NCBI GenBank assembly: GCA_002382805.1
Contig: DGAD01000031.1
Span: 93,565 to 157,564 of the forward strand
DNA: 64,000 bases
Reading direction: 5' to 3'
DNA from: Clostridiales bacterium UBA4039
GTDB taxonomy: Bacteria; Bacillota; Clostridia; Lachnospirales; Vallitaleaceae
Under the pieces are notes generated by a model that made no database searches, had not been told where the DNA came from, and was given only the letters and a program-made list of their open reading frames with translations. Made by a program: the position numbers and the translations under genes. This document shows positions 1 to 64,000 of the stretch, piece after piece (the first letter of the stretch is position 1; each line of letters starts with the position of its first letter).

Positions 1-2
1 TT

Positions 3-2408
3 TTCAAGCGTCCGTTGATTAGCAAAACAATGCTTGATAAACATCGTGAAGGGCTTGTATTAGGCTCGGCGTGCGAGGCGGGTGAGTTGTATCCGCTTGT
101 ACTTGAAGGGCGCTCAGATGAGGCGATACAGCGTATTATTGACTATTATGACTATTTGGAGATCCAACCCTCAGGTAACAATGCGTTTATGATTGAGAAT
201 GGTAAAGTCAAAGATATCAAGGAAATCGAGGAAGTCAATCGACAAATTTGTGAACTAGGAGAGGCGAACAACAAACTGGTTGTAGCCACTTGTGATGTGC
301 ATTTTTTAAATCCTGAAGATGAAGTCTATCGACGGATTTTAATGGCGGGTAAAGGGTTTAAAGATGCCGATAACCAGCCGCCGTTATATTTTAGAACAAC
401 CAATGAAATGCTTAGTGAGTTTGAGTATCTTGGTGAAGAAAAAGCCTTTGAAGTCGTGGTGACCAATACCAATCTTATTGCAGATTCACTTGAGTATATT
501 GAGCCGGTTGAGCGAGATAAATATCCACCGGTCATTGAAGGATCAGAAAAAGAACTGGAAGAGATGTGCTATGCTAAGGCAAAAGCCATCTATGGCGAGC
601 CACTTCCTGAGGTTGTCCAAGAACGTCTGGACCGTGAGCTTAACTCCATTATTAGTAACGGTTTTGCGGTTATGTATATTATCTCACAAAAATTGGTGAA
701 AAAATCCAATGATGACGGATATCTTGTTGGTTCAAGAGGTTCTGTTGGTTCTTCCTTTGTTGCAACCATGTCAGGTATCACAGAAGTAAATCCATTATCG
801 CCCCATTATGTGTGTCAAGAATGTAAATACAGCGATTTTGAATCTGAAGAAGTGAAAAAATATGCCGGAAGTTCAGGGGTTGATATGCCAGATAAAACTT
901 GTCCAAAATGCGGTGCCCAATTATTAAAAGAAGGCCATGACATTCCCTTTGAAACATTTCTTGGATTTAAGGGAAATAAGGAGCCGGACATTGACCTGAA
1001 CTTTTCTGGGGAATATCAGGCCAAAGCACATAAATATACAGAAGTTCTCTTTGGAGAAGGTCATGTGTTTAAAGCGGGGACGATTGGTACATTGGCAGAT
1101 AAAACAGCATATGGATTTGTTAAAAACTATTTTGATGAACGTGAAATCCAAGTCAAAGAGGCAGAAATTAACCGGATTATTCAAGGATGTGTTGGTGTTA
1201 GAAGAACAACAGGACAGCATCCTGGTGGCATTATTGTTGTTCCAAAAGATCAAGAGATTTATACCTTTACACCGATTCAAAAACCTGCGAATGATCAAAC
1301 TTCCGATGTTATAACGACGCATTTTGACTATCACTCCATCGACCATAATCTACTTAAACTTGATATATTAGGTCATGATGATCCGACGATGATAAGGTTT
1401 TTAGAAGATATGACAGGGATAGATGCGACAAAGATACCTCTTGATGAACCAAAGGTAATGTCCTTGTTCCGTTCAGGAAAAGCTTTAGGAGTCAAACCAG
1501 AAGATATTGGAGGCATTACATTAGGTTCTTTGGGGATTCCTGAATTTGGTACAGACTTTGTTATGCAGATGTTAATTGAGACACAACCAGCGACTTTTTC
1601 CGATCTGATTCGGATCTCTGGATTATCTCACGGAACAGATGTATGGACCAATAATGCCCAACAACTGGTCCAAGAAGGGAAAGCGATTATTTCCACAGTT
1701 ATCTCTACGCGGGATGATATTATGACCTATCTTATTAATCAAGGATTAGACAAAGAGTTGTCTTTTACTATTATGGAAAGTGTACGTAAAGGGAAAGGAC
1801 TTCGAGATGAGTGGGAAGCTCAGATGCGAAAGTTTGATGTGCCAGACTGGTACATCTGGTCGTGTAAGCAGATCAAATATATGTTCCCCAAAGCCCATGC
1901 AGCGGCTTATGTAATGATGGCTTATCGTATTGCCTATTTTAAAGTTTTTTATCCACTAGAGTATTACACGGCCTTTTTTAGTATTCGTGCGTCAAACTTT
2001 GACTATGGATTGATGTGCAAGGGGAAAAGTGTTCTTGATGCACATATTCAAGATTATAAGAATCGCTTCAATGAATTAACAAAAAAAGAAAAAGATATGA
2101 TAAAAGATATGCGTATTGTTCAGGAGATGTATGCAAGAGGGTATGAGTTTTTACCGATTGATATATATCAAGTGGATGCAAAACGCTTCCGAATCATTGA
2201 CGGTAAAATCATGCCATCGTTGTCATCGATTAATGGAATGGGAGAAAAAGCAGCAGAAGGTGTAGTTGCCGGTCGTGAAGGCGGAGAATTTTTATCCTTA
2301 GAAGATTTTAGACTTCGAACTAAAACCGGAAAATCTCTCATTGAACTGTTAAAAAGCGAAGAAATATTAAAAGGACTTCCAGAGACGAATCAGATGAGTT
2401 TGTTTTAA
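3..2408 (+). CDS. polC: DNA polymerase III alpha subunit, PolC type (3' part; 5' end outside window)
   Basis: This is the C-terminal part, about 800 residues, of the Gram-positive replicative polymerase; full PolC proteins are usually near 1,430 residues, so the OB and 3'-5' exonuclease regions lie before base 1. The frame is open from base 3 with no start codon. The first residues belong to the second half of the split PHP domain ([10 protein letters not shown], then [13 protein letters not shown]). A zinc-binding pair follows (CQEC near base 809, CPKCG near base 899), and then the palm motif EPDIDLNF at 981-1004 with its metal-binding aspartates and a later DILGHDD. The C-terminus contains the fingers and ends in QMSLF. 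PolC is the leading-strand polymerase of low-GC Gram-positives. rnhA follows after 18 bases. Identity is certain; only the missing 5' end limits the call. Confidence 0.97.
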
Positions 2409-2426
2409 AGAAAGGTGCAAGATACG

Positions 2427-2906
2427 ATGAAAAAGATTGATATTTATACAGACGGAGCATGTCGTGGTAACCCAGATGGACCAGGAGGTTATGGCGCTGT
2501 GTTAAAATATAAAGATTCAGATGGTAAGGAACATGTTAAAGAATTAAGTGACGGATATTTAAATACTACGAACAATCGGATGGAACTTATGGGGGTACTT
2601 TTTGCAATCAAAGCGTTAAAATCTCCATGTTCAATACGTGCACATACAGATTCTCAATATATTGTGAAAGCATTTAATGAAGGTTGGCTTAAGAATTGGA
2701 TAAAAAACAATTGGCGACGAGGCAAGAAAAAAGAACCCGTTAAAAATCAAGACCTTTGGGAAGCTCTTGTTGAAGCTGTAAAGCCCCATCAAGTTGAGTT
2801 TATATGGGTTAAAGGCCATGATGGACATCCTGAAAATGAACGATGCGATGAATTGGCAACCCTTGCTGCGGATAACGAACCACAAAAAGTGGATCAAGAC
2901 AATTAA
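2427..2906 (+). CDS. rnhA: Ribonuclease HI
   Basis: This enzyme cleaves the RNA strand of RNA-DNA hybrids, removing primers and R-loops in the cytoplasm. The protein has 159 residues, the normal size for a single-domain RNase HI. All four metal-binding acidic residues are visible: D9 in YTDGACRGNP, E53 in NRMEL, D75 in AHTDSQ and D141 in ERCDELA. The basic handle region WIKNNWRRGKKK is present, as in E. coli RNase HI. An in-frame GTG at 2415 is part of the ribosome-binding site (AAAGGTG), so ATG 2427 is taken as the start. It probably shares a transcript with polC, whose product creates its substrate. Confidence 0.95.
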   Translation: MKKIDIYTDGACRGNPDGPGGYGAVLKYKDSDGKEHVKELSDGYLNTTNNRMELMGVLFAIKALKSPCSIRAHTDSQYIVKAFNEGWLKNWIKNNWRRGKKKEPVKNQDLWEALVEAVKPHQVEFIWVKGHDGHPENERCDELATLAADNEPQKVDQDN

Positions 2907-3008
2907 AGGAATATTTCTTAAAAAAAAGGAAATTAACGGTTGTTGTTGTATATATAGAAGTATGTATTAATGGTTTTTGTGAATGAACATCTCAGTTAGG
3001 AGGTTGTT

Positions 3009-4016
3009 ATGAATTTACGAGAATTACAGGAAGAACGTGAGTTTGAAATTTTAAGCCCATATTCGTCATTTAGTCGAAACAGTCGTGGACGAGAAGTGGA
3101 AGAGACACCTTGTGATATACGAACAGATTATCAAAGGGATAGAGATCGTATCTTACATTCCAAAGCTTTTCGCCGATTAAAGCATAAGACGCAAGTTTTT
3201 ATCGCGCCGGAGGGTGATCATTATCGCACAAGGCTGACGCATACGTTAGAAGTATCTCAAATTGCACGTACCATTGCTAGAGCATTACGCTTGAATGAAG
3301 ACTTAACTGAGGCGATTGCTTTAGCACATGATTTAGGACATACGCCGTTTGGACATGCAGGTGAATATGCATTAAATCAAATATCCGAATTGGGATTTAA
3401 GCATTATCGCCAAAGTTTGCGTGTTGTTGAAGTCCTTGAAAACAAAGGAAAAGGATTAAACCTTACCTGGGAAGTTCGGGACGGAATTCTTAATCACCCA
3501 ACAAAAGGTAAACCGGCGACATTAGAAGGAGCGATTGTTCGTTTGTCAGATAAGATTGCTTACATTAATCATGACATTGATGATGCTCTTCGTGGGCACA
3601 TACTCAGTGAAAATGATTTACCCAAAGCGTTTACCGATGTTCTTGGATTAACATCTAAGGAGCGCATTAATGTTATGGTTCATGATATTGTTACAAATAG
3701 TATGGATAAAGATAAAATTATCATGAGTGAGCATATTTTAAATGCAATGACAGGTATGCGACAATTTATGTTTGAAAATGTCTACATTGATTCAAAAGCA
3801 AAAGAACATGAAGAAAAAGCACAAAATATGTTGACACAGCTCTTTTTATATTTTAAGGAGCATACCCATTTGCTTCCGCCTGAGCTGCTTGTTATGATTG
3901 ATGACAATGAGCCGATTGAGCGTGTTGTTAATGATTATATAGCAGGGATGACTGATCGATATGCTATTCGTAAATTTATGGATATTTTTGTCCCATCTTC
4001 ATGGAAAGAACTTTAA
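3009..4016 (+). CDS. dGTPase-like HD-domain triphosphohydrolase
   Basis: A 335-residue HD-superfamily protein of the deoxyguanosinetriphosphate triphosphohydrolase-like family. The metal site is visible as H in RLTHTLEV, the HD pair in ALAHDLGHTPFGHAGE, and a later D in RLSDKIAYINHDIDD. Family members cleave dNTPs to deoxynucleoside and triphosphate. Substrate preference cannot be read from the sequence. A strong TTAGGAGG site precedes ATG 3009. In clostridia this gene commonly sits just before dnaG and sigA, as here, which fits a role in nucleotide-pool control next to replication priming. A small hairpin lies between it and dnaG. Confidence 0.9.
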   Translation: MNLRELQEEREFEILSPYSSFSRNSRGREVEETPCDIRTDYQRDRDRILHSKAFRRLKHKTQVFIAPEGDHYRTRLTHTLEVSQIARTIARALRLNEDLTEAIALAHDLGHTPFGHAGEYALNQISELGFKHYRQSLRVVEVLENKGKGLNLTWEVRDGILNHPTKGKPATLEGAIVRLSDKIAYINHDIDDALRGHILSENDLPKAFTDVLGLTSKERINVMVHDIVTNSMDKDKIIMSEHILNAMTGMRQFMFENVYIDSKAKEHEEKAQNMLTQLFLYFKEHTHLLPPELLVMIDDNEPIERVVNDYIAGMTDRYAIRKFMDIFVPSSWKEL

Positions 4017-4021
4017 AATAG

Positions 4022-4052
4022 AGGTTAGAAGCTGTGATAATACAGCGAACCT
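4022..4052 (+). other. Small hairpin between the dGTPase gene and dnaG
   Basis: AGGTT (4022-4026) pairs with AACCT (4048-4052), and GCTGT (4031-4035) pairs with ACAGC (4042-4046) around a six-base loop. No T-run follows, so this is not a classical terminator. It may be an RNA processing or attenuation element ahead of dnaG. Confidence 0.35.
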
Positions 4053-4081
4053 AAGTGAAAAAGAACGGAGAATGAAAGGTT

Positions 4082-5875
4082 ATGTTTTATCCTGATGAAA
4101 TAATTGAAGAGGTACGACTTCACAATGATGTTGTTGATGTCATCGGGGAATATGTACATCTTCAAAAAAAAGGGAGCTCACATTTTGGGTTGTGTCCTTT
4201 TCATAATGAGAAAACCCCATCATTTTCTGTGAGTAAAGATAAGCAAATGTATTACTGCTTTGGATGTGGAGCTGGAGGCAATGTTTTTAGCTTTATTATG
4301 GCCTATGAGAATTTTTCGTTTGTTGAAGCGGTCAAACATTTAGCTGAACGAGCCCGGATAGATTTGCCTGAGCCGGAAGTGTCCGAAGAAGTAAAAAAAG
4401 CGATTAATTATAAACAGCGTCTATATGATGCCAATCGCTTAGCAGCAAGGTATTACTATATGCTATTACGCAAAGAGATAGGCAAGCATGCCTTGGCATA
4501 CTTAGAAGAGCGACGCTTAAGTCCGGAAATTATGAAACAGTTTGGTCTAGGTTATGCATCTCAATTTCGAGATGATCTCTATAAGCACTTGCAAAAGCAA
4601 GGGTTTTCCAATCGAGAACTCCTCGATTGTGGTTTGCTGTTAGAAGATAAAAAACGACAAGGCGAATATTATGATCGTTTTTTTAATCGAGTGATGTTTC
4701 CGATTTTTGATGTACATGGAAAAGTGATTGCCTTTGGCGGACGTGTTATGGGAGATGGGCAACCAAAATATTTGAACTCTCCAGAGACTAAGCTGTTTGA
4801 CAAGAGCAGAAATCTATATGGATTAAATATTGCACGAAAATCAAGAGAAAAATATATGATTGTTGTTGAAGGATATATGGATGTTATTGCATTACATCAG
4901 GCTGGATTTGATAATGCAATTGCATCGCTAGGGACGGCGTTTACTAGTGGACATGGTCAATTGATTAAACGTTACGTTGATGAGGTAGTTATTGCCTTTG
5001 ATAGTGATGGTGCGGGAGTCAATGCAGCACTGCGTTCGATTCCTATTTTAAAGTCTGCGGGCCTAATTGTTCGAGTACTTAATATGGAAACAGCCAAAGA
5101 CCCGGATGAATTTATTCAAAATCAAGGGATTGAAGCATTTAACGAGCTACTTAAACATGCGACAGCAAGTTTTATGTTTGAAATCAAGCAATTAAGTAAA
5201 CGTTTTGACCTGAGTGATCCAGAATATAAGACGCGCTTTAGTGATGAAGTGGCTAAAAAGCTATTAACCATTGAAGGCAAAATCGAAAGAGATAATTATT
5301 TAGAAGCGATTGTTGCAGAATATAAAATGTCAAAAAATGGATTATATGAACTTATGGCCAAGCATGGGAATAATGTGGGGATTGCTCAGCGAGAGCCAAA
5401 TGTGTTATCAAAAGAGTTGAAAAGTGGTTCCCATAAAAAACGTGAAGAAGGCACTATTTTAGCTCAGAAGCAATTATTAGCCATTATTGTCTCTAACTAT
5501 AAAATTTTTGCACATATAAAAGACATTATACAACCAGAATATTTCACACAAGATACCTTGCAAAAAGTAGCGTATATTGTGTTTGATATATATAATACTA
5601 AACAAGAAATAGAACCTGCTGATGTTATGCGTCGATTCACTCAAATTGAAGATCAAAAAATGATTGCGAATATCTTTAGCGAGGAGTTAAAAGTCGAGAA
5701 TCAGCAGCAACTAGAAAAATTGTTAAACGACACCATAAGAAAGATCAAAGGTGATTATCTAGAGCAAAAACGCATGAATGTCAATGATCCTGCTGGATTA
5801 ATGTCTCTAATTCAAGAAAAAAAAGCGTTACTTAATTTTTATCTTCACCTAGATGAAATCGATAGAAGGGATTGA
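4082..5875 (+). CDS. dnaG: DNA primase
   Basis: DnaG makes the RNA primers for lagging-strand synthesis together with the replicative helicase. The 597-residue protein has the expected order. The CHC2 zinc finger uses C38, H41, C59 and C62. The central catalytic core carries the Toprim motif [11 protein letters not shown] followed by AFDSDGAG with its acidic metal ligands. A C-terminal helical region matches the helicase-binding domain. Length is typical for Firmicutes. The stop codon lies a few bases before the sigA start, so the two are translated from one message, the classical macromolecular-synthesis arrangement. Confidence 0.97.
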
Positions 5876-5880
5876 AAAAC

Positions 5881-6960
5881 ATGGCAGCAGAAGAAAATGT
5901 AAAAAGTTTTGAAGCAAAAATCTTAGAATTGGTCGCAGTAGCTAAAACAAAGAAAAACGTTTTAGAATATAAAGAGATAGAGGCTAGATTCAAAGATGAA
6001 GAATTAGAACCGGATAAAATAGAGATTATCTATGAGGTTCTTGAAAAGAGCGGTATTGATGTATTAGGTGAGGTAGAAGAAGAGGAAGAAGAAGAAGAAA
6101 AAGAATTAGATTTATCGTTGCCGGAAGGAATTAACATTGATGATCCTGTGCGCATGTATTTAAAGGAAATTGGGAAAGTCCCTCTACTTACCGGTGAAGA
6201 AGAGATTGCGTTGGCAAAACGTATGGAAGCCGGGGATGAGATTGCAAAGCAAAGGTTAGCGGAAGCAAACTTGCGTTTGGTTGTTAGTATAGCTAAACGT
6301 TATGTAGGACGTGGCATGCTCTTTTTAGATCTTATTCAAGAAGGTAACCTCGGTCTGATTAAAGCGGTTGAAAAGTTTGACTATAATAAAGGTTTTAAGT
6401 TCAGTACGTATGCAACATGGTGGATTCGACAAGCGATTACTCGGGCTATTGCGGACCAGGCAAGAACAATTCGAATTCCGGTGCATATGGTCGAGACAAT
6501 TAATAAGCTTATTCGTGTGTCACGACAACTCCTTCAAGAATTGGGTCGAGATCCGGTTCCAGAAGAGATTGCTGAAGAATTAGATATGCCGGTGGATAAG
6601 GTTAGAGAGATCCTTAAAATTTCACAAGAGCCGGTATCGCTAGAGACACCGATTGGTGAAGAAGAAGATTCCCACTTGGGGGATTTTATACAAGATGATA
6701 ACGTTCCGGTTCCGGCAGAAGCCGCAGCATTTACCTTGCTTAAAGAGCAATTGGTTGAAGTGCTAGATACATTGACTGAACGCGAACAAAAAGTGTTGCG
6801 TTTGCGCTTTGGGCTAGATGATGGTCGAGCAAGGACGCTAGAAGAAGTGGGTAAAGAGTTTAACGTTACTCGTGAGCGAATTCGACAAATTGAAGCAAAG
6901 GCGTTAAGAAAACTGCGTCACCCTAGTCGAAGTCGAAAATTAAAGGACTATCTAGAATAA
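5881..6960 (+). CDS. sigA: Primary sigma factor (sigma-A / RpoD)
   Basis: This is the housekeeping sigma factor that directs RNA polymerase to TTGACA/TATAAT promoters. The 359-residue protein has a short region 1 with an acidic run (a Glu-rich stretch near residue 62), region 1.2 ([16 protein letters not shown]), region 2 with [14 protein letters not shown] and the -10-reading helix [17 protein letters not shown], region 3, and region 4 with the -35-reading [22 protein letters not shown] at 5872 overlaps the dnaG stop, but AGAAGGGA at 5863-5870 is correctly spaced for ATG 5881, which is chosen. A perfect hairpin follows the gene. Confidence 0.97.
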
Positions 6961-6966
6961 GTATGC

Positions 6967-7004
6967 ATAAAACCATGAATGATAACTATTATTCATGGTT
7001 TTAT
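6967..7004 (+). terminator. Hairpin terminator after sigA
   Basis: A perfect 14-bp stem pairs 6967-6980 with 6991-7004 around a 10-base loop. The right arm ends in GGTTTTAT, so the T-rich part lies in the stem itself. It is probably a weak intrinsic terminator or a processing site that lowers expression of trmK relative to sigA. Confidence 0.65.
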
Positions 7005-7020
7005 TGAAAGTGGGGATTTT

Positions 7021-7728
7021 ATGGAAATTTCAAGACGTTTAGAATGGATTGCGTCATTTGTAAAACAAGGAGAACGCGTGGCGGATATAGGAACAGATCA
7101 TGGATATATTCCTATATATTTAGCTCAAAACAAAACATCACCAAAGGTTATTGCGATGGATATTAACTTTGGACCTTTGGATAAAGCAAAAAATAATATT
7201 CGCGCTTACCACCAGGAAGATATTGTAGAGGCACGGCTAAGTAATGGATTAATGACCCTTGATGAAGGGGAAGTTGATTGTATTATTATCGCCGGAATGG
7301 GTGGTCGCTTGATTGATCAGATATTACGGGAATCAAAAGAAAAATTGATGACATACAAACGGTGGATTATTTCACCGCATAAAGATATAGATATCGTTCG
7401 AAAGACATTGCTTGAACTTGGTATTGCTATTATTGATGAAGATATGATGTATGAAGATGGGCATTATTACACAGTGCTTATTGCGATTACAGATACAAAG
7501 GATGTGGCATATTTACCTTATTCACCCAATGAAAATCCATTATTTTTTGTCTATGGTAAGTGCCTGGTTACAAAAAAACATCCATTGCTTTTGGAACAGC
7601 TCAAGATGAAAAACACTCGAGATAAGCAATTGATAGATATTTTAAAAGAAAAAGGAATCATTAATCGTATAGCAGAGCTAGAACATGATATAGTGATTCG
7701 AAATAAGGTGATTAAATGGATGCAATAA
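7021..7728 (+). CDS. trmK: tRNA (adenine(22)-N1)-methyltransferase
   Basis: TrmK methylates N1 of adenine 22 in the D-loop of some tRNAs using S-adenosylmethionine. The 235-residue protein has the SAM-binding Rossmann motif VADIGTDHGYIPIYLA, an acidic end of strand 2 (VIAMDI) and the family motif IIIAGMGGRLI. The open frame extends upstream into the sigA terminator, but AGTGGGGA just before ATG 7021 decides the start. It overlaps the next gene by 13 bases. The order sigA-trmK-nif3 is also found in Bacillus subtilis (sigA, trmK/yqfN, yqfO). Confidence 0.92.
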   Translation: MEISRRLEWIASFVKQGERVADIGTDHGYIPIYLAQNKTSPKVIAMDINFGPLDKAKNNIRAYHQEDIVEARLSNGLMTLDEGEVDCIIIAGMGGRLIDQILRESKEKLMTYKRWIISPHKDIDIVRKTLLELGIAIIDEDMMYEDGHYYTVLIAITDTKDVAYLPYSPNENPLFFVYGKCLVTKKHPLLLEQLKMKNTRDKQLIDILKEKGIINRIAELEHDIVIRNKVIKWMQ

Positions 7729-8498
7729 CGGTTAAAGATATAATGGAATGTATTGAACGTATTGCGCCCCAGGATTTAGCGCAAGATTATGATAATGTAG
7801 GATTATTAATTGGAGATTCAAAGCGACGGATCAATAAAATTATAGTCGGTCTTGAAGTGACCAATAGTTTAATTGATGAGGCAATAAATAAGGCATGTGA
7901 TATGATTGTTGTTCATCATCCGCTTATTTTTTCACCACTGAATAGAATCGTGGAACAAGATCCGATTGCGCATAAAGTTATTCGATTAATCAAGGCAGAT
8001 ATTAATGTTTATGTTGCACATACGAACTTAGATATGGCTCAACATGGGCTAAATGATTATCTGTGTGAAGTACTGGACATAAAGCCAAACATTGAAATAG
8101 GTTTTGAGCAAAACAGGTTACTTCGCATTTGTGATGTTAAGCAACAAGCCTTTAAACAGCTGGTTTGGCATGTGAAGGAGCGTTTAAACCTAGATACGAT
8201 TCGCTATGCGGGGCATTTAGACAAACAAATTAAGCGCATTGGACTTTGCTCTGGAAGCGGGATGAGTTTTTTTGATATGGCTATCGAACAAGGTGTTGAT
8301 GCATATATCACAGGTGATCTAAAGTATCACGATGCGGTAAAAGCTATGGAGTTAGAAGTGCCGGTTATAGATGCCGGTCATTATGGTACGGAGATTATCT
8401 GTCGACAACTTTTTGAAAACATTTTGAAAGAAAACTTTCAAGAGGATATTCAGATTCTTCAACACAATGAATTTTTAGATCCAATTTGTACATTATGA
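7716..8498 (+). CDS. Nif3-like dinuclear metal-centre protein
   Basis: A 260-residue member of the Nif3/YqfO family, often annotated as GTP cyclohydrolase I type 2 homologue. The metal ligands are visible in VVHHPLIFSP, AHTNLDMAQHGLND and the C-terminal DAGHYGTEI. The central extra domain seen in longer Bacillus homologues is absent, which matches the short form. The biochemical role of the family is not settled. The start ATG 7716 lies inside the 3' end of trmK, indicating translational coupling. Confidence 0.88.
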   Translation: MDAITVKDIMECIERIAPQDLAQDYDNVGLLIGDSKRRINKIIVGLEVTNSLIDEAINKACDMIVVHHPLIFSPLNRIVEQDPIAHKVIRLIKADINVYVAHTNLDMAQHGLNDYLCEVLDIKPNIEIGFEQNRLLRICDVKQQAFKQLVWHVKERLNLDTIRYAGHLDKQIKRIGLCSGSGMSFFDMAIEQGVDAYITGDLKYHDAVKAMELEVPVIDAGHYGTEIICRQLFENILKENFQEDIQILQHNEFLDPICTL

Positions 8499-8532
8499 CG
8501 ATGAGAACATTATACGCAGGAGGTATTTGAAG

Positions 8533-10212
8533 TTGACTTTGAAAATATTTTTAAAACATAATAATACAACCATTGAGGTTGAACAGGGGACATCTTTAAA
8601 AGAAATTGCAGCACGGGTAGAAGATGATTTTGATGCACCAATTACACTAGCCATTGTGGATGGAAAATTAAAAGAAATCTATAAGCAGGTTAAGTCGGAT
8701 TGTGAAGTGGAATTTTTAGATTTAACGAATAAAGATGGATACCGAACATATCAGCGTTCGTTGACATTACTTTTTATTAAGTCGTTGCGAGATGTATATC
8801 AGGGATATGGAATCAACCATGTCGATGTTCGGGTACAATTTACAATTCAACGTGGTTTGTATTGTGAAGTGCTTAATGTTGAAGAAAAACCTTTGACGCA
8901 AGAGATTATTAAAGAGATTGAAGATCGCATGAAAGCATATGTAGATATAGATGCAGTGATATACAAAAGTACAGTAACCACAAGCAAAGCGATTAAACTT
9001 TTTGCAAAACAAGGCATGAAGGATAAGGTCTGCTTATTAAAGTATCGTAGTGTTTCCAATACCAATATTTATGAGCTGGATGGATTTTACGATTACTATT
9101 TTGGCTATATGGTTCCATCTTATGGAAAAATAGGAAAGTTTGAGTTGCACCCACACGATGAAGGGGTCATGGTTCAATACGTATCAAAAGCTGAACCTAA
9201 AAAAGTTGCCCCATTTAAACCGGCGCTTATGTTATTTGATACGCAAAAGGAAACTTCACGTTGGGCGCAACTTATGGATGTAACTACTATAGGAGAATTA
9301 AATGAGCTTATTGCTGCAGGAGATATTAACGATTTACTTTTAGTGGCAGAAGCGCTTATGGAAAAACGTATCGCATCAATTGCTGATGAAATTGTTAACA
9401 ATCAAAATAAAAAACGCTTTATTTTTATTGCAGGGCCGTCTTCATCAGGTAAGACAACTTTTGCACATCGCTTAGGCATCCAACTTCGTGCTTTTGGTAT
9501 GAATCCGAAAACGATTTCACTGGATAATTACTTTGTAAATCGTGAGCAGACGCCATTGGATGAATACGGGAACTTTAATTTTGAAACGATTGATGCGATT
9601 GATCGTAAATTATTTAATGAAAACATGTTGGAGTTACTTGCTGGACAGTCTGTGGATATTCCTCACTTTAACTTTATCTCTGGAAAGCGTGAATATCGTG
9701 ACAATCCGATTGAACTAGGCGACAATGGTATTTTAATTGTAGAGGGGATTCATGGACTTAATGATATGCTTTCCTATGATTTGCCAAAAGAAAATACATT
9801 TAAAATTTATATTAGTGCAATGACACAACTAAACTTAGACTATCATAATCGTATTCCAACGACGGATGGGCGCTTATTGCGACGTATTGTTAGAGACTAT
9901 CAATACAGAGGTGTTTCAGCGTTGCAAACAATCCGTATGTGGGAATCCGTACGCCGTGGAGAAGAAAAATATATCTTCCCATTTCAAGAAAAAGCAGATG
10001 TGATGTTTAACTCTGCCTTGATTTATGAAATTGCTGTACTTAAACAATATGCAGATCCTTTGCTCTATAGTATTCCTGATGATTGTCCAGAACATATAGA
10101 AGCTAAGCGATTGATAAAATTCCTGGATTATATTCTTGGGGTCACAAGTGAACATATTCCTCAAAACTCACTCATTCGTGAATTTATTGGAGGAAGCTGT
10201 TTTAGAACATGA
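8533..10212 (+). CDS. TGS-domain nucleoside (uridine) kinase-like protein
   Basis: A 559-residue protein with an N-terminal TGS-like domain (about residues 1-65), a middle region resembling the second domain of threonyl-tRNA synthetase, and a C-terminal uridine kinase/phosphoribulokinase P-loop domain (IAGPSSSGKTTFAHR near residue 300, then IVEGIHGLND). It probably phosphorylates a nucleoside, but the substrate is not shown by the sequence. AGGAGG at 8518-8523 is 9 bases from TTG 8533 and only 3 from TTG 8527, so TTG 8533 is chosen. Proteins with this architecture are widespread in clostridia. Confidence 0.85.
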   Translation: MTLKIFLKHNNTTIEVEQGTSLKEIAARVEDDFDAPITLAIVDGKLKEIYKQVKSDCEVEFLDLTNKDGYRTYQRSLTLLFIKSLRDVYQGYGINHVDVRVQFTIQRGLYCEVLNVEEKPLTQEIIKEIEDRMKAYVDIDAVIYKSTVTTSKAIKLFAKQGMKDKVCLLKYRSVSNTNIYELDGFYDYYFGYMVPSYGKIGKFELHPHDEGVMVQYVSKAEPKKVAPFKPALMLFDTQKETSRWAQLMDVTTIGELNELIAAGDINDLLLVAEALMEKRIASIADEIVNNQNKKRFIFIAGPSSSGKTTFAHRLGIQLRAFGMNPKTISLDNYFVNREQTPLDEYGNFNFETIDAIDRKLFNENMLELLAGQSVDIPHFNFISGKREYRDNPIELGDNGILIVEGIHGLNDMLSYDLPKENTFKIYISAMTQLNLDYHNRIPTTDGRLLRRIVRDYQYRGVSALQTIRMWESVRRGEEKYIFPFQEKADVMFNSALIYEIAVLKQYADPLLYSIPDDCPEHIEAKRLIKFLDYILGVTSEHIPQNSLIREFIGGSCFRT

Positions 10213-10235
10213 TGGGTTACTGAAGGAGGCTATAA

Positions 10236-10490
10236 ATGAAGATAACAAAATTAAAGAAACTATCAAATGGGCTATTTATTTTGAGTGTTATTTTTTCGGC
10301 AGGAGTATTATTTAAAAATTGGCTTGATCAGCGAAATCTTCCTGAAGGGGTATGTCCAATTGAAAATAATTCTGAATGGATGATTGCTGCTATAAGTTTA
10401 TTAGTGATAAGTTTTATTGTAACTTCAATTATAGATTATCGAATTAAGAAGCTTAATAAGGGGGAGAATCCGTTTGAGGGAGAAGATTAA
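10236..10490 (+). CDS. Small two-helix membrane protein of unknown function
   Basis: An 84-residue protein with two hydrophobic segments (about residues 10-28 and 47-66) joined by a short polar loop (WLDQRNLPEGVCPIENNSEW). The C-terminus is charged. GAAGGAGG precedes ATG 10236. Its last 17 bases overlap the moxR start, so it belongs to the MoxR-DUF58-transglutaminase operon. No family was recognised. Confidence 0.75.
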   Translation: MKITKLKKLSNGLFILSVIFSAGVLFKNWLDQRNLPEGVCPIENNSEWMIAAISLLVISFIVTSIIDYRIKKLNKGENPFEGED

Positions 10491-11415
10491 GCGATTAACG
10501 GAGAATATGGGGAAGGTAATTGTAGGAAAAGATGAGGTTATTGAGCTCATTACATTGGCATTTATGTGTAATGGACATGTGCTAATTGAAGATGTACCCG
10601 GCACGGGCAAGACAACACTTGCCCTTGCGTTGGCAAAATCCGTTGGTGGGCAATTTAGCCGAATATCTTGCACACCGGACGTTATGCCATCAGATATTAC
10701 AGGTTTTAGTATGTATAACCCAAAACATGAACGTTTTGAATATCATGAAGGGGCGATTATGGCCAATGTATTTTTGGCAGATGAGATTAACCGTACGCCG
10801 CCTAAGACGCAATCGGGTCTTTTAGAAGCAATGGAAGAGCATCATGTGACGGTTGATGGCAAGCATTATGAGCTTCCATATCCGTTCATGGTTATTGCAA
10901 CACAAAATCCTGTAGAGTATTTAGGAACGTATCCGTTGCCAGAGGCTCAAATGGACCGCTTTATTATCAAAATGAATATTGGCTATCCAACGCTTGAAGA
11001 AGAACTTTTGATTATGGAGCGATTTAAAGATGATCATCCTTTAAAAGACTTACAACCAGTACTTTCTTTAGAAGAAGTACAACAAATCCAACAAGATATT
11101 TTAAAGGTTAATATGGATCCAACAATTCAAAAATACATATTAAAACTAGTTCGACAAACCCGACAAGCCAAAGAGACCTTGCTTGGAATCAGCCCAAGAG
11201 GGAGTTTGTTTTTGGGACGCATGGCTAAAGCAAAGGCATATTTTTCTGGACGTCATTATGTGATTCCTGATGATGTCAAGAATGTGTTTATCCCGGTGTG
11301 TGCACATCGAATGATGATCAAACCGGAGATGAAATATGAAAATCAATCCAGTGAAGATATTCTTAGAGATATTCTAAAAAAAGTTGATGTTCCGGCAGGT
11401 GAGTTTATTGTATAA
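10474..11415 (+). CDS. MoxR-family AAA+ ATPase
   Basis: A 313-residue MoxR-type AAA+ ATPase. Walker A is EDVPGTGKTTLALA near residue 37, Walker B is VFLADEINRTPPK, and the sensor region TQNPVEYLGTYPLPEAQ is typical of the family. MoxR proteins act as chaperone-like partners for vWA- or DUF58-containing proteins. The start is TTG 10474, preceded at good spacing by AAGGGGGAG inside the upstream gene. The gene overlaps the DUF58 gene downstream. The function of this operon type in clostridia is not established; a cell-envelope role is inferred from the transglutaminase partner. Confidence 0.92.
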   Translation: MREKIKRLTENMGKVIVGKDEVIELITLAFMCNGHVLIEDVPGTGKTTLALALAKSVGGQFSRISCTPDVMPSDITGFSMYNPKHERFEYHEGAIMANVFLADEINRTPPKTQSGLLEAMEEHHVTVDGKHYELPYPFMVIATQNPVEYLGTYPLPEAQMDRFIIKMNIGYPTLEEELLIMERFKDDHPLKDLQPVLSLEEVQQIQQDILKVNMDPTIQKYILKLVRQTRQAKETLLGISPRGSLFLGRMAKAKAYFSGRHYVIPDDVKNVFIPVCAHRMMIKPEMKYENQSSEDILRDILKKVDVPAGEFIV

Positions 11416-12619
11416 AAGATGGGGAGTCTATGGTATTACACTTATATGTAGTATGGTTTTTAACCGGAGTTATCCCGGCTATATTTCTAGTGTACTTTTT
11501 TATAGCATATTAATGCTTCCGATCATTAGCCTGTTGCATATGGGGTTAACATATACCGTATTTGAACTGTCGCATGATGTGGATCAGCGCTTTGTCTCTA
11601 AAGGAGATACGCTGACCTATCGATTGAGTTTATATAACTCTAGTTATTTGATTTTAGCACCTATGCGCGTACATTATATCTCTTCTGAGGACTTATTCCA
11701 TCTTGACAAGGCATCCCAAAGTGCGTGGTTTGTTATATATCCAAAATCACAGCAAGATCTTCATAAACAATTAACGTGTTTTTATAGAGGAAACTATCCC
11801 GTTGGTATTGACTATATTAGAATACAAGATTTCTTTGGTTTTTTTTCAATCGTATATAAAGAAATAGAACAGCATAAGATTTTAGTCTATCCCAATCTTC
11901 TTGAATTTAAGTCGAGTGCTATTCGCCAAGTCTTAAGTGAAACAGCAGAGTCGATTGTTGGCCATGATATAACTAATTCAACGGTATTTACAGATATACG
12001 ACAATATATGCCGGGAGATGCACTCAATAAAATCCACTGGAAGCTCAGCGCAAAAAAGGGAACGTGGATATCTAAAGAATATACGGGGCATATTACAAAT
12101 ACGACCTATTTCTTTTTAGATACGTGTGACTTTGAACTCTCAAATGAACAAAGAGTCATTTATGAGGACTATATGATTGAAGGCTCTATGGCGATGATTT
12201 ATTCTTTTTTAAAAGAGCATGTACATCTTAAACTGTATTATGATTACCATGGAATTAACATGGTTGAGACAAAGCGACAATCCGATTTTGACAAGTTTTA
12301 TGATGTGTTTGCCCATTTGAGTTTTTATCACGAAAATGCATACTTTGATATGATTTCAAAAGTAATGGGACAAGACCATGAATCTGCACATCTCATCTTT
12401 GCAACACAGCAAATTCAACCCAAATTAGTGCACTATTGGGTTCAGCTAAAAAATCGTGGACATGAAATTACAGTCATTATGGTTCCTGTGTCGAGGCTGA
12501 ATCTTCAAAGATTGAAAAATGTAAGTGACGAGAGATTGCTTCAAGTACTTAATAGTTCAAGCATTCCTATATATTCTATGGGCATAGATGAGGGTTCGCT
12601 AAGACTGGAGGTGTTCTGA
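11408..12619 (+). CDS. DUF58 domain protein, membrane-associated
   Basis: A protein of about 403 residues with an N-terminal hydrophobic region (residues 5-55) and the DUF58 core, including the diagnostic FTDIRQYMPGDALNKIHWKL. DUF58 proteins are the usual partner of MoxR ATPases and have a vWA-like fold. The open frame reaches back to 11384, but no ribosome-binding site serves ATG 11387. AGGTGAG at 11397-11403 fits TTG 11408, which overlaps the moxR stop; the start is therefore probable, not certain. Its TGA overlaps the next ATG. Confidence 0.87.
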   Translation: MYKRWGVYGITLICSMVFNRSYPGYISSVLFYSILMLPIISLLHMGLTYTVFELSHDVDQRFVSKGDTLTYRLSLYNSSYLILAPMRVHYISSEDLFHLDKASQSAWFVIYPKSQQDLHKQLTCFYRGNYPVGIDYIRIQDFFGFFSIVYKEIEQHKILVYPNLLEFKSSAIRQVLSETAESIVGHDITNSTVFTDIRQYMPGDALNKIHWKLSAKKGTWISKEYTGHITNTTYFFLDTCDFELSNEQRVIYEDYMIEGSMAMIYSFLKEHVHLKLYYDYHGINMVETKRQSDFDKFYDVFAHLSFYHENAYFDMISKVMGQDHESAHLIFATQQIQPKLVHYWVQLKNRGHEITVIMVPVSRLNLQRLKNVSDERLLQVLNSSSIPIYSMGIDEGSLRLEVF

Positions 12620-14721
12620 TGGGGATACTTATTGTTTTAGTGTATTCAATGGTGGTGGTTATCTCAGCAACATTTGGCTATGTGTTAAATGAGATACAGC
12701 TTTTTTTTATTGTAGTTGGAGTATATGCTATCTATCGGGTCATTACAACATATAAAAAAGGTGTTGTCATATTTTTAGCGACGGTTTTAAGTGTGTATAT
12801 TGGCGCTTTGTTTTATTATTATCGACAAGAGCATGTGGAAAAACTTCTGCATCCAATCCGGGATTTTTTTAATGTATACTATTATTCGGTACGATTAGAT
12901 GGATATTATATTAATACTTTTTATCAAGCCATTTTAATGGGGAGTATTAGTTTAATCCTTTTTATTATCTATCCTTTTTTTTATCGAAGAAAAAAATTGC
13001 AAGGTGTTCCGATCATTTTAGGACTTGGGGTTATTTTCATAGCATTTTTTTCAGATATGTTAACCAGCTCAAAAGATTACCGTAGCTTTATAATTTTTGT
13101 TATAGGAAGTATTGTGTATTATTTTGCCATCTTTGCTTCGAGAAATATTGAAAATATTCAACGAAGGCAAAGATATTATTTTTATGGAATGGGCATAATT
13201 TTTGCAATTGGAATTGTAGGCTCAAGTATGGTGTGGAATCATTATTTTCCAAGTCCTTTTGAAAAAAAAGTGACATCATCTGGTCAAAACAGTCGTTCTG
13301 GCGACATTGACGAGCTGACATTTCAATTTGAACGGACCATTATTGAAAAAATATCGGATGACACATATCAGATAAATGATTCTTTTGAACATGAAGGTAT
13401 TGCTTTATTTTCTGTGAAGGCAAACACATTAAAATATTATATGACGGACAGTTATGATATATATCAAGATGGGATATGGACGCAGTCAGAACAAGATATA
13501 GAGCCAGTGGCAGTAGAGTTTGATGACAACATTCATACACGAGAAACGGTTGAGATTACTTATGGCAATATTCGAACGAATCGCTTATTAGTAAGCCCTT
13601 ACTGGGACACTATACATATTTCTGAGGATATGCAAGCTTTTTTTGATGAAGAGCAGGTATATCAACGTGGTTTTAATTATACGTTGGAAGCTGTCATTCC
13701 AAAATATAGAACAAATGTTTGGATGCAAGCGATTATGCAAGGTGAAAAGGCACAAGATGTCCAAAAAATTGAAGGATACATGCAATTGCCAGAGCAAAAC
13801 GAACGTATTCAAACACTGGCAACGGAGATTACATCTGAGGCAACAACAAATTATGAAAAAGCACGACAAATTGAAGCGTATCTCTCATCAACGTATACTT
13901 ATAACGAAGAACCCCAGTATTTGGGTACATCAGATATGGTTCAGGAATTTTTGTTTGAAACGGAAGAAGGTTTTTGTCAACATTTTGCTTCGTCAATGGT
14001 TCTAATGATGCGAAGTGTAGGTATACCCTCACGCTTTGTTGTAGGGTATGTCCTCGATATGGAAGCATATGAAGATATTCCGGATTCGTTAATGTATTCA
14101 TATGGAGAGATTCCGGATAAAAAAATTATATATGATTATAATGCCCATGCATGGGTTGAAAGCTATTTTCCAGGTGTTGGTTGGGTGCAATTTGAGCCTA
14201 CTGCGGGACAAAGTTTTTACTCGTCAGATGAATCGGATACACTTGATATTAGGCAATATCAACAGATGGGGCGTGAAGGAGGTAGCGCATGGATAAACCG
14301 AAACCGTAGGGTAATAATTTGGGGGAGCATTGGTGCTATTATAGTTTGTGTGTTGGTAGGTTTTATTCTTCTTATACAACGTCGCTACGCCAATAGAACG
14401 AACTATCTAAAGCGCCTATTGCTAGATTATCAAGTATATCTGCTCTATGTACAAGACGCGTCTAGAAAAAAAGATGCGGGAGACTCGATACGTGAGTTTA
14501 TAGAGCATCTTTATAAGGAGCTGCCATCATTACGCTATCGGTCAAAAGATTTTCTTGAAACCTTAGAGAAAGCGTTCTATAATAGGGATGTACCGACGCT
14601 AGAAGAAGTTGAAGTATTTGAACAAGAGATTCAACACATGAAAACAAGGGCAAAACGACGTTTACCTGTGTTGACTTATTATAAAAAGCAAATTATTGAA
14701 ATGATGACATATTATAGATAG
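12619..14721 (+). CDS. Transglutaminase-like membrane protein (TgpA type)
   Basis: A 700-residue protein. The first 200 residues contain several membrane helices. A large extracytoplasmic part follows, with a transglutaminase-like domain whose cysteine is in EGFCQHFASSMVLMMR and whose histidine is in HAWVESYF, with the downstream acid in FEPTAGQ. One more membrane helix (about residues 568-590) leads to a cytoplasmic tail. This matches the DUF3488/transglutaminase family that accompanies MoxR and DUF58 genes. The substrate is unknown; a role in surface protein or wall processing is inferred. ATG overlaps the preceding TGA, so the pair is coupled. Confidence 0.9.
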   Translation: MGILIVLVYSMVVVISATFGYVLNEIQLFFIVVGVYAIYRVITTYKKGVVIFLATVLSVYIGALFYYYRQEHVEKLLHPIRDFFNVYYYSVRLDGYYINTFYQAILMGSISLILFIIYPFFYRRKKLQGVPIILGLGVIFIAFFSDMLTSSKDYRSFIIFVIGSIVYYFAIFASRNIENIQRRQRYYFYGMGIIFAIGIVGSSMVWNHYFPSPFEKKVTSSGQNSRSGDIDELTFQFERTIIEKISDDTYQINDSFEHEGIALFSVKANTLKYYMTDSYDIYQDGIWTQSEQDIEPVAVEFDDNIHTRETVEITYGNIRTNRLLVSPYWDTIHISEDMQAFFDEEQVYQRGFNYTLEAVIPKYRTNVWMQAIMQGEKAQDVQKIEGYMQLPEQNERIQTLATEITSEATTNYEKARQIEAYLSSTYTYNEEPQYLGTSDMVQEFLFETEEGFCQHFASSMVLMMRSVGIPSRFVVGYVLDMEAYEDIPDSLMYSYGEIPDKKIIYDYNAHAWVESYFPGVGWVQFEPTAGQSFYSSDESDTLDIRQYQQMGREGGSAWINRNRRVIIWGSIGAIIVCVLVGFILLIQRRYANRTNYLKRLLLDYQVYLLYVQDASRKKDAGDSIREFIEHLYKELPSLRYRSKDFLETLEKAFYNRDVPTLEEVEVFEQEIQHMKTRAKRRLPVLTYYKKQIIEMMTYYR

Positions 14722-14730
14722 GAAGAGAAC

Positions 14731-15540
14731 ATGGAAAAAAAATTAGTATTATTTGATGTGGATGATACCATTATTGATCATGGAGCGCCAAAATCAATTA
14801 TACCCGAAGAAACAACATATGCCATTAATGCACTTAAAGAAAAAGGATACTGCGTTGGATTAGCTACTGGACGAAGTTTTCATCATATTACCTATGTTAT
14901 GAAAGCACTTGATTTAAATACGGCGGTAAGCTTTGGCGGACATCTGGTTACCCATCAGGGTGAAGAGATTTTTAAACAGCCGATTGATCGAGATGAATCA
15001 AAACGGCTAATCAAGAAGATTTTTCGAACACCATTTCCTATGTTAGCCATTGATGAAAAAAATATTTATATTAAAGATTTTTTTGGTCGTCTTCGTAAAG
15101 AACTTTTCCGCCGTGAAAACATTTTGGAGGGCGAAGAACCTGTGACGCGCTTAACGCCTTTGAAAAAGCTTGACACGACACCAAGAGATTATTTAAGCAT
15201 GATGATTTTTAGACAAAATATGCTGGATTCTACAGACTATCAAAAACTAGATTTTAATGCTTGGGGGAAAAAGGGCTTTGAAGTCTATGCAAAAGGTGTA
15301 TCTAAGTTATCAGGGATACAGTTTTTAGCTAATCATTTGGAGATCCCTATGAATCAAGTGTATGTGTTTGGGGATAGTTATAATGATTTGCATATGCTTA
15401 AGCATATTGAAAATTCAGTTGCCGTTGGTAATGGTGTAAAGGAAGCTAAAGAAGTTGCATCGTATGTATCTCCTCCCATTAGTGAAGGTGGTATTTTAAC
15501 AGCATGTTATCACTTAGGACTTTTGGAGGAAAAAGCATGA
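14731..15540 (+). CDS. HAD-superfamily phosphatase, Cof/YbeY-adjacent type IIB
   Basis: A 269-residue Cof-type HAD hydrolase. Motif I is LFDVDDTIIDHG with the nucleophilic aspartate, motif II sits near GLATGRSF, and motifs III/IV lie in VYVFGDSYNDLHMLK. These enzymes dephosphorylate small phosphorylated metabolites or flavins; the substrate here cannot be predicted. GGAAGAG precedes ATG 14731. The stop overlaps the ATG of the DUF368 gene, which suggests co-translation. Confidence 0.88.
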   Translation: MEKKLVLFDVDDTIIDHGAPKSIIPEETTYAINALKEKGYCVGLATGRSFHHITYVMKALDLNTAVSFGGHLVTHQGEEIFKQPIDRDESKRLIKKIFRTPFPMLAIDEKNIYIKDFFGRLRKELFRRENILEGEEPVTRLTPLKKLDTTPRDYLSMMIFRQNMLDSTDYQKLDFNAWGKKGFEVYAKGVSKLSGIQFLANHLEIPMNQVYVFGDSYNDLHMLKHIENSVAVGNGVKEAKEVASYVSPPISEGGILTACYHLGLLEEKA

Positions 15541-16445
15541 CAAAATTTTTACTGTTTCTTAAAGGATTATTTATGGGAGCGGCAGATATTATTCCTGGCG
15601 TTTCAGGTGGAAGTATTGCCCTTATAACAGGAATATATGAGGATTTTCTTGAAGCCATACATTCCATTAACATTGACGTAGTCAAAGATATTTTTTCAGG
15701 TAAGATAATAAAAGGAATCAAGCGTATTCATTGGGACTTTTTACTACCATTATTTTTAGGCATCCTTACAGCAATTTTTACGATGGCAAAGTTAATGCAC
15801 TTTTTACTGGAGACTTATGAATTATATACATGGAGCCTCTTTTTCGGATTGATACTTGCTAGTGCATTTGTTATTAGTAAACAATGGGAAATGGAAAAAA
15901 CCCGTTTTGTAATTTTTGTATTTGGTGGAATCCTTTCTTTTATCATTGTTGGCTTGGTACCTATACAGACACCGGAAGCACTATGGTTTATTTTTCTTGC
16001 AGGGGTGATTGCTATTTGTGCGATGATTCTACCGGGAATATCGGGAGCGTTTTTATTACTGATTATGGGAAAGTACCACTATATTACAGGGATATTAAAA
16101 GATCCGTTTCGTATGGATCATCTAGTTGTTTTGATCGTTTTTGCTTTAGGCTGTGGTGTTGGAATCATAGGATTTTCAAGAGTCTTAAGATGGGTTTTAC
16201 ATCGCTGGCATAAGGGAACGTTGGCTTTTTTAACAGGGATGATGTTAGGGAGTCTTCGAAGAATATGGCCGTATAAGGTGATTTTGGAAGAAGAAATTTT
16301 GGGAGACAAAGTTATTATACTTAAAGAGGCAGCTGTATTGCCATGGCAAATTGAAGGGAATTATCTTTTGAGTTTTCTTTTTATACTAATTGGAATGTTG
16401 CTTATACTGGGATTGGATAAATTCTCAAAGAATAAAATGGGTTAA
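15537..16445 (+). CDS. DUF368 family undecaprenyl-phosphate translocase candidate
   Basis: A 302-residue polytopic membrane protein of the DUF368 family. The N-terminus FLKGLFMGAADIIPGVSGGS and the internal repeat-like AICAMILPGISGAFLLL are the hallmark glycine-proline signatures. DUF368 proteins (PopT) have been reported as undecaprenyl-phosphate flippases that recycle the lipid carrier for wall synthesis; that role is transferred by family only. ATG 15537 overlaps the HAD stop and has TTGGAGG at good spacing, so the longer TTG-start frame from 15504 is rejected. Confidence 0.85.
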   Translation: MTKFLLFLKGLFMGAADIIPGVSGGSIALITGIYEDFLEAIHSINIDVVKDIFSGKIIKGIKRIHWDFLLPLFLGILTAIFTMAKLMHFLLETYELYTWSLFFGLILASAFVISKQWEMEKTRFVIFVFGGILSFIIVGLVPIQTPEALWFIFLAGVIAICAMILPGISGAFLLLIMGKYHYITGILKDPFRMDHLVVLIVFALGCGVGIIGFSRVLRWVLHRWHKGTLAFLTGMMLGSLRRIWPYKVILEEEILGDKVIILKEAAVLPWQIEGNYLLSFLFILIGMLLILGLDKFSKNKMG

Positions 16446-16448
16446 TGG

Positions 16449-16477
16449 TTGAAAAAACCTGACTTCGGGTGTATAAT
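16449..16477 (+). promoter_or_regulatory. Sigma-A promoter of the putative 6S RNA
   Basis: TTGAAA (16449-16454), an exact 17-bp spacer and a perfect TATAAT (16472-16477). Transcription should start near 16484, just after the DUF368 stop codon. Confidence 0.8.
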
Positions 16478-16483
16478 AGGCAT

Positions 16484-16706
16484 ATAAAAGATACCTGAGA
16501 TGTACGATACTCTCGATATTTTGAACCTACATATTGAATATGGGAATCTTATATTTTATCATTGATGCCATGCCTTAAGTGGAAGGCAGATGTGATAGTG
16601 CGGATACCCACCTAGCTACGCTAGGGATCAAAATTCGGGAAACGGCATTTTGGGTTGTAAAATGATGAATAATAAAAGCTGCTTGATTATCAAGCAGCTT
16701 TATTTT
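16484..16706 (+). ncRNA. ssrS: Non-coding RNA, probable 6S RNA (SsrS)
   Basis: A stretch of about 220 bases with no plausible reading frame, bounded by a near-consensus sigma-A promoter and an intrinsic terminator, so an independent RNA is well supported. Internal hairpins are visible: GCCTT/AAGGC near 16573-16588, CCTAGC/GCTAGG near 16611-16625 and CAAAAT/ATTTTG near 16629-16652. Segments such as TTGAACCTACAT, ATGGGAATC and AAACGGCATTTTGGG resemble, from memory, 6S RNAs annotated in clostridia. 6S RNA binds sigma-A holoenzyme and lowers transcription in stationary phase. The family assignment is recognition without a covariance search; a different structured RNA remains possible. Confidence 0.6.
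16675..16706 (+). terminator. Terminator of the putative 6S RNA, probably shared with aroA
   Basis: A perfect 12-bp stem (16675-16686 with 16690-16701) with a 3-base loop is followed by TATTTTTA. On the other strand the left flank is also T-rich, and aroA ends seven bases away, so it may stop transcription from both sides. Confidence 0.8.
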
Positions 16707-16712
16707 TATATA

Positions 16713-17990
16713 TTATATTAATAAATTTATATGCTCAAAAAATGAGGGATAGGAGATGTCAATGCATCGACTTGCATTAAGCTTAGATGGAGTGGAAGCT
16801 GCTAATGCTGCAATAGTTAAACTCATAGCAATGCGATGATCATGATAGGACTCAAGTTCAGCACCAGACAATTGTTTTGTTCCTTCAATAATCATACCAT
16901 CTTCTGTAGCTTCAATATTGGCGCCCATCTTTTTAAGCTCTGTAACCATCGTATCAATACGATTGCTTTCCTTAACTTTTAATTCTTGAGCATCTTTAAT
17001 ATGCGTTTGGCCCTCGGCAAAACATGCCGCAACAGCAATTGCAGGGATTTCATCAATCAGTGTAGGGATAATGTCGCCACTAATGGTTGTACCTATAAGC
17101 TGACTAGAACGTACACGAATGTCTGCTCGGCGCTCTTCATTTAATGTTTGTTCATTGAGATATTCAATTGAACCATTCATCTGTTTAAACACTTTTATAA
17201 TGCCATCACGTGTCGGATTGATTCCGACGTTTTTTAGAATAATATCACTGTCAGGTAAAATCAATCCTGCAACTAGGAAATACGCTGCAGAGCTTATATC
17301 ACCGGGAATATCTATGGATGTTGCTTCTAAGTAAGGATTAGGTTTAATTGTTACCTGAGTGTTTTGAGTGTGTATATCAGCTCCCAATGACTTAAGCATT
17401 AACTCGCTATGGTTTCTTGAGAGACTTGGTTCAATAATAGTTGAAGCCTGATTGGCATAGAGTGTCGCCAAGAGAATACATGACTTCACTTGAGCACTTG
17501 CAACCTTTGAATGATAGGTGATGCCATGAAGTTGACTTGGCTGTATGATTAATGGAGCAAGTCCGTTGTTCGCCTTGGACGCAACATTTGCACCCATGGA
17601 TTTTAAGGGTTCAATAATACGATTCATGGGTCGTGTTTGAATGGAAGCATCTCCGGTTAGGGTGCTTGAAAAAGTTTGACCGGCAAGGATTCCAGAGAGT
17701 AGACGCATGGTGGTACCGCTATTTCCGACATCTAAGATAGTGTCTGGAGCTTTTAGTCCGTGAAGACCTAGTCCCTCTAAAGTTAATGTTGTCGGATTTT
17801 CAAAGTGCATTTGTACACCCATATGCTTAAAAATCTGAGCAGTAGATAGACAATCAGCGCCATTTAAAAACCCTGAAATATGTGTAGTTCCTTTAGCTAG
17901 AGCGCCAAACATGATGGAACGGTGGGAGATGGATTTATCACCAGGTACTGTTACAGTACCATTAAGTTTTCCTACAGGATTAATCTGCAT
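16713..17990 (-). CDS. aroA: 3-phosphoshikimate 1-carboxyvinyltransferase (EPSP synthase)
   Basis: AroA joins shikimate-3-phosphate and phosphoenolpyruvate in the aromatic amino-acid pathway. The 425-residue protein shows the expected motifs: GDKSISHR at the N-terminus, LDVGNSGTTMRLLSG for PEP binding, SRNHSELML, the catalytic stretch ELKVKESNRI and the C-terminal YHDHRIAMS. A GTG at 17999 is in frame, but AAGGTG is spaced six bases from ATG 17990, which is chosen. It follows tyrA by ten bases on the same strand, so the two form one aromatic biosynthesis operon. No glyphosate-class call is attempted. Confidence 0.95.
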   Translation of the reverse strand: MQINPVGKLNGTVTVPGDKSISHRSIMFGALAKGTTHISGFLNGADCLSTAQIFKHMGVQMHFENPTTLTLEGLGLHGLKAPDTILDVGNSGTTMRLLSGILAGQTFSSTLTGDASIQTRPMNRIIEPLKSMGANVASKANNGLAPLIIQPSQLHGITYHSKVASAQVKSCILLATLYANQASTIIEPSLSRNHSELMLKSLGADIHTQNTQVTIKPNPYLEATSIDIPGDISSAAYFLVAGLILPDSDIILKNVGINPTRDGIIKVFKQMNGSIEYLNEQTLNEERRADIRVRSSQLIGTTISGDIIPTLIDEIPAIAVAACFAEGQTHIKDAQELKVKESNRIDTMVTELKKMGANIEATEDGMIIEGTKQLSGAELESYHDHRIAMSLTIAALAASTPSKLNASRCIDISYPSFFEHINLLI

Positions 17991-18000
17991 AGTGTTCACC

Positions 18001-19092
18001 TTAACTTTCTATTATTTTATAGTGTGCGTTTTCAATGACGATAATAGCATTGGTCAGACTAAGGTCATCATAAAAAAGGATTTCAAGGACACCACCAAAA
18101 TCTTCACGATTATTGTTGATGCCAATATTCTTAATACTGATACCTTGCTGACTTAAGCGAGTAGCAATATCAGCAATAACTCCCGTCTCATCATTGATAT
18201 CAACAAATAAAGCGAGGGATTTGTCGATACTTCCTCTGGCTTTATTTTGAAAGGTATTTCTAAATCGTCTTGCTTGTTGAAAAAATTCAAAAATGGAGAC
18301 GTCATCTTCATCGGTGACTTGCTTACGGATTGCCTTAAGCTGATGGATATATGCATCAAGAATAGAAGTAATGGCTTCATGATTTGCCACACATATTTGT
18401 TGCCACATATCTGGAGAAGAAGATGCAATTCGTGTAAAATCTTTGAAGCCGCCAGCGGCTAGAGTGTACATTTCTTTTTCAGGTGTGTCAAGTGCTTCGA
18501 CCATATTCACCAGTGATGAAGCCAAAATATGCGGGACATGACTGATGGCAGCTACGATAAAATCATGTCGCACCGGATCAAGAAGCGTGGGAATAGCATG
18601 TAATGTAGCAACTAATTGCGACATGGCATCGATATATTTTTGAGGTGTGGAAGGCTCTGGGGTCAAAACATAATAAGCATTTTCAAAAAGCTCAGCTTTA
18701 GTGGCATCAAATCCCGATTGCTCAGAACCTGCCATGGGATGACCGCCAATAAAATAGCCGCTGTATTCATATTTGGATAGAGCATCATATATATCGTTTT
18801 TTGTACTTCCAACATCCGTTATGATAACATTTTCTTTTAGATAAGGTTTTATAGACTCAAAAAGTTGAATGTTGATATTGACAGGGCAGCATAAAACAAT
18901 AAGGTCGCAATCCTCTAAATCTTTCCAATTATCTACAATAACATCAATTGCACCTACATTTTTTGCCTGTATAAGTGCAGCTTGATTACGATTATATCCA
19001 TAAATGGTTGCTGGATAATTGTATTTTTTTAAAGCGCGAGCAAGCGAGCCGCCGATTAATCCGAGTCCGAGTATTCCTATTTTTGCAAACAT
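18001..19092 (-). CDS. tyrA: Prephenate dehydrogenase with C-terminal ACT domain
   Basis: TyrA oxidatively decarboxylates prephenate to 4-hydroxyphenylpyruvate in tyrosine synthesis. The 363-residue protein begins with the NAD-binding motif ILGLGLIGGSLARAL, has the catalytic-site stretches VGSTKNDIY and GGHPMAGSEQSG, and ends with an ACT-like domain of about 75 residues (DINDETGVIADIATRLSQQG), a likely site for feedback control by an amino acid. The frame reads through to 19170, but AAAGGAT before ATG 19092 sets the start. A matching promoter is present upstream. Confidence 0.94.
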   Translation of the reverse strand: MFAKIGILGLGLIGGSLARALKKYNYPATIYGYNRNQAALIQAKNVGAIDVIVDNWKDLEDCDLIVLCCPVNINIQLFESIKPYLKENVIITDVGSTKNDIYDALSKYEYSGYFIGGHPMAGSEQSGFDATKAELFENAYYVLTPEPSTPQKYIDAMSQLVATLHAIPTLLDPVRHDFIVAAISHVPHILASSLVNMVEALDTPEKEMYTLAAGGFKDFTRIASSSPDMWQQICVANHEAITSILDAYIHQLKAIRKQVTDEDDVSIFEFFQQARRFRNTFQNKARGSIDKSLALFVDINDETGVIADIATRLSQQGISIKNIGINNNREDFGGVLEILFYDDLSLTNAIIVIENAHYKIIES

Positions 19093-19132
19093 AGATATCC
19101 TTTCGTAGAACAATGTGTTTAATATTACCCCT

Positions 19133-19161
19133 ATATTACATTTTTTTATTAGGTAAGTCAA
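19133..19161 (-). promoter_or_regulatory. Sigma-A promoter of tyrA-aroA
   Basis: Read on the minus strand: TTGACT (19161-19156), a 17-bp spacer and TAATAT (19138-19133). Transcription would begin near 19126, about 34 bases before the tyrA ATG. Confidence 0.7.
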
Positions 19162-19329
19162 TAAATTCATGCACTAAAGTGAAGACGGAATATTCTGACT
19201 ATTAAAATAAAGAAGGAATTCTATTCATTATGTAGAATATTAAGAGTATTACCGAGAAATTTTGTTAAAATTCAACGAAACGCAATGCACAGTAATTTGT
19301 TCAAAAATCTTACGAATGGGGGAATCCTT

Positions 19330-21411
19330 ATGAAAATTTATTCATCCGAACAAATCCGTAACATTGTCCTTTTGGGACATGGTGGCGCAGGTAAGACAAC
19401 ACTTGCAGAAGCCATGGCCCGTGTTGCAAATGTCACCAAACGACAGGGAAAAGTAACTGATGGTAATACAATTAGCGATTTTGACAAGGAAGAAATCAAA
19501 CGAGGTTTTTCAATCAATACCTCATGTATTCCACTTGAATGGGAAGAATGCAAAATAAATATTCTTGATACTCCGGGATATTTTGATTTTGTCGGAGAAG
19601 CAAAGGAAGCGACTCGGGTAGCCGATAGCGCTATTATTGTTGTGTCCGGAAGATCAGGTGTTGAAGTAGGAACTGAGATTGCATGGGAACATGCAGATGA
19701 GATGGAGATTCCAAGAATGATTTTCGTCACCGATATGGATGATGATAAAGCAGATCTTCACAAAATACTTGAACAACTTCAGACATCTTTTGGAAAATGC
19801 ATAGCACCCTTCCAAGTGCCTATACGTGAAGGTGATCATTTTGTTGGTTTTGTCAATGTCATTAAGATGGAAGGCCGAAAATTTGTTAAAGACCATGTAG
19901 AAGCATGTGATATACCACAAGCCCTGAAAACGGAGATTGAACCTATTCGAGAGATGATTCTTGAAGCTGTAGCTGAAAGCGATGAAGAATTGATGGAAAA
20001 ATACTTTGCAGGTGAAGAGTTTACATTGGAAGAAATCCAATCAGCACTTCACAATGGTGTCGTTGAAGGATCAATTGTTCCTGTGTTATGTGGATCGGGA
20101 ATAAACACAACTGGCGTAGGCGTACTTATGTCCTCAATCAATAAGTATATGCCGGCACCAAAAGAAGAACATACGGAAGTGATTGGCGTTAATCCGAGCA
20201 ATGAATCAGAAGAGATTCATGTGATTTGTGAGAAGGATCAACCCTCATCAGCGCTTGTATTTAAAACAATTATTGACCCTTATATTGGGAAAGTATCTTT
20301 ATTTAGAGTGTATTCTGGAATTATTCGTAGAGATGATGTATTACTCAATGCAAATAAAGAAGAAAATGAAAAAATTCCCCATATATATATATTAAGAGGA
20401 AAAGAACAAATTGAAGTGGATGAAATTCACGCAGGTGATATTGGAGCATTTGCAAAACTAAATAATGTCAGTACAGGCGATACGTTATGCAACCCTGAAC
20501 GACCGGTACGATTGCCTGGTATAACGTTCCCTGAGTCTCTTGCATATCGTGCGATTGTTCCAAAGACCAAAGGTGATGAAGATAAAATTGCATCTGGATT
20601 GCATCGTTTAATGGAAGAAGATCCAACAATTAAGGTGCTTATGGATACGGAAAACCATCAAGAATTATTATATGGTGTTGGTGGTCAGCACCTAGAAATT
20701 ATAACTAGCCGATTGGAAGAAAAATTCAAAGTCTCGGTAGAACTTCTTAAACCGAAGATTCCATATCGCGAGACGATTAAAGCGAAAGTGTCAGTGCGAG
20801 GCAAGCATAAAAAACAATCGGGCGGACATGGACAGTATGGTGACGTTGTAATTGAGTTCGAACCGTCAGGGGATTTAGAGACACCATTTGTCTTCGAGGA
20901 AAAAGTGTTTGGTGGAGCGGTTCCAAGAAACTATTTCCCAGCAGTGGAAAAAGGACTGCAAGAGTCTGTAAGTAAAGGGGTGTTAGCTGGATATCCTTTT
21001 GTTGGATTAAAAGCAACCTTAGTGGACGGATCGTATCATCCTGTGGATTCATCAGAGATGGCCTTTAAAATTGCTACCCAAAATGCATATAAGGAAGGGA
21101 TTGCAAAAGCAAAGCCGACGTTACTTGAACCGATTGCATCGGTCAAGGTGTTAATCCCAGATGATTATATGGGGGATATTATGGGCGATTTGACAAAGCG
21201 TCGAGGACGAGTTCTAGGAATGAATCCGATAAAAGGCAAACAAGAAATTGAAGCGGAAGTTCCAATGGGTGAAATGTATGGATATTCTACAGATCTTCGC
21301 TCATTGACCCAAGGACGAGGCGTCTTTTCTTTGACCTTTAATCGTTATGAAGAGGCACCGAGAGAGGTTCAAGAAAAAGTAATTGCTGAACGCGAAAGCG
21401 ATGAAGAGTAA
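19330..21411 (+). CDS. Elongation factor G paralogue (EF-G-like GTPase)
   Basis: A 693-residue translational GTPase with the EF-G domain order. G1 is LLGHGGAGKTTLAEA and G3 is ILDTPGYFDFVGEA, followed by domain II and a C-terminal domain IV/V region (KHKKQSGGHGQYGDV, RRGRVLGM). It belongs to the second EF-G type found alone, away from the str operon, in many clostridia. Such paralogues may act in ribosome recycling or have lost translocation activity; this is not decidable here. The usual NKxD G4 motif reads TDMD (FVTDMDDDKAD), an unusual base-recognition loop. ATG 19330 is chosen because GGGGGAA lies just upstream; the frame opens earlier at 19285. Confidence 0.88.
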   Translation: MKIYSSEQIRNIVLLGHGGAGKTTLAEAMARVANVTKRQGKVTDGNTISDFDKEEIKRGFSINTSCIPLEWEECKINILDTPGYFDFVGEAKEATRVADSAIIVVSGRSGVEVGTEIAWEHADEMEIPRMIFVTDMDDDKADLHKILEQLQTSFGKCIAPFQVPIREGDHFVGFVNVIKMEGRKFVKDHVEACDIPQALKTEIEPIREMILEAVAESDEELMEKYFAGEEFTLEEIQSALHNGVVEGSIVPVLCGSGINTTGVGVLMSSINKYMPAPKEEHTEVIGVNPSNESEEIHVICEKDQPSSALVFKTIIDPYIGKVSLFRVYSGIIRRDDVLLNANKEENEKIPHIYILRGKEQIEVDEIHAGDIGAFAKLNNVSTGDTLCNPERPVRLPGITFPESLAYRAIVPKTKGDEDKIASGLHRLMEEDPTIKVLMDTENHQELLYGVGGQHLEIITSRLEEKFKVSVELLKPKIPYRETIKAKVSVRGKHKKQSGGHGQYGDVVIEFEPSGDLETPFVFEEKVFGGAVPRNYFPAVEKGLQESVSKGVLAGYPFVGLKATLVDGSYHPVDSSEMAFKIATQNAYKEGIAKAKPTLLEPIASVKVLIPDDYMGDIMGDLTKRRGRVLGMNPIKGKQEIEAEVPMGEMYGYSTDLRSLTQGRGVFSLTFNRYEEAPREVQEKVIAERESDEE

Positions 21412-21424
21412 TCTTTGCTAAATG

Positions 21425-21463
21425 TTGTGGGCTGTTTGGAGTGACTAAACAGCCCACAATTTA
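21425..21463 (+). terminator. Terminator after the EF-G-like gene
   Basis: A perfect 13-bp stem (21425-21437 with 21447-21459), a 9-base loop and a short following TTTAT. The T-run is weak but the stem is GC-rich. Confidence 0.75.
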
Positions 21464-21500
21464 TGAGAGGAAAGATACTTAAGAGGAAGGAACATACAAA

Positions 21501-22751
21501 ATGAAGGAACTTAAGTTATCCATGCAACTGACAAAAACCGAAAAAAGTTGGATTATGTATGATTGTGGTAATTCAGCATACTCATTGGCTATTACAACAG
21601 CACTGTTTCCGGTATATTTTGCGATGATGAAGCAAGGAAACAGTATGGACCTTGGGTATTTTAATACAATGGCAAGTATATGTGTTGCAATGCTTAGTCC
21701 AATTCTTGGAACAATTGCAGATTATAAAAACTTTAAAAAACGATTTTTTACTTTTTTTGCATTATTAGGTATATGTGTCACTGGATTATTAGCGACCATT
21801 CCAGAGGGGCAATGGCTTGTTTTAGCGATAGCCTATGTACTAAGCGCCATAGGATTTGCTGGTGCTAATATTTTTTATGATTCCTTTTTGGTGGATGTGA
21901 CGGACAATGAACGTATGGATCGCGTATCATCTCAAGGGTTTGCATATGGATATATAGCCAGTGTCATTCCGTTTGTATTAACTTTAGTTGCAGTTTTTCT
22001 TCTTGGGATGGATAAGCAAATAGGATATCAATTAGGTTTTATCATTACAGCCCTTTGGTGGGGACTTTTTACGTTGCCATTACTTCGCAATGTCTCTCAA
22101 ACACATTTTATAGAGCCGGAGGAAAAACCGATACAAAAAAGCTTCAAGCGTCTGTTTTTAACGTTTAAAAATATACGGCAATATAAATTAGTGTTTACTT
22201 TTTTGATTGCCTATTTTCTTTACATCGATGGCGTGGATACCATCATCAAAATGGCTGTGCCCTATGCTCAAACAACCCTTGGGCTAGACTCGATGGACAC
22301 ATTTATGCTCTTAGGTATTTTGTTAATTATCAATATCATTGCCTTTCCATGTGCGTTAGTCTATGGCATGCTTGCCAAACGTTTTAGTGCAAAAAAAATG
22401 ATTGTGGTTGCGATTATGACTTATATAGGTACTACGTTTTTTGCTTACTTAATGACGGAACTTTGGCATGTATTTATTCTAGGAGGACTTATTGGTTCTG
22501 CGCAAGGAGGAATACAAGCCCTTAGTCGTTCATACTATGCAAAAATAATACCTAAACATAAGTCCAATGAGTTTTTTGGTTTTTATAATATTTTTGGTAA
22601 GTTTGCAGCTATTATTGGACCGTTTATTATGGCGTTCACAACGACAGTAACAGGCAATGCAAGATATTCAATACTATCGATTGTCCCATTGTTTGTTATT
22701 GGATTATTTGTTTTTGCAACATTACCTTCTGAACCTCAAAATATGATATAA
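21501..22751 (+). CDS. MFS transporter, UMF1/Atg22-like
   Basis: A 416-residue polytopic membrane protein with about 12 hydrophobic segments. The N-terminal WIMYDCGNSAYSLAI and the stretch GTIADYKNFKKRFF identify the UMF1 (Atg22-like) branch of the major facilitator superfamily. Yeast Atg22 exports amino acids from the vacuole; the bacterial substrates are unknown. AGGAAGG precedes ATG 21501. The DUF134 gene begins 23 bases after its stop. Confidence 0.87.
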   Translation: MKELKLSMQLTKTEKSWIMYDCGNSAYSLAITTALFPVYFAMMKQGNSMDLGYFNTMASICVAMLSPILGTIADYKNFKKRFFTFFALLGICVTGLLATIPEGQWLVLAIAYVLSAIGFAGANIFYDSFLVDVTDNERMDRVSSQGFAYGYIASVIPFVLTLVAVFLLGMDKQIGYQLGFIITALWWGLFTLPLLRNVSQTHFIEPEEKPIQKSFKRLFLTFKNIRQYKLVFTFLIAYFLYIDGVDTIIKMAVPYAQTTLGLDSMDTFMLLGILLIINIIAFPCALVYGMLAKRFSAKKMIVVAIMTYIGTTFFAYLMTELWHVFILGGLIGSAQGGIQALSRSYYAKIIPKHKSNEFFGFYNIFGKFAAIIGPFIMAFTTTVTGNARYSILSIVPLFVIGLFVFATLPSEPQNMI

Positions 22752-22774
22752 TATGGATGGAAGGAGTGAACATC

Positions 22775-23209
22775 ATGCCAAGACCGACAAAATGTCGTAA
22801 AATAAGTTACGTGCCAAAGCACAAATATTTCAAGCCATCCGAAGTCGACGCCGTCGAAGAATATCAATTAAAATATGAAGAGCTTGAAGCCATGCGACTT
22901 AAAGACATAGAAAAACTCTCACAAGAACAAGCGGCTAAATTAATGCAAGTCTCACGTCAAACATTTCAAAATATTATTGAAAGTGCAAGATATAAAGTAG
23001 CCTTAGCGCTTGTTGAAGGCAAAGCGATTCGTATTGAAGGTGGTAACTATAAAATAAAGGAATGTACGATACAGTGTCTTCACTGTGGCAAAGAATATCG
23101 GATAGAATATATGAGGGACAAACAATCGTGTCCAAAGTGTACTTCAAAAAAAATACAATGTAAATCAAAAAAACAATGTTGTAAAATTGCTGAACAAGAG
23201 CAAGCATAA
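22775..23209 (+). CDS. DUF134 (UPF0251) DNA-binding protein
   Basis: A 144-residue protein. The N-terminus MPRPTKCRKI and the helix-turn-helix LSQEQAAKLMQVSRQTFQNII are diagnostic of DUF134. The C-terminus is cysteine-rich (CLHCGKEY, CPKC, then a CC pair), likely a zinc ribbon. The family is thought to be a small regulator; its targets are unknown. GGAAGGAG precedes ATG 22775, so the upstream in-frame ATG at 22757, which contains that site, is not used. Confidence 0.87.
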   Translation: MPRPTKCRKISYVPKHKYFKPSEVDAVEEYQLKYEELEAMRLKDIEKLSQEQAAKLMQVSRQTFQNIIESARYKVALALVEGKAIRIEGGNYKIKECTIQCLHCGKEYRIEYMRDKQSCPKCTSKKIQCKSKKQCCKIAEQEQA

Positions 23210-23237
23210 CTTATATATGCATTAGTTTATTAAATGG

Positions 23238-23265
23238 AAGGAGCTTTAGCAGAAGCTCTTTTCAT
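23238..23265 (+). terminator. Terminator after the DUF134 gene
   Basis: A 9-bp stem with one G-U pair (23238-23246 with 23253-23261), a 6-base loop and then a T-rich tract with eight consecutive T residues shortly after. Confidence 0.8.
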
Positions 23266-23291
23266 TTTTTTTGTTTTTATTTGGAAGATTC

Positions 23292-23358
23292 TTGACATAT
23301 AAGAAAAAAGGTGATAATCTATTTTTAGCTTAAATCCTAGTTATTTAGTAGGGATTAA
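23292..23358 (+). promoter_or_regulatory. Promoter and palindromic operator of the iscR-nifS-nifU-mnmA operon
   Basis: TTGACA (23292-23297) with TAATCT (23315-23320) at 17 bp, or GATAAT (23313-23318) at 15 bp. A 29-bp imperfect palindrome follows: 23330-23339 matches the reverse complement of 23349-23358 at 8 of 10 positions, with a 9-bp spacer. It covers the expected start site and runs into the ribosome-binding site. Autoregulation by the downstream Rrf2-family IscR is inferred. Confidence 0.6.
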
Positions 23359-23369
23359 GGAGGTGCGTT

Positions 23370-23813
23370 ATGAGACTGTCAACGAAAGGTCGATATGGGC
23401 TTCGTGCAATGCTTGATTTAGCTTTAAATTCCACAACAGATGTGGTATCCATTAAGAGTATTTCTGAGCGCCAAAGTATTTCAGAAAACTACTTGGAGCA
23501 AATTATTGCAACACTAAAAAAAGCAAAATTTGTGAAAAGTACCCGTGGAGCCAAAGGTGGATATAGTTTAAACAAAGATCCAAAAGAAATATCTGTTGGT
23601 GATATACTTCGTGCATTAGAAGGGGATCTAAACCCTGTCGATTGTATAGCAGTAAATGAAGATAAAGCTTGTGATGAATCGGAAATGTGTGTGACCAAAT
23701 ACGTCTGGAAAAAGATTAGCCAAAGTATTAATGATGTTGTTGATCATATTACATTAGAAGATTTAATAAGGGAACAACATAAAATTGACGAATTATTAAA
23801 TGAAGAGGTGTAA
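23370..23813 (+). CDS. iscR: Rrf2-family Fe-S cluster regulator, IscR type
   Basis: A 147-residue winged-helix regulator. The N-terminus MRLSTKGRYGLRAMLDLAL and the recognition helix ISENYLEQIIATLKKA are typical of Rrf2 proteins. Three cysteines (C92, C101, C107) lie where E. coli IscR binds its [2Fe-2S] cluster, though with slightly wider spacing. It probably senses Fe-S status and represses this operon. TAAGGAGG precedes ATG 23370; nifS starts two bases after its stop. Confidence 0.92.
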   Translation: MRLSTKGRYGLRAMLDLALNSTTDVVSIKSISERQSISENYLEQIIATLKKAKFVKSTRGAKGGYSLNKDPKEISVGDILRALEGDLNPVDCIAVNEDKACDESEMCVTKYVWKKISQSINDVVDHITLEDLIREQHKIDELLNEEV

Positions 23814-23815
23814 AA

Positions 23816-25039
23816 ATGGAGAAAAAAATATACTTAGATCATGCGGCTACAACATCAACAAGACCTTCTGTTGTTGAAGCGATGTTACCATACTTCACAG
23901 AAGAATTTGGCAACCCGTCGAGTATCTATGAATTTGCGCAAAATGCAAAACAAGCAGTTGATGATGCACGTCAGACGATTGCAAATGCTATAGGTGCTGA
24001 ATCAGCAGAAGTTTTTTTTGTGTCCGGAGGAACAGAAGCGGATAATTGGGCGATTTCAGGTGTCATTGAAAACTATGCAAAAAAAGGGAACCATATTATA
24101 ACATCAAAAATCGAGCACCATGCAGTGCTCCACACATGTGAATATCTTGAAAAAAAAGGATGCGAAGTGACGTATCTTGATGTAGATGCGAACGGTATGA
24201 TTTCACTGGAAGAACTAGAAAATGCGATTAAAGAAAATACAGTGTTAATTACAATTATGTTTGCAAATAATGAAATCGGAACAGTTCAACCCGTTAAAGA
24301 GATTGGAGCAATTGCAAAAAAACATAACGTACTTTTCCATACAGATGCGGTGCAAGCGTTTACACATATTCCCATTAATGTCAACGAAATGAATATTGAC
24401 TTAATGTCATTAAGTGGTCACAAAATATATGGCCCCAAGGGGATTGGCGCCCTATACATTCGTAAAGGTGTTCGTATGAAAGCTTATATTCATGGAGGCG
24501 CTCAAGAACGCCGCCGTCGTGGGGGTACGGAAAATGTTCCGGCGATTGTAGGTTTTGGAAAAGCCGTTGCAGAAGCGATGCCAAAGTTAGAGAGCGAAGC
24601 GTCACGTGAAGCCAACCTTCGAGATTACTTCATACAAAAAGTCATAGATACGATTCCATATGTTAAACTTAATGGACATCCTACACATCGACTACCCAAT
24701 AACGCCAATATCAGTTTTGAATTTATTGAAGGTGAATCCTTATTAATTATGTTAGATATGAAAAATGTGTGTGCGTCTTCAGGGTCGGCTTGTACATCAG
24801 GCTCACTTGATCCATCCCATGTGTTATTAGCCATCGGACTTCCACATGAGATTGCACATGGTTCGCTTAGGATAACACTCGGAGAAAAGACAACACAAGA
24901 AGAACTTGATTATGTGGCAGATGAACTCGTGACAATTGTTAAACGATTAAGAGAGATGTCACCTGTATATGAAGATTACACCCAAGAAAAAATTGAATCT
25001 GTCATTGAAACCAAGTATAATCTAACATCAAAAATATAG
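23816..25039 (+). CDS. nifS: Cysteine desulfurase (NifS/IscS type)
   Basis: This PLP enzyme takes sulfur from cysteine and passes it as a persulfide to scaffold and tRNA-thiolation proteins. In the 407-residue protein the PLP lysine is K203 (SGHKIYGPKG) and the sulfur-carrying cysteine is C326 in GSACTSGS. HAATT at the N-terminus and FHTDAVQA are conserved PLP-site stretches. The catalytic loop is of the longer class I kind. It is followed by the scaffold gene nifU and by mnmA, both plausible sulfur acceptors. Confidence 0.96.
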   Translation: MEKKIYLDHAATTSTRPSVVEAMLPYFTEEFGNPSSIYEFAQNAKQAVDDARQTIANAIGAESAEVFFVSGGTEADNWAISGVIENYAKKGNHIITSKIEHHAVLHTCEYLEKKGCEVTYLDVDANGMISLEELENAIKENTVLITIMFANNEIGTVQPVKEIGAIAKKHNVLFHTDAVQAFTHIPINVNEMNIDLMSLSGHKIYGPKGIGALYIRKGVRMKAYIHGGAQERRRRGGTENVPAIVGFGKAVAEAMPKLESEASREANLRDYFIQKVIDTIPYVKLNGHPTHRLPNNANISFEFIEGESLLIMLDMKNVCASSGSACTSGSLDPSHVLLAIGLPHEIAHGSLRITLGEKTTQEELDYVADELVTIVKRLREMSPVYEDYTQEKIESVIETKYNLTSKI

Positions 25040-25062
25040 GAAGAATAGAAAGGAACGATTCT

Positions 25063-25509
25063 ATGTATACAAAAAAAGTTATGGACCACTTTACGAACCC
25101 AAGAAACATGGGTGAAATCGATCACGCAGATGGTGTAGGAACTGTTGGAAATGCAAAATGCGGTGATATTATGCGCATTTACCTTAAAGTTGAAAATGAT
25201 ATTATTCAAGACGTTAAGTTTAAAACTTTTGGTTGCGGCGCAGCAGTAGCAACAAGTAGTATTGCCACGGAACTTGTCATGGGAAAAACTATTGAAGAAG
25301 CGTTAAAAATAACGAATGATGCGGTTGTTGAAGCCTTAGATGGACTTCCAAAAGCAAAAGTGCATTGTTCATTATTAGCAGAAGAAGCTTTACATGCAGC
25401 TATATGGGACTATGCACAAAAGAATAATATTCAGATTGAAGGACTAGAGCCTCCACAAGATACAGATGACTATGATCACCATGTAGAAGAGGAAGATGAT
25501 TTTGAATAA
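25063..25509 (+). CDS. nifU: Fe-S cluster scaffold protein (NifU/IscU N-terminal type)
   Basis: A 148-residue scaffold on which Fe-S clusters are built. The three ligand cysteines are C33 (AKCGD, with the conserved aspartate at 35), C58 (FGCGAA) and C102 (VHCSLL). The protein has only the IscU-like domain plus an acidic C-terminal tail rich in D and E, and lacks the other NifU domains. GAAAGGA precedes ATG 25063. Its 3' end overlaps the mnmA start. Confidence 0.95.
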
Positions 25510-26587
25510 AAAAGTTGTAGTAGGTATGTCCGGTGGGGTTGACTCATCGGTAGCTGCTTATTTATTAAAAAAGCAAGGCTATGAAGTCATAGGTGTTACG
25601 ATGCAGATTTGGCAAGATGATGATCGGTCACTTATGGAAGAAAACGGCGGGTGTTGTGGGCTCTCAGCAGTTGATGATGCACGACGTGTAGCTAATGTAC
25701 TAGAAATTCCGTATTATGTCATGAACTTTAAGGAAGATTTTAAGCGGGATGTTATTGATTATTTTGTTAAAGAGTATAAGCAAGGGCGTACACCAAACCC
25801 TTGTATCGCATGTAATCGCTATGTGAAATGGGAGTCGCTATTGCAGCGAAGTATAGCCATTGGAGCTGATTATATAGCTACAGGGCATTATGCCAAAGTT
25901 GTTCAATTGGACAATGGACGTTATACACTTAAAATGTCAAAAACAGCCAGAAAAGATCAAACGTATGCACTGTATAACCTGACGCAAGATCAATTAGCAA
26001 GAACGTTGATGCCCGTTGGGGACTATACTAAAGACGAGATTCGAGAGATTGCGGAAAATATTAGTGTGCGCATGGCTAATAAGCCAGATAGTCAAGAGAT
26101 CTGTTTTGTTCCAGACAACGACTATGCAAAGTTTATTGAAGAGTATTCAGGAGATACATTTGAACCGGGTAATTTTGTCGATACACGTGGTAAAATTATT
26201 GGGCGACACAAAGGTATTGTTCACTATACTATTGGACAACGTAAGGGATTGGGTCTTAATTTGGGACGCCCAGGTTTCGTTGTGGATATTAATCCGGAAA
26301 CAAAAGAAGTTATGGTCGGAACGGATGATGATGTATTTTCAAGTGGCTGTGTTGCAATGGATGTGAATTTAATGGCTGTAGAGTCAATTGAGGATGGACA
26401 GGAACTAACGGCCAAAATCAGATATTCCCACAAACCAGCTAAATGTAAAGTGCGTATACGTGAAGACCAAAAAATGGAATGCATTTTTGAGGAAAAGCAG
26501 CGCGCGATTACACCGGGACAAGCCATTGTTTTATACGATGATGATGTCGTGGTTGGTGGTGGAACCATTATAAAACGTATTGAATAA
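25502..26587 (+). CDS. mnmA: tRNA-specific 2-thiouridylase
   Basis: MnmA thiolates U34 of tRNA for Lys, Glu and Gln using sulfur from a cysteine desulfurase. The protein has about 361 residues. The ATP-pyrophosphatase loop is [15 protein letters not shown], and the two catalytic cysteines are in [12 protein letters not shown] and SQEICFVPD. The in-frame ATG 25496 is only two bases from AGAGGA, while TTG 25502 is eight bases away and gives the family-like N-terminus [12 protein letters not shown], so TTG is preferred. Its place after nifS and nifU fits the sulfur relay. Confidence 0.94.
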
Positions 26588-26605
26588 TTCTCATGTAGCA
26601 TAAAA

Positions 26606-27406
26606 CTATAAACGATGAAAGTAGGGTTTTCTTTTCACATAAGTTGTGAAATAAGAAAACCCTGCTTTTTTTAATAGTTCTTTTCCTTCATCAAAATGAC
26701 GTATAATATCTTTTGGGGTATGGGCATCTGAACCAAGAGTAATAAGTTCTCCACCAAGTTCCCTATAGCGCTCAAGGATAGTGTATGAAGGATGGGGTTG
26801 CCCAAGACCGTAGCGTATGCCGGAGGTATTAAGTTCGATACCTTTTCCATGCTGGATGATTGTAGATAAAATAGAATCTAAAAGTTCGCTATAGTCTGGA
26901 TAATGGATATGTTTATTTTCAAAATCACCATAGCGTATGACATAGTCTAAATGGGAATAGATATCATAATCTGTATAATGGGTTACATTATAAAGCATGT
27001 CTTCAAAATACGCTCTGTAACCTTGTTCTTGAGTTCTGCCTTCAAAATATTTAGGGTCGAAGGGGTCGACACCATCAGCCAAATGATTTGAAGCGAGCAC
27101 AAAATCAAAAGGATATTCCAGCGTTATCTTAGATAACTGAGGATATATATGGGGTTGAATTCCAAGTTCAATGCCAAAAAGCAGTTGGATTGTGTCAGCA
27201 TACTGCGCTTTGTATTTTTTGAATTGCTGATAATATGCATTGATATCCAAGGTGAAATCAATACCGACATCTGGAAAATCGATATCATGGTGTTCAGTAA
27301 AGCAAAGTCGCTTCACCTTTTTTTGAATAGCGGCTTCAATCATCTGTTGCATAGGGACATTACAGTCCCCACTAAAATCACTATGTAAATGGTAATCAGC
27401 TAACAT
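26606..27406 (-). CDS. PHP-domain histidinol-phosphatase family protein
   Basis: A 266-residue PHP hydrolase. The metal-binding stretches are visible: DYHLHSDFSGD, FTEHHDIDFP, the acidic GIELGI, SHLDYVIRY and the C-terminal SDAHTPKDI. This is the HisJ/HisK type of histidinol-phosphate phosphatase, the last phosphatase step of histidine synthesis. No his genes are nearby, so a related phosphoester substrate is possible. AAGGGGC lies before ATG 27406 on this strand. It converges on mnmA, whose terminator lies inside this gene's 3' end. Confidence 0.85.
   Translation of the reverse strand: MLADYHLHSDFSGDCNVPMQQMIEAAIQKKVKRLCFTEHHDIDFPDVGIDFTLDINAYYQQFKKYKAQYADTIQLLFGIELGIQPHIYPQLSKITLEYPFDFVLASNHLADGVDPFDPKYFEGRTQEQGYRAYFEDMLYNVTHYTDYDIYSHLDYVIRYGDFENKHIHYPDYSELLDSILSTIIQHGKGIELNTSGIRYGLGQPHPSYTILERYRELGGELITLGSDAHTPKDIIRHFDEGKELLKKAGFSYFTTYVKRKPYFHRL
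26621..26672 (+). terminator. Strong terminator of mnmA located inside the convergent PHP gene
   Basis: The outer stem pairs 26621-26633 with 26653-26665 (13 bp, one G-U), the inner stem pairs 26634-26639 with 26645-26650, and seven T residues follow at 26666-26672. All of it is also coding sequence for the C-terminal residues of the PHP protein. Confidence 0.85.
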
Positions 27407-27531
27407 GTTTTTTGTGCCCCTTTCTATATTTCGTGTTTTTAGTGAAAAACACAGCTTTTTTTTGGTAAAAATGAACAGTTTTGATTCACTAATTCTATCA
27501 TAATTTACAGAAATTAGGAAGGAAGTATTTC

Positions 27532-27560
27532 TTGAATTCTTCTTTTATGAATGATAATAT
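27532..27560 (+). promoter_or_regulatory. Promoter of the Na/phosphate symporter gene
   Basis: TTGAAT (27532-27537), a 17-bp spacer and TAATAT (27555-27560). The start site is expected near 27567, inside a perfect palindrome. Confidence 0.6.
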
Positions 27561-27565
27561 AAGGA

Positions 27566-27585
27566 AGGACATGTTAACATGTCCT
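27566..27585. promoter_or_regulatory. Perfect 20-bp palindrome at the symporter start site
   Basis: AGGACATGTT followed by its exact reverse complement, starting about six bases after the -10 box. It could be a repressor operator, or it could form a hairpin at the mRNA 5' end. Confidence 0.6.
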
Positions 27586-27630
27586 AAACACGTAACTAAC
27601 GTAAAAATAACAAGATAACAGGAGAATGTT

Positions 27631-29304
27631 ATGACGACAGAAATGCTTCATGATGTATTGTTTCAACTATTTTCTTTTTTAGGTGGATTTGGTATGTTCC
27701 TTTATGGAATGCATATTATGGCTGAAGGACTTCAAATGTCTGCCGGTAAAAAGATGAAATCATTACTCGCCATGTTAACATCAAATCGCGTTATCGCTGT
27801 TGGACTAGGGGCACTTGTAACGGCAATTGTTCAAAGTAGTTCAGCAACGACGGTTATGGTTGTCGGATTTGTTAATGCAGGACTGATGAATTTGTTTCAA
27901 GCAACAGGAATTATTATGGGTGCCAACATTGGTACGACAATTACTTCTTGGATTGTATCAAGTTCTGAATGGGCTGCTTTTTTAAAGCCGTCTGAAATTG
28001 CTCCTCTTGCAGTTGCCATTGGTGTATCATTGATGTTGTTTGGTAAAAATCAAACAAAAAAACAAGTTGGGGAAATAATTGTAGGGTTTGGTTTACTGTT
28101 TATCGGTTTAGAATTGATGAGCTCAGTCATTAAGCCTTATCGTGATAGTGATGTATTTAAACAAGCTTTTATTGTCCTTGGTGAAAATCCATTTTTTGGT
28201 GTCTTAGCCGGATTTGTAGTTACAGCGATTATTCAAAGTAGTTCGGCTTCAGTGGGTATACTACAGACATTAGCAATGAATGGTTTAGTTCCATGGGGCG
28301 CAGCTGTATATATTATCTTAGGACAAAATATTGGTACATGTGTGACAGCGATGTTATCAAGTATAGGAGCAAATAGAACTGCTAAACGTGCAGCTGTTGT
28401 ACATTTACTCTTTAACTTGATTGGTACAATAGTCTTTGTCATAGGTACACTCATCTTCTTTAATTGGATCAATACATCGTTGGCCTCTGAAATTGTAAAT
28501 GCGACAGACATATCGATTTTCCACACGATATTTAATGTGTCAAATACAATTATTATGTTCCCATTTGCTAAGTTTTTGGTTAAAGCGGCTGAACGTATTG
28601 TGCCTGGAACAGATGTATTGGATGAATCAGACGAGGCGATTACATTACGTCATCTAGATGAACGTATTTTAGAGACACCAAGCTTTGCAGTTGAAAACTC
28701 AATTAAAGAAGTTGTTCGTATGGGTCGTATTGCCAAAGAAAATTTGATACTAGCTACAGAAGCACTTATACAAAAAGATATCTCAAAAATTGAGAAAGTT
28801 AAGGCGACAGAAAAAGATGTCAACAAACTAGACCAACTAATTACAGGATATTTGATTAAAATTAATAACACTCCGTTAACAGAACGTCAGCAGCTCGTAG
28901 TGACCCATTTATTTAATTCGGTCAATGACATTGAACGTATTGGTGATCATGCAACCAATATTGTTGAATTGGCAGAATATAATGTAAATAATGAGTTGGA
29001 GTTTTCGGATATTGCCATCAAGGAATTGACAGAAATGTCCGAATATACCATTGAGACAGTTGAATATGCATTGTTAGCACGAGAAAATAATGATCAAAAA
29101 TTAGTCAGTAAAGTGGAAGATCGTGAAGATGAAATTGATGCGATGGAAGAATCTTTACGTGAATCCCATATTCATCGATTATCTACATATGCTTGTCAGC
29201 CTCAATCAAGTGTTGTGTTTTTAGATGTCATTAGCAATTATGAACGTATCTCGGATCATGCGTTGAACTTGGCATATTATGTTAAAGATGAAGTCTTATT
29301 ATAA
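27631..29304 (+). CDS. Na+/phosphate cotransporter (NptA) with C-terminal PhoU-like domain
   Basis: A 557-residue protein. The first 330 residues are membrane-embedded and hold two QSSS repeats (TAIVQSSSATTV and TAIIQSSSASVG), the signature of the Na/Pi-II family, each paired with GANIGTT or GQNIGTC. The C-terminal 220 residues are helical and PhoU-like (FNSVNDIERIGDHATNIVE and NYERISDHALNLAYY). It should import phosphate with sodium, with the PhoU part regulating it. ACAGGAG precedes ATG 27631. The gene is monocistronic, with its own promoter and terminator. Confidence 0.93.
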   Translation: MTTEMLHDVLFQLFSFLGGFGMFLYGMHIMAEGLQMSAGKKMKSLLAMLTSNRVIAVGLGALVTAIVQSSSATTVMVVGFVNAGLMNLFQATGIIMGANIGTTITSWIVSSSEWAAFLKPSEIAPLAVAIGVSLMLFGKNQTKKQVGEIIVGFGLLFIGLELMSSVIKPYRDSDVFKQAFIVLGENPFFGVLAGFVVTAIIQSSSASVGILQTLAMNGLVPWGAAVYIILGQNIGTCVTAMLSSIGANRTAKRAAVVHLLFNLIGTIVFVIGTLIFFNWINTSLASEIVNATDISIFHTIFNVSNTIIMFPFAKFLVKAAERIVPGTDVLDESDEAITLRHLDERILETPSFAVENSIKEVVRMGRIAKENLILATEALIQKDISKIEKVKATEKDVNKLDQLITGYLIKINNTPLTERQQLVVTHLFNSVNDIERIGDHATNIVELAEYNVNNELEFSDIAIKELTEMSEYTIETVEYALLARENNDQKLVSKVEDREDEIDAMEESLRESHIHRLSTYACQPQSSVVFLDVISNYERISDHALNLAYYVKDEVLL

Positions 29305-29311
29305 AAATAGC

Positions 29312-29339
29312 TTGAAATTTCACTAAGAATTGTTATAAT
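29312..29339 (+). promoter_or_regulatory. Promoter of the cggR glycolytic operon
   Basis: TTGAAA (29312-29317), a 16-bp spacer and TATAAT (29334-29339). The start site near 29346 falls inside the left arm of the terminator that ends the upstream gene. Confidence 0.7.
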
Positions 29340-29342
29340 TAT

Positions 29343-29373
29343 GAGAGAGATAATTGTTCTCTCTCTTTTTTTG
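29343..29373 (+). terminator. Terminator of the symporter gene
   Basis: An 8-bp stem (29343-29350 with 29358-29365) made of GA/TC repeats, a 7-base loop and then seven or more T residues. It overlaps the start region of the cggR promoter. Confidence 0.8.
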
Positions 29374-29380
29374 TAGAGAA

Positions 29381-29415
29381 AGGGACTTAATTTGTTCGCT
29401 GGGACTTAATAGTCC
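29381..29415. promoter_or_regulatory. CggR operator
   Basis: Two direct GGGAC half-sites at 29382-29386 and 29401-29405, 19 bp apart, each followed by TTAAT and then a TGT- or GTCC-type element. The arrangement matches the known Bacillus CggR operator (two GGGAC-N6-TGTC repeats). It lies between the promoter and cggR, so CggR should act as a roadblock released by fructose-1,6-bisphosphate. Confidence 0.75.
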
Positions 29416-29430
29416 TGCAAGGAGAAAGAT

Positions 29431-30471
29431 ATGTTTCCCAAAATGACATTGTTATATAAAATAATCCCAAAAGAAATGGATATTCTTAAACGTAGATATT
29501 ATATGTTAGCAACAATTTATTCGGTTCAACCGATTGGACGGCGTATGATTGCAGCAAAGTTAAATATCGGTGAGAAGATAGTACGCTCAGATATTGATTT
29601 TTTTCGTAAAGAAGGCTATGTAAATGTTTCAACTAGTGGTATGATATTAACAGAGGCTGGTATAAACCTTTTGGATCAATTAAAAGAACTTATGAATGAA
29701 CTTGAAGGCATTAAACGGTTACAAGAACAGCTAAAAACGGTGTTTGGTTCTACAGATATTCATGTGGTTTCCGGTAACTCAGATGAGGATCCACAAGCCC
29801 TTGGTAACATTGGACGAAGTGCTGCAAAATTATTGCAATCACTTATTACGAATACATCTGTGGTGGCTATAACCGGGGGCCATACGATGAAAAGTGTTGT
29901 AAAGTATATTCAGCCCAATAATCAATCCTTAGAAGAAATGTTTGTCGTTCCGGCAAGAGGAAGCTTAGGCAATAATGTTGAGACACAAGCCAATACACTG
30001 GTTGAAGAGATGGCTAAAAAAATCGGCTGCCACTATAAATTGTTGAATTTACCGGATAATTTAAGTGAAAAAGCCATTATTAGCGTTTCAAAGGACCCAA
30101 AAATCAGCCAGGTCATTGAACAAATAAAAAAAGCAAACATTATTGTGTTTGGAATTGGTAATGCAGAGAAAATGGCCTATCGACGTGATTTGAATAAAGC
30201 AGTAATTGATGTGCTAACTGAGCGTAGAGCTGTGGCTGAGGCTTTGGGCTATTACTTTAATAAGCAAGGACAGATTGTATATGATTCTAAGACAATCGGT
30301 TTTCATTTAGATGAACTCAAGAAAAATGTTCACCCTATTGCAGTCGCCGGGGGAGAGAGTAAGGCGCTGGCGGTTTTATCCGTAAGGCATTTTATTCAAA
30401 ATGGAAGTATTGTCCTTGATGAAGGTTGTGCAAGAAAGGTATTAATGTTATCCAAAGAACTAAATTTATAG
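29431..30471 (+). CDS. cggR: Central glycolytic genes regulator CggR (SorC/DeoR family)
   Basis: A 346-residue repressor. An N-terminal DNA-binding domain (about residues 15-80; [27 protein letters not shown]) is joined to a sugar-phosphate-binding domain ([56 protein letters not shown]). In Bacillus, CggR represses lower-glycolysis genes and is relieved by fructose-1,6-bisphosphate. AAGGAG precedes ATG 29431. The operator just upstream and the pgk, tpiA and gpmI genes just downstream support the assignment. gapA, the usual next gene, is missing here. Confidence 0.94.
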
Positions 30472-30493
30472 ATTAACTTTTAGGAGGAAAATT

Positions 30494-31693
30494 ATGTTAA
30501 ACAAAAAATCAGTAGACGATATTCAGGTAAAAGGAAAAAAAGTACTCGTACGTTGTGACTTTAATGTACCAATTAAAGAAGGGGTTATTACAGACCTTAA
30601 CCGCTTGAATGGAGCTTTACCTACAATTAAAAAATTAGTAGGAGATGGTGGAAAAGTTATTCTTTGTTCTCATATGGGAAAACCAAAAGGAGAACCAAAA
30701 CCTGAGTTATCCTTAGCGCCGGTTGCAAAAAAGTTAGCTGAACTTTTAGGGCAAGACGTTGTTTTTGCGGCAGATGATACTGTTGTAGGCGACAATGCAA
30801 GAAAAGCAATTGATGCAATGCAAGATGGAGATATCGTTTTATTAGAAAATACACGTTACAGAGCAGAAGAAACAAAAAATGGGGAAGCATTTAGTAAAGA
30901 CTTGGGTTCACTTGCGGATATTTTTGTAAATGACGCTTTTGGAACAGCTCACCGTGCGCACTGCTCTAATGTTGGAGTAACAGAATTTGTTGATACATGT
31001 GTTGTTGGATATTTAATGCAAAAAGAAATTGATTTCCTTGGAAATGCTGTTGCAAATCCAAAGCGTCCATTTGTAGCTATTTTAGGAGGCGCTAAAGTAT
31101 CAGATAAGATTAATGTTATCAATAACTTGCTTGACAAGGTAGATACACTAATTATTGGTGGTGGAATGGCATACACTTTCTTAAAAGCACAAGGATTTTC
31201 AATTGGTAAGTCATTATTAGAAGAAGATAAAATGGACTATGCTCTTGAAATGGTTAAAAAAGCAAAAGAAAAAGGTGTTAACTTATTGCTTCCTACAGAC
31301 CATATTGTTGCAACAGAATTTAGTAATGATGCACCATTTAAAGAAGTTGAAGATGCAGGCGAAGGTATAACAGGGGACTACATGGGACTTGATATAGGTT
31401 CACAAACGATTGCAAAATATGCAGCAGCTGTTAAAGATGCAAAAACAGTTGTATGGAATGGTCCAATGGGTGTATTTGAAATGGAAAACTTTGCAAAAGG
31501 AACTAAAGCAATCGCTCAAGCATTAGCTGAAACCGATGCAACAACAATTATTGGTGGTGGCGACTCAGCAGCAGCGGTTAATATCTTAGGATTTGGTGAC
31601 AAGATGACACACATCTCAACAGGTGGTGGAGCATCATTAGAATTTTTAGAAGGAAAAGAGTTGCCAGGTGTAGTTGCGGCAGATGATAAATAA
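30494..31693 (+). CDS. pgk: Phosphoglycerate kinase
   Basis: Pgk transfers phosphate from 1,3-bisphosphoglycerate to ADP in lower glycolysis. The 399-residue protein has full length and all signatures: [14 protein letters not shown] at the N-terminus, [20 protein letters not shown], the ATP-site [12 protein letters not shown] and [14 protein letters not shown], and GGGDSAAAV near the end. TAGGAGG precedes ATG 30494. It is the second gene of the cggR operon, only 22 bases after cggR. Confidence 0.97.
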
Positions 31694-31731
31694 AACAACT
31701 TAAAAACGAGGAATTTGAAAGGACAAAACTT

Positions 31732-32478
31732 ATGAGAAAAATGATTATTGCAGGAAACTGGAAAATGAATAAAACACCTAAAGAAACAGTTGAATTAATT
31801 AATGAATTGATTCCTTTAGTAAAAACAGAAGAAGCAGATGTGGTTTTTTGTGTGCCAGCAGTATCGTTAATGGTTGCAGCAGATTTAACAAAAGACACAA
31901 ACATTGAAATCGGTGCTCAAAACATGTATTTTGAAGAAAATGGAGCATACACTGGTGAAATCGCACCAAATATGTTAACAGAAATCGGTGTAAAATATGT
32001 AGTCATCGGTCATTCAGAGCGCCGCGAATATTTTGCAGAAACAAATGAAACAGTTAACAAAAAAGTGCTTAAAGCTATCGAGCATGACCTTGTACCTATT
32101 CTTTGCTGTGGAGAATACCTTGAGCAACGTCAACAAGGCGTTACAATTGACTTGATTCGTCAACAAATCAAAATCGGATTAAAAGATGTTCAACCAGAAG
32201 ATGCAAAAAAAGTTGTCATTGCTTATGAGCCAATCTGGGCAATAGGAACAGGCGTTACTGCAACAAGTGACCAAGCGGAAGAAGTATGCGCTGCAATTCG
32301 TGAATTATTAGTAGAGCTATATGGACAAGCAGTTGCAGACGAAGTACGCATTCAGTATGGTGGTTCAGTGAATGCCGCAAATGCAGCAGAATTATTTGCA
32401 AAACCAAACATTGATGGCGGTCTTGTTGGTGGAGCAAGTTTAAAAGCAGATTTTGGGAAAATTGTTAACTATAAATAG
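31732..32478 (+). CDS. tpiA: Triosephosphate isomerase
   Basis: TpiA interconverts dihydroxyacetone phosphate and glyceraldehyde-3-phosphate. The 248-residue TIM barrel has K11 in NWKMNK, the catalytic histidine H94 in [11 protein letters not shown], the catalytic base E166 in [11 protein letters not shown] and the phosphate loop GGSVNAAN followed by [16 protein letters not shown] precedes ATG 31732. It lies 38 bases after pgk in the same operon. Confidence 0.97.
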
Positions 32479-32522
32479 TTTGCTCTATAAGTGGATTAAT
32501 TTATAGAAAAGGAGCAAAAGAT

Positions 32523-34070
32523 ATGAATAAGAAAACTACAGTTTTAATGATCCTTGACGGATATGGAATGAATGAACGTGAAGAAGGCAATGCAGTGGCA
32601 AAAGCAACTACGCCAAACCTTGATAACATGAAAGTAACATATCCATTTGTAAAAGGATATGCTTCAGGGATGGATGTCGGTTTGCCTGACGGACAAATGG
32701 GAAACTCAGAAGTTGGACATTTAAATATTGGCGCCGGACGTATTGTGTACCAAGAATTAACACGTATAACAAAATCAGTTGCAGATGGGGACTTCTTTGA
32801 AAACTCTGCATTTTTAGCTGCAGTCGATAACGCTAAAAAACATGATAGTGCTTTGCATCTATGGGGCTTACTCTCTGATGGTGGCGTTCATAGTCACAAT
32901 GCGCACCTTTATGCATTATTAGAATTAGCAAAGCAACAAGGACTTGAAAAAGTATATGTGCATTGTATGTTAGACGGACGTGATACACCACCTACATCAG
33001 GACGTGGGTATGTAGCTGAGCTTCAGTCAAAAATCGATGAAATTGGTGTTGGGAAAATTGCTACGGTTATGGGGCGATATTATGCAATGGACCGTGATAA
33101 TCGATGGGAACGTACCCAACTGGCTTATGATGCCATGACCAATGGAAAAGGTGTACAAGCATCAGATGCAGTTCAATGTGTTGCAGACAGCTATGCAAAC
33201 AATGTGAATGATGAGTTTGTTCTTCCGACAGTGATTACTGAAGATAGCAAGCCTGTTGGAACCGTTAATGAAAATGACAGTGTTATTTTCTTTAACTTTA
33301 GACCGGACCGTGCACGTCAGATTACGCGACCATTTTGTGAAGAAGACTTCACAGGGTTTGAGCGTCAAAAAGGATTCATGCGATTAACATACGTTTGCTT
33401 TACCAATTATGATATTACAATTCCAAATAAATTGGTTGCCTATGAAAAAGTTTCTTTAGAAGGAACATTAGGTGAGTATTTGGCAAGTCTTGGTAAAACA
33501 CAATTACGACTTGCGGAGACAGAAAAGTATGCTCATGTGACCTTTTTCTTTAATGGTGGAGTTGAAGAGCCAAATGAAGGAGAAGAGCGCGTGCTTGTGC
33601 CCTCACCTAAAGTGGCGACTTATGATTTGCAACCAGAGATGAGTGCAGCAAAAGTTGGAGAAAACCTTGTAAATGCCATTAACTCAGGAAATTATGATTT
33701 GATTGTTGTAAACTTTGCAAATCCAGACATGGTTGGTCATACTGGAATTGAATCCGCAGCCGTTAAAGCGGTTGAAGCCGTCGATGCTTGTGTTGGAGAT
33801 GCTGTTGAAGCAATTAAAAACAATGGCGGAACAATGTTTGTATGCGCAGATCATGGTAATGCAGAACAACTTATTGACTATACAACACATGAAGCCTTTA
33901 CAGCCCATACAATCAATCCGGTACCGTTTATTCTAGTGAATGCAGATGCAGGCGTATCCTTACGTGAAGGTGGAAAGCTTGCTGATATAGCACCAACACT
34001 ACTTGACATCATGAATATTGATAAACCAAAAGAGATGACAGGTGAAAGCTTGCTTATCAAAGGGGAATAG
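32523..34070 (+). CDS. gpmI: 2,3-bisphosphoglycerate-independent phosphoglycerate mutase
   Basis: GpmI converts 3-phosphoglycerate to 2-phosphoglycerate using two Mn ions. The 515-residue protein has the first metal aspartate D12 in LDGYG, the phosphoserine nucleophile S62 in MGNSEVGH, the substrate motif HCMLDGRDTPP, FRPDRARQITR, and the second metal site in ADHGNAEQ with THEAFTAHT. AAAAGGAG precedes ATG 32523. A hairpin terminator follows, so the glycolytic transcript from cggR probably ends here, and eno has its own promoter. Confidence 0.97.
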   Translation: MNKKTTVLMILDGYGMNEREEGNAVAKATTPNLDNMKVTYPFVKGYASGMDVGLPDGQMGNSEVGHLNIGAGRIVYQELTRITKSVADGDFFENSAFLAAVDNAKKHDSALHLWGLLSDGGVHSHNAHLYALLELAKQQGLEKVYVHCMLDGRDTPPTSGRGYVAELQSKIDEIGVGKIATVMGRYYAMDRDNRWERTQLAYDAMTNGKGVQASDAVQCVADSYANNVNDEFVLPTVITEDSKPVGTVNENDSVIFFNFRPDRARQITRPFCEEDFTGFERQKGFMRLTYVCFTNYDITIPNKLVAYEKVSLEGTLGEYLASLGKTQLRLAETEKYAHVTFFFNGGVEEPNEGEERVLVPSPKVATYDLQPEMSAAKVGENLVNAINSGNYDLIVVNFANPDMVGHTGIESAAVKAVEAVDACVGDAVEAIKNNGGTMFVCADHGNAEQLIDYTTHEAFTAHTINPVPFILVNADAGVSLREGGKLADIAPTLLDIMNIDKPKEMTGESLLIKGE

Positions 34071-34080
34071 AAAACCCATA

Positions 34081-34109
34081 TTGACAATATTATGAAGTCA
34101 TACTACAAT
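34081..34109 (+). promoter_or_regulatory. Sigma-A promoter upstream of the MBOAT gene
   Basis: TTGACA (34081-34086), an exact 17-bp spacer and TACAAT (34104-34109), one mismatch from consensus. Transcription would start near 34116, inside the left arm of the gpmI terminator. Confidence 0.75.
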
Positions 34110-34112
34110 GGT

Positions 34113-34147
34113 AAGGATATTCAAAGCATTTGGATATCCTTATTTTT
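34113..34147 (+). terminator. Terminator of gpmI
   Basis: A 13-bp stem with one G-U pair (34113-34125 with 34129-34141), a 3-base loop and then ATTTTTG. Confidence 0.8.
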
Positions 34148-34211
34148 GTGCTACTCAACGTTACCTTAATAATGATGATGGGTAGTAAAAATCTTGATAA
34201 TTGGAGTAATT

Positions 34212-35624
34212 ATGGTCTTTTCAAGTTTGTTTTTCATATTTCTATTTTTACCAATATGTTTATTTTTATATTATATAATTCCTTCGAAAAAGTGGAAAAA
34301 TGGTGTGCTCATTGTTTCTTCGCTTGTTTTTTATGCGTGGGGAGAGCCGGTATGGGTTGTTCTACTGTTATTTAGCTCCGTCGTAGACTATATTCATGGG
34401 CGCATAGCTCAACGTTATCTACATCGATGGCAAAGCACAGCAGCCTTAATTTCTTCGCTTATAATTAACCTAGGTATTCTAATTTTATTTAAATACTCTG
34501 GAATGCTTGCCAACACACTAGATACTTTATTTGGCTTGTCATTAAATTTCACAGGATTTTCCTTGCCAATAGGTATATCTTTTTATACGTTTCAGACAAT
34601 ATCCTATGTGTTTGATGTATATCGTGGAGAAGTAAAAGCGCAAAAATCTTTTTGGAAGTTTTTAATGTTCGTATCCTTATTCCACCAACTTGTGGCAGGT
34701 CCTATTGTGCGTTATAAAGACATCGCTAAAGAAATAGAGACACGTTCTTTTTCTGTTGAACAATTTGGAGAAGGCGTTCGTCGATTTATTATCGGACTTG
34801 CAAAAAAAGTGTTATTTGCTAATACAGCAGGTGCATTAGCAACGAACTTTTTAGATGGACAGTTAGGTGAATTAAGTATGGGAGGCCACTGGTTTGGAAT
34901 GACCTTGTTTGCGCTGCAAATATATTATGATTTTTCAGGATACTCAGACATGGCCATTGGGCTAGGACGTATGTTTGGATTCACCTATCAGGAGAACTTT
35001 AATTATCCCTATATTTCAAAAAGTGTCACTGAATTTTGGCGCCGCTGGCATATGTCCTTAGGGAGCTTTTTTAGAGACTATTTATATATTCCCTTGGGCG
35101 GGAACCGTCGATTTCAATTTCGCAATTTATTTATTGTATGGTTTTTGACCGGATTATGGCATGGTGCAAGCTGGAACTTTGTCCTGTGGGGGTTATATTA
35201 TGGAGCGTTAAGTGCTTTTGAAAAAATCCTGAGGTGGATTTTTAAATCCTTTCGACTTCCGGCAATGTTTAATTACTTATATATGTTTGCAGTGACAATT
35301 TTTGGTTGGACGTTGTTTTATTATGAAGACTTATATCGTGGGATAAGATTCATGCAAGGGTTGGTTAATGTGAACTTTCTTTGGGATACAACGACAGAAG
35401 TTATGCTCATGAATAATGCATGGTTTTTATTTGCTGCACTGATTGGAATGACACCTATAGTGATGCTTACCCTTAAAAAGATTGAGGCGGTTATAACCAA
35501 AAGCTTATTTAGACCGATATACTCAGTAGTACTATATCCTCTATCAATTATCACAGTATTTATTGTGGCATTTATCATACTTATTGGACAGACATATAAT
35601 CCATTTTTATATTTTAGATTTTAG
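34212..35624 (+). CDS. MBOAT-family O-acyltransferase (AlgI-like)
   Basis: A 470-residue polytopic membrane protein of the AlgI/DltB-like MBOAT family. It carries the signature FWRRWHMSLGSFFRDYLYIPLGG and the catalytic histidine in GLWHGASWNFVLWG. Such proteins move acyl (often acetyl) groups across the membrane to an extracellular polysaccharide or wall polymer. GGAG with six-base spacing selects ATG 34212 over an earlier in-frame TTG. The next gene, 15 bases on, encodes an AlgJ/AlgX-type DHHW partner, the usual two-component pairing. The polymer modified here is unknown; no polysaccharide synthase is adjacent. Confidence 0.92.
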   Translation: MVFSSLFFIFLFLPICLFLYYIIPSKKWKNGVLIVSSLVFYAWGEPVWVVLLLFSSVVDYIHGRIAQRYLHRWQSTAALISSLIINLGILILFKYSGMLANTLDTLFGLSLNFTGFSLPIGISFYTFQTISYVFDVYRGEVKAQKSFWKFLMFVSLFHQLVAGPIVRYKDIAKEIETRSFSVEQFGEGVRRFIIGLAKKVLFANTAGALATNFLDGQLGELSMGGHWFGMTLFALQIYYDFSGYSDMAIGLGRMFGFTYQENFNYPYISKSVTEFWRRWHMSLGSFFRDYLYIPLGGNRRFQFRNLFIVWFLTGLWHGASWNFVLWGLYYGALSAFEKILRWIFKSFRLPAMFNYLYMFAVTIFGWTLFYYEDLYRGIRFMQGLVNVNFLWDTTTEVMLMNNAWFLFAALIGMTPIVMLTLKKIEAVITKSLFRPIYSVVLYPLSIITVFIVAFIILIGQTYNPFLYFRF

Positions 35625-35639
35625 ATTTGAGGCGAACGT

Positions 35640-37049
35640 ATGAGACGGCATTTAGCAAAACATTGGATTCTTATAATTTTATTTGTAACTATATTGTATG
35701 GACTAGGAGCCATGACTTTATTGTCCACAAACACAAGCGAAGTGTCTGAACTTGAAAACAGGCAATTAGCGTCATTTCCTAAATTGAACAGAAAAGATCT
35801 TCTTAGTGGAAGGTGTTTTCAAGGAATTACAGATTATTATGCTGACCATTTTACACATAGAGAGAGGCTGCTTATGGTTAGTAAAACCATTGAAGCATAT
35901 AAAGGAACACAAGGCGAGGATCGAGTAGAGATAGTCTTAGCATCAAATGAAGATGCATATAATCCACCCATAGAAGTACAAGAGGTTGTAATGCACCAAG
36001 AAGAGCATAAGCCTATTAGCAGTGTGTATGACTTAAATCAACGTGTGATGAACTTTGCTTCAGAAGATATTGAGCGTTTTTCAGATATGAATCCTTTAGA
36101 AGTAGAAGAAGTTGACAACGACAAAATATTAGAACAGTTAAAGATTACCGATGATGATACGTTGGTTGGACAGCGCAAAAATAGTTTGTTGATTATTGAA
36201 GATACGATTTATGAGATTTTTGGATACTCTAATAGCGCATGTGAATATTATGCATCAGCTATTAACCAATTTGCTGAAAGTTTTGATGATCAGATGAGTG
36301 TCTATTCTATTGTTGTACCTAGTCATATTGAATTTTTGAAAAGTGAAAAATACCGTAGTTTAGCGGATTCCCAAGCAGATGCAATTAATACCATTAACCA
36401 AGCGTTTATCGATCCCATTATTCCTGTACATATTTATGATGCGTTAGGAGAACATATTGATGAATATCTATATTTTCGATCAGACCATCACTGGACCGCT
36501 CTGGGCGCTTACTATGCATATACGGTATTTGCTGACAAAATTGGGGACAATGCCTATGGGTTGGATCAGTTTGAAAAAACAGAAATCGAAGGCTTTTTAG
36601 GATATCTATATAATAAAAACTTTAATCGTAATGTTAAAAATAATCCTGATACAGTTGAAGTGTATCATCCTTTTGTTGAATCAGAATATACAATAACAAC
36701 TCAGGGTAACCGAACAATCAACCTTGATTTGATTAACATGAATTATGCAAAAAAAAGTAATAAGTATATGGTGTTTTCAAGTGGGGATAATCCACTAGCT
36801 GTTATCGATACAAACCTTGATAATGGACGAAAAATACTTGTATTTAAAGATTCCTATGGAAATGCGTTTGTACCGTATTTAACATCACATTATGATGAAA
36901 TTCATATTATTGATCCAAGGCATTATAAAAAAGGGGCTGTAACCTATGCAAAAGAGCAGGGGATTGATGAAGTTCTCTTTTTAAATTCCGCGGTAGTTGT
37001 CGCTGGGAACAAAGGATTTTCTAATCATATCAAACGTGTTTCTTATTAA
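35640..37049 (+). CDS. DHHW-family (AlgX/AlgJ-like) secreted acetyltransferase partner
   Basis: A 469-residue protein with one N-terminal membrane anchor (about residues 9-29, WILIILFVTILYGLGAMTLL) and an extracytoplasmic SGNH-like domain. The family motif is SDHHWTALGAYYAY, and FKDSYGNAFVPYL near the C-terminus carries the likely nucleophilic serine. It should receive acyl groups from the upstream MBOAT protein and place them on a surface polymer. The ribosome-binding site is weak (GAGGCG). A segment of about 100 residues rich in acidic residues (about 90-190) has no recognised domain. Confidence 0.85.
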   Translation: MRRHLAKHWILIILFVTILYGLGAMTLLSTNTSEVSELENRQLASFPKLNRKDLLSGRCFQGITDYYADHFTHRERLLMVSKTIEAYKGTQGEDRVEIVLASNEDAYNPPIEVQEVVMHQEEHKPISSVYDLNQRVMNFASEDIERFSDMNPLEVEEVDNDKILEQLKITDDDTLVGQRKNSLLIIEDTIYEIFGYSNSACEYYASAINQFAESFDDQMSVYSIVVPSHIEFLKSEKYRSLADSQADAINTINQAFIDPIIPVHIYDALGEHIDEYLYFRSDHHWTALGAYYAYTVFADKIGDNAYGLDQFEKTEIEGFLGYLYNKNFNRNVKNNPDTVEVYHPFVESEYTITTQGNRTINLDLINMNYAKKSNKYMVFSSGDNPLAVIDTNLDNGRKILVFKDSYGNAFVPYLTSHYDEIHIIDPRHYKKGAVTYAKEQGIDEVLFLNSAVVVAGNKGFSNHIKRVSY

Positions 37050-37092
37050 GAATTTAAATGCGTAGTATATCTTGAGTAAAATAATAAAAAAC

Positions 37093-37120
37093 TTGAATTT
37101 TTTTGTTTTACTGATATACT
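37093..37120 (+). promoter_or_regulatory. Promoter of eno
   Basis: TTGAAT (37093-37098), a 16-bp spacer and TATACT (37115-37120). The start site should lie near 37127. Confidence 0.55.
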
Positions 37121-37130
37121 TGAATAGTAA

Positions 37131-37149
37131 GTGTTATGACATATAACAC
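37131..37149. promoter_or_regulatory. Palindrome near the eno start site
   Basis: GTGTTAT (37131-37137) and ATAACAC (37143-37149), exact inverted repeats with a 5-bp spacer, a few bases after the expected start. A repressor site is the simplest reading. The spacing does not match a classical Rex box. Confidence 0.5.
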
Positions 37150-37181
37150 AATGAATAGAAGTTTATAATTTACATGGTTGA

Positions 37182-38507
<1,326 letters not shown>

Positions 38508-38517
38508 AAAAAAAGTA

Positions 38518-38546
38518 TTGAAAAGGGTTCTGCTTTATGCTAGAAT
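38518..38546 (+). promoter_or_regulatory. Sigma-A promoter of secG
   Basis: TTGAAA (38518-38523), an exact 17-bp spacer and TAGAAT (38541-38546), starting just after the eno stop. Confidence 0.7.
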
Positions 38547-38576
38547 ACTACTGTTGTTATTTTAGGAGGTGTAATC

Positions 38577-38825
38577 ATGGGAACAATGTTGGTTATCATT
38601 AAAGTACTCTATGTACTTGTATGTATAGCGCTTATCGGAGTTGTATTATTTCAACAAGGTAAGACAGCAGGTTTATCCGGAGCTATTGCCGGTGCAGGTG
38701 AATCATATTGGGGAAAGAACAAAGCAAGATCAATGGAAGGCGGCTTACATAAGCTAACTGTAATATTGTCTGTTGTGTTTATCTTCATGACCATGTTGAT
38801 TAACATACTTGCAGAGATTGGATAA
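38577..38825 (+). CDS. secG: Preprotein translocase subunit SecG
   Basis: SecG is the small helper subunit of the SecYEG protein-export channel. The 82-residue protein has two membrane helices (about residues 4-22 and 58-80) joined by the conserved cytoplasmic loop FQQGKTAGLSGAIAGAGESYWGKNKAR. TTAGGAGG precedes ATG 38577; M4 is a less likely start. In most Firmicutes secG is next to rnr and smpB. Here two surface-protein genes separate them. Confidence 0.94.
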   Translation: MGTMLVIIKVLYVLVCIALIGVVLFQQGKTAGLSGAIAGAGESYWGKNKARSMEGGLHKLTVILSVVFIFMTMLINILAEIG

Positions 38826-38902
38826 ATCATCAATCACCATTCATTGTCCATGACTACGGCGAATGAGATACTGGTGAACAATTACATAATAAAGTAAAGA
38901 GT

Positions 38903-38934
38903 AAGGCTATATCTTTTTAGATATAGCCTTTTTT
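38903..38934 (+). terminator. Terminator of secG
   Basis: A perfect 12-bp stem (38903-38914 with 38919-38930), a TTTT loop and a following TTTT. Confidence 0.88.
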
Positions 38935-39003
38935 ATTCTTCCCTAGTATATTTTTAGGAAATATATTATAATTAATGTAAAAGGTTGAAGGAGAATATGA
39001 ATT

Positions 39004-40116
39004 ATGGGAAGAATGATGAAAGGGAGTATCATCGCTGTTTTGTGCCTGATTTTTTCAATGACAGTTGCACATGGGGTTCAAGAGCCTAGTCAATGGGCTG
39101 TAACAGAAGTAGAGTCTGCAATTCAGGCAAATATCATACCTGAACAATTTCAAAAAAATTATCAACAAAATATTAAACGACATGAATATGTTCTACTTGC
39201 ACTGAGCATATATGAAAGTACATCAAAAAGGATTGAGGTGACAAAACAACATCCTTTTTATGATGTTGTTGACCATCCGTATGAAGAAGACATTGTTAAG
39301 GCATATGCGGCAGGTCTTATTCGTGGCAATGGGGATGGGACATTTAACCCGGATGGGGAAATAACCCGTCAAGAAATTGCTTCGTTGGTTGTTCATCTGA
39401 TAAAAAATCTGAATAGTTCCCTCGAGGTTAAAGCAGAAGGTATGCCGATATATGCCGATCAAGAGATGATTGCACCATGGGCATATGAGTATATTGCATA
39501 TTGCTATGAACAAGGGATTATTAAAGGTACAGGTATGGATAGTCAAGGAAGACCAATCATCAATCCTAGGGGAAAGGCAACACGTGAAGAAGCAATCGTC
39601 TTATTATATCGTTTATTTAATAATGAAGCGATAATGCATGAGAATTCATTGGGAACTGTGGAGGTTGTTGATCCGATTCGTTCTTTAGAGTCTCAACGTA
39701 TATTTATGCAGACCGATTTAATCCAAGATTTTGCATGGAATTTTGACAAGGACATCGCTCGACATGTTCAGCAACTAAGTCAGGAACAAGCATATACGTT
39801 ATTGACAATAGATGAGATGTCGCTTATTTTGGAACTGCCTCAACAGGCAAGCCTATCCTTAGCGATAGTCAATGATGTACGGTTATATAATCTTTCGTTT
39901 TTATTTTATGATGTTCAGGCAGAAAAAATCTTCAAAGAGACTGTTTCTAAGCGTATCGAACAACAGTCCCTATGGACTGCTTACGAACAGATAAAAGAAC
40001 AATTAAAAGTACAAGAGAGTGCAACAATACGTATTGACAATCGACATACGCTTTTTGGACAAAAGGATGAAATTGTAGAGAATATGTACCATATTGAACT
40101 AAGAGAAAGCAAATAG
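39004..40116 (+). CDS. SLH-domain secreted protein
   Basis: A 370-residue exported protein. A signal peptide covers about residues 1-25 (IAVLCLIFSMTVAHG). S-layer homology repeats follow between about residues 30 and 200, with the clear motifs FYDVVDHPYEEDIVKAYAAG, GNGDGTFNPDGEITRQE, YADQEMIAPWAYEYIAYCYE and INPRGKATREEAIVLLYR. SLH repeats bind pyruvylated wall polymers. The last 150 residues have no recognised domain. AAGGAG lies ten bases before ATG 39004, and a TATAAT box at 38967-38972 is the likely -10. The gene is followed after 12 bases by a large vWA protein, which it may help to anchor (inferred). Confidence 0.86.
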   Translation: MGRMMKGSIIAVLCLIFSMTVAHGVQEPSQWAVTEVESAIQANIIPEQFQKNYQQNIKRHEYVLLALSIYESTSKRIEVTKQHPFYDVVDHPYEEDIVKAYAAGLIRGNGDGTFNPDGEITRQEIASLVVHLIKNLNSSLEVKAEGMPIYADQEMIAPWAYEYIAYCYEQGIIKGTGMDSQGRPIINPRGKATREEAIVLLYRLFNNEAIMHENSLGTVEVVDPIRSLESQRIFMQTDLIQDFAWNFDKDIARHVQQLSQEQAYTLLTIDEMSLILELPQQASLSLAIVNDVRLYNLSFLFYDVQAEKIFKETVSKRIEQQSLWTAYEQIKEQLKVQESATIRIDNRHTLFGQKDEIVENMYHIELRESK

Positions 40117-40128
40117 GAGGGGAATTGG

Positions 40129-42807
40129 ATGAGGAAAAATGCAAACAAAAAAATAATTGCATGGATGATGAGCTTTTTAATATGTATACTAGGGATGCAA
40201 GTGGACAGCTTAGCAGGCAATGTCAATATGAATGTATATGATTATAAGACGATTCAAGGCTATAGCCTAGGAGATGCGGGAGCCTTTGGAATATTTGCCA
40301 ATACTTATGAAATCGCTGGCTCGATTGAGTCGAATTTTGCGGCGCAGACGTTTATTCGCCAAGGAAATCATACCGTTGGTACTAAACTCAACAATGGAGT
40401 GGCGGGTAATACGGAGACCTACCTATATGTAGGCAACTTTGATGAACTTACCAATGCAGGAATAAATAGTGAATGGGTAGGTCCTATGAATCTTAATGCA
40501 CCTGTCAGTGTGTTTAGCGTAGGCGAAGATTATGCAGTTGAAAAAAAAGCGGATGGAAAATATTATATTCGTGTACCCAATCATTCCATTGAAAACAAAA
40601 TATCTGACCATCCGATAGAAGTTCTTGATAATTCCAATAGAACATTTGATGTTCAGATGGTACAAAGTCTTCGTCGCCTGGAAGCAGTTGCGCATAATTA
40701 TATGCAGCTTGAAGCGACAGCTGGAACGATGTTTGATCGCTCTAGCTGGAACCAAAACAGTGAAGGCGTCAATCTAGAAGATGGAGTTAATGTTTTTCAT
40801 ATTGATGTTATGGATTTAACCAAATATCAAGACCGATCCTTTGTGTTTGATAATATTCACCGAGCAACCCAAGTCATCATTAATGTGAATATTCCAAGAG
40901 ATTATGAAGAAACAGTTGTGTTGCGAAAGAATATGGATGCGCTATCTGTCTATAGTGAAGAGGTTGGAAAAATTCTTTGGAACTTTGGGGATTTTGACGG
41001 AACAATTGAAATCGGAGCAATGCGTGGAACGGTTTTAGCACCAAATGCTAGAATAATAGGTTCTTCAAGCGCAACAGCAGGAAGCCTTATAGGAGAATAT
41101 GTATACACACAAGGAACACATTATAAAAATGATTTTGTAAAGGGAGATTTTGAAGTTGAGATTCCCACATTTGACTATAAAGCGACATTTGCAATGGATA
41201 AAACAGTAAATCCTTCGATTCTTGAGATGGATTTAGAGAATCCGGAGCTAAATACGATAGAAATCAACTATGAATTAAGTTTTGACCCTGTTCCGGCAGA
41301 TGTTGTCCAGATAGCAAAACAAAAAGAAGTTGTATTAATTATCGATACCTCAGGAAGTATGGAGTGGGACATTCATGGAGATGAAACACATCAATATGCA
41401 AAGCAGCGGATGACTATCGCAAAAAATGCGGCCCACCTTTTTTTGGAGTCCATGGCAGAAGATGAAAATACACAAGTTGGTATTGTGAGTTTTTCAACCA
41501 ATGCTTCGGTACGTTCTGAGATTAAAAACGTTGCAGACAATTTGCAAAACCTAAAAGGAACAATTAATCAATTGCGCTCTGGGGGTGGAACGAATATAGG
41601 TGATGGACTTCGTTTGGCAAAAAGCATGTTAAATAATGGGAATGATGCTGAAAAGTATGTTGTTTTCTTAGGAGACGGGAAGCCGACGGGATTTTCTTAT
41701 GAGCGATATTATACCGACTGGCAAAGTCCGCGGGTCAACTTATTAGTTGATAATCGACGCTGGGAGAGAATGCGCCTATCAGATGTTGACTATTATTATG
41801 GAGCCGGTGAGACCGAAAAAACATTGGTCAATAGCGGCCAACTTGATTATGGTAACTATGCTTCTGATTATGCGCGCGTCATGTCCGGTGCACTAGATAC
41901 CCAACAGATTAAAGGATATTACATTGGCTTCACAAAAGATGCAGATGTAGAAGGCTTGATATTAGACAGTGATACAAAAAACAGTAGCTTCCATTATGCA
42001 GAAACAGCCAATGACTTGGAAAAAATATATCAAGAGATAGCTAATGAGATTAAGTCTTCGGTATATTTACAAGATATTATATTTGAAGAAACGCTGCCCC
42101 ATGGATTAAAAATTAAGACGATTAATTATTTATCCGATGAACCCAAATTATCGCGTATATCTGAAGACAAAAAAGAGATTCATACAGAATTTGGTAATAG
42201 AATCTATGTTCTTAACGATGAGCAGACAGCATATGTAGCAGAGCCGATACGATTTAGCATGATTGTAGATGTTGCCTCTACAGGAGACTATATTATAGGA
42301 GCAAATAATAGTTCGGCATTTCATTATATTGATTTTGATACATCCCCAGGACACCAATACTTTGATGAAATCGCTTTTAAAGCGGTTATGAAAAATACTG
42401 ATAATGTACTTACTATTGATACGCACTTAGATGCACCTACAAATCTTGTGGAAGCAGATAATGATGGCGTCTATATACGCGCGACAAGCCAATACTTTGA
42501 TATTGCAGGGGTTTATGCGACATATTCCGATTCCGATGATGTTAATGCTGAAGACTTTGAACGCGATCAAGCCACTGGTAATAAATGGCCAACCATTAAT
42601 CCTGCAACCTCAGACAATGTATATAACGCTACAGAGGCAGACCCGGATAATAACCCGGACACACCAGCACCGGCAGATGTTGTCATCGGACAGATTGCTG
42701 TAGATAAAACAGGATATTATACGGTTTATGCAGTGGACATTTATGGTAACTATACAATACAGACAGTTTATATCATTGTAAAAATTGATTTGCCAGATAT
42801 AATTTAA
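40129..42807 (+). CDS. Large secreted protein with choice-of-anchor-A and von Willebrand A domains
   Basis: An 892-residue exported protein. After a signal peptide (about residues 1-30) there is a region of about 300 residues resembling the choice-of-anchor-A domain (SLGDAGAFGIFANTYEIAGS, then GTVLAPNARI). A vWA domain follows, with a complete metal-ion-dependent adhesion site: DTSGSM near residue 407, GGGTNIGDG and FLGDGKPTG. The last 200 residues look like beta-sandwich repeats and end without LPXTG or SLH. It is probably an adhesin or matrix protein; the ligand is unknown. GGAGGGG precedes ATG 40129. It likely shares a transcript with the SLH gene. Confidence 0.83.
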   Translation: MRKNANKKIIAWMMSFLICILGMQVDSLAGNVNMNVYDYKTIQGYSLGDAGAFGIFANTYEIAGSIESNFAAQTFIRQGNHTVGTKLNNGVAGNTETYLYVGNFDELTNAGINSEWVGPMNLNAPVSVFSVGEDYAVEKKADGKYYIRVPNHSIENKISDHPIEVLDNSNRTFDVQMVQSLRRLEAVAHNYMQLEATAGTMFDRSSWNQNSEGVNLEDGVNVFHIDVMDLTKYQDRSFVFDNIHRATQVIINVNIPRDYEETVVLRKNMDALSVYSEEVGKILWNFGDFDGTIEIGAMRGTVLAPNARIIGSSSATAGSLIGEYVYTQGTHYKNDFVKGDFEVEIPTFDYKATFAMDKTVNPSILEMDLENPELNTIEINYELSFDPVPADVVQIAKQKEVVLIIDTSGSMEWDIHGDETHQYAKQRMTIAKNAAHLFLESMAEDENTQVGIVSFSTNASVRSEIKNVADNLQNLKGTINQLRSGGGTNIGDGLRLAKSMLNNGNDAEKYVVFLGDGKPTGFSYERYYTDWQSPRVNLLVDNRRWERMRLSDVDYYYGAGETEKTLVNSGQLDYGNYASDYARVMSGALDTQQIKGYYIGFTKDADVEGLILDSDTKNSSFHYAETANDLEKIYQEIANEIKSSVYLQDIIFEETLPHGLKIKTINYLSDEPKLSRISEDKKEIHTEFGNRIYVLNDEQTAYVAEPIRFSMIVDVASTGDYIIGANNSSAFHYIDFDTSPGHQYFDEIAFKAVMKNTDNVLTIDTHLDAPTNLVEADNDGVYIRATSQYFDIAGVYATYSDSDDVNAEDFERDQATGNKWPTINPATSDNVYNATEADPDNNPDTPAPADVVIGQIAVDKTGYYTVYAVDIYGNYTIQTVYIIVKIDLPDII

Positions 42808-42824
42808 ACTGTTACAATAGAAAA

Positions 42825-42849
42825 AAAGAGCACCGTCAGGGTGCTCTTT
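42825..42849 (+). terminator. Terminator after the vWA protein gene
   Basis: A perfect 10-bp stem (42825-42834 with 42840-42849) with a 5-base loop. It ends in CTCTTT without a further T-run. Confidence 0.7.
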
Positions 42850-42881
42850 GCCCGTTAGCAAAAACGAAAAGGAGTGCATAT

Positions 42882-45059
42882 ATGTACGAACAAAGAAAAG
42901 ACATTTTACAAGATCATAAAAAACGTAAAAAAATTCTCATGGATATTATATCCAGTAATGAATATAAACCATTGAAACTCAAAGGATTTAAAATATTACT
43001 TGGCCTTGATGACCAAGAGGTAAAAGAACTGGAATTTTTATTAAACGAACTTGTTACCGAAGGAAAACTTCTTGTAACAAATAAACAAAAATATATTCTC
43101 AATGAAGATAAAAACTATTTGGTGGGCACATTTGTATCCCATCCCAAGGGCTTTGGGTTTGTTGAGATTGAAGGACGGGATGATGATATATTTATCCCAG
43201 CGGATTTTACCAACGGGGCTTTTCATGGGGATACGGTATCGGTAAATATTAAAGTAGAAAAGTCCGGTGAGCGCCGTGAAGAAGGGGAAGTTGTTCAAGT
43301 ACTTAAGCGTGGAATTGATACGCTTATTGGGACTTTCCAAAAAAGTAAAAATTTTGGTTTTGTTGTTCCGGATCATAAAAAACTGACCAAAGATATATTT
43401 ATACAAAATGGAAAAACCAATGGTGCCGTTAATGGACATAAAGTTGTTGTGAAGATACTCAACTGGGGACGTGAAGGCAAGAATCCAGAAGGTGTTGTTA
43501 TGTCTATTATTGGACATATCAATGATCCTGAGACAGAGATTAAATCCATAATGATGGCCTATGGTCTACCGACAGAGTTTTCTCAAGAGTTGTTGGAAGA
43601 AGTCAAGCAGGTGCCGGATCAATTAACCCAAGAGATGATTGACCAAGAAGGTCATCGAGAAGACTTGCGTCAAGAGATGACGGTGACCATTGATGGTAAA
43701 GATGCTAAAGACCTGGATGATGCGATTACCTTAAAGAAAATATCCAAGGGGTTTGAACTTGGTGTTCATATTGCCGATGTGACGCATTATGTGCGGGAAG
43801 GAGCAGCCCTTGATCAGGAAGCTTTAGAGCGCGGCACAAGTGTGTATTTGGTGGATAGGGTTATACCGATGTTACCCCATCGCTTATCCAACGGGATATG
43901 CTCTCTTAATGCGGGAGAAGACCGGTTTGCCCTAAGTTGTATTATGGAAATTGACCAAAAAGGAAAAGTAAAAAAACATCGAGTGGTTGAGACCATCATC
44001 AATGTGAATGAGCGCATGAATTATGATGATGTCAAACAAATTCTGGTGGACCATGATCTTGAATTGAAAAAGCGATATCATCAGCAGATGGACATGTTTA
44101 ACACGATGGAAGAACTACAGAAGATTTTGCAAGAGCGTAGACGTCAACGTGGCTCCATTGAATTTGATTTTCCAGAGGCTAAGTTCAACCTAGATGACAA
44201 AGGAAGAATTGTTGATATCTATCCATATGAACGTAGTGTAGCGACCAAGGTTATCGAGGAGTTTATGCTTTTGGCTAATGAAACGATTGCAGAAGAGTTT
44301 CACTGGCAAGAGATTCCTTTCCTCTATCGAAGCCATGAAGAACCCGATCCAGAAAAGATTCGTAACTTAACGGAGTTTATCCGTAACTATGGCTATAAAT
44401 TAAAAGGAAAGGAACTTGAACCGCATCCCAAGGAGATTCAAAAACTTTTGGTTGAGATAGAAGGAAGCGAGCAAGAGACTATCATTAGTCGATTAGCTCT
44501 TCGATCTATGAAACAGGCGAAGTATACAACTACAAGTGATGGACATTTTGGTTTGGCAACGGACTATTATACTCACTTTACTTCGCCGATCAGACGGTAT
44601 CCGGATTTGCAGATCCATCGTATTATTAAGGATGTCATCAATGGACGTTTGGATGACAGGCGCTATGAGCACTATGAAGATATTATGGATAAGGTTGCGG
44701 CACAGACATCCAAATTAGAACGACGTGCTGAGGAAGTTGAACGGGAAGTATCCAAGTTCAAAAAAGCAGAATATATGGAAGATAAAATCGGGCAAATGTT
44801 TCGTGGTGTTATCAGTGGCTTGACCAACTGGGGAATATATGTGGAACTTCCTAATACCATCGAGGGATTGATTCCGATGAATCGATTGACCGACGATTAC
44901 TATAATTATGATGAAAAACACATGACGTTGATTGGAGAACGTAGTGGACGAATCTTTAGGTTAGGTGAACCTGTAACAGTAGAAGTCCTATCTGTGGATA
45001 AGCGCATGCGTACCATTGATTTTGGAATTCTTTATGAAGACATCGACGACGAAGAGTAA
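42882..45059 (+). CDS. rnr: Ribonuclease R
   Basis: RNase R is a processive 3'-5' exoribonuclease that degrades structured RNA and, with SmpB-tmRNA, clears faulty messages. The 725-residue protein has an N-terminal winged helix (about 1-65), two cold-shock domains (HPKGFGFVEIEGRDDDIFIP and SKNFGFVVPD), the RNB catalytic domain with DGKDAKDLDDAITL and HIADVTHYV, FTSPIRRYPDLQ, and a C-terminal S1 domain (GVISGLTNWGIYVEL). The lysine-rich tail seen in E. coli is absent. AAAAGGAG precedes ATG 42882. smpB and ssrA follow. Confidence 0.96.
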   Translation: MYEQRKDILQDHKKRKKILMDIISSNEYKPLKLKGFKILLGLDDQEVKELEFLLNELVTEGKLLVTNKQKYILNEDKNYLVGTFVSHPKGFGFVEIEGRDDDIFIPADFTNGAFHGDTVSVNIKVEKSGERREEGEVVQVLKRGIDTLIGTFQKSKNFGFVVPDHKKLTKDIFIQNGKTNGAVNGHKVVVKILNWGREGKNPEGVVMSIIGHINDPETEIKSIMMAYGLPTEFSQELLEEVKQVPDQLTQEMIDQEGHREDLRQEMTVTIDGKDAKDLDDAITLKKISKGFELGVHIADVTHYVREGAALDQEALERGTSVYLVDRVIPMLPHRLSNGICSLNAGEDRFALSCIMEIDQKGKVKKHRVVETIINVNERMNYDDVKQILVDHDLELKKRYHQQMDMFNTMEELQKILQERRRQRGSIEFDFPEAKFNLDDKGRIVDIYPYERSVATKVIEEFMLLANETIAEEFHWQEIPFLYRSHEEPDPEKIRNLTEFIRNYGYKLKGKELEPHPKEIQKLLVEIEGSEQETIISRLALRSMKQAKYTTTSDGHFGLATDYYTHFTSPIRRYPDLQIHRIIKDVINGRLDDRRYEHYEDIMDKVAAQTSKLERRAEEVEREVSKFKKAEYMEDKIGQMFRGVISGLTNWGIYVELPNTIEGLIPMNRLTDDYYNYDEKHMTLIGERSGRIFRLGEPVTVEVLSVDKRMRTIDFGILYEDIDDEE

Positions 45060-45099
45060 AGATGTAGAATTTAGTAATAAAACTGTAATATCAGAACGC

Positions 45100-45127
45100 T
45101 TGCATTTTGAGATGAGTATGCTATAAT
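45100..45127 (+). promoter_or_regulatory. Promoter of smpB
   Basis: TTGCAT (45100-45105), a 16-bp spacer and a perfect TATAAT (45122-45127). A short exact inverted repeat, ACGTGT/ACACGT at 45135-45150, lies at the expected start site. Confidence 0.7.
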
Positions 45128-45186
45128 AAAATGCACGTGTTCTGACACGTTGTGAACATGTAAAGATAGATAAGGTGGTGAACATA

Positions 45187-45660
45187 TTGGCTAAATCAAA
45201 AGATGCCTATCGTTTAGTAGCACAAAACAAAAAAGCATATCACGACTATTTTGTCGAAGAAAAATTTGAAGCCGGTATTGTTCTTGCTGGAACTGAGGTA
45301 AAGTCTATGCGACAAGGAAAGGCTTCAATTAAAGAAAGCTATGTCCGTATTCGCAACAAAGAAGTCTTTATCCAGGGAATGCACATAACGCCTTATGAAA
45401 AGGGTAATATCTTTAACAAAGATCCATTGCGTGAGCGTAAGCTCTTACTTAACCGTTATGAGATTAATAAGCTTGAAGGCGCTATTGCGACGAAAGGTTA
45501 TACCTTAATGCCGCTAAAAGTATACCTCAAGGGAAGTCTCATGAAGGTCGAGATTGGCCTATGCAAGGGTAAGAAAATTTATGACAAACGTCAAGATATT
45601 GCAAAAAAAGATCAACGTAGAGCTGCCGAAAAAGACTTCAAGGTGAAAAACCTATATTAA
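45187..45660 (+). CDS. smpB: SsrA-binding protein SmpB
   Basis: SmpB carries tmRNA to stalled ribosomes. The 157-residue protein has the conserved core [22 protein letters not shown], the motif [12 protein letters not shown], the loop HITPYEKGN and the basic tail [17 protein letters not shown]. The GTG codons at 45175 and 45178 belong to the AAGGTGG ribosome-binding site; TTG 45187 gives the usual N-terminus MAKS and is chosen. The tmRNA gene starts 28 bases after its stop. Confidence 0.95.
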
Positions 45661-45688
45661 ATCTTTTGGGTAAAAAGCTTGCCAGTAC

Positions 45689-46036
45689 GGGGGTGTACTG
45701 GTTTCGACGGGGATTTTGAAGTCAGGGAAGCCATTCGCAGTTCCGGCGTCTGCGTCAACAAGCTGGAAAATATTTAAACGCTGAAGATAATAATTTAGCA
45801 TTCGCAGCCTAAGGCTGCGTGTCAGCCTCTAATCACCCGCTGTTAGAGAATCTGGCATCGACTTTGCGGGGCACTTGCATGCCTAAGCTTTGCGGCTTGT
45901 AAAGACTATCATGAAGCTACTGAAGCGATAAGCCTGTCGGCCGGCGTATCGTAGAGGGAATGTCAAAAGACCAACTATAATGGTAGAAGTCTGATGGACG
46001 GATTTTCGGACAGGGGTTCGATTCCCCTCACCTCCA
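45689..46036 (+). ncRNA. ssrA: Transfer-messenger RNA (tmRNA), tag AEDNNLAFAA
   Basis: The one-piece tmRNA that rescues stalled ribosomes. The 5' end GGGGGTG (45689-45695) pairs with CACCTCC (46029-46035), and the 3' tRNA-like part carries the T-loop GGTTCGATTCC. The tag frame runs from GCT 45780 to TAA 45810-45812 and encodes AEDNNLAFAA, with the usual hydrophobic C-terminus for proteolysis. After the discriminator A (46036) the genome reads CTA, so the CCA end is not encoded and must be added. It lies directly downstream of smpB. Confidence 0.96.
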
Positions 46037-46044
46037 CTATCTAT

Positions 46045-46085
46045 ATCCCTGCCCACCTTAAAATTAAGATGGACAGGGATTTTTT
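46045..46085 (+). terminator. Terminator of tmRNA
   Basis: A 17-position stem with 15 pairs (46045-46061 with 46064-46080) followed by six T residues. Confidence 0.87.
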
Positions 46086-46126
46086 CGAACTCAAGTATAT
46101 ATTGTAATCTATAAAGAGAGTGTGAG

Positions 46127-47302
46127 ATGAGAATGAAAATACGCGTGCCGAGTTATTACAAGGAGTTTAAATGCATAGCATCAGCATGTGAAGATACTTG
46201 TTGTGCAGGGTGGGATGTTGTAATTGATGCTAAAACCTATCAGGCCTATCAGAATATGGACGGTGCCTTTGGAGAACGCTTAAGAAACAAGATGATTGTT
46301 GATAAAGAAGGTGACAACATTTTTGTTTTAGATGGTATACGATGTCCGTTTTTAGATAAGGAGAATTTGTGTGACATACATAAAAATCTTGGAGAACAGT
46401 ATCTTTGCCACACATGTAAGCAATATCCACGATATACAGAAGAGTTTTTTGGCTTAAGAGAAATGGGGATTTCCTTATCTTGTCCTGAAGCGGCAAGAAT
46501 AATACTAAGAAATCCTGCAGGAATTGAATTTGAACTTAGTGAAGATAGTGCGGTTTCTAAAGAGCTAAATGAGGGAGAAGAAGATATATTGCAGGAGTTC
46601 TTTCGGTGCAGAGAGACTATTTTTCAAATCCTAGAGACCAAGGATATGCCCTTAGGGATTAGAGCAGCGATTGTGCTTAAGTTTGTACAAGAGATTCAAG
46701 ATAGAATAGATTTTAGTGAACTGAATGTCTTGCCTGAACTTAGACAAAAATATGAAGATAGTCACTTTATTTCGGAATTGGTTCAAAAATCATGTGCTTT
46801 TATAGGAGCAGAGGATATTAAGTATCATAACGTACATGCGTATTTTAATACATACAGTAAGTTAGAGCATATCAACAGCGAGGATCCCTTAGAGCTCAAT
46901 AGGATTTTAAGTACATACTGGACAAGTACTAGAGCAGATCAAGGGCTTTATACTCAAAAGCATAAAGAGTTTAATTGGTATTACATGCAGAAGATGGATG
47001 CATTTGAAAAGATTTTGGTGTATTTTGTCTATAGGTATTTTATGAAGTCATTTTACGACTATGATATGTTATCAAAAATTAAAGTGGCACTGATGAGTAC
47101 AATTATGGTTAAAGAACTGGCTGTCATAAGGTGGATAGAGAAGGGAGAACTGAGTGAAAGTGATATGGTAGACATAAGTCATACGTATTCAAAAGATATC
47201 GAACACTTAGAAGAGAATATAGAAACTTTAGCGACAATTTTTGAAACAGAGGACGTATATACTGTTGATAAAATTATAGAAACCTTGATACATGAATTTT
47301 AA
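46127..47302 (+). CDS. FliB-like flagellin lysine-N-methylase family protein
   Basis: A 391-residue protein of the FliB / YkgJ-type cysteine-cluster family. The N-terminus VPSYYKEFKCIASACEDTCCAGWDV and later CPFLDKENLCDIHK, YLCHTCKQYPR and SCPEAA give a rich set of conserved cysteines, probably binding a metal or Fe-S cluster. Salmonella FliB is needed for methylating lysines of flagellin; the exact substrate of clostridial homologues is unproven. No flagellin gene is in the window. The ribosome-binding site is weak (GAGTGTGAG). M3 at 46133 is an alternative start. Confidence 0.8.
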   Translation: MRMKIRVPSYYKEFKCIASACEDTCCAGWDVVIDAKTYQAYQNMDGAFGERLRNKMIVDKEGDNIFVLDGIRCPFLDKENLCDIHKNLGEQYLCHTCKQYPRYTEEFFGLREMGISLSCPEAARIILRNPAGIEFELSEDSAVSKELNEGEEDILQEFFRCRETIFQILETKDMPLGIRAAIVLKFVQEIQDRIDFSELNVLPELRQKYEDSHFISELVQKSCAFIGAEDIKYHNVHAYFNTYSKLEHINSEDPLELNRILSTYWTSTRADQGLYTQKHKEFNWYYMQKMDAFEKILVYFVYRYFMKSFYDYDMLSKIKVALMSTIMVKELAVIRWIEKGELSESDMVDISHTYSKDIEHLEENIETLATIFETEDVYTVDKIIETLIHEF

Positions 47303-47410
47303 GTTGAGCAGACAAGACTATCATTTTCAAAAAACTAGAAAAAATATGGAATTTACGATAAAATAGTATCAACTATAAAATATTCCATAAAAGTAATCCG
47401 AGGTTATTTA

Positions 47411-48586
47411 ATGATCAATAAAATGTTTAGTAAAACACCCAACGTATATTCTTATGACATAACAGAAGAAAACATTCAGCAAATTGGGAAAAACATTAAA
47501 GCAATCAATTATAAACGATTAGTGATATTTAGTTTTTTAACAATGGTATTAGAAGTTTTACTAATTGTGTTTAATGATATCCCGGCTTTGACAAATCAAA
47601 AACATGGAGAGGGAATTGATCAGGCATACTTTCTCTTGCATGGAATTATATTGATGACTAGTTTAACGGTACTTATTCTTCTTAAGGTCTATAATAATCG
47701 CCGTGATAGCTATGTGTTTGATTTTATTGCAGAAGGAACTATTTTCATAGGGATGACTTGCATGGCTTTTATTGGAGTACTAGATCAGCTTGTTGTGGGA
47801 CAGATTACATCCTATGTAACAATGTTGATTATCTGTGGTATTGCAATTCTTATCAAACCGCCCAAAAATTATATTGTCTATTCGATTCCGCACTTTATTT
47901 TTTTAATGCTAACATTTAAATTTCAACAAAACCCAAATATGCTAGTTGATGTTGCTGTCAATAGCACATTATATTACATGTGCGTTTTAGTTATATCAAA
48001 AATTGTATATGACAATCAAGTAGAACATATGCTTAAGAACATGATGCTTGAAGCATCAAACAAGCAGTTAGAATATCTATCTAATTATGACCATCTTACA
48101 AATTTGTATAATCGGCGTTATTTTGAGTCAGTGATTATACAAGAGATTACCGATAATCCAGCTTATGCATCGAGAAATATTATTGTTGGTATTATGGATA
48201 TTGACCATTTTAAAAAAGTCAATGATGCCTATGGACATAAGGCTGGGGACAAGGTGCTTCAGGAAATTTCTAAGAGGATAAAAAAACACATAACAGGCAA
48301 AAATTCGTCATCAAGATGGGGAGGAGAAGAGTTTAGTTTTGTATTTATAGATATGACACGGGAGCAATGTCATACATTAGTCGAAGAACTTCGTGTTATA
48401 ATTGAAGATATGATTGTCGAGTTTGAAAAATATTCGATTCGTATTACTTCGAGTTTTGGGTTGGCAAAACTTCAAGGCGTTAGGGAACAAGATGTGTCTA
48501 TAGGATTTATACAAGCTGACAATGCTCTATATATTGCTAAGGAAAACGGAAGAAACTGTATACAATGGACAGATATTCAGTTGTAA
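47411..48586 (+). CDS. Membrane diguanylate cyclase (GGDEF)
   Basis: A 391-residue protein with about six membrane helices in residues 38-200, a short coiled linker (VEHMLKNMMLEASNKQLEYL) and a C-terminal GGDEF domain. The domain starts at NYDHLTNLYNRRYFE, holds MDIDHFKKVND and has an intact active-site loop RWGGEEF near residue 300. It should make cyclic di-GMP. The RxxD inhibitory site usually found five residues before GGDEF is absent (GKNSS), so product feedback through that site is unlikely. An inverted repeat, TATGGAAT/ATTCCATA, lies upstream at 47345-47389. Confidence 0.92.
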   Translation: MINKMFSKTPNVYSYDITEENIQQIGKNIKAINYKRLVIFSFLTMVLEVLLIVFNDIPALTNQKHGEGIDQAYFLLHGIILMTSLTVLILLKVYNNRRDSYVFDFIAEGTIFIGMTCMAFIGVLDQLVVGQITSYVTMLIICGIAILIKPPKNYIVYSIPHFIFLMLTFKFQQNPNMLVDVAVNSTLYYMCVLVISKIVYDNQVEHMLKNMMLEASNKQLEYLSNYDHLTNLYNRRYFESVIIQEITDNPAYASRNIIVGIMDIDHFKKVNDAYGHKAGDKVLQEISKRIKKHITGKNSSSRWGGEEFSFVFIDMTREQCHTLVEELRVIIEDMIVEFEKYSIRITSSFGLAKLQGVREQDVSIGFIQADNALYIAKENGRNCIQWTDIQL

Positions 48587-48606
48587 GGAGTGAATAATCC
48601 CAATCT

Positions 48607-48635
48607 ATGGCATATGTGTGTAAACATGGTATAAT
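48607..48635 (+). promoter_or_regulatory. Extended -10 promoter upstream of the epimerase gene
   Basis: A perfect TATAAT (48630-48635) preceded by TGG, which gives an extended -10, with ATGGCA (48607-48612) at 17 bp as a weak -35. Confidence 0.6.
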
Positions 48636-48679
48636 GAAAAAGAATCAAGCAATTCAAAACACATATGGGAGGGATTATG

Positions 48680-50164
48680 ATGACGATGGACGATGTAATG
48701 AAAAAATTAAAGGTACGTGATGCAGATCTTGTTATATATGAAAGATCATATACGCAATACCAACACTGTCAACTCCAAATGATAAGACTGAATAAAGAAA
48801 AATATATTGTTATTATAGGAAATGGAGAACTTAAAGATCAACTGGAAGGTGAGCTAAATGATGGGTACAAGTTATGCCCATTGACGCATCACAATCGTCT
48901 GGTGCTTAATAAATATTTTGAATTTACTAAACCGATGGCATTTGGGCACAAAGGTGCGACCATTGGATTAGGTGATCGCTTGGGACTTGCATCTTCAGGA
49001 CATATTCAAGCTATTGTAGATAAAAGGATTCATCCTGTGTTAGCGCAACAAAGCATCCGTGAACTAAACTTAACGGATAGGACATATGCGGATGTTCTTG
49101 ATGCGGCGTGTTTTGCGGTTTTCCAAGAAGGCTATACCGGAGGGTTTGGTGCAGATGGAGACCATTTAAAAAAGGAAGACGATATTCAAAAATCTATTGA
49201 GTTAGGTATTAGCATGCTCACGCTTGATTGCACAGACTATATTGATGAACGTTTTAGTGAGACAACAGAAGCAATAATTAGAGCAGGCTTTATGGAACTT
49301 TCACAGGAAAAGCGATCCTATTATGAAAGTAAATATTTAGACCAGACATTTAACATAGAAGGGACAGCGCTTCATTTTAATGAGATTAAGCTCATGAAGA
49401 ATAGCTTAATCTATGGAAAAGCTATTGAGTATATGGAATATATTTATAGAACATATATCCAGACAGCAGACCGAGCTATAGATTTTGAAATATCGATTGA
49501 TGAGACGATGACTCCGACGACACCGGAAGCACATTTTTTTATAGCAAATGAACTGTATCAACATGGTATTGAAGTCAACAGTATGGCTCCCAGATTTATT
49601 GGAGAGTTTCAAAAGGCGATTGACTATATCGGAGATCTCAATGCTTTTGAAGAAACCTTAATCGTTCATGCGCAGATAGCGGATTATTTTGGATATAAGT
49701 TGAGTATCCATTCGGGTAGTGACAAGTTCCGTGTGTTTAGTTTGATTGGAAAACACACTCATGGACGTTTTCATGTAAAAACAGCTGGAACAAATTGGCT
49801 AGAGGCAGTGCGCTTGGTTGCACAAGAAAATCCGGCACTATATCGAAAAATGCACATCTATGCATTAGAACATTTCCATGAAGCAAAACAGTATTATCAT
49901 GTGACGACAGATACACATGCGATTCAAGATATTCACCAGGTATCGGATATAGATTTGCCTGCATATATGGATGATGATAATGCAAGACAGCTTTTACATA
50001 TTACTTATGGACTTTTGCTTCAGGCGAAAGATCAGAATCAAAATTTCATGTTTAAAAATGCGTTTTATAGAACGCTTGTAGAGAATGAAGATAAATATGC
50101 TCAGGGGTTAATAAAGCATATTGGTAAGCATATCACTTATCTTGGCATCAAAGAAAAAGAATAA
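48680..50164 (+). CDS. UxaE-like tagaturonate 3-epimerase family protein
   Basis: A 494-residue soluble protein that resembles the UxaE family, which interconverts D-tagaturonate and D-fructuronate in galacturonate use. Supporting stretches are AFGHKGATIGLGDRLGLA, EGYTGGFGADGDHLK, FEISIDETMTPTTPEAHFF and SIHSGSDKFRVF, which contain likely metal-binding H, D and E residues. GGGAGGG before 48674 fits ATG 48680, with 48677 as alternative. No other uronate genes are nearby, so the physiological substrate is uncertain. A terminator follows. Confidence 0.72.
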   Translation: MTMDDVMKKLKVRDADLVIYERSYTQYQHCQLQMIRLNKEKYIVIIGNGELKDQLEGELNDGYKLCPLTHHNRLVLNKYFEFTKPMAFGHKGATIGLGDRLGLASSGHIQAIVDKRIHPVLAQQSIRELNLTDRTYADVLDAACFAVFQEGYTGGFGADGDHLKKEDDIQKSIELGISMLTLDCTDYIDERFSETTEAIIRAGFMELSQEKRSYYESKYLDQTFNIEGTALHFNEIKLMKNSLIYGKAIEYMEYIYRTYIQTADRAIDFEISIDETMTPTTPEAHFFIANELYQHGIEVNSMAPRFIGEFQKAIDYIGDLNAFEETLIVHAQIADYFGYKLSIHSGSDKFRVFSLIGKHTHGRFHVKTAGTNWLEAVRLVAQENPALYRKMHIYALEHFHEAKQYYHVTTDTHAIQDIHQVSDIDLPAYMDDDNARQLLHITYGLLLQAKDQNQNFMFKNAFYRTLVENEDKYAQGLIKHIGKHITYLGIKEKE

Positions 50165-50196
50165 AATGTAATATATATAACTCAACTTTCCCACTT

Positions 50197-50228
50197 AAAA
50201 AGCTCATCACATAGTGAATGGGCTTTTT
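50197..50228 (+). terminator. Terminator after the epimerase gene
   Basis: An 11-bp stem with one G-U pair (50197-50207 with 50218-50228), extended inside by CAC/GTG. The right arm ends in CTTTTT. Confidence 0.8.
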
Positions 50229-50327
50229 CCTTGTACTAATTTGGAAATAAAATATGATATACTATAGATATAAAATACTTTATTTGAGTTCTAGAAATAA
50301 ATAATGTATGAACGAGGGAGACTACAG

Positions 50328-50672
50328 ATGTTAATATTTCTAAATGTTATAGAGGATCGGGTTCTTCGAAGTCGACTAGAAGAAGCTTATCATTTGTATA
50401 AGAAAGAATTATTGTACATTGCACATGATATATTAAAAGATTATCATGAGGCAGAAGATGTTGTTCAAACAGCTTTTATTCAATTTGCTGATTATGTAGA
50501 TGAAGAAATGGATATCAAGTGTCACAAAACGAGAGGGTTAATTGTTATAATAGTTAGAAACCTATCTATTAATATTTACATTAAAAGAAAAAATAGGGAG
50601 ATAGCCAATATTGATGATCTAACAGACGTCATTTATGATGAAGAAAACATTGGCCCGGAAGTAAATGACTGA
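50328..50672 (+). pseudogene. ECF sigma factor, truncated after region 2
   Basis: The reading frame encodes about 114 residues with a sigma region 2 (EEAYHLYKKELLYIAHDILKD, then HEAEDVVQTAFIQFADY and RGLIVIIVRNLSIN). It stops at 50672, two bases before the left end of an IS3-like element, with no region 4. A complete ECF factor has about 160-190 residues including region 4, and no remainder is found beyond the element. The gene was probably cut by the insertion and a later deletion. GAGGGAG selects ATG 50328 over 50304. It is unlikely to be functional. Confidence 0.75.
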
Positions 50673-50673
50673 A

Positions 50674-51248
50674 TTGGCAACACTTTTCTAGACAACTTTT
50701 TTAAGGTGAATGTCTTTGAATTGTTTTGGGTTTAAATAACCAAGTGATGAATGTATGCTATGATTATTGAACCAGTTTACATAGTCTGCCAGTTCGATTT
50801 TAAGCTGCTCGATATTTTCAAATTTGTTTTGCCTAATAAACTCAGTTTTGATGATCTTGTAGGTAGCTTCTGCCATGGCATTATCATAAAGGCACCCTTT
50901 CATTATCAGCGCCGCTTGCTTTAGTATGTCGTTTTACATCTCCAATTGCTTCATCTTCTTACGAAGTTCAATGGATTCTTTCTGCTCTGGAGTTAAGTTG
51001 TCCTTCTCCTTGAAAGAACCGCTGTTTGCCTCCTGTTCAATCCATCTTTCAATGGTTGAATAGGCCAGGTCATACTCCTTGGCAAGATCACTTTTTCGCT
51101 TTCCATTTTTATATAGCTGAACGATTTAGTGTTTAAATTCTGGGGTAAATGTTCGACGTTTCTTGCGTGATGTACTCATAGTTAATCTTCTTTTCGTTGA
51201 GTCTATTGTACATCCACCTAAGAAAACTGTCCAACTAAGTGTAACCTA
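50674..51248. mobile_element. IS3-family element, internally deleted remnant
   Basis: A 575-bp element. Its ends resemble each other as inverted repeats: the left end from 50674 and the reverse complement of the right end from 51248 share TxGGxxACACTT and a nearby GACA followed by T-rich sequence and GGTG. It contains remains of both transposase frames on the minus strand. Intact IS3 elements are about 1.2-1.5 kb, so more than half is missing. No target duplication is visible. Confidence 0.75.
50688..51179 (-). pseudogene. IS3-family transposase OrfA-OrfB remnant
   Basis: From ATG 51179 the minus strand reads an OrfA (MSTSRKKRRTFTPEFKH, stop, then IVQLYKNGKRKSDLAKEYDL and a helical KESIELRKKMKQLEM, stop, NDILKQAALIM). 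The stops are at 51126-51128 and 50934-50936. The same frame then continues directly into the C-terminal end of OrfB (GCLYDNAMAEATYKIIKTEF to IHLKKVV), which keeps the last glutamate of the DDE triad. About 200 residues of OrfB, including both aspartates, are absent. The element cannot encode an active transposase. Confidence 0.8.
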
Positions 51249-51274
51249 TCCAGTATATGAAAAGAGGTTGTTAA

Positions 51275-51871
51275 ATGAAAATATATAAAAATAAAATAAC
51301 TTTTATGGTTACTATTATTATTGAGTGCATATTATTAGCTGCATGTGGCAATAATATAGATGAAAAAAATAATATTAATATCAACGAGGATGCAAAAGAA
51401 ATAGAAATACCAGTGGTCAATAAGATTGAAATTGGTATTAGCGTTGACGAGCTTTTCGATAGAATGGAAGGTGAGTATAAAGTGATTGAAGAAAAGAATA
51501 ATAAGTTTATACACTACTATCCATCTGTGCAAGATAATAATGATAGTCTAGGTTCTGACTCAAAAAAAGAAATAACAGGTTCGGGTATAGATTTTTTTAT
51601 TAATATAAGTACAAATACAGTATCAGGATTCGAAATCATGTCTAAAGGTTATGATTTTTCTGAGGATGTTTCAATTGGAGATAAGGAATCTGATGCAATA
51701 AGTGTTTTGAGGCAAAAATATTCGGAATATAATCCGGAGGTGGTTATTTTGGATGAAAATTTTAAACTTTTTGAAATTAATGAGGATTATGTTATAGGAA
51801 TATTTATTAACGAAAACACCTCGTTAGTTCAAAGTATTTATGTTGTTAAAAAGGAATATTTTTTATCGTAA
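51275..51871 (+). CDS. Putative lipoprotein of unknown function
   Basis: A 198-residue protein with a lipoprotein signal: basic MKIYKNK, a hydrophobic stretch and the lipobox LLAAC with cysteine near residue 24. The mature part is acidic and Asn-rich and contains a region (VNKIEIGISVDELFDRMEGEYKVIEE) reminiscent of small outer-surface lipoproteins, but no named family is recognised. AGAGG precedes ATG 51275. It starts 26 bases after the IS remnant, so its original promoter may have been lost or supplied by the element. Confidence 0.72.
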   Translation: MKIYKNKITFMVTIIIECILLAACGNNIDEKNNININEDAKEIEIPVVNKIEIGISVDELFDRMEGEYKVIEEKNNKFIHYYPSVQDNNDSLGSDSKKEITGSGIDFFINISTNTVSGFEIMSKGYDFSEDVSIGDKESDAISVLRQKYSEYNPEVVILDENFKLFEINEDYVIGIFINENTSLVQSIYVVKKEYFLS

Positions 51872-51936
51872 CAATATTGCGTTAAATATATGTAACTTTA
51901 CAGTACCTGTTAATTTGAATAGAAACATGTATTAAA

Positions 51937-52047
51937 ATGAGAACTATGAAGAGAAAAGCTATTTTTAGAAATATTATTTTATTGTGTCTCATATTAGTGA
52001 TTATATTTTCTATTAGTTATTTGAATTATTATAATAATAGCAACTAG
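51937..52047 (+). CDS. Possible 36-residue single-helix membrane peptide
   Basis: A short frame starting MRTMKRKAIFRNI and continuing into one hydrophobic helix of about 20 residues, then an Asn/Tyr-rich end. The positive-inside N-terminus fits a membrane peptide. No ribosome-binding site is visible and the surrounding region is decayed, so this may be a gene fragment. Confidence 0.25.
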   Translation: MRTMKRKAIFRNIILLCLILVIIFSISYLNYYNNSN

Positions 52048-52165
52048 TTTTTCAAAAATTAAAGTCTAGAGAATTCATAATATTTTATTTAATCTTGATA
52101 TTTGTGGTAAGGTACTGAGTCCTCTATGATAGAATAATTTATAAGGAGGTTAAGGAGGAACGTTT

Positions 52166-52309
52166 ATGTTGAAAAAGTCTAGTACAACAGCTGTAATTCT
52201 TTTTTTATGCATTGCAATAACTGCATGTAGCAGTAATAAGGTCATTACGCCAGTTAAAATAGACAGACAGAAGATATCTATAATTGGGATAAACAAACTT
52301 CAGCGCTAA
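52166..52309 (+). pseudogene. Truncated lipoprotein gene
   Basis: Two tandem AAGGAGG-type ribosome-binding sites precede ATG 52166. The 47-residue product has a lipoprotein signal (MLKKSSTTAVILFLCIAITAC with the lipobox ITAC) and then stops after about 26 mature residues. A real lipoprotein would be longer, so this is read as the 5' end of a gene cut by a deletion. Confidence 0.55.
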
Positions 52310-53130
52310 GTATTGGCAAACGAAACACCATGTATAAATGGGCCCAACGGCTTCGTAAAATAGTCGGTTAGGAGCTTGGTGAAACGAATCCGTTACAATG
52401 AGAAGGTGCATGGTAGCCTTGAGCAAGGCAACACAGTTTTCTTTTATTGTGATGCCGAGATGGGCAAGAATCATGCTCCTAGAGGCTCATTATCAAGGAC
52501 AAACGATCGAATGAGAAAAATGTCTTAGCAATTTAGAAAAAAATATGATAAACTTTAACCAACGATTTCAATTAAATTTACGAGGAGCTACTCTGTTCTT
52601 CTTTTTCCGAAACTAAACTAACGCAACCAACATCGAGGTTCAACGTGACAAGTGTAAAAACTTGTGATAAAATATATAAATAAGTAAAAACTTTCATTGA
52701 ACTAAAAATAGGATAAAATCATCAAGGGGACATAAGTAATAACCAAAGCAAATGACAAGAGGGAGTGATTTGTTTGAAGGTACTTGTCAAATGGCAAGAG
52801 AGAATTAATAAGGTGGTTGTTAGTCCATATTTTTCATATCAATTTTCTTTTTCCATATTCGATACGCAAATATATAATATATAAGACGCACTTGAGTTGT
52901 TGAGTGAACGTCAATTTAATTGAACCTTTTTCTGCATGTAAAAAAGGCGGTGAATAATAAGAGGTAACGGATTGAGGAGAGTATTTTGGGGAGCGAAAGG
53001 TCAACAAATCATAGATAGACAATCTCTAAAATTCCGAGCTATTTTAAATTTCATGAAGCAATAGAGGAAAATTCTTTTCCTTTATTTCGTGTACATAAAA
53101 TTCATCAAAATTAAGGATAGGAGGAAGAAA
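52310..53130. other. Decayed intergenic region with no supported gene
   Basis: About 820 bases without a convincing gene. Two short frames are noted: 52379-52528 (+, 49 residues, starting with GTG, containing KVHGSLEQGNTVFF) and 52774-52884 (+, 36 residues, TTG start with GAGGGAG nearby, MKVLVKWQERINKV). Neither matches a family I know, and both may be fragments of lost genes. The cheY ribosome-binding site AGGAGG is at the right end. No RNA gene was recognised. Confidence 0.5.
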
Positions 53131-53490
53131 ATGAAAAGGTTAATGATTGTAGATGATGCAGCGTTCATGCGAGCAACGATAAAAAGAATGCTTGATAGCC
53201 ATGAATATGAAGTGGTTGCTGAAGCTCCAGATGGAAGTGAAGCTGTAAAGCTATATAAACAGTATCAACCGGACATTACAACAATGGACATTACCATGCC
53301 GAATATGACAGGAATTGAAGCGCTCAAAGCAATAAAGCTATATGATGCCAATGCAAAAATTGTTATGGTTACCTCGATGGGACAAGAAAGTTTTATTCGA
53401 GAGGCAATTATGAACGGAGCCTCTTCATTTATTGTTAAACCATTCCAAAAGGAGAAATTGTTAGAAGTATTAGATGGTATAACGAAATAG
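53131..53490 (+). CDS. cheY: Chemotaxis response regulator CheY
   Basis: A 119-residue single-domain receiver. D8-D9 form the acidic pocket, D53 (MDITMPN) is the phospho-acceptor, the threonine is in MVTSMG, and the lysine in VKPF is present. It would carry the CheA signal to a flagellar motor or other output. AGGAGG before ATG 53131 rules out the longer frame from 53089. It leads a tight cheY-cheA-cheW-mcp-cheR-cheB operon. Confidence 0.93.
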   Translation: MKRLMIVDDAAFMRATIKRMLDSHEYEVVAEAPDGSEAVKLYKQYQPDITTMDITMPNMTGIEALKAIKLYDANAKIVMVTSMGQESFIREAIMNGASSFIVKPFQKEKLLEVLDGITK

Positions 53491-53500
53491 GAGGAATAGC

Positions 53501-55579
53501 ATGAGTAAGTCGTATATAGATGAACCGATGACAGAAGCTTTTGTTTATGAGACCTCGCAAATCGTAGAGACATTGGAAGAGGTTATTATAGCTAGTGAAA
53601 AAGTAGGAATGTTTAGTGCGGAGTCCATCAATGAAATCTTTAGATTTATGCATACAATCAAGGGCTCTTCAGCAATGATGATGTTTAATGATATGAGTAC
53701 TCTTGCACATCGTTTGGAAGATATATTTTATGTTATTCGAGAAGACATGGAGATGTCTTATGATTTTACGGTGCTTATTGATTTAATATTGGAAAGCATT
53801 GATTACTTTAAAATAGAATTGATGAAGGTGAAAAATGGGGAGAACCCCGATGGTGATCAATCTGTTTTATTAAGTCAAGTTTCAAGTTATTTAGAGGCAA
53901 TAAAAACCCCGGATACGACCGTCGTAAAGCCAAAAGAAGAACCACAGCAAAAATATTATATCCGTCCAAACAAAAAAGACCAAAATGTTCAATGCTACCA
54001 GGCAATTATATGGTATAAGCCAGATGCAGAGATGGAGAATATACGTGCCTACACAGTTGTTCATAATATCGCTGATTTGGTTGAAGAAGTTGTTTATTCA
54101 CCAGCAGATATTATTGAAAACGATAAATCCGCAGACGAAATTCGTCAGCATGGGTTTAAGCTTTTGATGCAGACAACCAGTACAAAAGAAGCCATAAAGT
54201 CCTATCTAGAAGGCACCATCTTTATGGAAAAGCTGGAGTTTGAATCTATTACAGAGCAACAGTACGCTGAATTTTTAGCAGCACAAAGCCAACCGGAAGA
54301 ATCCAATGAAATCAAGATTCCGGAAACATCAAAAAAATATGTAGAAAGTCAAGAAAAAAAAGAAAAACAAGATATTTCAATCAATACAAAACAAAGCATG
54401 ATTAGTGTGAATATCGATAAGTTGGATAAACTTATGGACATGGTAGGTGAGTTGGTTATAGCAGAAGCCATGGTCACTCAAAATCCAGAGATGATTGACC
54501 TAGAAATTGAAAGCTTTGATAAGGCGTCAAGACAATTGCACAAAATCACTGGAGAGCTTCAAGATATGGTCATGGCCATTCGCATGATTCCCCTTTCAAA
54601 AACATTTATGAAAATGCATCGCATCGTTCGTGACATGACGCGTCGATTAGATAAGCAAGTTCAATTAGAAGTTTTTGGTGAAGAAACTGAAGTAGATAAA
54701 AATATTATAGAAAAGATTGCTGACCCATTGATGCATATTATCCGTAATGCTATTGACCATGGGATTGAAAGTGCATCTGAGAGGATAGATAAAGGAAAAT
54801 CATCTCAAGGCAGTATTATATTAGAAGCAAAAAATTCAGGTAGTGATGTATTAATTTGTATAAAAGATGATGGAAAGGGTTTGGATAAGAAAAAGTTATA
54901 TGACAAAGCGATTGATCAAGGTTTAATCAATTCTTCTTTTGGGGAATTATCAGATCGAGAGTTGTATCACTTGATTTTACATCCGGGATTTTCCACAAAA
55001 GAAGAGGTGACAGAATTTTCAGGAAGAGGCGTTGGCATGGATGTTGTTGCCAAAAATATTGAGAGTGTTGGAGGAACTGTCCTTGTGGACAGTGTCCCAG
55101 GGGAAGGAACAACAATCACCTTAAAGATTCCTCTTACATTAGCGATTATAGAAGGAATGAATATTAAAGTAGGTCATTCAAGATTTACCCTTCCTATCGT
55201 GACCATAAGAGAATCATTTAGACCTCAAAACTCAGAAATCATAAAAGATACACATGGACAGGAGATGATTATGGTTCGGGGGCTTTGCTATCCGATTGTC
55301 CGTTTGAAAGAGGAGTATGATATACCTCATGGAGAAGAAGATGTTGAAAAAGGAATCTTAATCATGGTAGAAGAAGACAATAAATCTTGCTGCATTTTTG
55401 CCGATGAATTGTTGGGGCAGCAACAAGTCGTTGTCAAAGCATTACCGGAATATGTTAAAAAATATAAACAAATAAAAGGACTTGGAGGATGTACGCTCTT
55501 AGGTGACGGAAGTATCAGTCTCATACTCGATGTTGGAGAATTTAACTTGTCAAACGTTAATGCAAAAGTTCAAGTATAA
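53501..55579 (+). CDS. cheA: Chemotaxis histidine kinase CheA
   Basis: A 692-residue CheA with all five domains. The Hpt domain carries phospho-accepting H51 (FRFMHTIKGSSAMM). A P2-like CheY/CheB-binding domain lies near residues 150-260. The dimerisation domain begins at SVNIDKLDKLMDMVGELV. The ATP domain has DPLMHIIRNAIDHGIE, DDGKGLD and FSGRGVGMDVV. The C-terminal CheW-like domain is LAIIEGMNIKVGHSRFTLP onward. It phosphorylates CheY and CheB. TAGGAGG precedes ATG 53501, ten bases after cheY. Confidence 0.96.
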   Translation: MSKSYIDEPMTEAFVYETSQIVETLEEVIIASEKVGMFSAESINEIFRFMHTIKGSSAMMMFNDMSTLAHRLEDIFYVIREDMEMSYDFTVLIDLILESIDYFKIELMKVKNGENPDGDQSVLLSQVSSYLEAIKTPDTTVVKPKEEPQQKYYIRPNKKDQNVQCYQAIIWYKPDAEMENIRAYTVVHNIADLVEEVVYSPADIIENDKSADEIRQHGFKLLMQTTSTKEAIKSYLEGTIFMEKLEFESITEQQYAEFLAAQSQPEESNEIKIPETSKKYVESQEKKEKQDISINTKQSMISVNIDKLDKLMDMVGELVIAEAMVTQNPEMIDLEIESFDKASRQLHKITGELQDMVMAIRMIPLSKTFMKMHRIVRDMTRRLDKQVQLEVFGEETEVDKNIIEKIADPLMHIIRNAIDHGIESASERIDKGKSSQGSIILEAKNSGSDVLICIKDDGKGLDKKKLYDKAIDQGLINSSFGELSDRELYHLILHPGFSTKEEVTEFSGRGVGMDVVAKNIESVGGTVLVDSVPGEGTTITLKIPLTLAIIEGMNIKVGHSRFTLPIVTIRESFRPQNSEIIKDTHGQEMIMVRGLCYPIVRLKEEYDIPHGEEDVEKGILIMVEEDNKSCCIFADELLGQQQVVVKALPEYVKKYKQIKGLGGCTLLGDGSISLILDVGEFNLSNVNAKVQV

Positions 55580-55591
55580 AGAGGTGAAGAC

Positions 55592-56089
55592 ATGAATGAA
55601 GAAATGAATATCGTTCAAGAAGATTTAGAAGAGGATACTCAAAAAGGAAAATTTTTAACTTTTTGTCTCGGGGAAGAATCCTATGGGATTGATATCATGT
55701 ATGTTACAGAAATCGTAGGTATACAGCCGATAACTGTTGTTCCGGAACTACCGGATTTCATTAAGGGCATCATTAATCTTAGAGGAACCATTATTCCAGT
55801 AATGGACGCAAGAGTCAAGTTTAAAAAAGAAATAAAGCAATACAACGACCGAACATGCATTATCGTTATTGATGTGTTGGATTTGTCAATAGGGATTATT
55901 GTTGATGCTGTCTCAGAAGTGTTGAATATTAGTGAAGAAAATATTGTCCCACCGCCTAATTTAAATGCGGGAGCCAGAAAGTACATTAAAGGTGTGGGAA
56001 AGAGCGAAAACAATGTAACATTAATTCTTGATTGTGAAACTTTATTGGATGAAAATGAAATTGATGAGATTAAGGGAAGTAATGAATAG
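55592..56089 (+). CDS. cheW: Chemotaxis coupling protein CheW
   Basis: A 165-residue adaptor that links receptors to CheA. The core shows [39 protein letters not shown] and [12 protein letters not shown], all typical of CheW. N- and C-terminal acidic tails extend the usual 140-150 residue length. AGAGGTGA precedes ATG 55592. It sits between cheA and an MCP gene in the operon. Confidence 0.94.
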
Positions 56090-56099
56090 GAGGATGTAT

Positions 56100-57791
56100 A
56101 TGAAAGGGTTCTTGAACATGAAAATCACAGCAAAACTTATTACTGCATTTGTACTTGTTGCTATTGTCGCTGGAATTGTAGGCCTTGTTGGTATTAATAA
56201 CATGCGAACGATTGATGCCAATGGTCAAATTATCTATTCGAATATGACAGTACCATTAGCAGAAGCAGCAGAAATGGCTACGTTGTTTCAAAAGGTACGG
56301 GTATATACACGTGATATGATACTTGAAGATGATCCGGAAAAGATTGAAGAAAAGTATCGCACCATTACAACGATTGTTGATGAACTTGATGTAATATCAA
56401 CCTCCTTTGGCAATAAAGCGGTGTCTCAAGAAATGAAAGATGCGTTTGAACATTTCTTGCAGACACGAAGAGAATTTGGGGCTATACTACCAATGTTTTA
56501 TGAATTGTGTATAGAAAATGAAGATGTTAAGGCATATGCCTTAATAAATGGGGATATGCGTATTGCAGCAGACAATGAGCAAGAAGCCATTGATGCAATG
56601 GTCGATATGAAGGTTGAAGATGCCGAGAAGAAAGCAGAAGAAAATAATGCGGTTACGCTAGCATCTATTACAGTAATGATGATACTTATTGGCGGCGCAG
56701 TTATATTAGCAATAGGATTAGGTGTTATTATTGCACGTGTTATTAGTAAACCGCTGGTTCAAATGGTAAACGCCGCGAATCAAATAGCAGAAGGTAATTT
56801 AGCAATTGAGATCACAGTTGATCGAAAAGATGAAGTAGGAATGCTCTCAAAAGCGTTCAAAACAATGACGAAAAATATCAATAATGTTATGACGAACATT
56901 AATTCTGCGTCTGAACAAGTAGCTTCTGGATCGCGCCAAGTCTCTGACTCAAGTATGTCCTTGTCTCAAGGTGCTACAGAACAAGCAAGTTCCATTGAAG
57001 AATTGACAGCGTCAATAGAACAGATTGCCTCTCAAACACGACAAAATGCATCAAATGCTGAAAAAGCAGAAGAAATGGCGACATCTGCACAAAAATATGC
57101 GGAACAAGGAAATACTCAAATGACGGATATGTTAAAAGCCATGGAAGAAATAAATGATTCCTCCAATAATATTAGTAAAATTATTAAAGTCATTGATGAT
57201 ATTGCCTTCCAGACAAATATTCTTGCATTAAATGCAGCTGTTGAAGCAGCGCGTGCGGGTCAACATGGGAAAGGATTTGCAGTGGTAGCAGAAGAGGTTA
57301 GAAACCTTGCGGCTAGATCTGCAAGTGCAGCCAAAGAGACAACTGCAATGATTGAAGGCTCAATACATAAAGTTGAAGGTGGTACAAAAATAGCAAATGA
57401 AACGGCAGAAGCACTTAATAAAATTGTTGAAGGGGTATCTCAAGCAACGTCTTTAGTTGGATCCATCGCAACAGCTTCCCAAGAACAAGCGTTAGGTGTA
57501 GATCAGATTAATCAAGGGATTTCGCAGATTTCTGATGTTGTTCAAACAACAAGTGCAACTGCACAAGAAACGGCTGCGGCAAGTGAGGAACTATCTGGAC
57601 AAGCCGATATGTTAAAATCGCAAGTTGCAACTTTTAAGCTTCGCAACATACAAAAAAGCGATGGCTCAGAAGCGATTGATCCTGAAGTACTAAAAATGCT
57701 TGAAAGTATGAAAAATAATGATACAAATCATAGAGAAAAGAAAAGAAATCGAAAAATATCGCTTAGTGATACGGAGTTTGAAAAATATTAG
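56100..57791 (+). CDS. Methyl-accepting chemotaxis protein
   Basis: A 563-residue membrane receptor. The first membrane helix is at about residues 10-32. A four-helix-bundle sensor domain of about 150 residues follows, and the second helix is near residues 190-215. A HAMP domain ([20 protein letters not shown]) leads to a long cytoplasmic coiled coil with the signaling tip [21 protein letters not shown] and [15 protein letters not shown]. No C-terminal CheR-tethering pentapeptide is present. TAGGAGG selects ATG 56100. Being encoded inside the che operon, it is probably the dedicated receptor of this CheA. Confidence 0.94.
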
Positions 57792-57845
57792 AGGTACCTG
57801 ATTATCCATAGCTTATATCCTGCCAACATGGAAAGGGGTATGTAT

Positions 57846-58661
57846 ATGATAAAAATATCGGATGATGAGTTTAGGGTATTAGCGGATTATATAAAAGAGC
57901 ATAGCGGCATCCACTTAAAGGAACAAAAAAAGGCGCTATTGGTGAGTCGTTTAAGCAGTCTCTTAGATGAAAAGGGTATGGATAGTTTGATGACTTACTA
58001 TAAGCATTTAAAAGAGGATAAGGAAGGAGAAGAGCTTAGCCGACTTGTCGATCGCATTACAACAAACCATACCTATTTTATGAGAGAAGCTGAACATTTT
58101 TCTTTTTTTTCAGAGACAGTATTACCTTTTTGGGAGAAAAATGCAAAGAACAAAGATTTGCGCATATGGTGTGCTGCAAGTTCAACAGGAGAAGAACCAT
58201 ATGCATTAGCCATGTTGCTTGAGGATTATTTTAAAATGAAATCTGATAAGTGGGATAAAAAACTTTTGGCAACAGATTTGTCGCTAAATGCTTTGTCCAA
58301 GGCAAAGCAAGGGGTTTATTCGGCAGATAAAGTAAAGACGTTATCACGCCTTTGGGTTTTAAATTATTTTGATAAGATTACCAAAGATGATTATCAGATA
58401 AAGTCAAAACTTAAACAAGAAGTGATTTTTAGACGTTTTAATTTGATGGAGCCTGTGTTTAGCTTTAAGAAAAAATTTCATGTAGTCTTTTGTAGAAATG
58501 TAATGATATATTTTGACAATGACACCAAAGAGCGACTTATTAAAAAAATATATGATCAGATGGAATATGGAGGCTATTTATTTATAGGGCATTCAGAATC
58601 CATTAATCGTGAAACGACAGAGTTTAAGTATATTAAACCTGCAGTATACAGAAAAATATAA
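57846..58661 (+). CDS. cheR: Chemotaxis protein methyltransferase CheR
   Basis: A 271-residue SAM-dependent methylase that adds methyl groups to receptor glutamates. The N-terminal helical domain is followed by TTNHTYFMREAEHF, the SAM motif IWCAASSTGEEPYALAM, LLATDLSLNALSKAK and VVFCRNVMIYFD. AAAGGGG at 57832-57838 fits ATG 57846; the ATGs at 57828 and 57840 are too close or upstream. cheB, which reverses the reaction, follows. Confidence 0.94.
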   Translation: MIKISDDEFRVLADYIKEHSGIHLKEQKKALLVSRLSSLLDEKGMDSLMTYYKHLKEDKEGEELSRLVDRITTNHTYFMREAEHFSFFSETVLPFWEKNAKNKDLRIWCAASSTGEEPYALAMLLEDYFKMKSDKWDKKLLATDLSLNALSKAKQGVYSADKVKTLSRLWVLNYFDKITKDDYQIKSKLKQEVIFRRFNLMEPVFSFKKKFHVVFCRNVMIYFDNDTKERLIKKIYDQMEYGGYLFIGHSESINRETTEFKYIKPAVYRKI

Positions 58662-58674
58662 CCGGGAGGACCGT

Positions 58675-59682
58675 ATGAGTATTCGTGTACTAGTTGTTGA
58701 TGATAGTCTATTGTTTAGACAAATACTTGCAAAAGGCATTCAAACGGATACGGAGATAAAGGTTGTAGCTACAGCAACGGATCCGTTTGATGCAAGAGAC
58801 AAAATATTAGAATTTGAACCGGATGTCGTAACTTGTGATATAGAGATGCCAAAAATGAATGGAATTGAGTTTGTCAAACGTTTGATACCTCAGTATCCTG
58901 TTCCGGTAATCGTTGTTAGCTCTCTAAATGATAAAGTGTTTGATGCAATGGATGCAGGAGCGGTTGAATTTGTAGTAAAACCAAATGCCGGATCCCCAGA
59001 GAGTGTTCAAAAGTTTATTGTGAATCTTATTCAAAAAATAAAGGCAGCCTCCAAAGCGACGGTGGTTGTTCAAAACCCCAAAGACTTGGTTGAAAGCAAA
59101 GCAAAGCAAGTAAAAAAACATGAACTTATTGCCATTGGAGCTTCTACAGGTGGAACTGAAGCCATTTACTCAGTGCTAAGTCAATTGCCCCTTGGTTTAC
59201 CAGGGATAGTAATTGTTCAGCATATTCCGCCTGTCTTTTCAAGGATGTTTGCGGAACGTTTGAACAAACAAACACATTTTCATGTAAAAGAAGCTACGAA
59301 TGGAGATATAATACAGCGTGATCATGTATATCTAGCACCTGGAGACAAACACATGGAAGTAAAAAAAGCAGAACATGGGTATTTTCTTAAGGTTTTTGAA
59401 GGAGAAAAAGTCAACGGGCATTGTCCTTCAGTAGACATGTTATTTCATTCAGTGGCGCAAACGCTTGGAGATCGGGCATTAGGTGTGATTCTCACGGGTA
59501 TGGGCTATGATGGAGCTAAGGGCATTACAGTAATGAAGCGTAAGGGAGCTATAACTTTGGGACAAGATGCAGCATCTTCAGTGGTATATGGCATGCCAAA
59601 AGCAGCTTATGAGCTTGGGGGAATATCTAAGCAGACGTCGTTAAGTTTTATGGGGCATCATATTATGAAGTTATTGCAATAG
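58675..59682 (+). CDS. cheB: Chemotaxis protein-glutamate methylesterase CheB
   Basis: A 335-residue response regulator-esterase. The receiver domain (residues 1-120) has D9-D10 and the phospho-acceptor D55 (CDIEMPK). After a linker, the esterase domain has the catalytic serine in IGASTGGTEA, histidine in VQHIPP and aspartate in TGMGYDGAKG. It removes receptor methyl groups when phosphorylated by CheA. GGGAGGA precedes ATG 58675; the longer frame from 58609 overlaps cheR and is rejected. Confidence 0.95.
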   Translation: MSIRVLVVDDSLLFRQILAKGIQTDTEIKVVATATDPFDARDKILEFEPDVVTCDIEMPKMNGIEFVKRLIPQYPVPVIVVSSLNDKVFDAMDAGAVEFVVKPNAGSPESVQKFIVNLIQKIKAASKATVVVQNPKDLVESKAKQVKKHELIAIGASTGGTEAIYSVLSQLPLGLPGIVIVQHIPPVFSRMFAERLNKQTHFHVKEATNGDIIQRDHVYLAPGDKHMEVKKAEHGYFLKVFEGEKVNGHCPSVDMLFHSVAQTLGDRALGVILTGMGYDGAKGITVMKRKGAITLGQDAASSVVYGMPKAAYELGGISKQTSLSFMGHHIMKLLQ

Positions 59683-59711
59683 TGGTTATATAATGAATCA
59701 GAGGTGAGCGT

Positions 59712-61967
59712 ATGTATGACCAGTTAGATTTCTATAAGGTTGTTGACACTCTTGGTGATGGGATTATTTGTGTCAATGATGAAAATAAAGTTGTATATAT
59801 GAATCAACGGGCTGCAAAAATCATTGATGCCCCGTATAAAATACAGAGTAATGCTTCGATTGAGACCTGTTTTAATATTTGCACAGAAAAGTCGGGAACA
59901 ATCATTGCTGATATTATCAGTGATGTTAAGCGTACGATGAAACCACGTGGTTTAGTAAAGGATGCTTTTATTGTTAATCATGAACAGGAAAAAGTATATC
60001 TATCAGCGAGTATTTCTCCGATTGAGATGAAGGGAAGTCTATACATTAGCATTAATTTCCGAGAAATTACAAAAATAAAATTATTGGAACTGGAAAATAT
60101 TGAACAAAAGAAAAACTTTGAGACAATATTTAACCGATTGCCTCTAGGAATTATTATTGTCAATAAAGAATTAAAAGTGCTGCAAGTTAATCCGTTTATG
60201 ATTCATCATTTTCAAATTGATGTACAGCAAAATATGGATATTATCCTAGGAAAGTTACTACGTTGCTCGAGAATTGGAGATGAGCGGTGCGGGATTGACC
60301 ATCGTTGTGAAGAATGTCTAATTAAGAAAAACGTGTATTTGTTAACGGAACAAGATGAAGAGTATGTGACAGGACAAGTCAAGTTTGAGAGCAATATCGA
60401 TGACATGGATATCATTAAACATTATCAAATTGGATTTGTTCGATTGCAAAAAAAAAAAGAAGAACAGATTATGTTGATTATCCAAGATATTACTGAATTG
60501 ATTGAAAATGAAAAGCGGATTAATGATGCAAAAGAAGAAGCGGAACGTGCCAACAAACTTAAAAGTGAGTTTTTGTCCAATATGAGTCATGAAATTCGAA
60601 CACCACTTAATGGAATTATAGGGATGATTGATCTATCAAAACGCAGTGTAAAAGATCAAGAGGTCATCGATTATCTTAATACAGCAAAAACATCAAGCAT
60701 AAATCTGCTTGAAATAATCAATAGTGTTTTGGATATATCAAAAATTGAAGCCGGTAAATTTGTGATTTATCGTAAAATGTTTAATTTGAAAAAAATGTTG
60801 GAAGAAGTCTATCTTGAAAATAAGGCGAAAATTAAAAGCACGGCAGTTGAATTACGTATAGATGCGTATAATTATCCAATTGAAGTGTTCAAATCAGATA
60901 GTCTAAGAATAAAGCAAGTCTTAAATAACCTTGTTGATAATGCAATAAAATTTACGGAAAAAGGAACAATACATATCGGGTATCAAATAGTAAAAAAGAG
61001 TGACACTTATGATTTTATGATCACCATTAGCGATACAGGCATAGGAATGGATGCATCATATCAGGAAAATCTTTATGAAAATTTTTCTCAAGAAGATGGA
61101 TCGTATACACGCCAAAAGGGAGGGACAGGCTTAGGATTAGCCATTTCAAAAAGTATTGTTGAAAAGATGCAAGGAAGTATTTATTGTGAAAGTACACTTG
61201 GAAAAGGTACTACGTTCACATTGCATTTTTATTTAGAAGAACCAGATTCAAAGACACTGAACATGCAAACAGCAGAGGATATCATTGAAGAAAAACCCGT
61301 ACATATTCCGTCAAGAAAAGGACGTATTCTTCTTGCCGAAGATGATCGCATAAATCAAAAAATTGTTAAGACACAATTGGAAAATGATGGGCATATAGTA
61401 GATGTTGCAGTTAATGGCAAGCAAGCCGTTGAATATTATGAGAAAAATCAAAATTATGATTTGGTATTAATGGATATCCAAATGCCAGTCATGAGTGGTT
61501 TAGATGCAACAGATCATATAAGAAGTCTGCAGGAGAAGAAAAGAATTCCAATTATTGCTCTAACGGCATTAGCCTTAAAGGAAGACAAAGAAAAAATTAT
61601 GCAGCATGATTTTGATCTATACTTAACAAAACCGATTCAGCTTGTACAACTTCAAAATATTGTTATGGATATTTTAAATGTGCAGGATATCGATTTGTAT
61701 GATCGGGCAAAAACCAATGACAAGGCTCAACTTTTGATAAAAGAGCTTTTAAAAAGTATGCAATACGAAGGGGAAACTTATGATTTCGTAAAAATAAATA
61801 ATCAAGCAGAGATTTTGTTTGATGTGATCGATCAGTATCCTTCTGATCAACTAAGGCGCAATGCACTTCGACTAAAGATGAAGCTTAGAAAAAATGATCC
61901 GGAAAAAATGAAAGTGTTGCTTAATCAGATGCTGCTAGATTTAGAAGAGGATGTATTACAAAAATAG
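59712..61967 (+). CDS. PAS-domain hybrid histidine kinase with a four-cysteine motif
   Basis: A 751-residue protein without membrane helices, so a cytoplasmic sensor. Two PAS-like domains (about 8-125 and 130-265) come first. The second holds C185, C193, C199 and C202 (C-x7-C-x5-C-x2-C), a candidate metal or Fe-S site. The HisKA domain has H293 in [11 protein letters not shown], followed by the HATPase domain ([35 protein letters not shown]). A receiver has D588 in LVLMDIQMP. About 100 helical residues close the protein without an Hpt histidine motif. GAGGTGAG precedes ATG 59712. A stand-alone receiver gene follows, its probable partner. Confidence 0.9.
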
Positions 61968-61995
61968 GCATTACAAGTGGACAAGGAGGACGTAT

Positions 61996-62388
61996 ATGTT
62001 GAAAATATTAATCGCAGAAGATGATATGGTTAGTCGAAAGTTGCTTTGGAAAGTTTTAGATGAATATGGAGAATGTGATTTGGTGGTCAATGGTCTAGAA
62101 GCTATTGATGCACATATGATGTCTATAGAAGATCAAGAGTTTTATGACTTGATTTGTCTAGATATTATGATGCCTAAAGTTGATGGCGCGAAAGTATTAA
62201 AGACGATTCGAGATCTCGAAATGCAATATGAGGTCAAAAAAAAAGCGAAGATAATCATGATTACAGCACTCTCAGAGACAGAGGTTGTTGATGATACCTT
62301 TAGCAAAGGAGCAGATGCATATGCGACCAAACCCCTTGATATTGATAAATTCGTTGAAGTCATGAAAAACCTTAAATTGATTGAGTAG
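61996..62388 (+). CDS. Stand-alone response regulator receiver protein
   Basis: A 130-residue single receiver. The acidic pair is E8-D9-D10, D56 (CLDIMMPK) accepts the phosphoryl group, and the threonine is in MITALSE with the lysine in ATKPLD. No output domain is attached. AAGGAGG precedes ATG 61996, and the frame upstream overlaps the kinase 3' end. It lies between the hybrid kinase and the J-domain protein with gaps of 28 and 8 bases, so the three are probably expressed together and may form one pathway. Confidence 0.9.
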   Translation: MLKILIAEDDMVSRKLLWKVLDEYGECDLVVNGLEAIDAHMMSIEDQEFYDLICLDIMMPKVDGAKVLKTIRDLEMQYEVKKKAKIIMITALSETEVVDDTFSKGADAYATKPLDIDKFVEVMKNLKLIE

Positions 62389-62396
62389 AGGATACT

Positions 62397-63467
62397 ATGA
62401 ATAATAAATTTGTTGATTATTTTCAGTTATTAGAGCTACATATGTTTGCAAGTGAAGAAGCGATTCGATCAGCATATAAGCGCTTAATTGTAAAATATCA
62501 TCCGGATAATGATGGAAATAAAGAAAAATTCTTGTTGGTTAAAGAAGCATACAAGACGCTCATAAATTATGAACAACGGCAAGAATACTTTGGAGTATGG
62601 AAAAACAATATGCTTTCTCAAGAAGATTGCTGTATGGTGCCTACAAAGACATATGAAGATATGGCATTTAACAAGGTATTAGTCACAGTAAATGCATATA
62701 TGTTGTATCTAATGAATACACAGTATAAAAAAGCATATGAATTACTTTGCCATGAGTCACAGAGTAGAATTTTTTTGAAAGACTTTATACACTGGCAAGA
62801 GCTTGTAAGTGAAATTCATGAGATTACTAAGTTTAGCAGTTCAGTTGATACGGTTGAATTGGATGAGATATATGGGACCCAGGTTATCTGTTGGGTGAAA
62901 GTACGAGAATATAATGTGTTGCTCAATCATTTTGAAGAAGATTTATTTCGACGTGTGTTAGTCTTTGAAAAAGGAGAGTGGAAAATCTATCTTCAAGAGA
63001 TTAACATACGTCAAGTTATAAAAAAATATAAAAAAATTGTAGTAACATATAAGAAAAATGCTAAAAATAAAAGAGCTAATCTCAAAAATCACTATGTAAC
63101 GAAGTTTTTAGATGAAGAATCATTTGTTCACAACCTTGAATATGAATTTTTAAGATATCAGCGTTATAAACGAACTTTTGGTTTAATTGGAATTGAAGTA
63201 GGAAATATAACAGCACAAAAAATCAATAAAGTTATCCGTAGTATTCATCTGTGTACGCGCATTACAGATTCTTTTTGTACAATAGGTCATAATAAAATCG
63301 TTGTACTATTACCTGAAACAGGTGATAGAGGAATAAAAGCGGTGAATCACAAGCTTCAAAATATATTTAATAAAGAAGGGCTCTTAGAAATTCGCATTCA
63401 GATGGTTATAGTGGATACATCTTTTGAAAGCGTCAAAGAAATATTAAAAGAAACGATAGGTTCTTAA
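62397..63467 (+). CDS. J-domain protein with C-terminal degenerate GGDEF-like domain
   Basis: A 356-residue protein of unusual composition. The N-terminus (about 6-65) is a DnaJ J-domain with the essential HPD at residues 35-37 (KYHPDND). Residues about 90-200 resemble an NTF2-like fold (YKKAYELLCHE, then VFEKGEWKIYLQEINI); this is a weak inference. After a basic linker, residues about 239-356 look like a nucleotidyl-cyclase/GGDEF fold (CTRITDSFCTIGHNKIVVLLPET) in which the GGDEF loop reads GHNKI, so catalysis is not expected. It may be a ligand-binding or adaptor domain. ATG 62397 is eight bases after the receiver gene; TAGAGGA is the ribosome-binding site. Confidence 0.75.
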   Translation: MNNKFVDYFQLLELHMFASEEAIRSAYKRLIVKYHPDNDGNKEKFLLVKEAYKTLINYEQRQEYFGVWKNNMLSQEDCCMVPTKTYEDMAFNKVLVTVNAYMLYLMNTQYKKAYELLCHESQSRIFLKDFIHWQELVSEIHEITKFSSSVDTVELDEIYGTQVICWVKVREYNVLLNHFEEDLFRRVLVFEKGEWKIYLQEINIRQVIKKYKKIVVTYKKNAKNKRANLKNHYVTKFLDEESFVHNLEYEFLRYQRYKRTFGLIGIEVGNITAQKINKVIRSIHLCTRITDSFCTIGHNKIVVLLPETGDRGIKAVNHKLQNIFNKEGLLEIRIQMVIVDTSFESVKEILKETIGS

Positions 63468-63490
63468 GCACTTTTTGGGACAGGATAAGG

Positions 63491-63565
63491 ATGAATACAT
63501 TGACAATTGTCGATGTGTATGATAAGGTGAAACTGAAATTTAATGACCTAAAAAGTGAGGTATAA
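63491..63565 (+). CDS. Possible 24-residue leader peptide before arsC
   Basis: ATG 63491 has GGATAAGG immediately upstream and opens a frame MNTLTIVDVYDKVKLKFNDL plus four residues, ending in TAA at 63563-63565, one base before the arsC ATG. It could be a translational-coupling leader or the remnant of another gene. Nothing more can be said from sequence. Confidence 0.3.
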   Translation: MNTLTIVDVYDKVKLKFNDLKSEV

Positions 63566-63566
63566 A

Positions 63567-63974
63567 ATGAAATATAAAGTAGCATTTGTGTGTGTTCACA
63601 ATTCATGCCGTAGCCAAATGGCTGAAGGATGGGCAAAAAAATTAGGGGCAGATATTTTTGACAGTTATTCTGCAGGAACACAAACCTATCCACAGGTGAA
63701 ACCAATGGCTGTAGAAGTGATGGAAGATGCAGGGGTTGATATGGCAACCCATTACCCTAAGTTGCTATCAGATATTCCGGCTGAACTTGATATATTAATA
63801 ACGATGGGATGTAATGTGGTGTGTCCACATGTTCCGAATAAGCATATGGAGGACTGGGGATTAGAGGATCCATCAGGAGGCCCGATTGAAGGATTTAGAG
63901 AAACGCGAGATTTGATTAAGCAAAAAGTGGAAGAACTTATAGAGCGGGTAAAAAGTGGTCAGATTGACCTATAA
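63567..63974 (+). CDS. arsC: Arsenate reductase / low-molecular-weight phosphatase family (ArsC, thioredoxin type)
   Basis: A 135-residue protein. The phosphatase-like P-loop is C9-V-H-N-S-C14-R15-S, followed by QMAEGWA. C82 and C86 (MGCNVVCPHVP) match the redox pair that relays the disulfide in thioredoxin-linked arsenate reductases, although the spacing is shorter than C82/C89 of S. aureus ArsC. DPSGGPIEGFRETRD carries the general-acid aspartate. It probably reduces arsenate to arsenite; no ars regulator or efflux gene is in view, because the window ends 26 bases later. AGTGAGG selects ATG 63567 over GTG 63555. Confidence 0.87.
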   Translation: MKYKVAFVCVHNSCRSQMAEGWAKKLGADIFDSYSAGTQTYPQVKPMAVEVMEDAGVDMATHYPKLLSDIPAELDILITMGCNVVCPHVPNKHMEDWGLEDPSGGPIEGFRETRDLIKQKVEELIERVKSGQIDL

Positions 63975-64000
63975 ATCCAATGTCAACCATTTTTGAGAAT

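Follow-up and report, generated by a model that had tools for sequence, protein, structure and literature searches.

The window, that is, the whole stretch of 64,000 nucleotides that was analysed, comes from the genome of Clostridiales bacterium UBA4039 and carries a chemotaxis operon on its forward strand. The che genes are headed by a CheY-like single receiver (53089..53490, PF00072, 8.8e-30), which is followed by CheA (53501..55579), with its Hpt, P2, H-kinase_dim, HATPase and CheW domains, by CheW (55592..56089, PF01584, 4.7e-38), by a methyl-accepting chemotaxis protein (MCP; 56028..57791, PF00015, 6.9e-55), the true start of which probably lies inside this open reading frame (ORF), by CheR (57828..58661, PF01739, 6.4e-61) and by CheB (58609..59682, PF01339, 2e-62). 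A hybrid kinase with the Pfam domain order PAS-PAS-HisKA-HATPase-receiver (59712..61967) and a stand-alone receiver (61996..62388, PF00072, 5.3e-17) come next. For the receiver, a start at 61996 is more likely than one at 61951, as judged from a GGAGG upstream and from the congener protein, which begins MLKILIAEDD. All these genes are separated by short gaps or overlap, and 8 bases past the receiver gene begins the gene studied here (62397..63467, forward strand), which is the last one of the operon. This ORF has homologues and encodes a protein of 356 amino acids, hereafter the J-NTF2-GGDEF protein.

Promoter-like sites were found at the level of shuffled sequences (67 vs 62.1) and terminator-like sites slightly above it (11 vs 6.2, standard deviation 2.5); none of the 11 is located on the forward strand directly behind the J-NTF2-GGDEF gene. 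On the other side of the che genes, an ORF of 122 amino acids (50304-50672) matched sigma-70 region 2 only and represents a truncated or unusual sigma-like protein. An ORF of 391 amino acids (46127-47302), for which Pfam gave no hit at E 0.01, adjoins a GGDEF protein of equal length (47411-48586); a duplicate origin of these two was rejected, since they show no mutual similarity.

J-domains recruit and stimulate DnaK. In the J-NTF2-GGDEF protein, this domain spans residues 7-64 (62415..62588) and was recognized by PF00226 with an E value of 1.6e-13 (51 bits, for a Pfam cut-off of 27.8) and by a match to DnaJ in the PDB (2.3e-9); the PDB sequence matches of the whole protein were mostly J-domain proteins, over the J-domain. 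The HPD motif, which forms the Hsp70-stimulating loop, is intact at residues 35-37 (62499..62507), as the first-pass annotation had read it. PF00226 was detected at E 0.01 or better in 37/37 family members and HPD was present in all 26 aligned members, a set without the relatives whose ORF has no J-domain; for larger member sets, including the 100 used below, HPD was a selection criterion. By Pfam DnaJ, the host genome contains three J-proteins: DnaJ, the J-NTF2-GGDEF protein and a TerB-J protein. The latter (L135, positions 5841-6764 on contig C45) combines a TerB domain with a C-terminal J-domain, a DjlA-like arrangement.

The order J-NTF2-GGDEF was deduced from the secondary structure of the predicted model. 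The middle domain (about residues 86-200, 62652..62996) appears to be NTF2-like and to resemble MecA_N, which agrees with the possible NTF2-like segment mentioned in the first-pass annotation. Besides the secondary structure, this assignment is supported by Foldseek, for which PBP2a/PBP3 (without residue ranges) were among the matches listed, and by a profile of the middle domain, which recovered PBPs whose MecA_N scores well above the cut-off. PF05223 (cut-off 22 bits) gave weak scores of 19-21 bits in three relatives and was found in 2/37 members (best E 2.1e-4); in the J-NTF2-GGDEF protein itself it did not match in a Pfam scan up to E 1, and a search of solved structures with the middle-domain sequence profile gave none below E 0.03. 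The other class-level matches of this profile (L080-L091) were rejected as relatives: nine are PBP-like (MecA_N in the three that were scanned), one is a protein of 174 amino acids without a Pfam match (L091) and two (L080 in G695 and L081 in G679) are lipoprotein-like, with a weakly MecA_N-like NTF2 domain and TPR repeats. From its sequence, the NTF2 domain of these two appears to be an extracytoplasmic cousin of the middle domain described here. Matches of the J-NTF2-GGDEF protein to Methyltransf_36 and WWE_5 were sub-threshold and were rejected, the former reaching E 0.01 in just 1/20 and 1/37 members.

Residues 236-356 (63102..63464) form a degenerate GGDEF domain. The Pfam GGDEF match was sub-threshold (residues 251-326, 13.5 bits, E 0.064), and when a profile built from relatives was compared with the PDB, GGDEF chains filled the matches listed, which identified the C-terminal part as a GGDEF (nucleotidyl-cyclase-like) fold. 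The earlier proposal of a GGDEF-like domain that has lost its catalytic loop is thus supported.

A first protein search returned five relatives with 98% to 26% identity, the most distant of which was already annotated as DnaJ + GGDEF. A profile of the part that follows the J-domain then collected 23 and later 123 proteins (120 among the matches listed). The first-pass annotation had taken the architecture as one without a described system. In this respect it holds, since no description of proteins with a J-domain and a GGDEF domain was found in the titles and abstract openings of the open-licence literature, and the terms 'DnaJ' and 'J-domain' occur 0 times in two c-di-GMP effector reviews, of 2023 and 2025; the architecture is however not rare, as it forms about 100 clusters. 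The set of 100 J-type members used for the counts consists of database proteins, six genome loci and the host protein. P0002 (a 98% copy), P0022, P0038, P0099 and P0103 (ORF without J-domain) were left out, as were P0104 and lower-scoring profile matches without DnaJ annotation.

The spread of the family is patchy. Full-length members were present in 3/392 genomes of the order (G000, the host genome, with G011 and G012), 4/391 of the class (G000, G447, G473 and G572) and, at E 1e-7, 3/398 of the phylum (G000, G988 and G1067). G010, of the same genus as the host, gave no full-length match, and a search of the orders of G447 and G572 yielded no additional member. The few named relatives come from Anaerovoracaceae, Clostridiales, Clostridiales Family XIII, Eubacteriales and Bacillota. 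Other genomes within the host family also encode J-proteins (L007-L014, L018), which are by eye of CbpA/DnaJ types; as their similarity is confined to the J-domain, they were rejected as relatives. At the extreme C-terminus, 60 of 95 J-type proteins (a set including the host protein and its near copy) carry a conserved tail close to LGKYKLSDILGFNKKGKNHF, for example P0017, P0021 and P0027; the host protein is devoid of it, and no genome of the tail-bearing lineage emerged at class level from a search whose profile was enriched in sequences of that lineage. Because AtcJ of Shewanella binds AtcC by its last 21 residues, it is a fair guess that this tail may likewise bind a partner.

In order to establish which functional residues the GGDEF domain retains, the members were aligned to PleD, the sequence of which was checked. 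The GG[DE]EF motif occurs in 0/100 members, the host protein having GHNKI (residues 297-301, 63285..63299) in its place; an aspartate at the position of PleD D327 is found in 1/100, and the loop metal position is acidic (D or E) in 5/100. An active diguanylate cyclase, defined by the GG(D/E)EF loop and the metal aspartates, is not predicted from these residues. With the metal and GTP positions lost to this extent, it is also very improbable that the domain senses another nucleotide, for example GTP, at the former active site, even if the degenerate GGDEF domain of CC3396, cited in PMC7288161, provides a precedent.

In contrast to the active site, the inhibitory site (I-site) was kept. In PleD, c-di-GMP is bound by R313, R359, D362 and R390, of which R313 is supplied by the partner and the other three by one domain (PMC7288161); the DgcR paper concurs on R313 and R390, the partner contact in DgcR itself being made by a non-homologous arginine (PMC8041772). 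According to the alignment, R253 (63153..63155) corresponds to R313, the RITD sequence of residues 288-291 (63258..63269) to the primary RxxD of R359 and D362, and K319 (63351..63353) to R390. The spacing is also that of PleD, with RxxD followed by five residues and then by the GG(D/E)EF position. The R313, R359 and D362 positions carry R, R and D, respectively, in 100/100 members each and are invariant in 30/30 representatives (below 60% identity); for R313 this count derives from the full-length alignment and is 99/100 when L094 is cropped, which leaves a gap there. K or R occupies the R390 position in 89/100 members and 28/30 representatives, most members having K as in the host protein, and 11/100 have neither. 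RxxD is also found in all five relatives left out of the 100. The R-x-x-D that had been taken for part of the GGDEF core pattern is therefore retained, its meaning now being sharpened to that of the c-di-GMP inhibitory site, and the guess of a nucleotide signal gains support from the complete R-RxxD triad.

Among the 110 columns of the GGDEF domain, eight reach a conservation of at least 97% among the representatives. The three I-site columns belong to these eight, for which the chance is 2.6e-4. The remaining five (E250, R256, L304, E307 and T308) are not explained by the I-site. Since these are equally invariant, and as GGDEF domains serving as protein-contact modules have been described (PMC5635695), RxxD could have been retained as a protein-binding surface: the dead domain would then be a ligand-free scaffold, with RxxD and R253 as docking surface for a receiver, a flagellar or a diguanylate cyclase protein. 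We consider this unlikely, because the invariance falls on three residues that jointly bind c-di-GMP in PleD (PMC7288161, PMC8041772) and holds across lineages with differing neighbours.

As a control, the other GGDEF domains of the host genome were inspected (37 PF00990 matches, 34 GGDEF matches being above the cut-off; the J-NTF2-GGDEF gene itself and a chance match in a recombinase-like ORF were excluded). RxxD was present in 13/29 canonical domains, one of which reads SGDEF, and in 1/6 degenerate ones, so it is not required for the fold. In the other carrier genomes, the top-scoring canonical GGDEF domains showed RxxD in 19/24 (a motif was obtained from 24 of 30 loci, and the remaining 6 were not counted), and the contrast is therefore weaker there. 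When pooled, 32/53 canonical domains have RxxD vs 30/30 representatives (Fisher 1.4e-5, a value that is indicative only, as the sequences are related). Six carrier genomes have 4 to 37 GGDEF matches each, several of these counts including the J-NTF2-GGDEF gene's own domain, and at least one GG[DE]EF protein was found in each of the six carrier genomes besides that of the host, which serves only as a consistency check.

A plainer reading of the family is that of ordinary J-proteins, the C-terminal part of which binds clients only, without signalling, so that the DnaJ name would be the whole story. J-proteins usually have client-binding C-terminal domains, which counts in its favour, and the few named members are called 'DnaJ domain-containing protein' or bear a GGDEF/diguanylate cyclase name. 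Against it, the C-terminal part adopts a GGDEF fold in which a nucleotide site was selectively retained, and we regard this reading as improbable.

Two other kinds of degenerate GGDEF proteins were encountered. The only degenerate host domain with RxxD (L133, contig C50, 31500-34500) has RDTD, DUF4118 and, by eye, an epimerase-like N-terminus. By our own assignment, which draws on these parts and on how PelD of Gram-positive bacteria is described (PMC7112168), L133 would be PelD-like, which suggests a Gram-positive pel-type locus in the host. In two genomes of the host family, proteins of 289-297 amino acids (L023, 1168-2037 in G003; L024, 1309-2202 on the minus strand in G002) begin, as judged by eye, with a receiver-like part (L023 gave no Pfam match) and contain an inactive GGDEF domain, in which RETD is retained and YGPLK or YGPMK replaces GG[DE]EF; they are perhaps another c-di-GMP receptor.

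The gene neighbourhoods of the other carriers were then compared. In G011, of the host species, the gene order is as in the host. G012, of the host genus, retains the order MCP-kinase-receiver-J, with a receiver 79%, a kinase 43% and a J-NTF2-GGDEF protein 40% identical to those of the host; its kinase has a single PAS running directly into HisKA and lacks the cysteine-bearing second PAS. The kinase-receiver-J trio was not seen in the stretches covered around the five other loci (G447, G473, G572, G988 and G1067), two of which are truncated by contig ends (G1067, 3.8 kb; G572, directly behind the gene). The pairing with a PAS-Cys4 hybrid kinase and a lone receiver, as first annotated, stands for the host species and is not supported for the family in general. 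Accordingly, a specific coupling of DnaK to the adjacent kinase-receiver pathway is doubtful: the gap of only 8 bases behind the receiver gene and the conservation of the gene order in G012, at an identity as low as 40% for the J-NTF2-GGDEF protein, speak for it, whereas the absence of the trio from the stretches covered at the five loci, two of them truncated, and of the PAS-Cys4 part from the G012 kinase speaks against it.

In G572, of an unrelated family, the gene lies at the end of a run formed by an HD domain protein, fliC, flaG, fliD, fliS, an ORF of 119 amino acids and the J gene itself, after which the contig ends; the HD domain protein appears from its HD_5 match to be of the HD-GYP type. 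In G473 (13.0 of 15.4 kb), the flagellin regulators csrA and fliW (L094, 10157-11098) share the strand of the J gene at a distance of 6.6 kb, with unrelated ORFs between. No motility genes were seen in the stretches covered around the gene in G447 (6.6 kb), G988 (13.5 kb) or G1067 (3.8 kb); its neighbours are argininosuccinate genes in G447 and glutamate synthase genes and a NYN-LOTUS protein in G988. Flagellin was matched in 7/8 carrier genomes. The exception is G1067 (97% complete), and a flagellar client is therefore not general. For two lineages, the gene context points to clients from chemotaxis or the flagellum. Since GGDEF proteins occur in all carriers searched for them and motility genes near some, the constant would be c-di-GMP signalling, with motility as one likely output.

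Taken together, the gene probably encodes a c-di-GMP-responsive J-domain protein that steers DnaK, a reading to which we assign a probability of about 0.6 from the sequence features. The messenger would steer the chaperone because the dead GGDEF domain keeps c-di-GMP-binding residues. Binding of c-di-GMP by this domain is most likely, because the residues corresponding to those of PelD are present, with a lysine for the last: an RxxD I-site, a dead active site and a downstream basic residue compose the PelD-like pattern. Following this scheme, c-di-GMP would bind at R253, R288xxD291 and K319, and a c-di-GMP dimer would probably cross-link two GGDEF domains, as in PleD; dimerisation is assumed here because the R313-type arginine acts from the partner domain. 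Ligand binding would alter how the protein assembles or is exposed, its NTF2-like domain probably being a platform for dimerisation or client binding, and the J-domain would then bring in and stimulate DnaK at a specific client. In this way, the messenger level would be translated into an act of folding, disassembly or degradation and would determine whether, or at which site, DnaK becomes active. The position of the J-NTF2-GGDEF gene at the end of the che-kinase-receiver operon makes a component of chemotaxis or motility the most likely client in the host genus.

The J-domain and the degenerate GGDEF domain both belong to known kinds, and their fusion suggests c-di-GMP control of DnaK targets. 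If so, J-protein chaperone targeting would join the outputs of c-di-GMP, c-di-GMP would be linked directly, in Bacillota, to the action of chaperones on machines of motility or of the envelope, and, within the literature examined, this would be the first second messenger gating an Hsp70 co-chaperone via a fused receptor. It would also give a function to a family so far named by one of its domains. The prediction of c-di-GMP binding depends on a few residues and is directly testable with purified protein. We see about even odds that these proteins form a new class of c-di-GMP effectors, in which J-domain proteins sense the messenger with an inactive GGDEF domain and direct Hsp70 to selected clients.

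The closest known receptor is PelD, which also combines a dead GGDEF fold with RxxD and a downstream basic residue and the structure of which (4dmz) was among the Foldseek matches listed. P. aeruginosa PelD binds c-di-GMP with a Kd of 1 uM and does not bind GTP, the binding of c-di-GMP being lost in R367A, D370A and R402A (PMC2170427); the Kd of B. cereus PelD, which binds via R363xxD366 and R395, is 103 nM (PMC7112168). PelD differs in its GAF domain and in its role, the regulation of Pel polysaccharide export (PMC7112168): instead of GAF-GGDEF in a pel operon, the present protein has a J-domain partner in a che operon, with no pel gene at the locus. PleD and DgcR, which contain a REC domain, are catalytically active, unlike this family, which lacks the active-site motif. 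A c-di-GMP-receptor-type domain fused to the Hsp70 system is known from CsdK1/CsdK2 of Myxococcus xanthus, in which the receptor is PilZ rather than GGDEF and is fused to DnaK itself rather than to a J-protein (PMC10313047). AtcJ of Shewanella, a dedicated J-protein, recruits DnaK to one particular pathway, in cold adaptation, and contacts its partner with a C-terminal tail; AtcJ is short (a J-domain and 21 residues), without NTF2 or GGDEF domain (PMC6715715). In many members of the present family, the conserved tail may act likewise. Finally, DnaK1-DnaJ3 of Nostoc is a dedicated pair of Hsp70 and J-protein that is linked to a motility machine (PMC9239167). It serves type IV pili, the chemotaxis-like control of which has been described (PMC9239167), and the term 'c-di-GMP' is absent from that paper.
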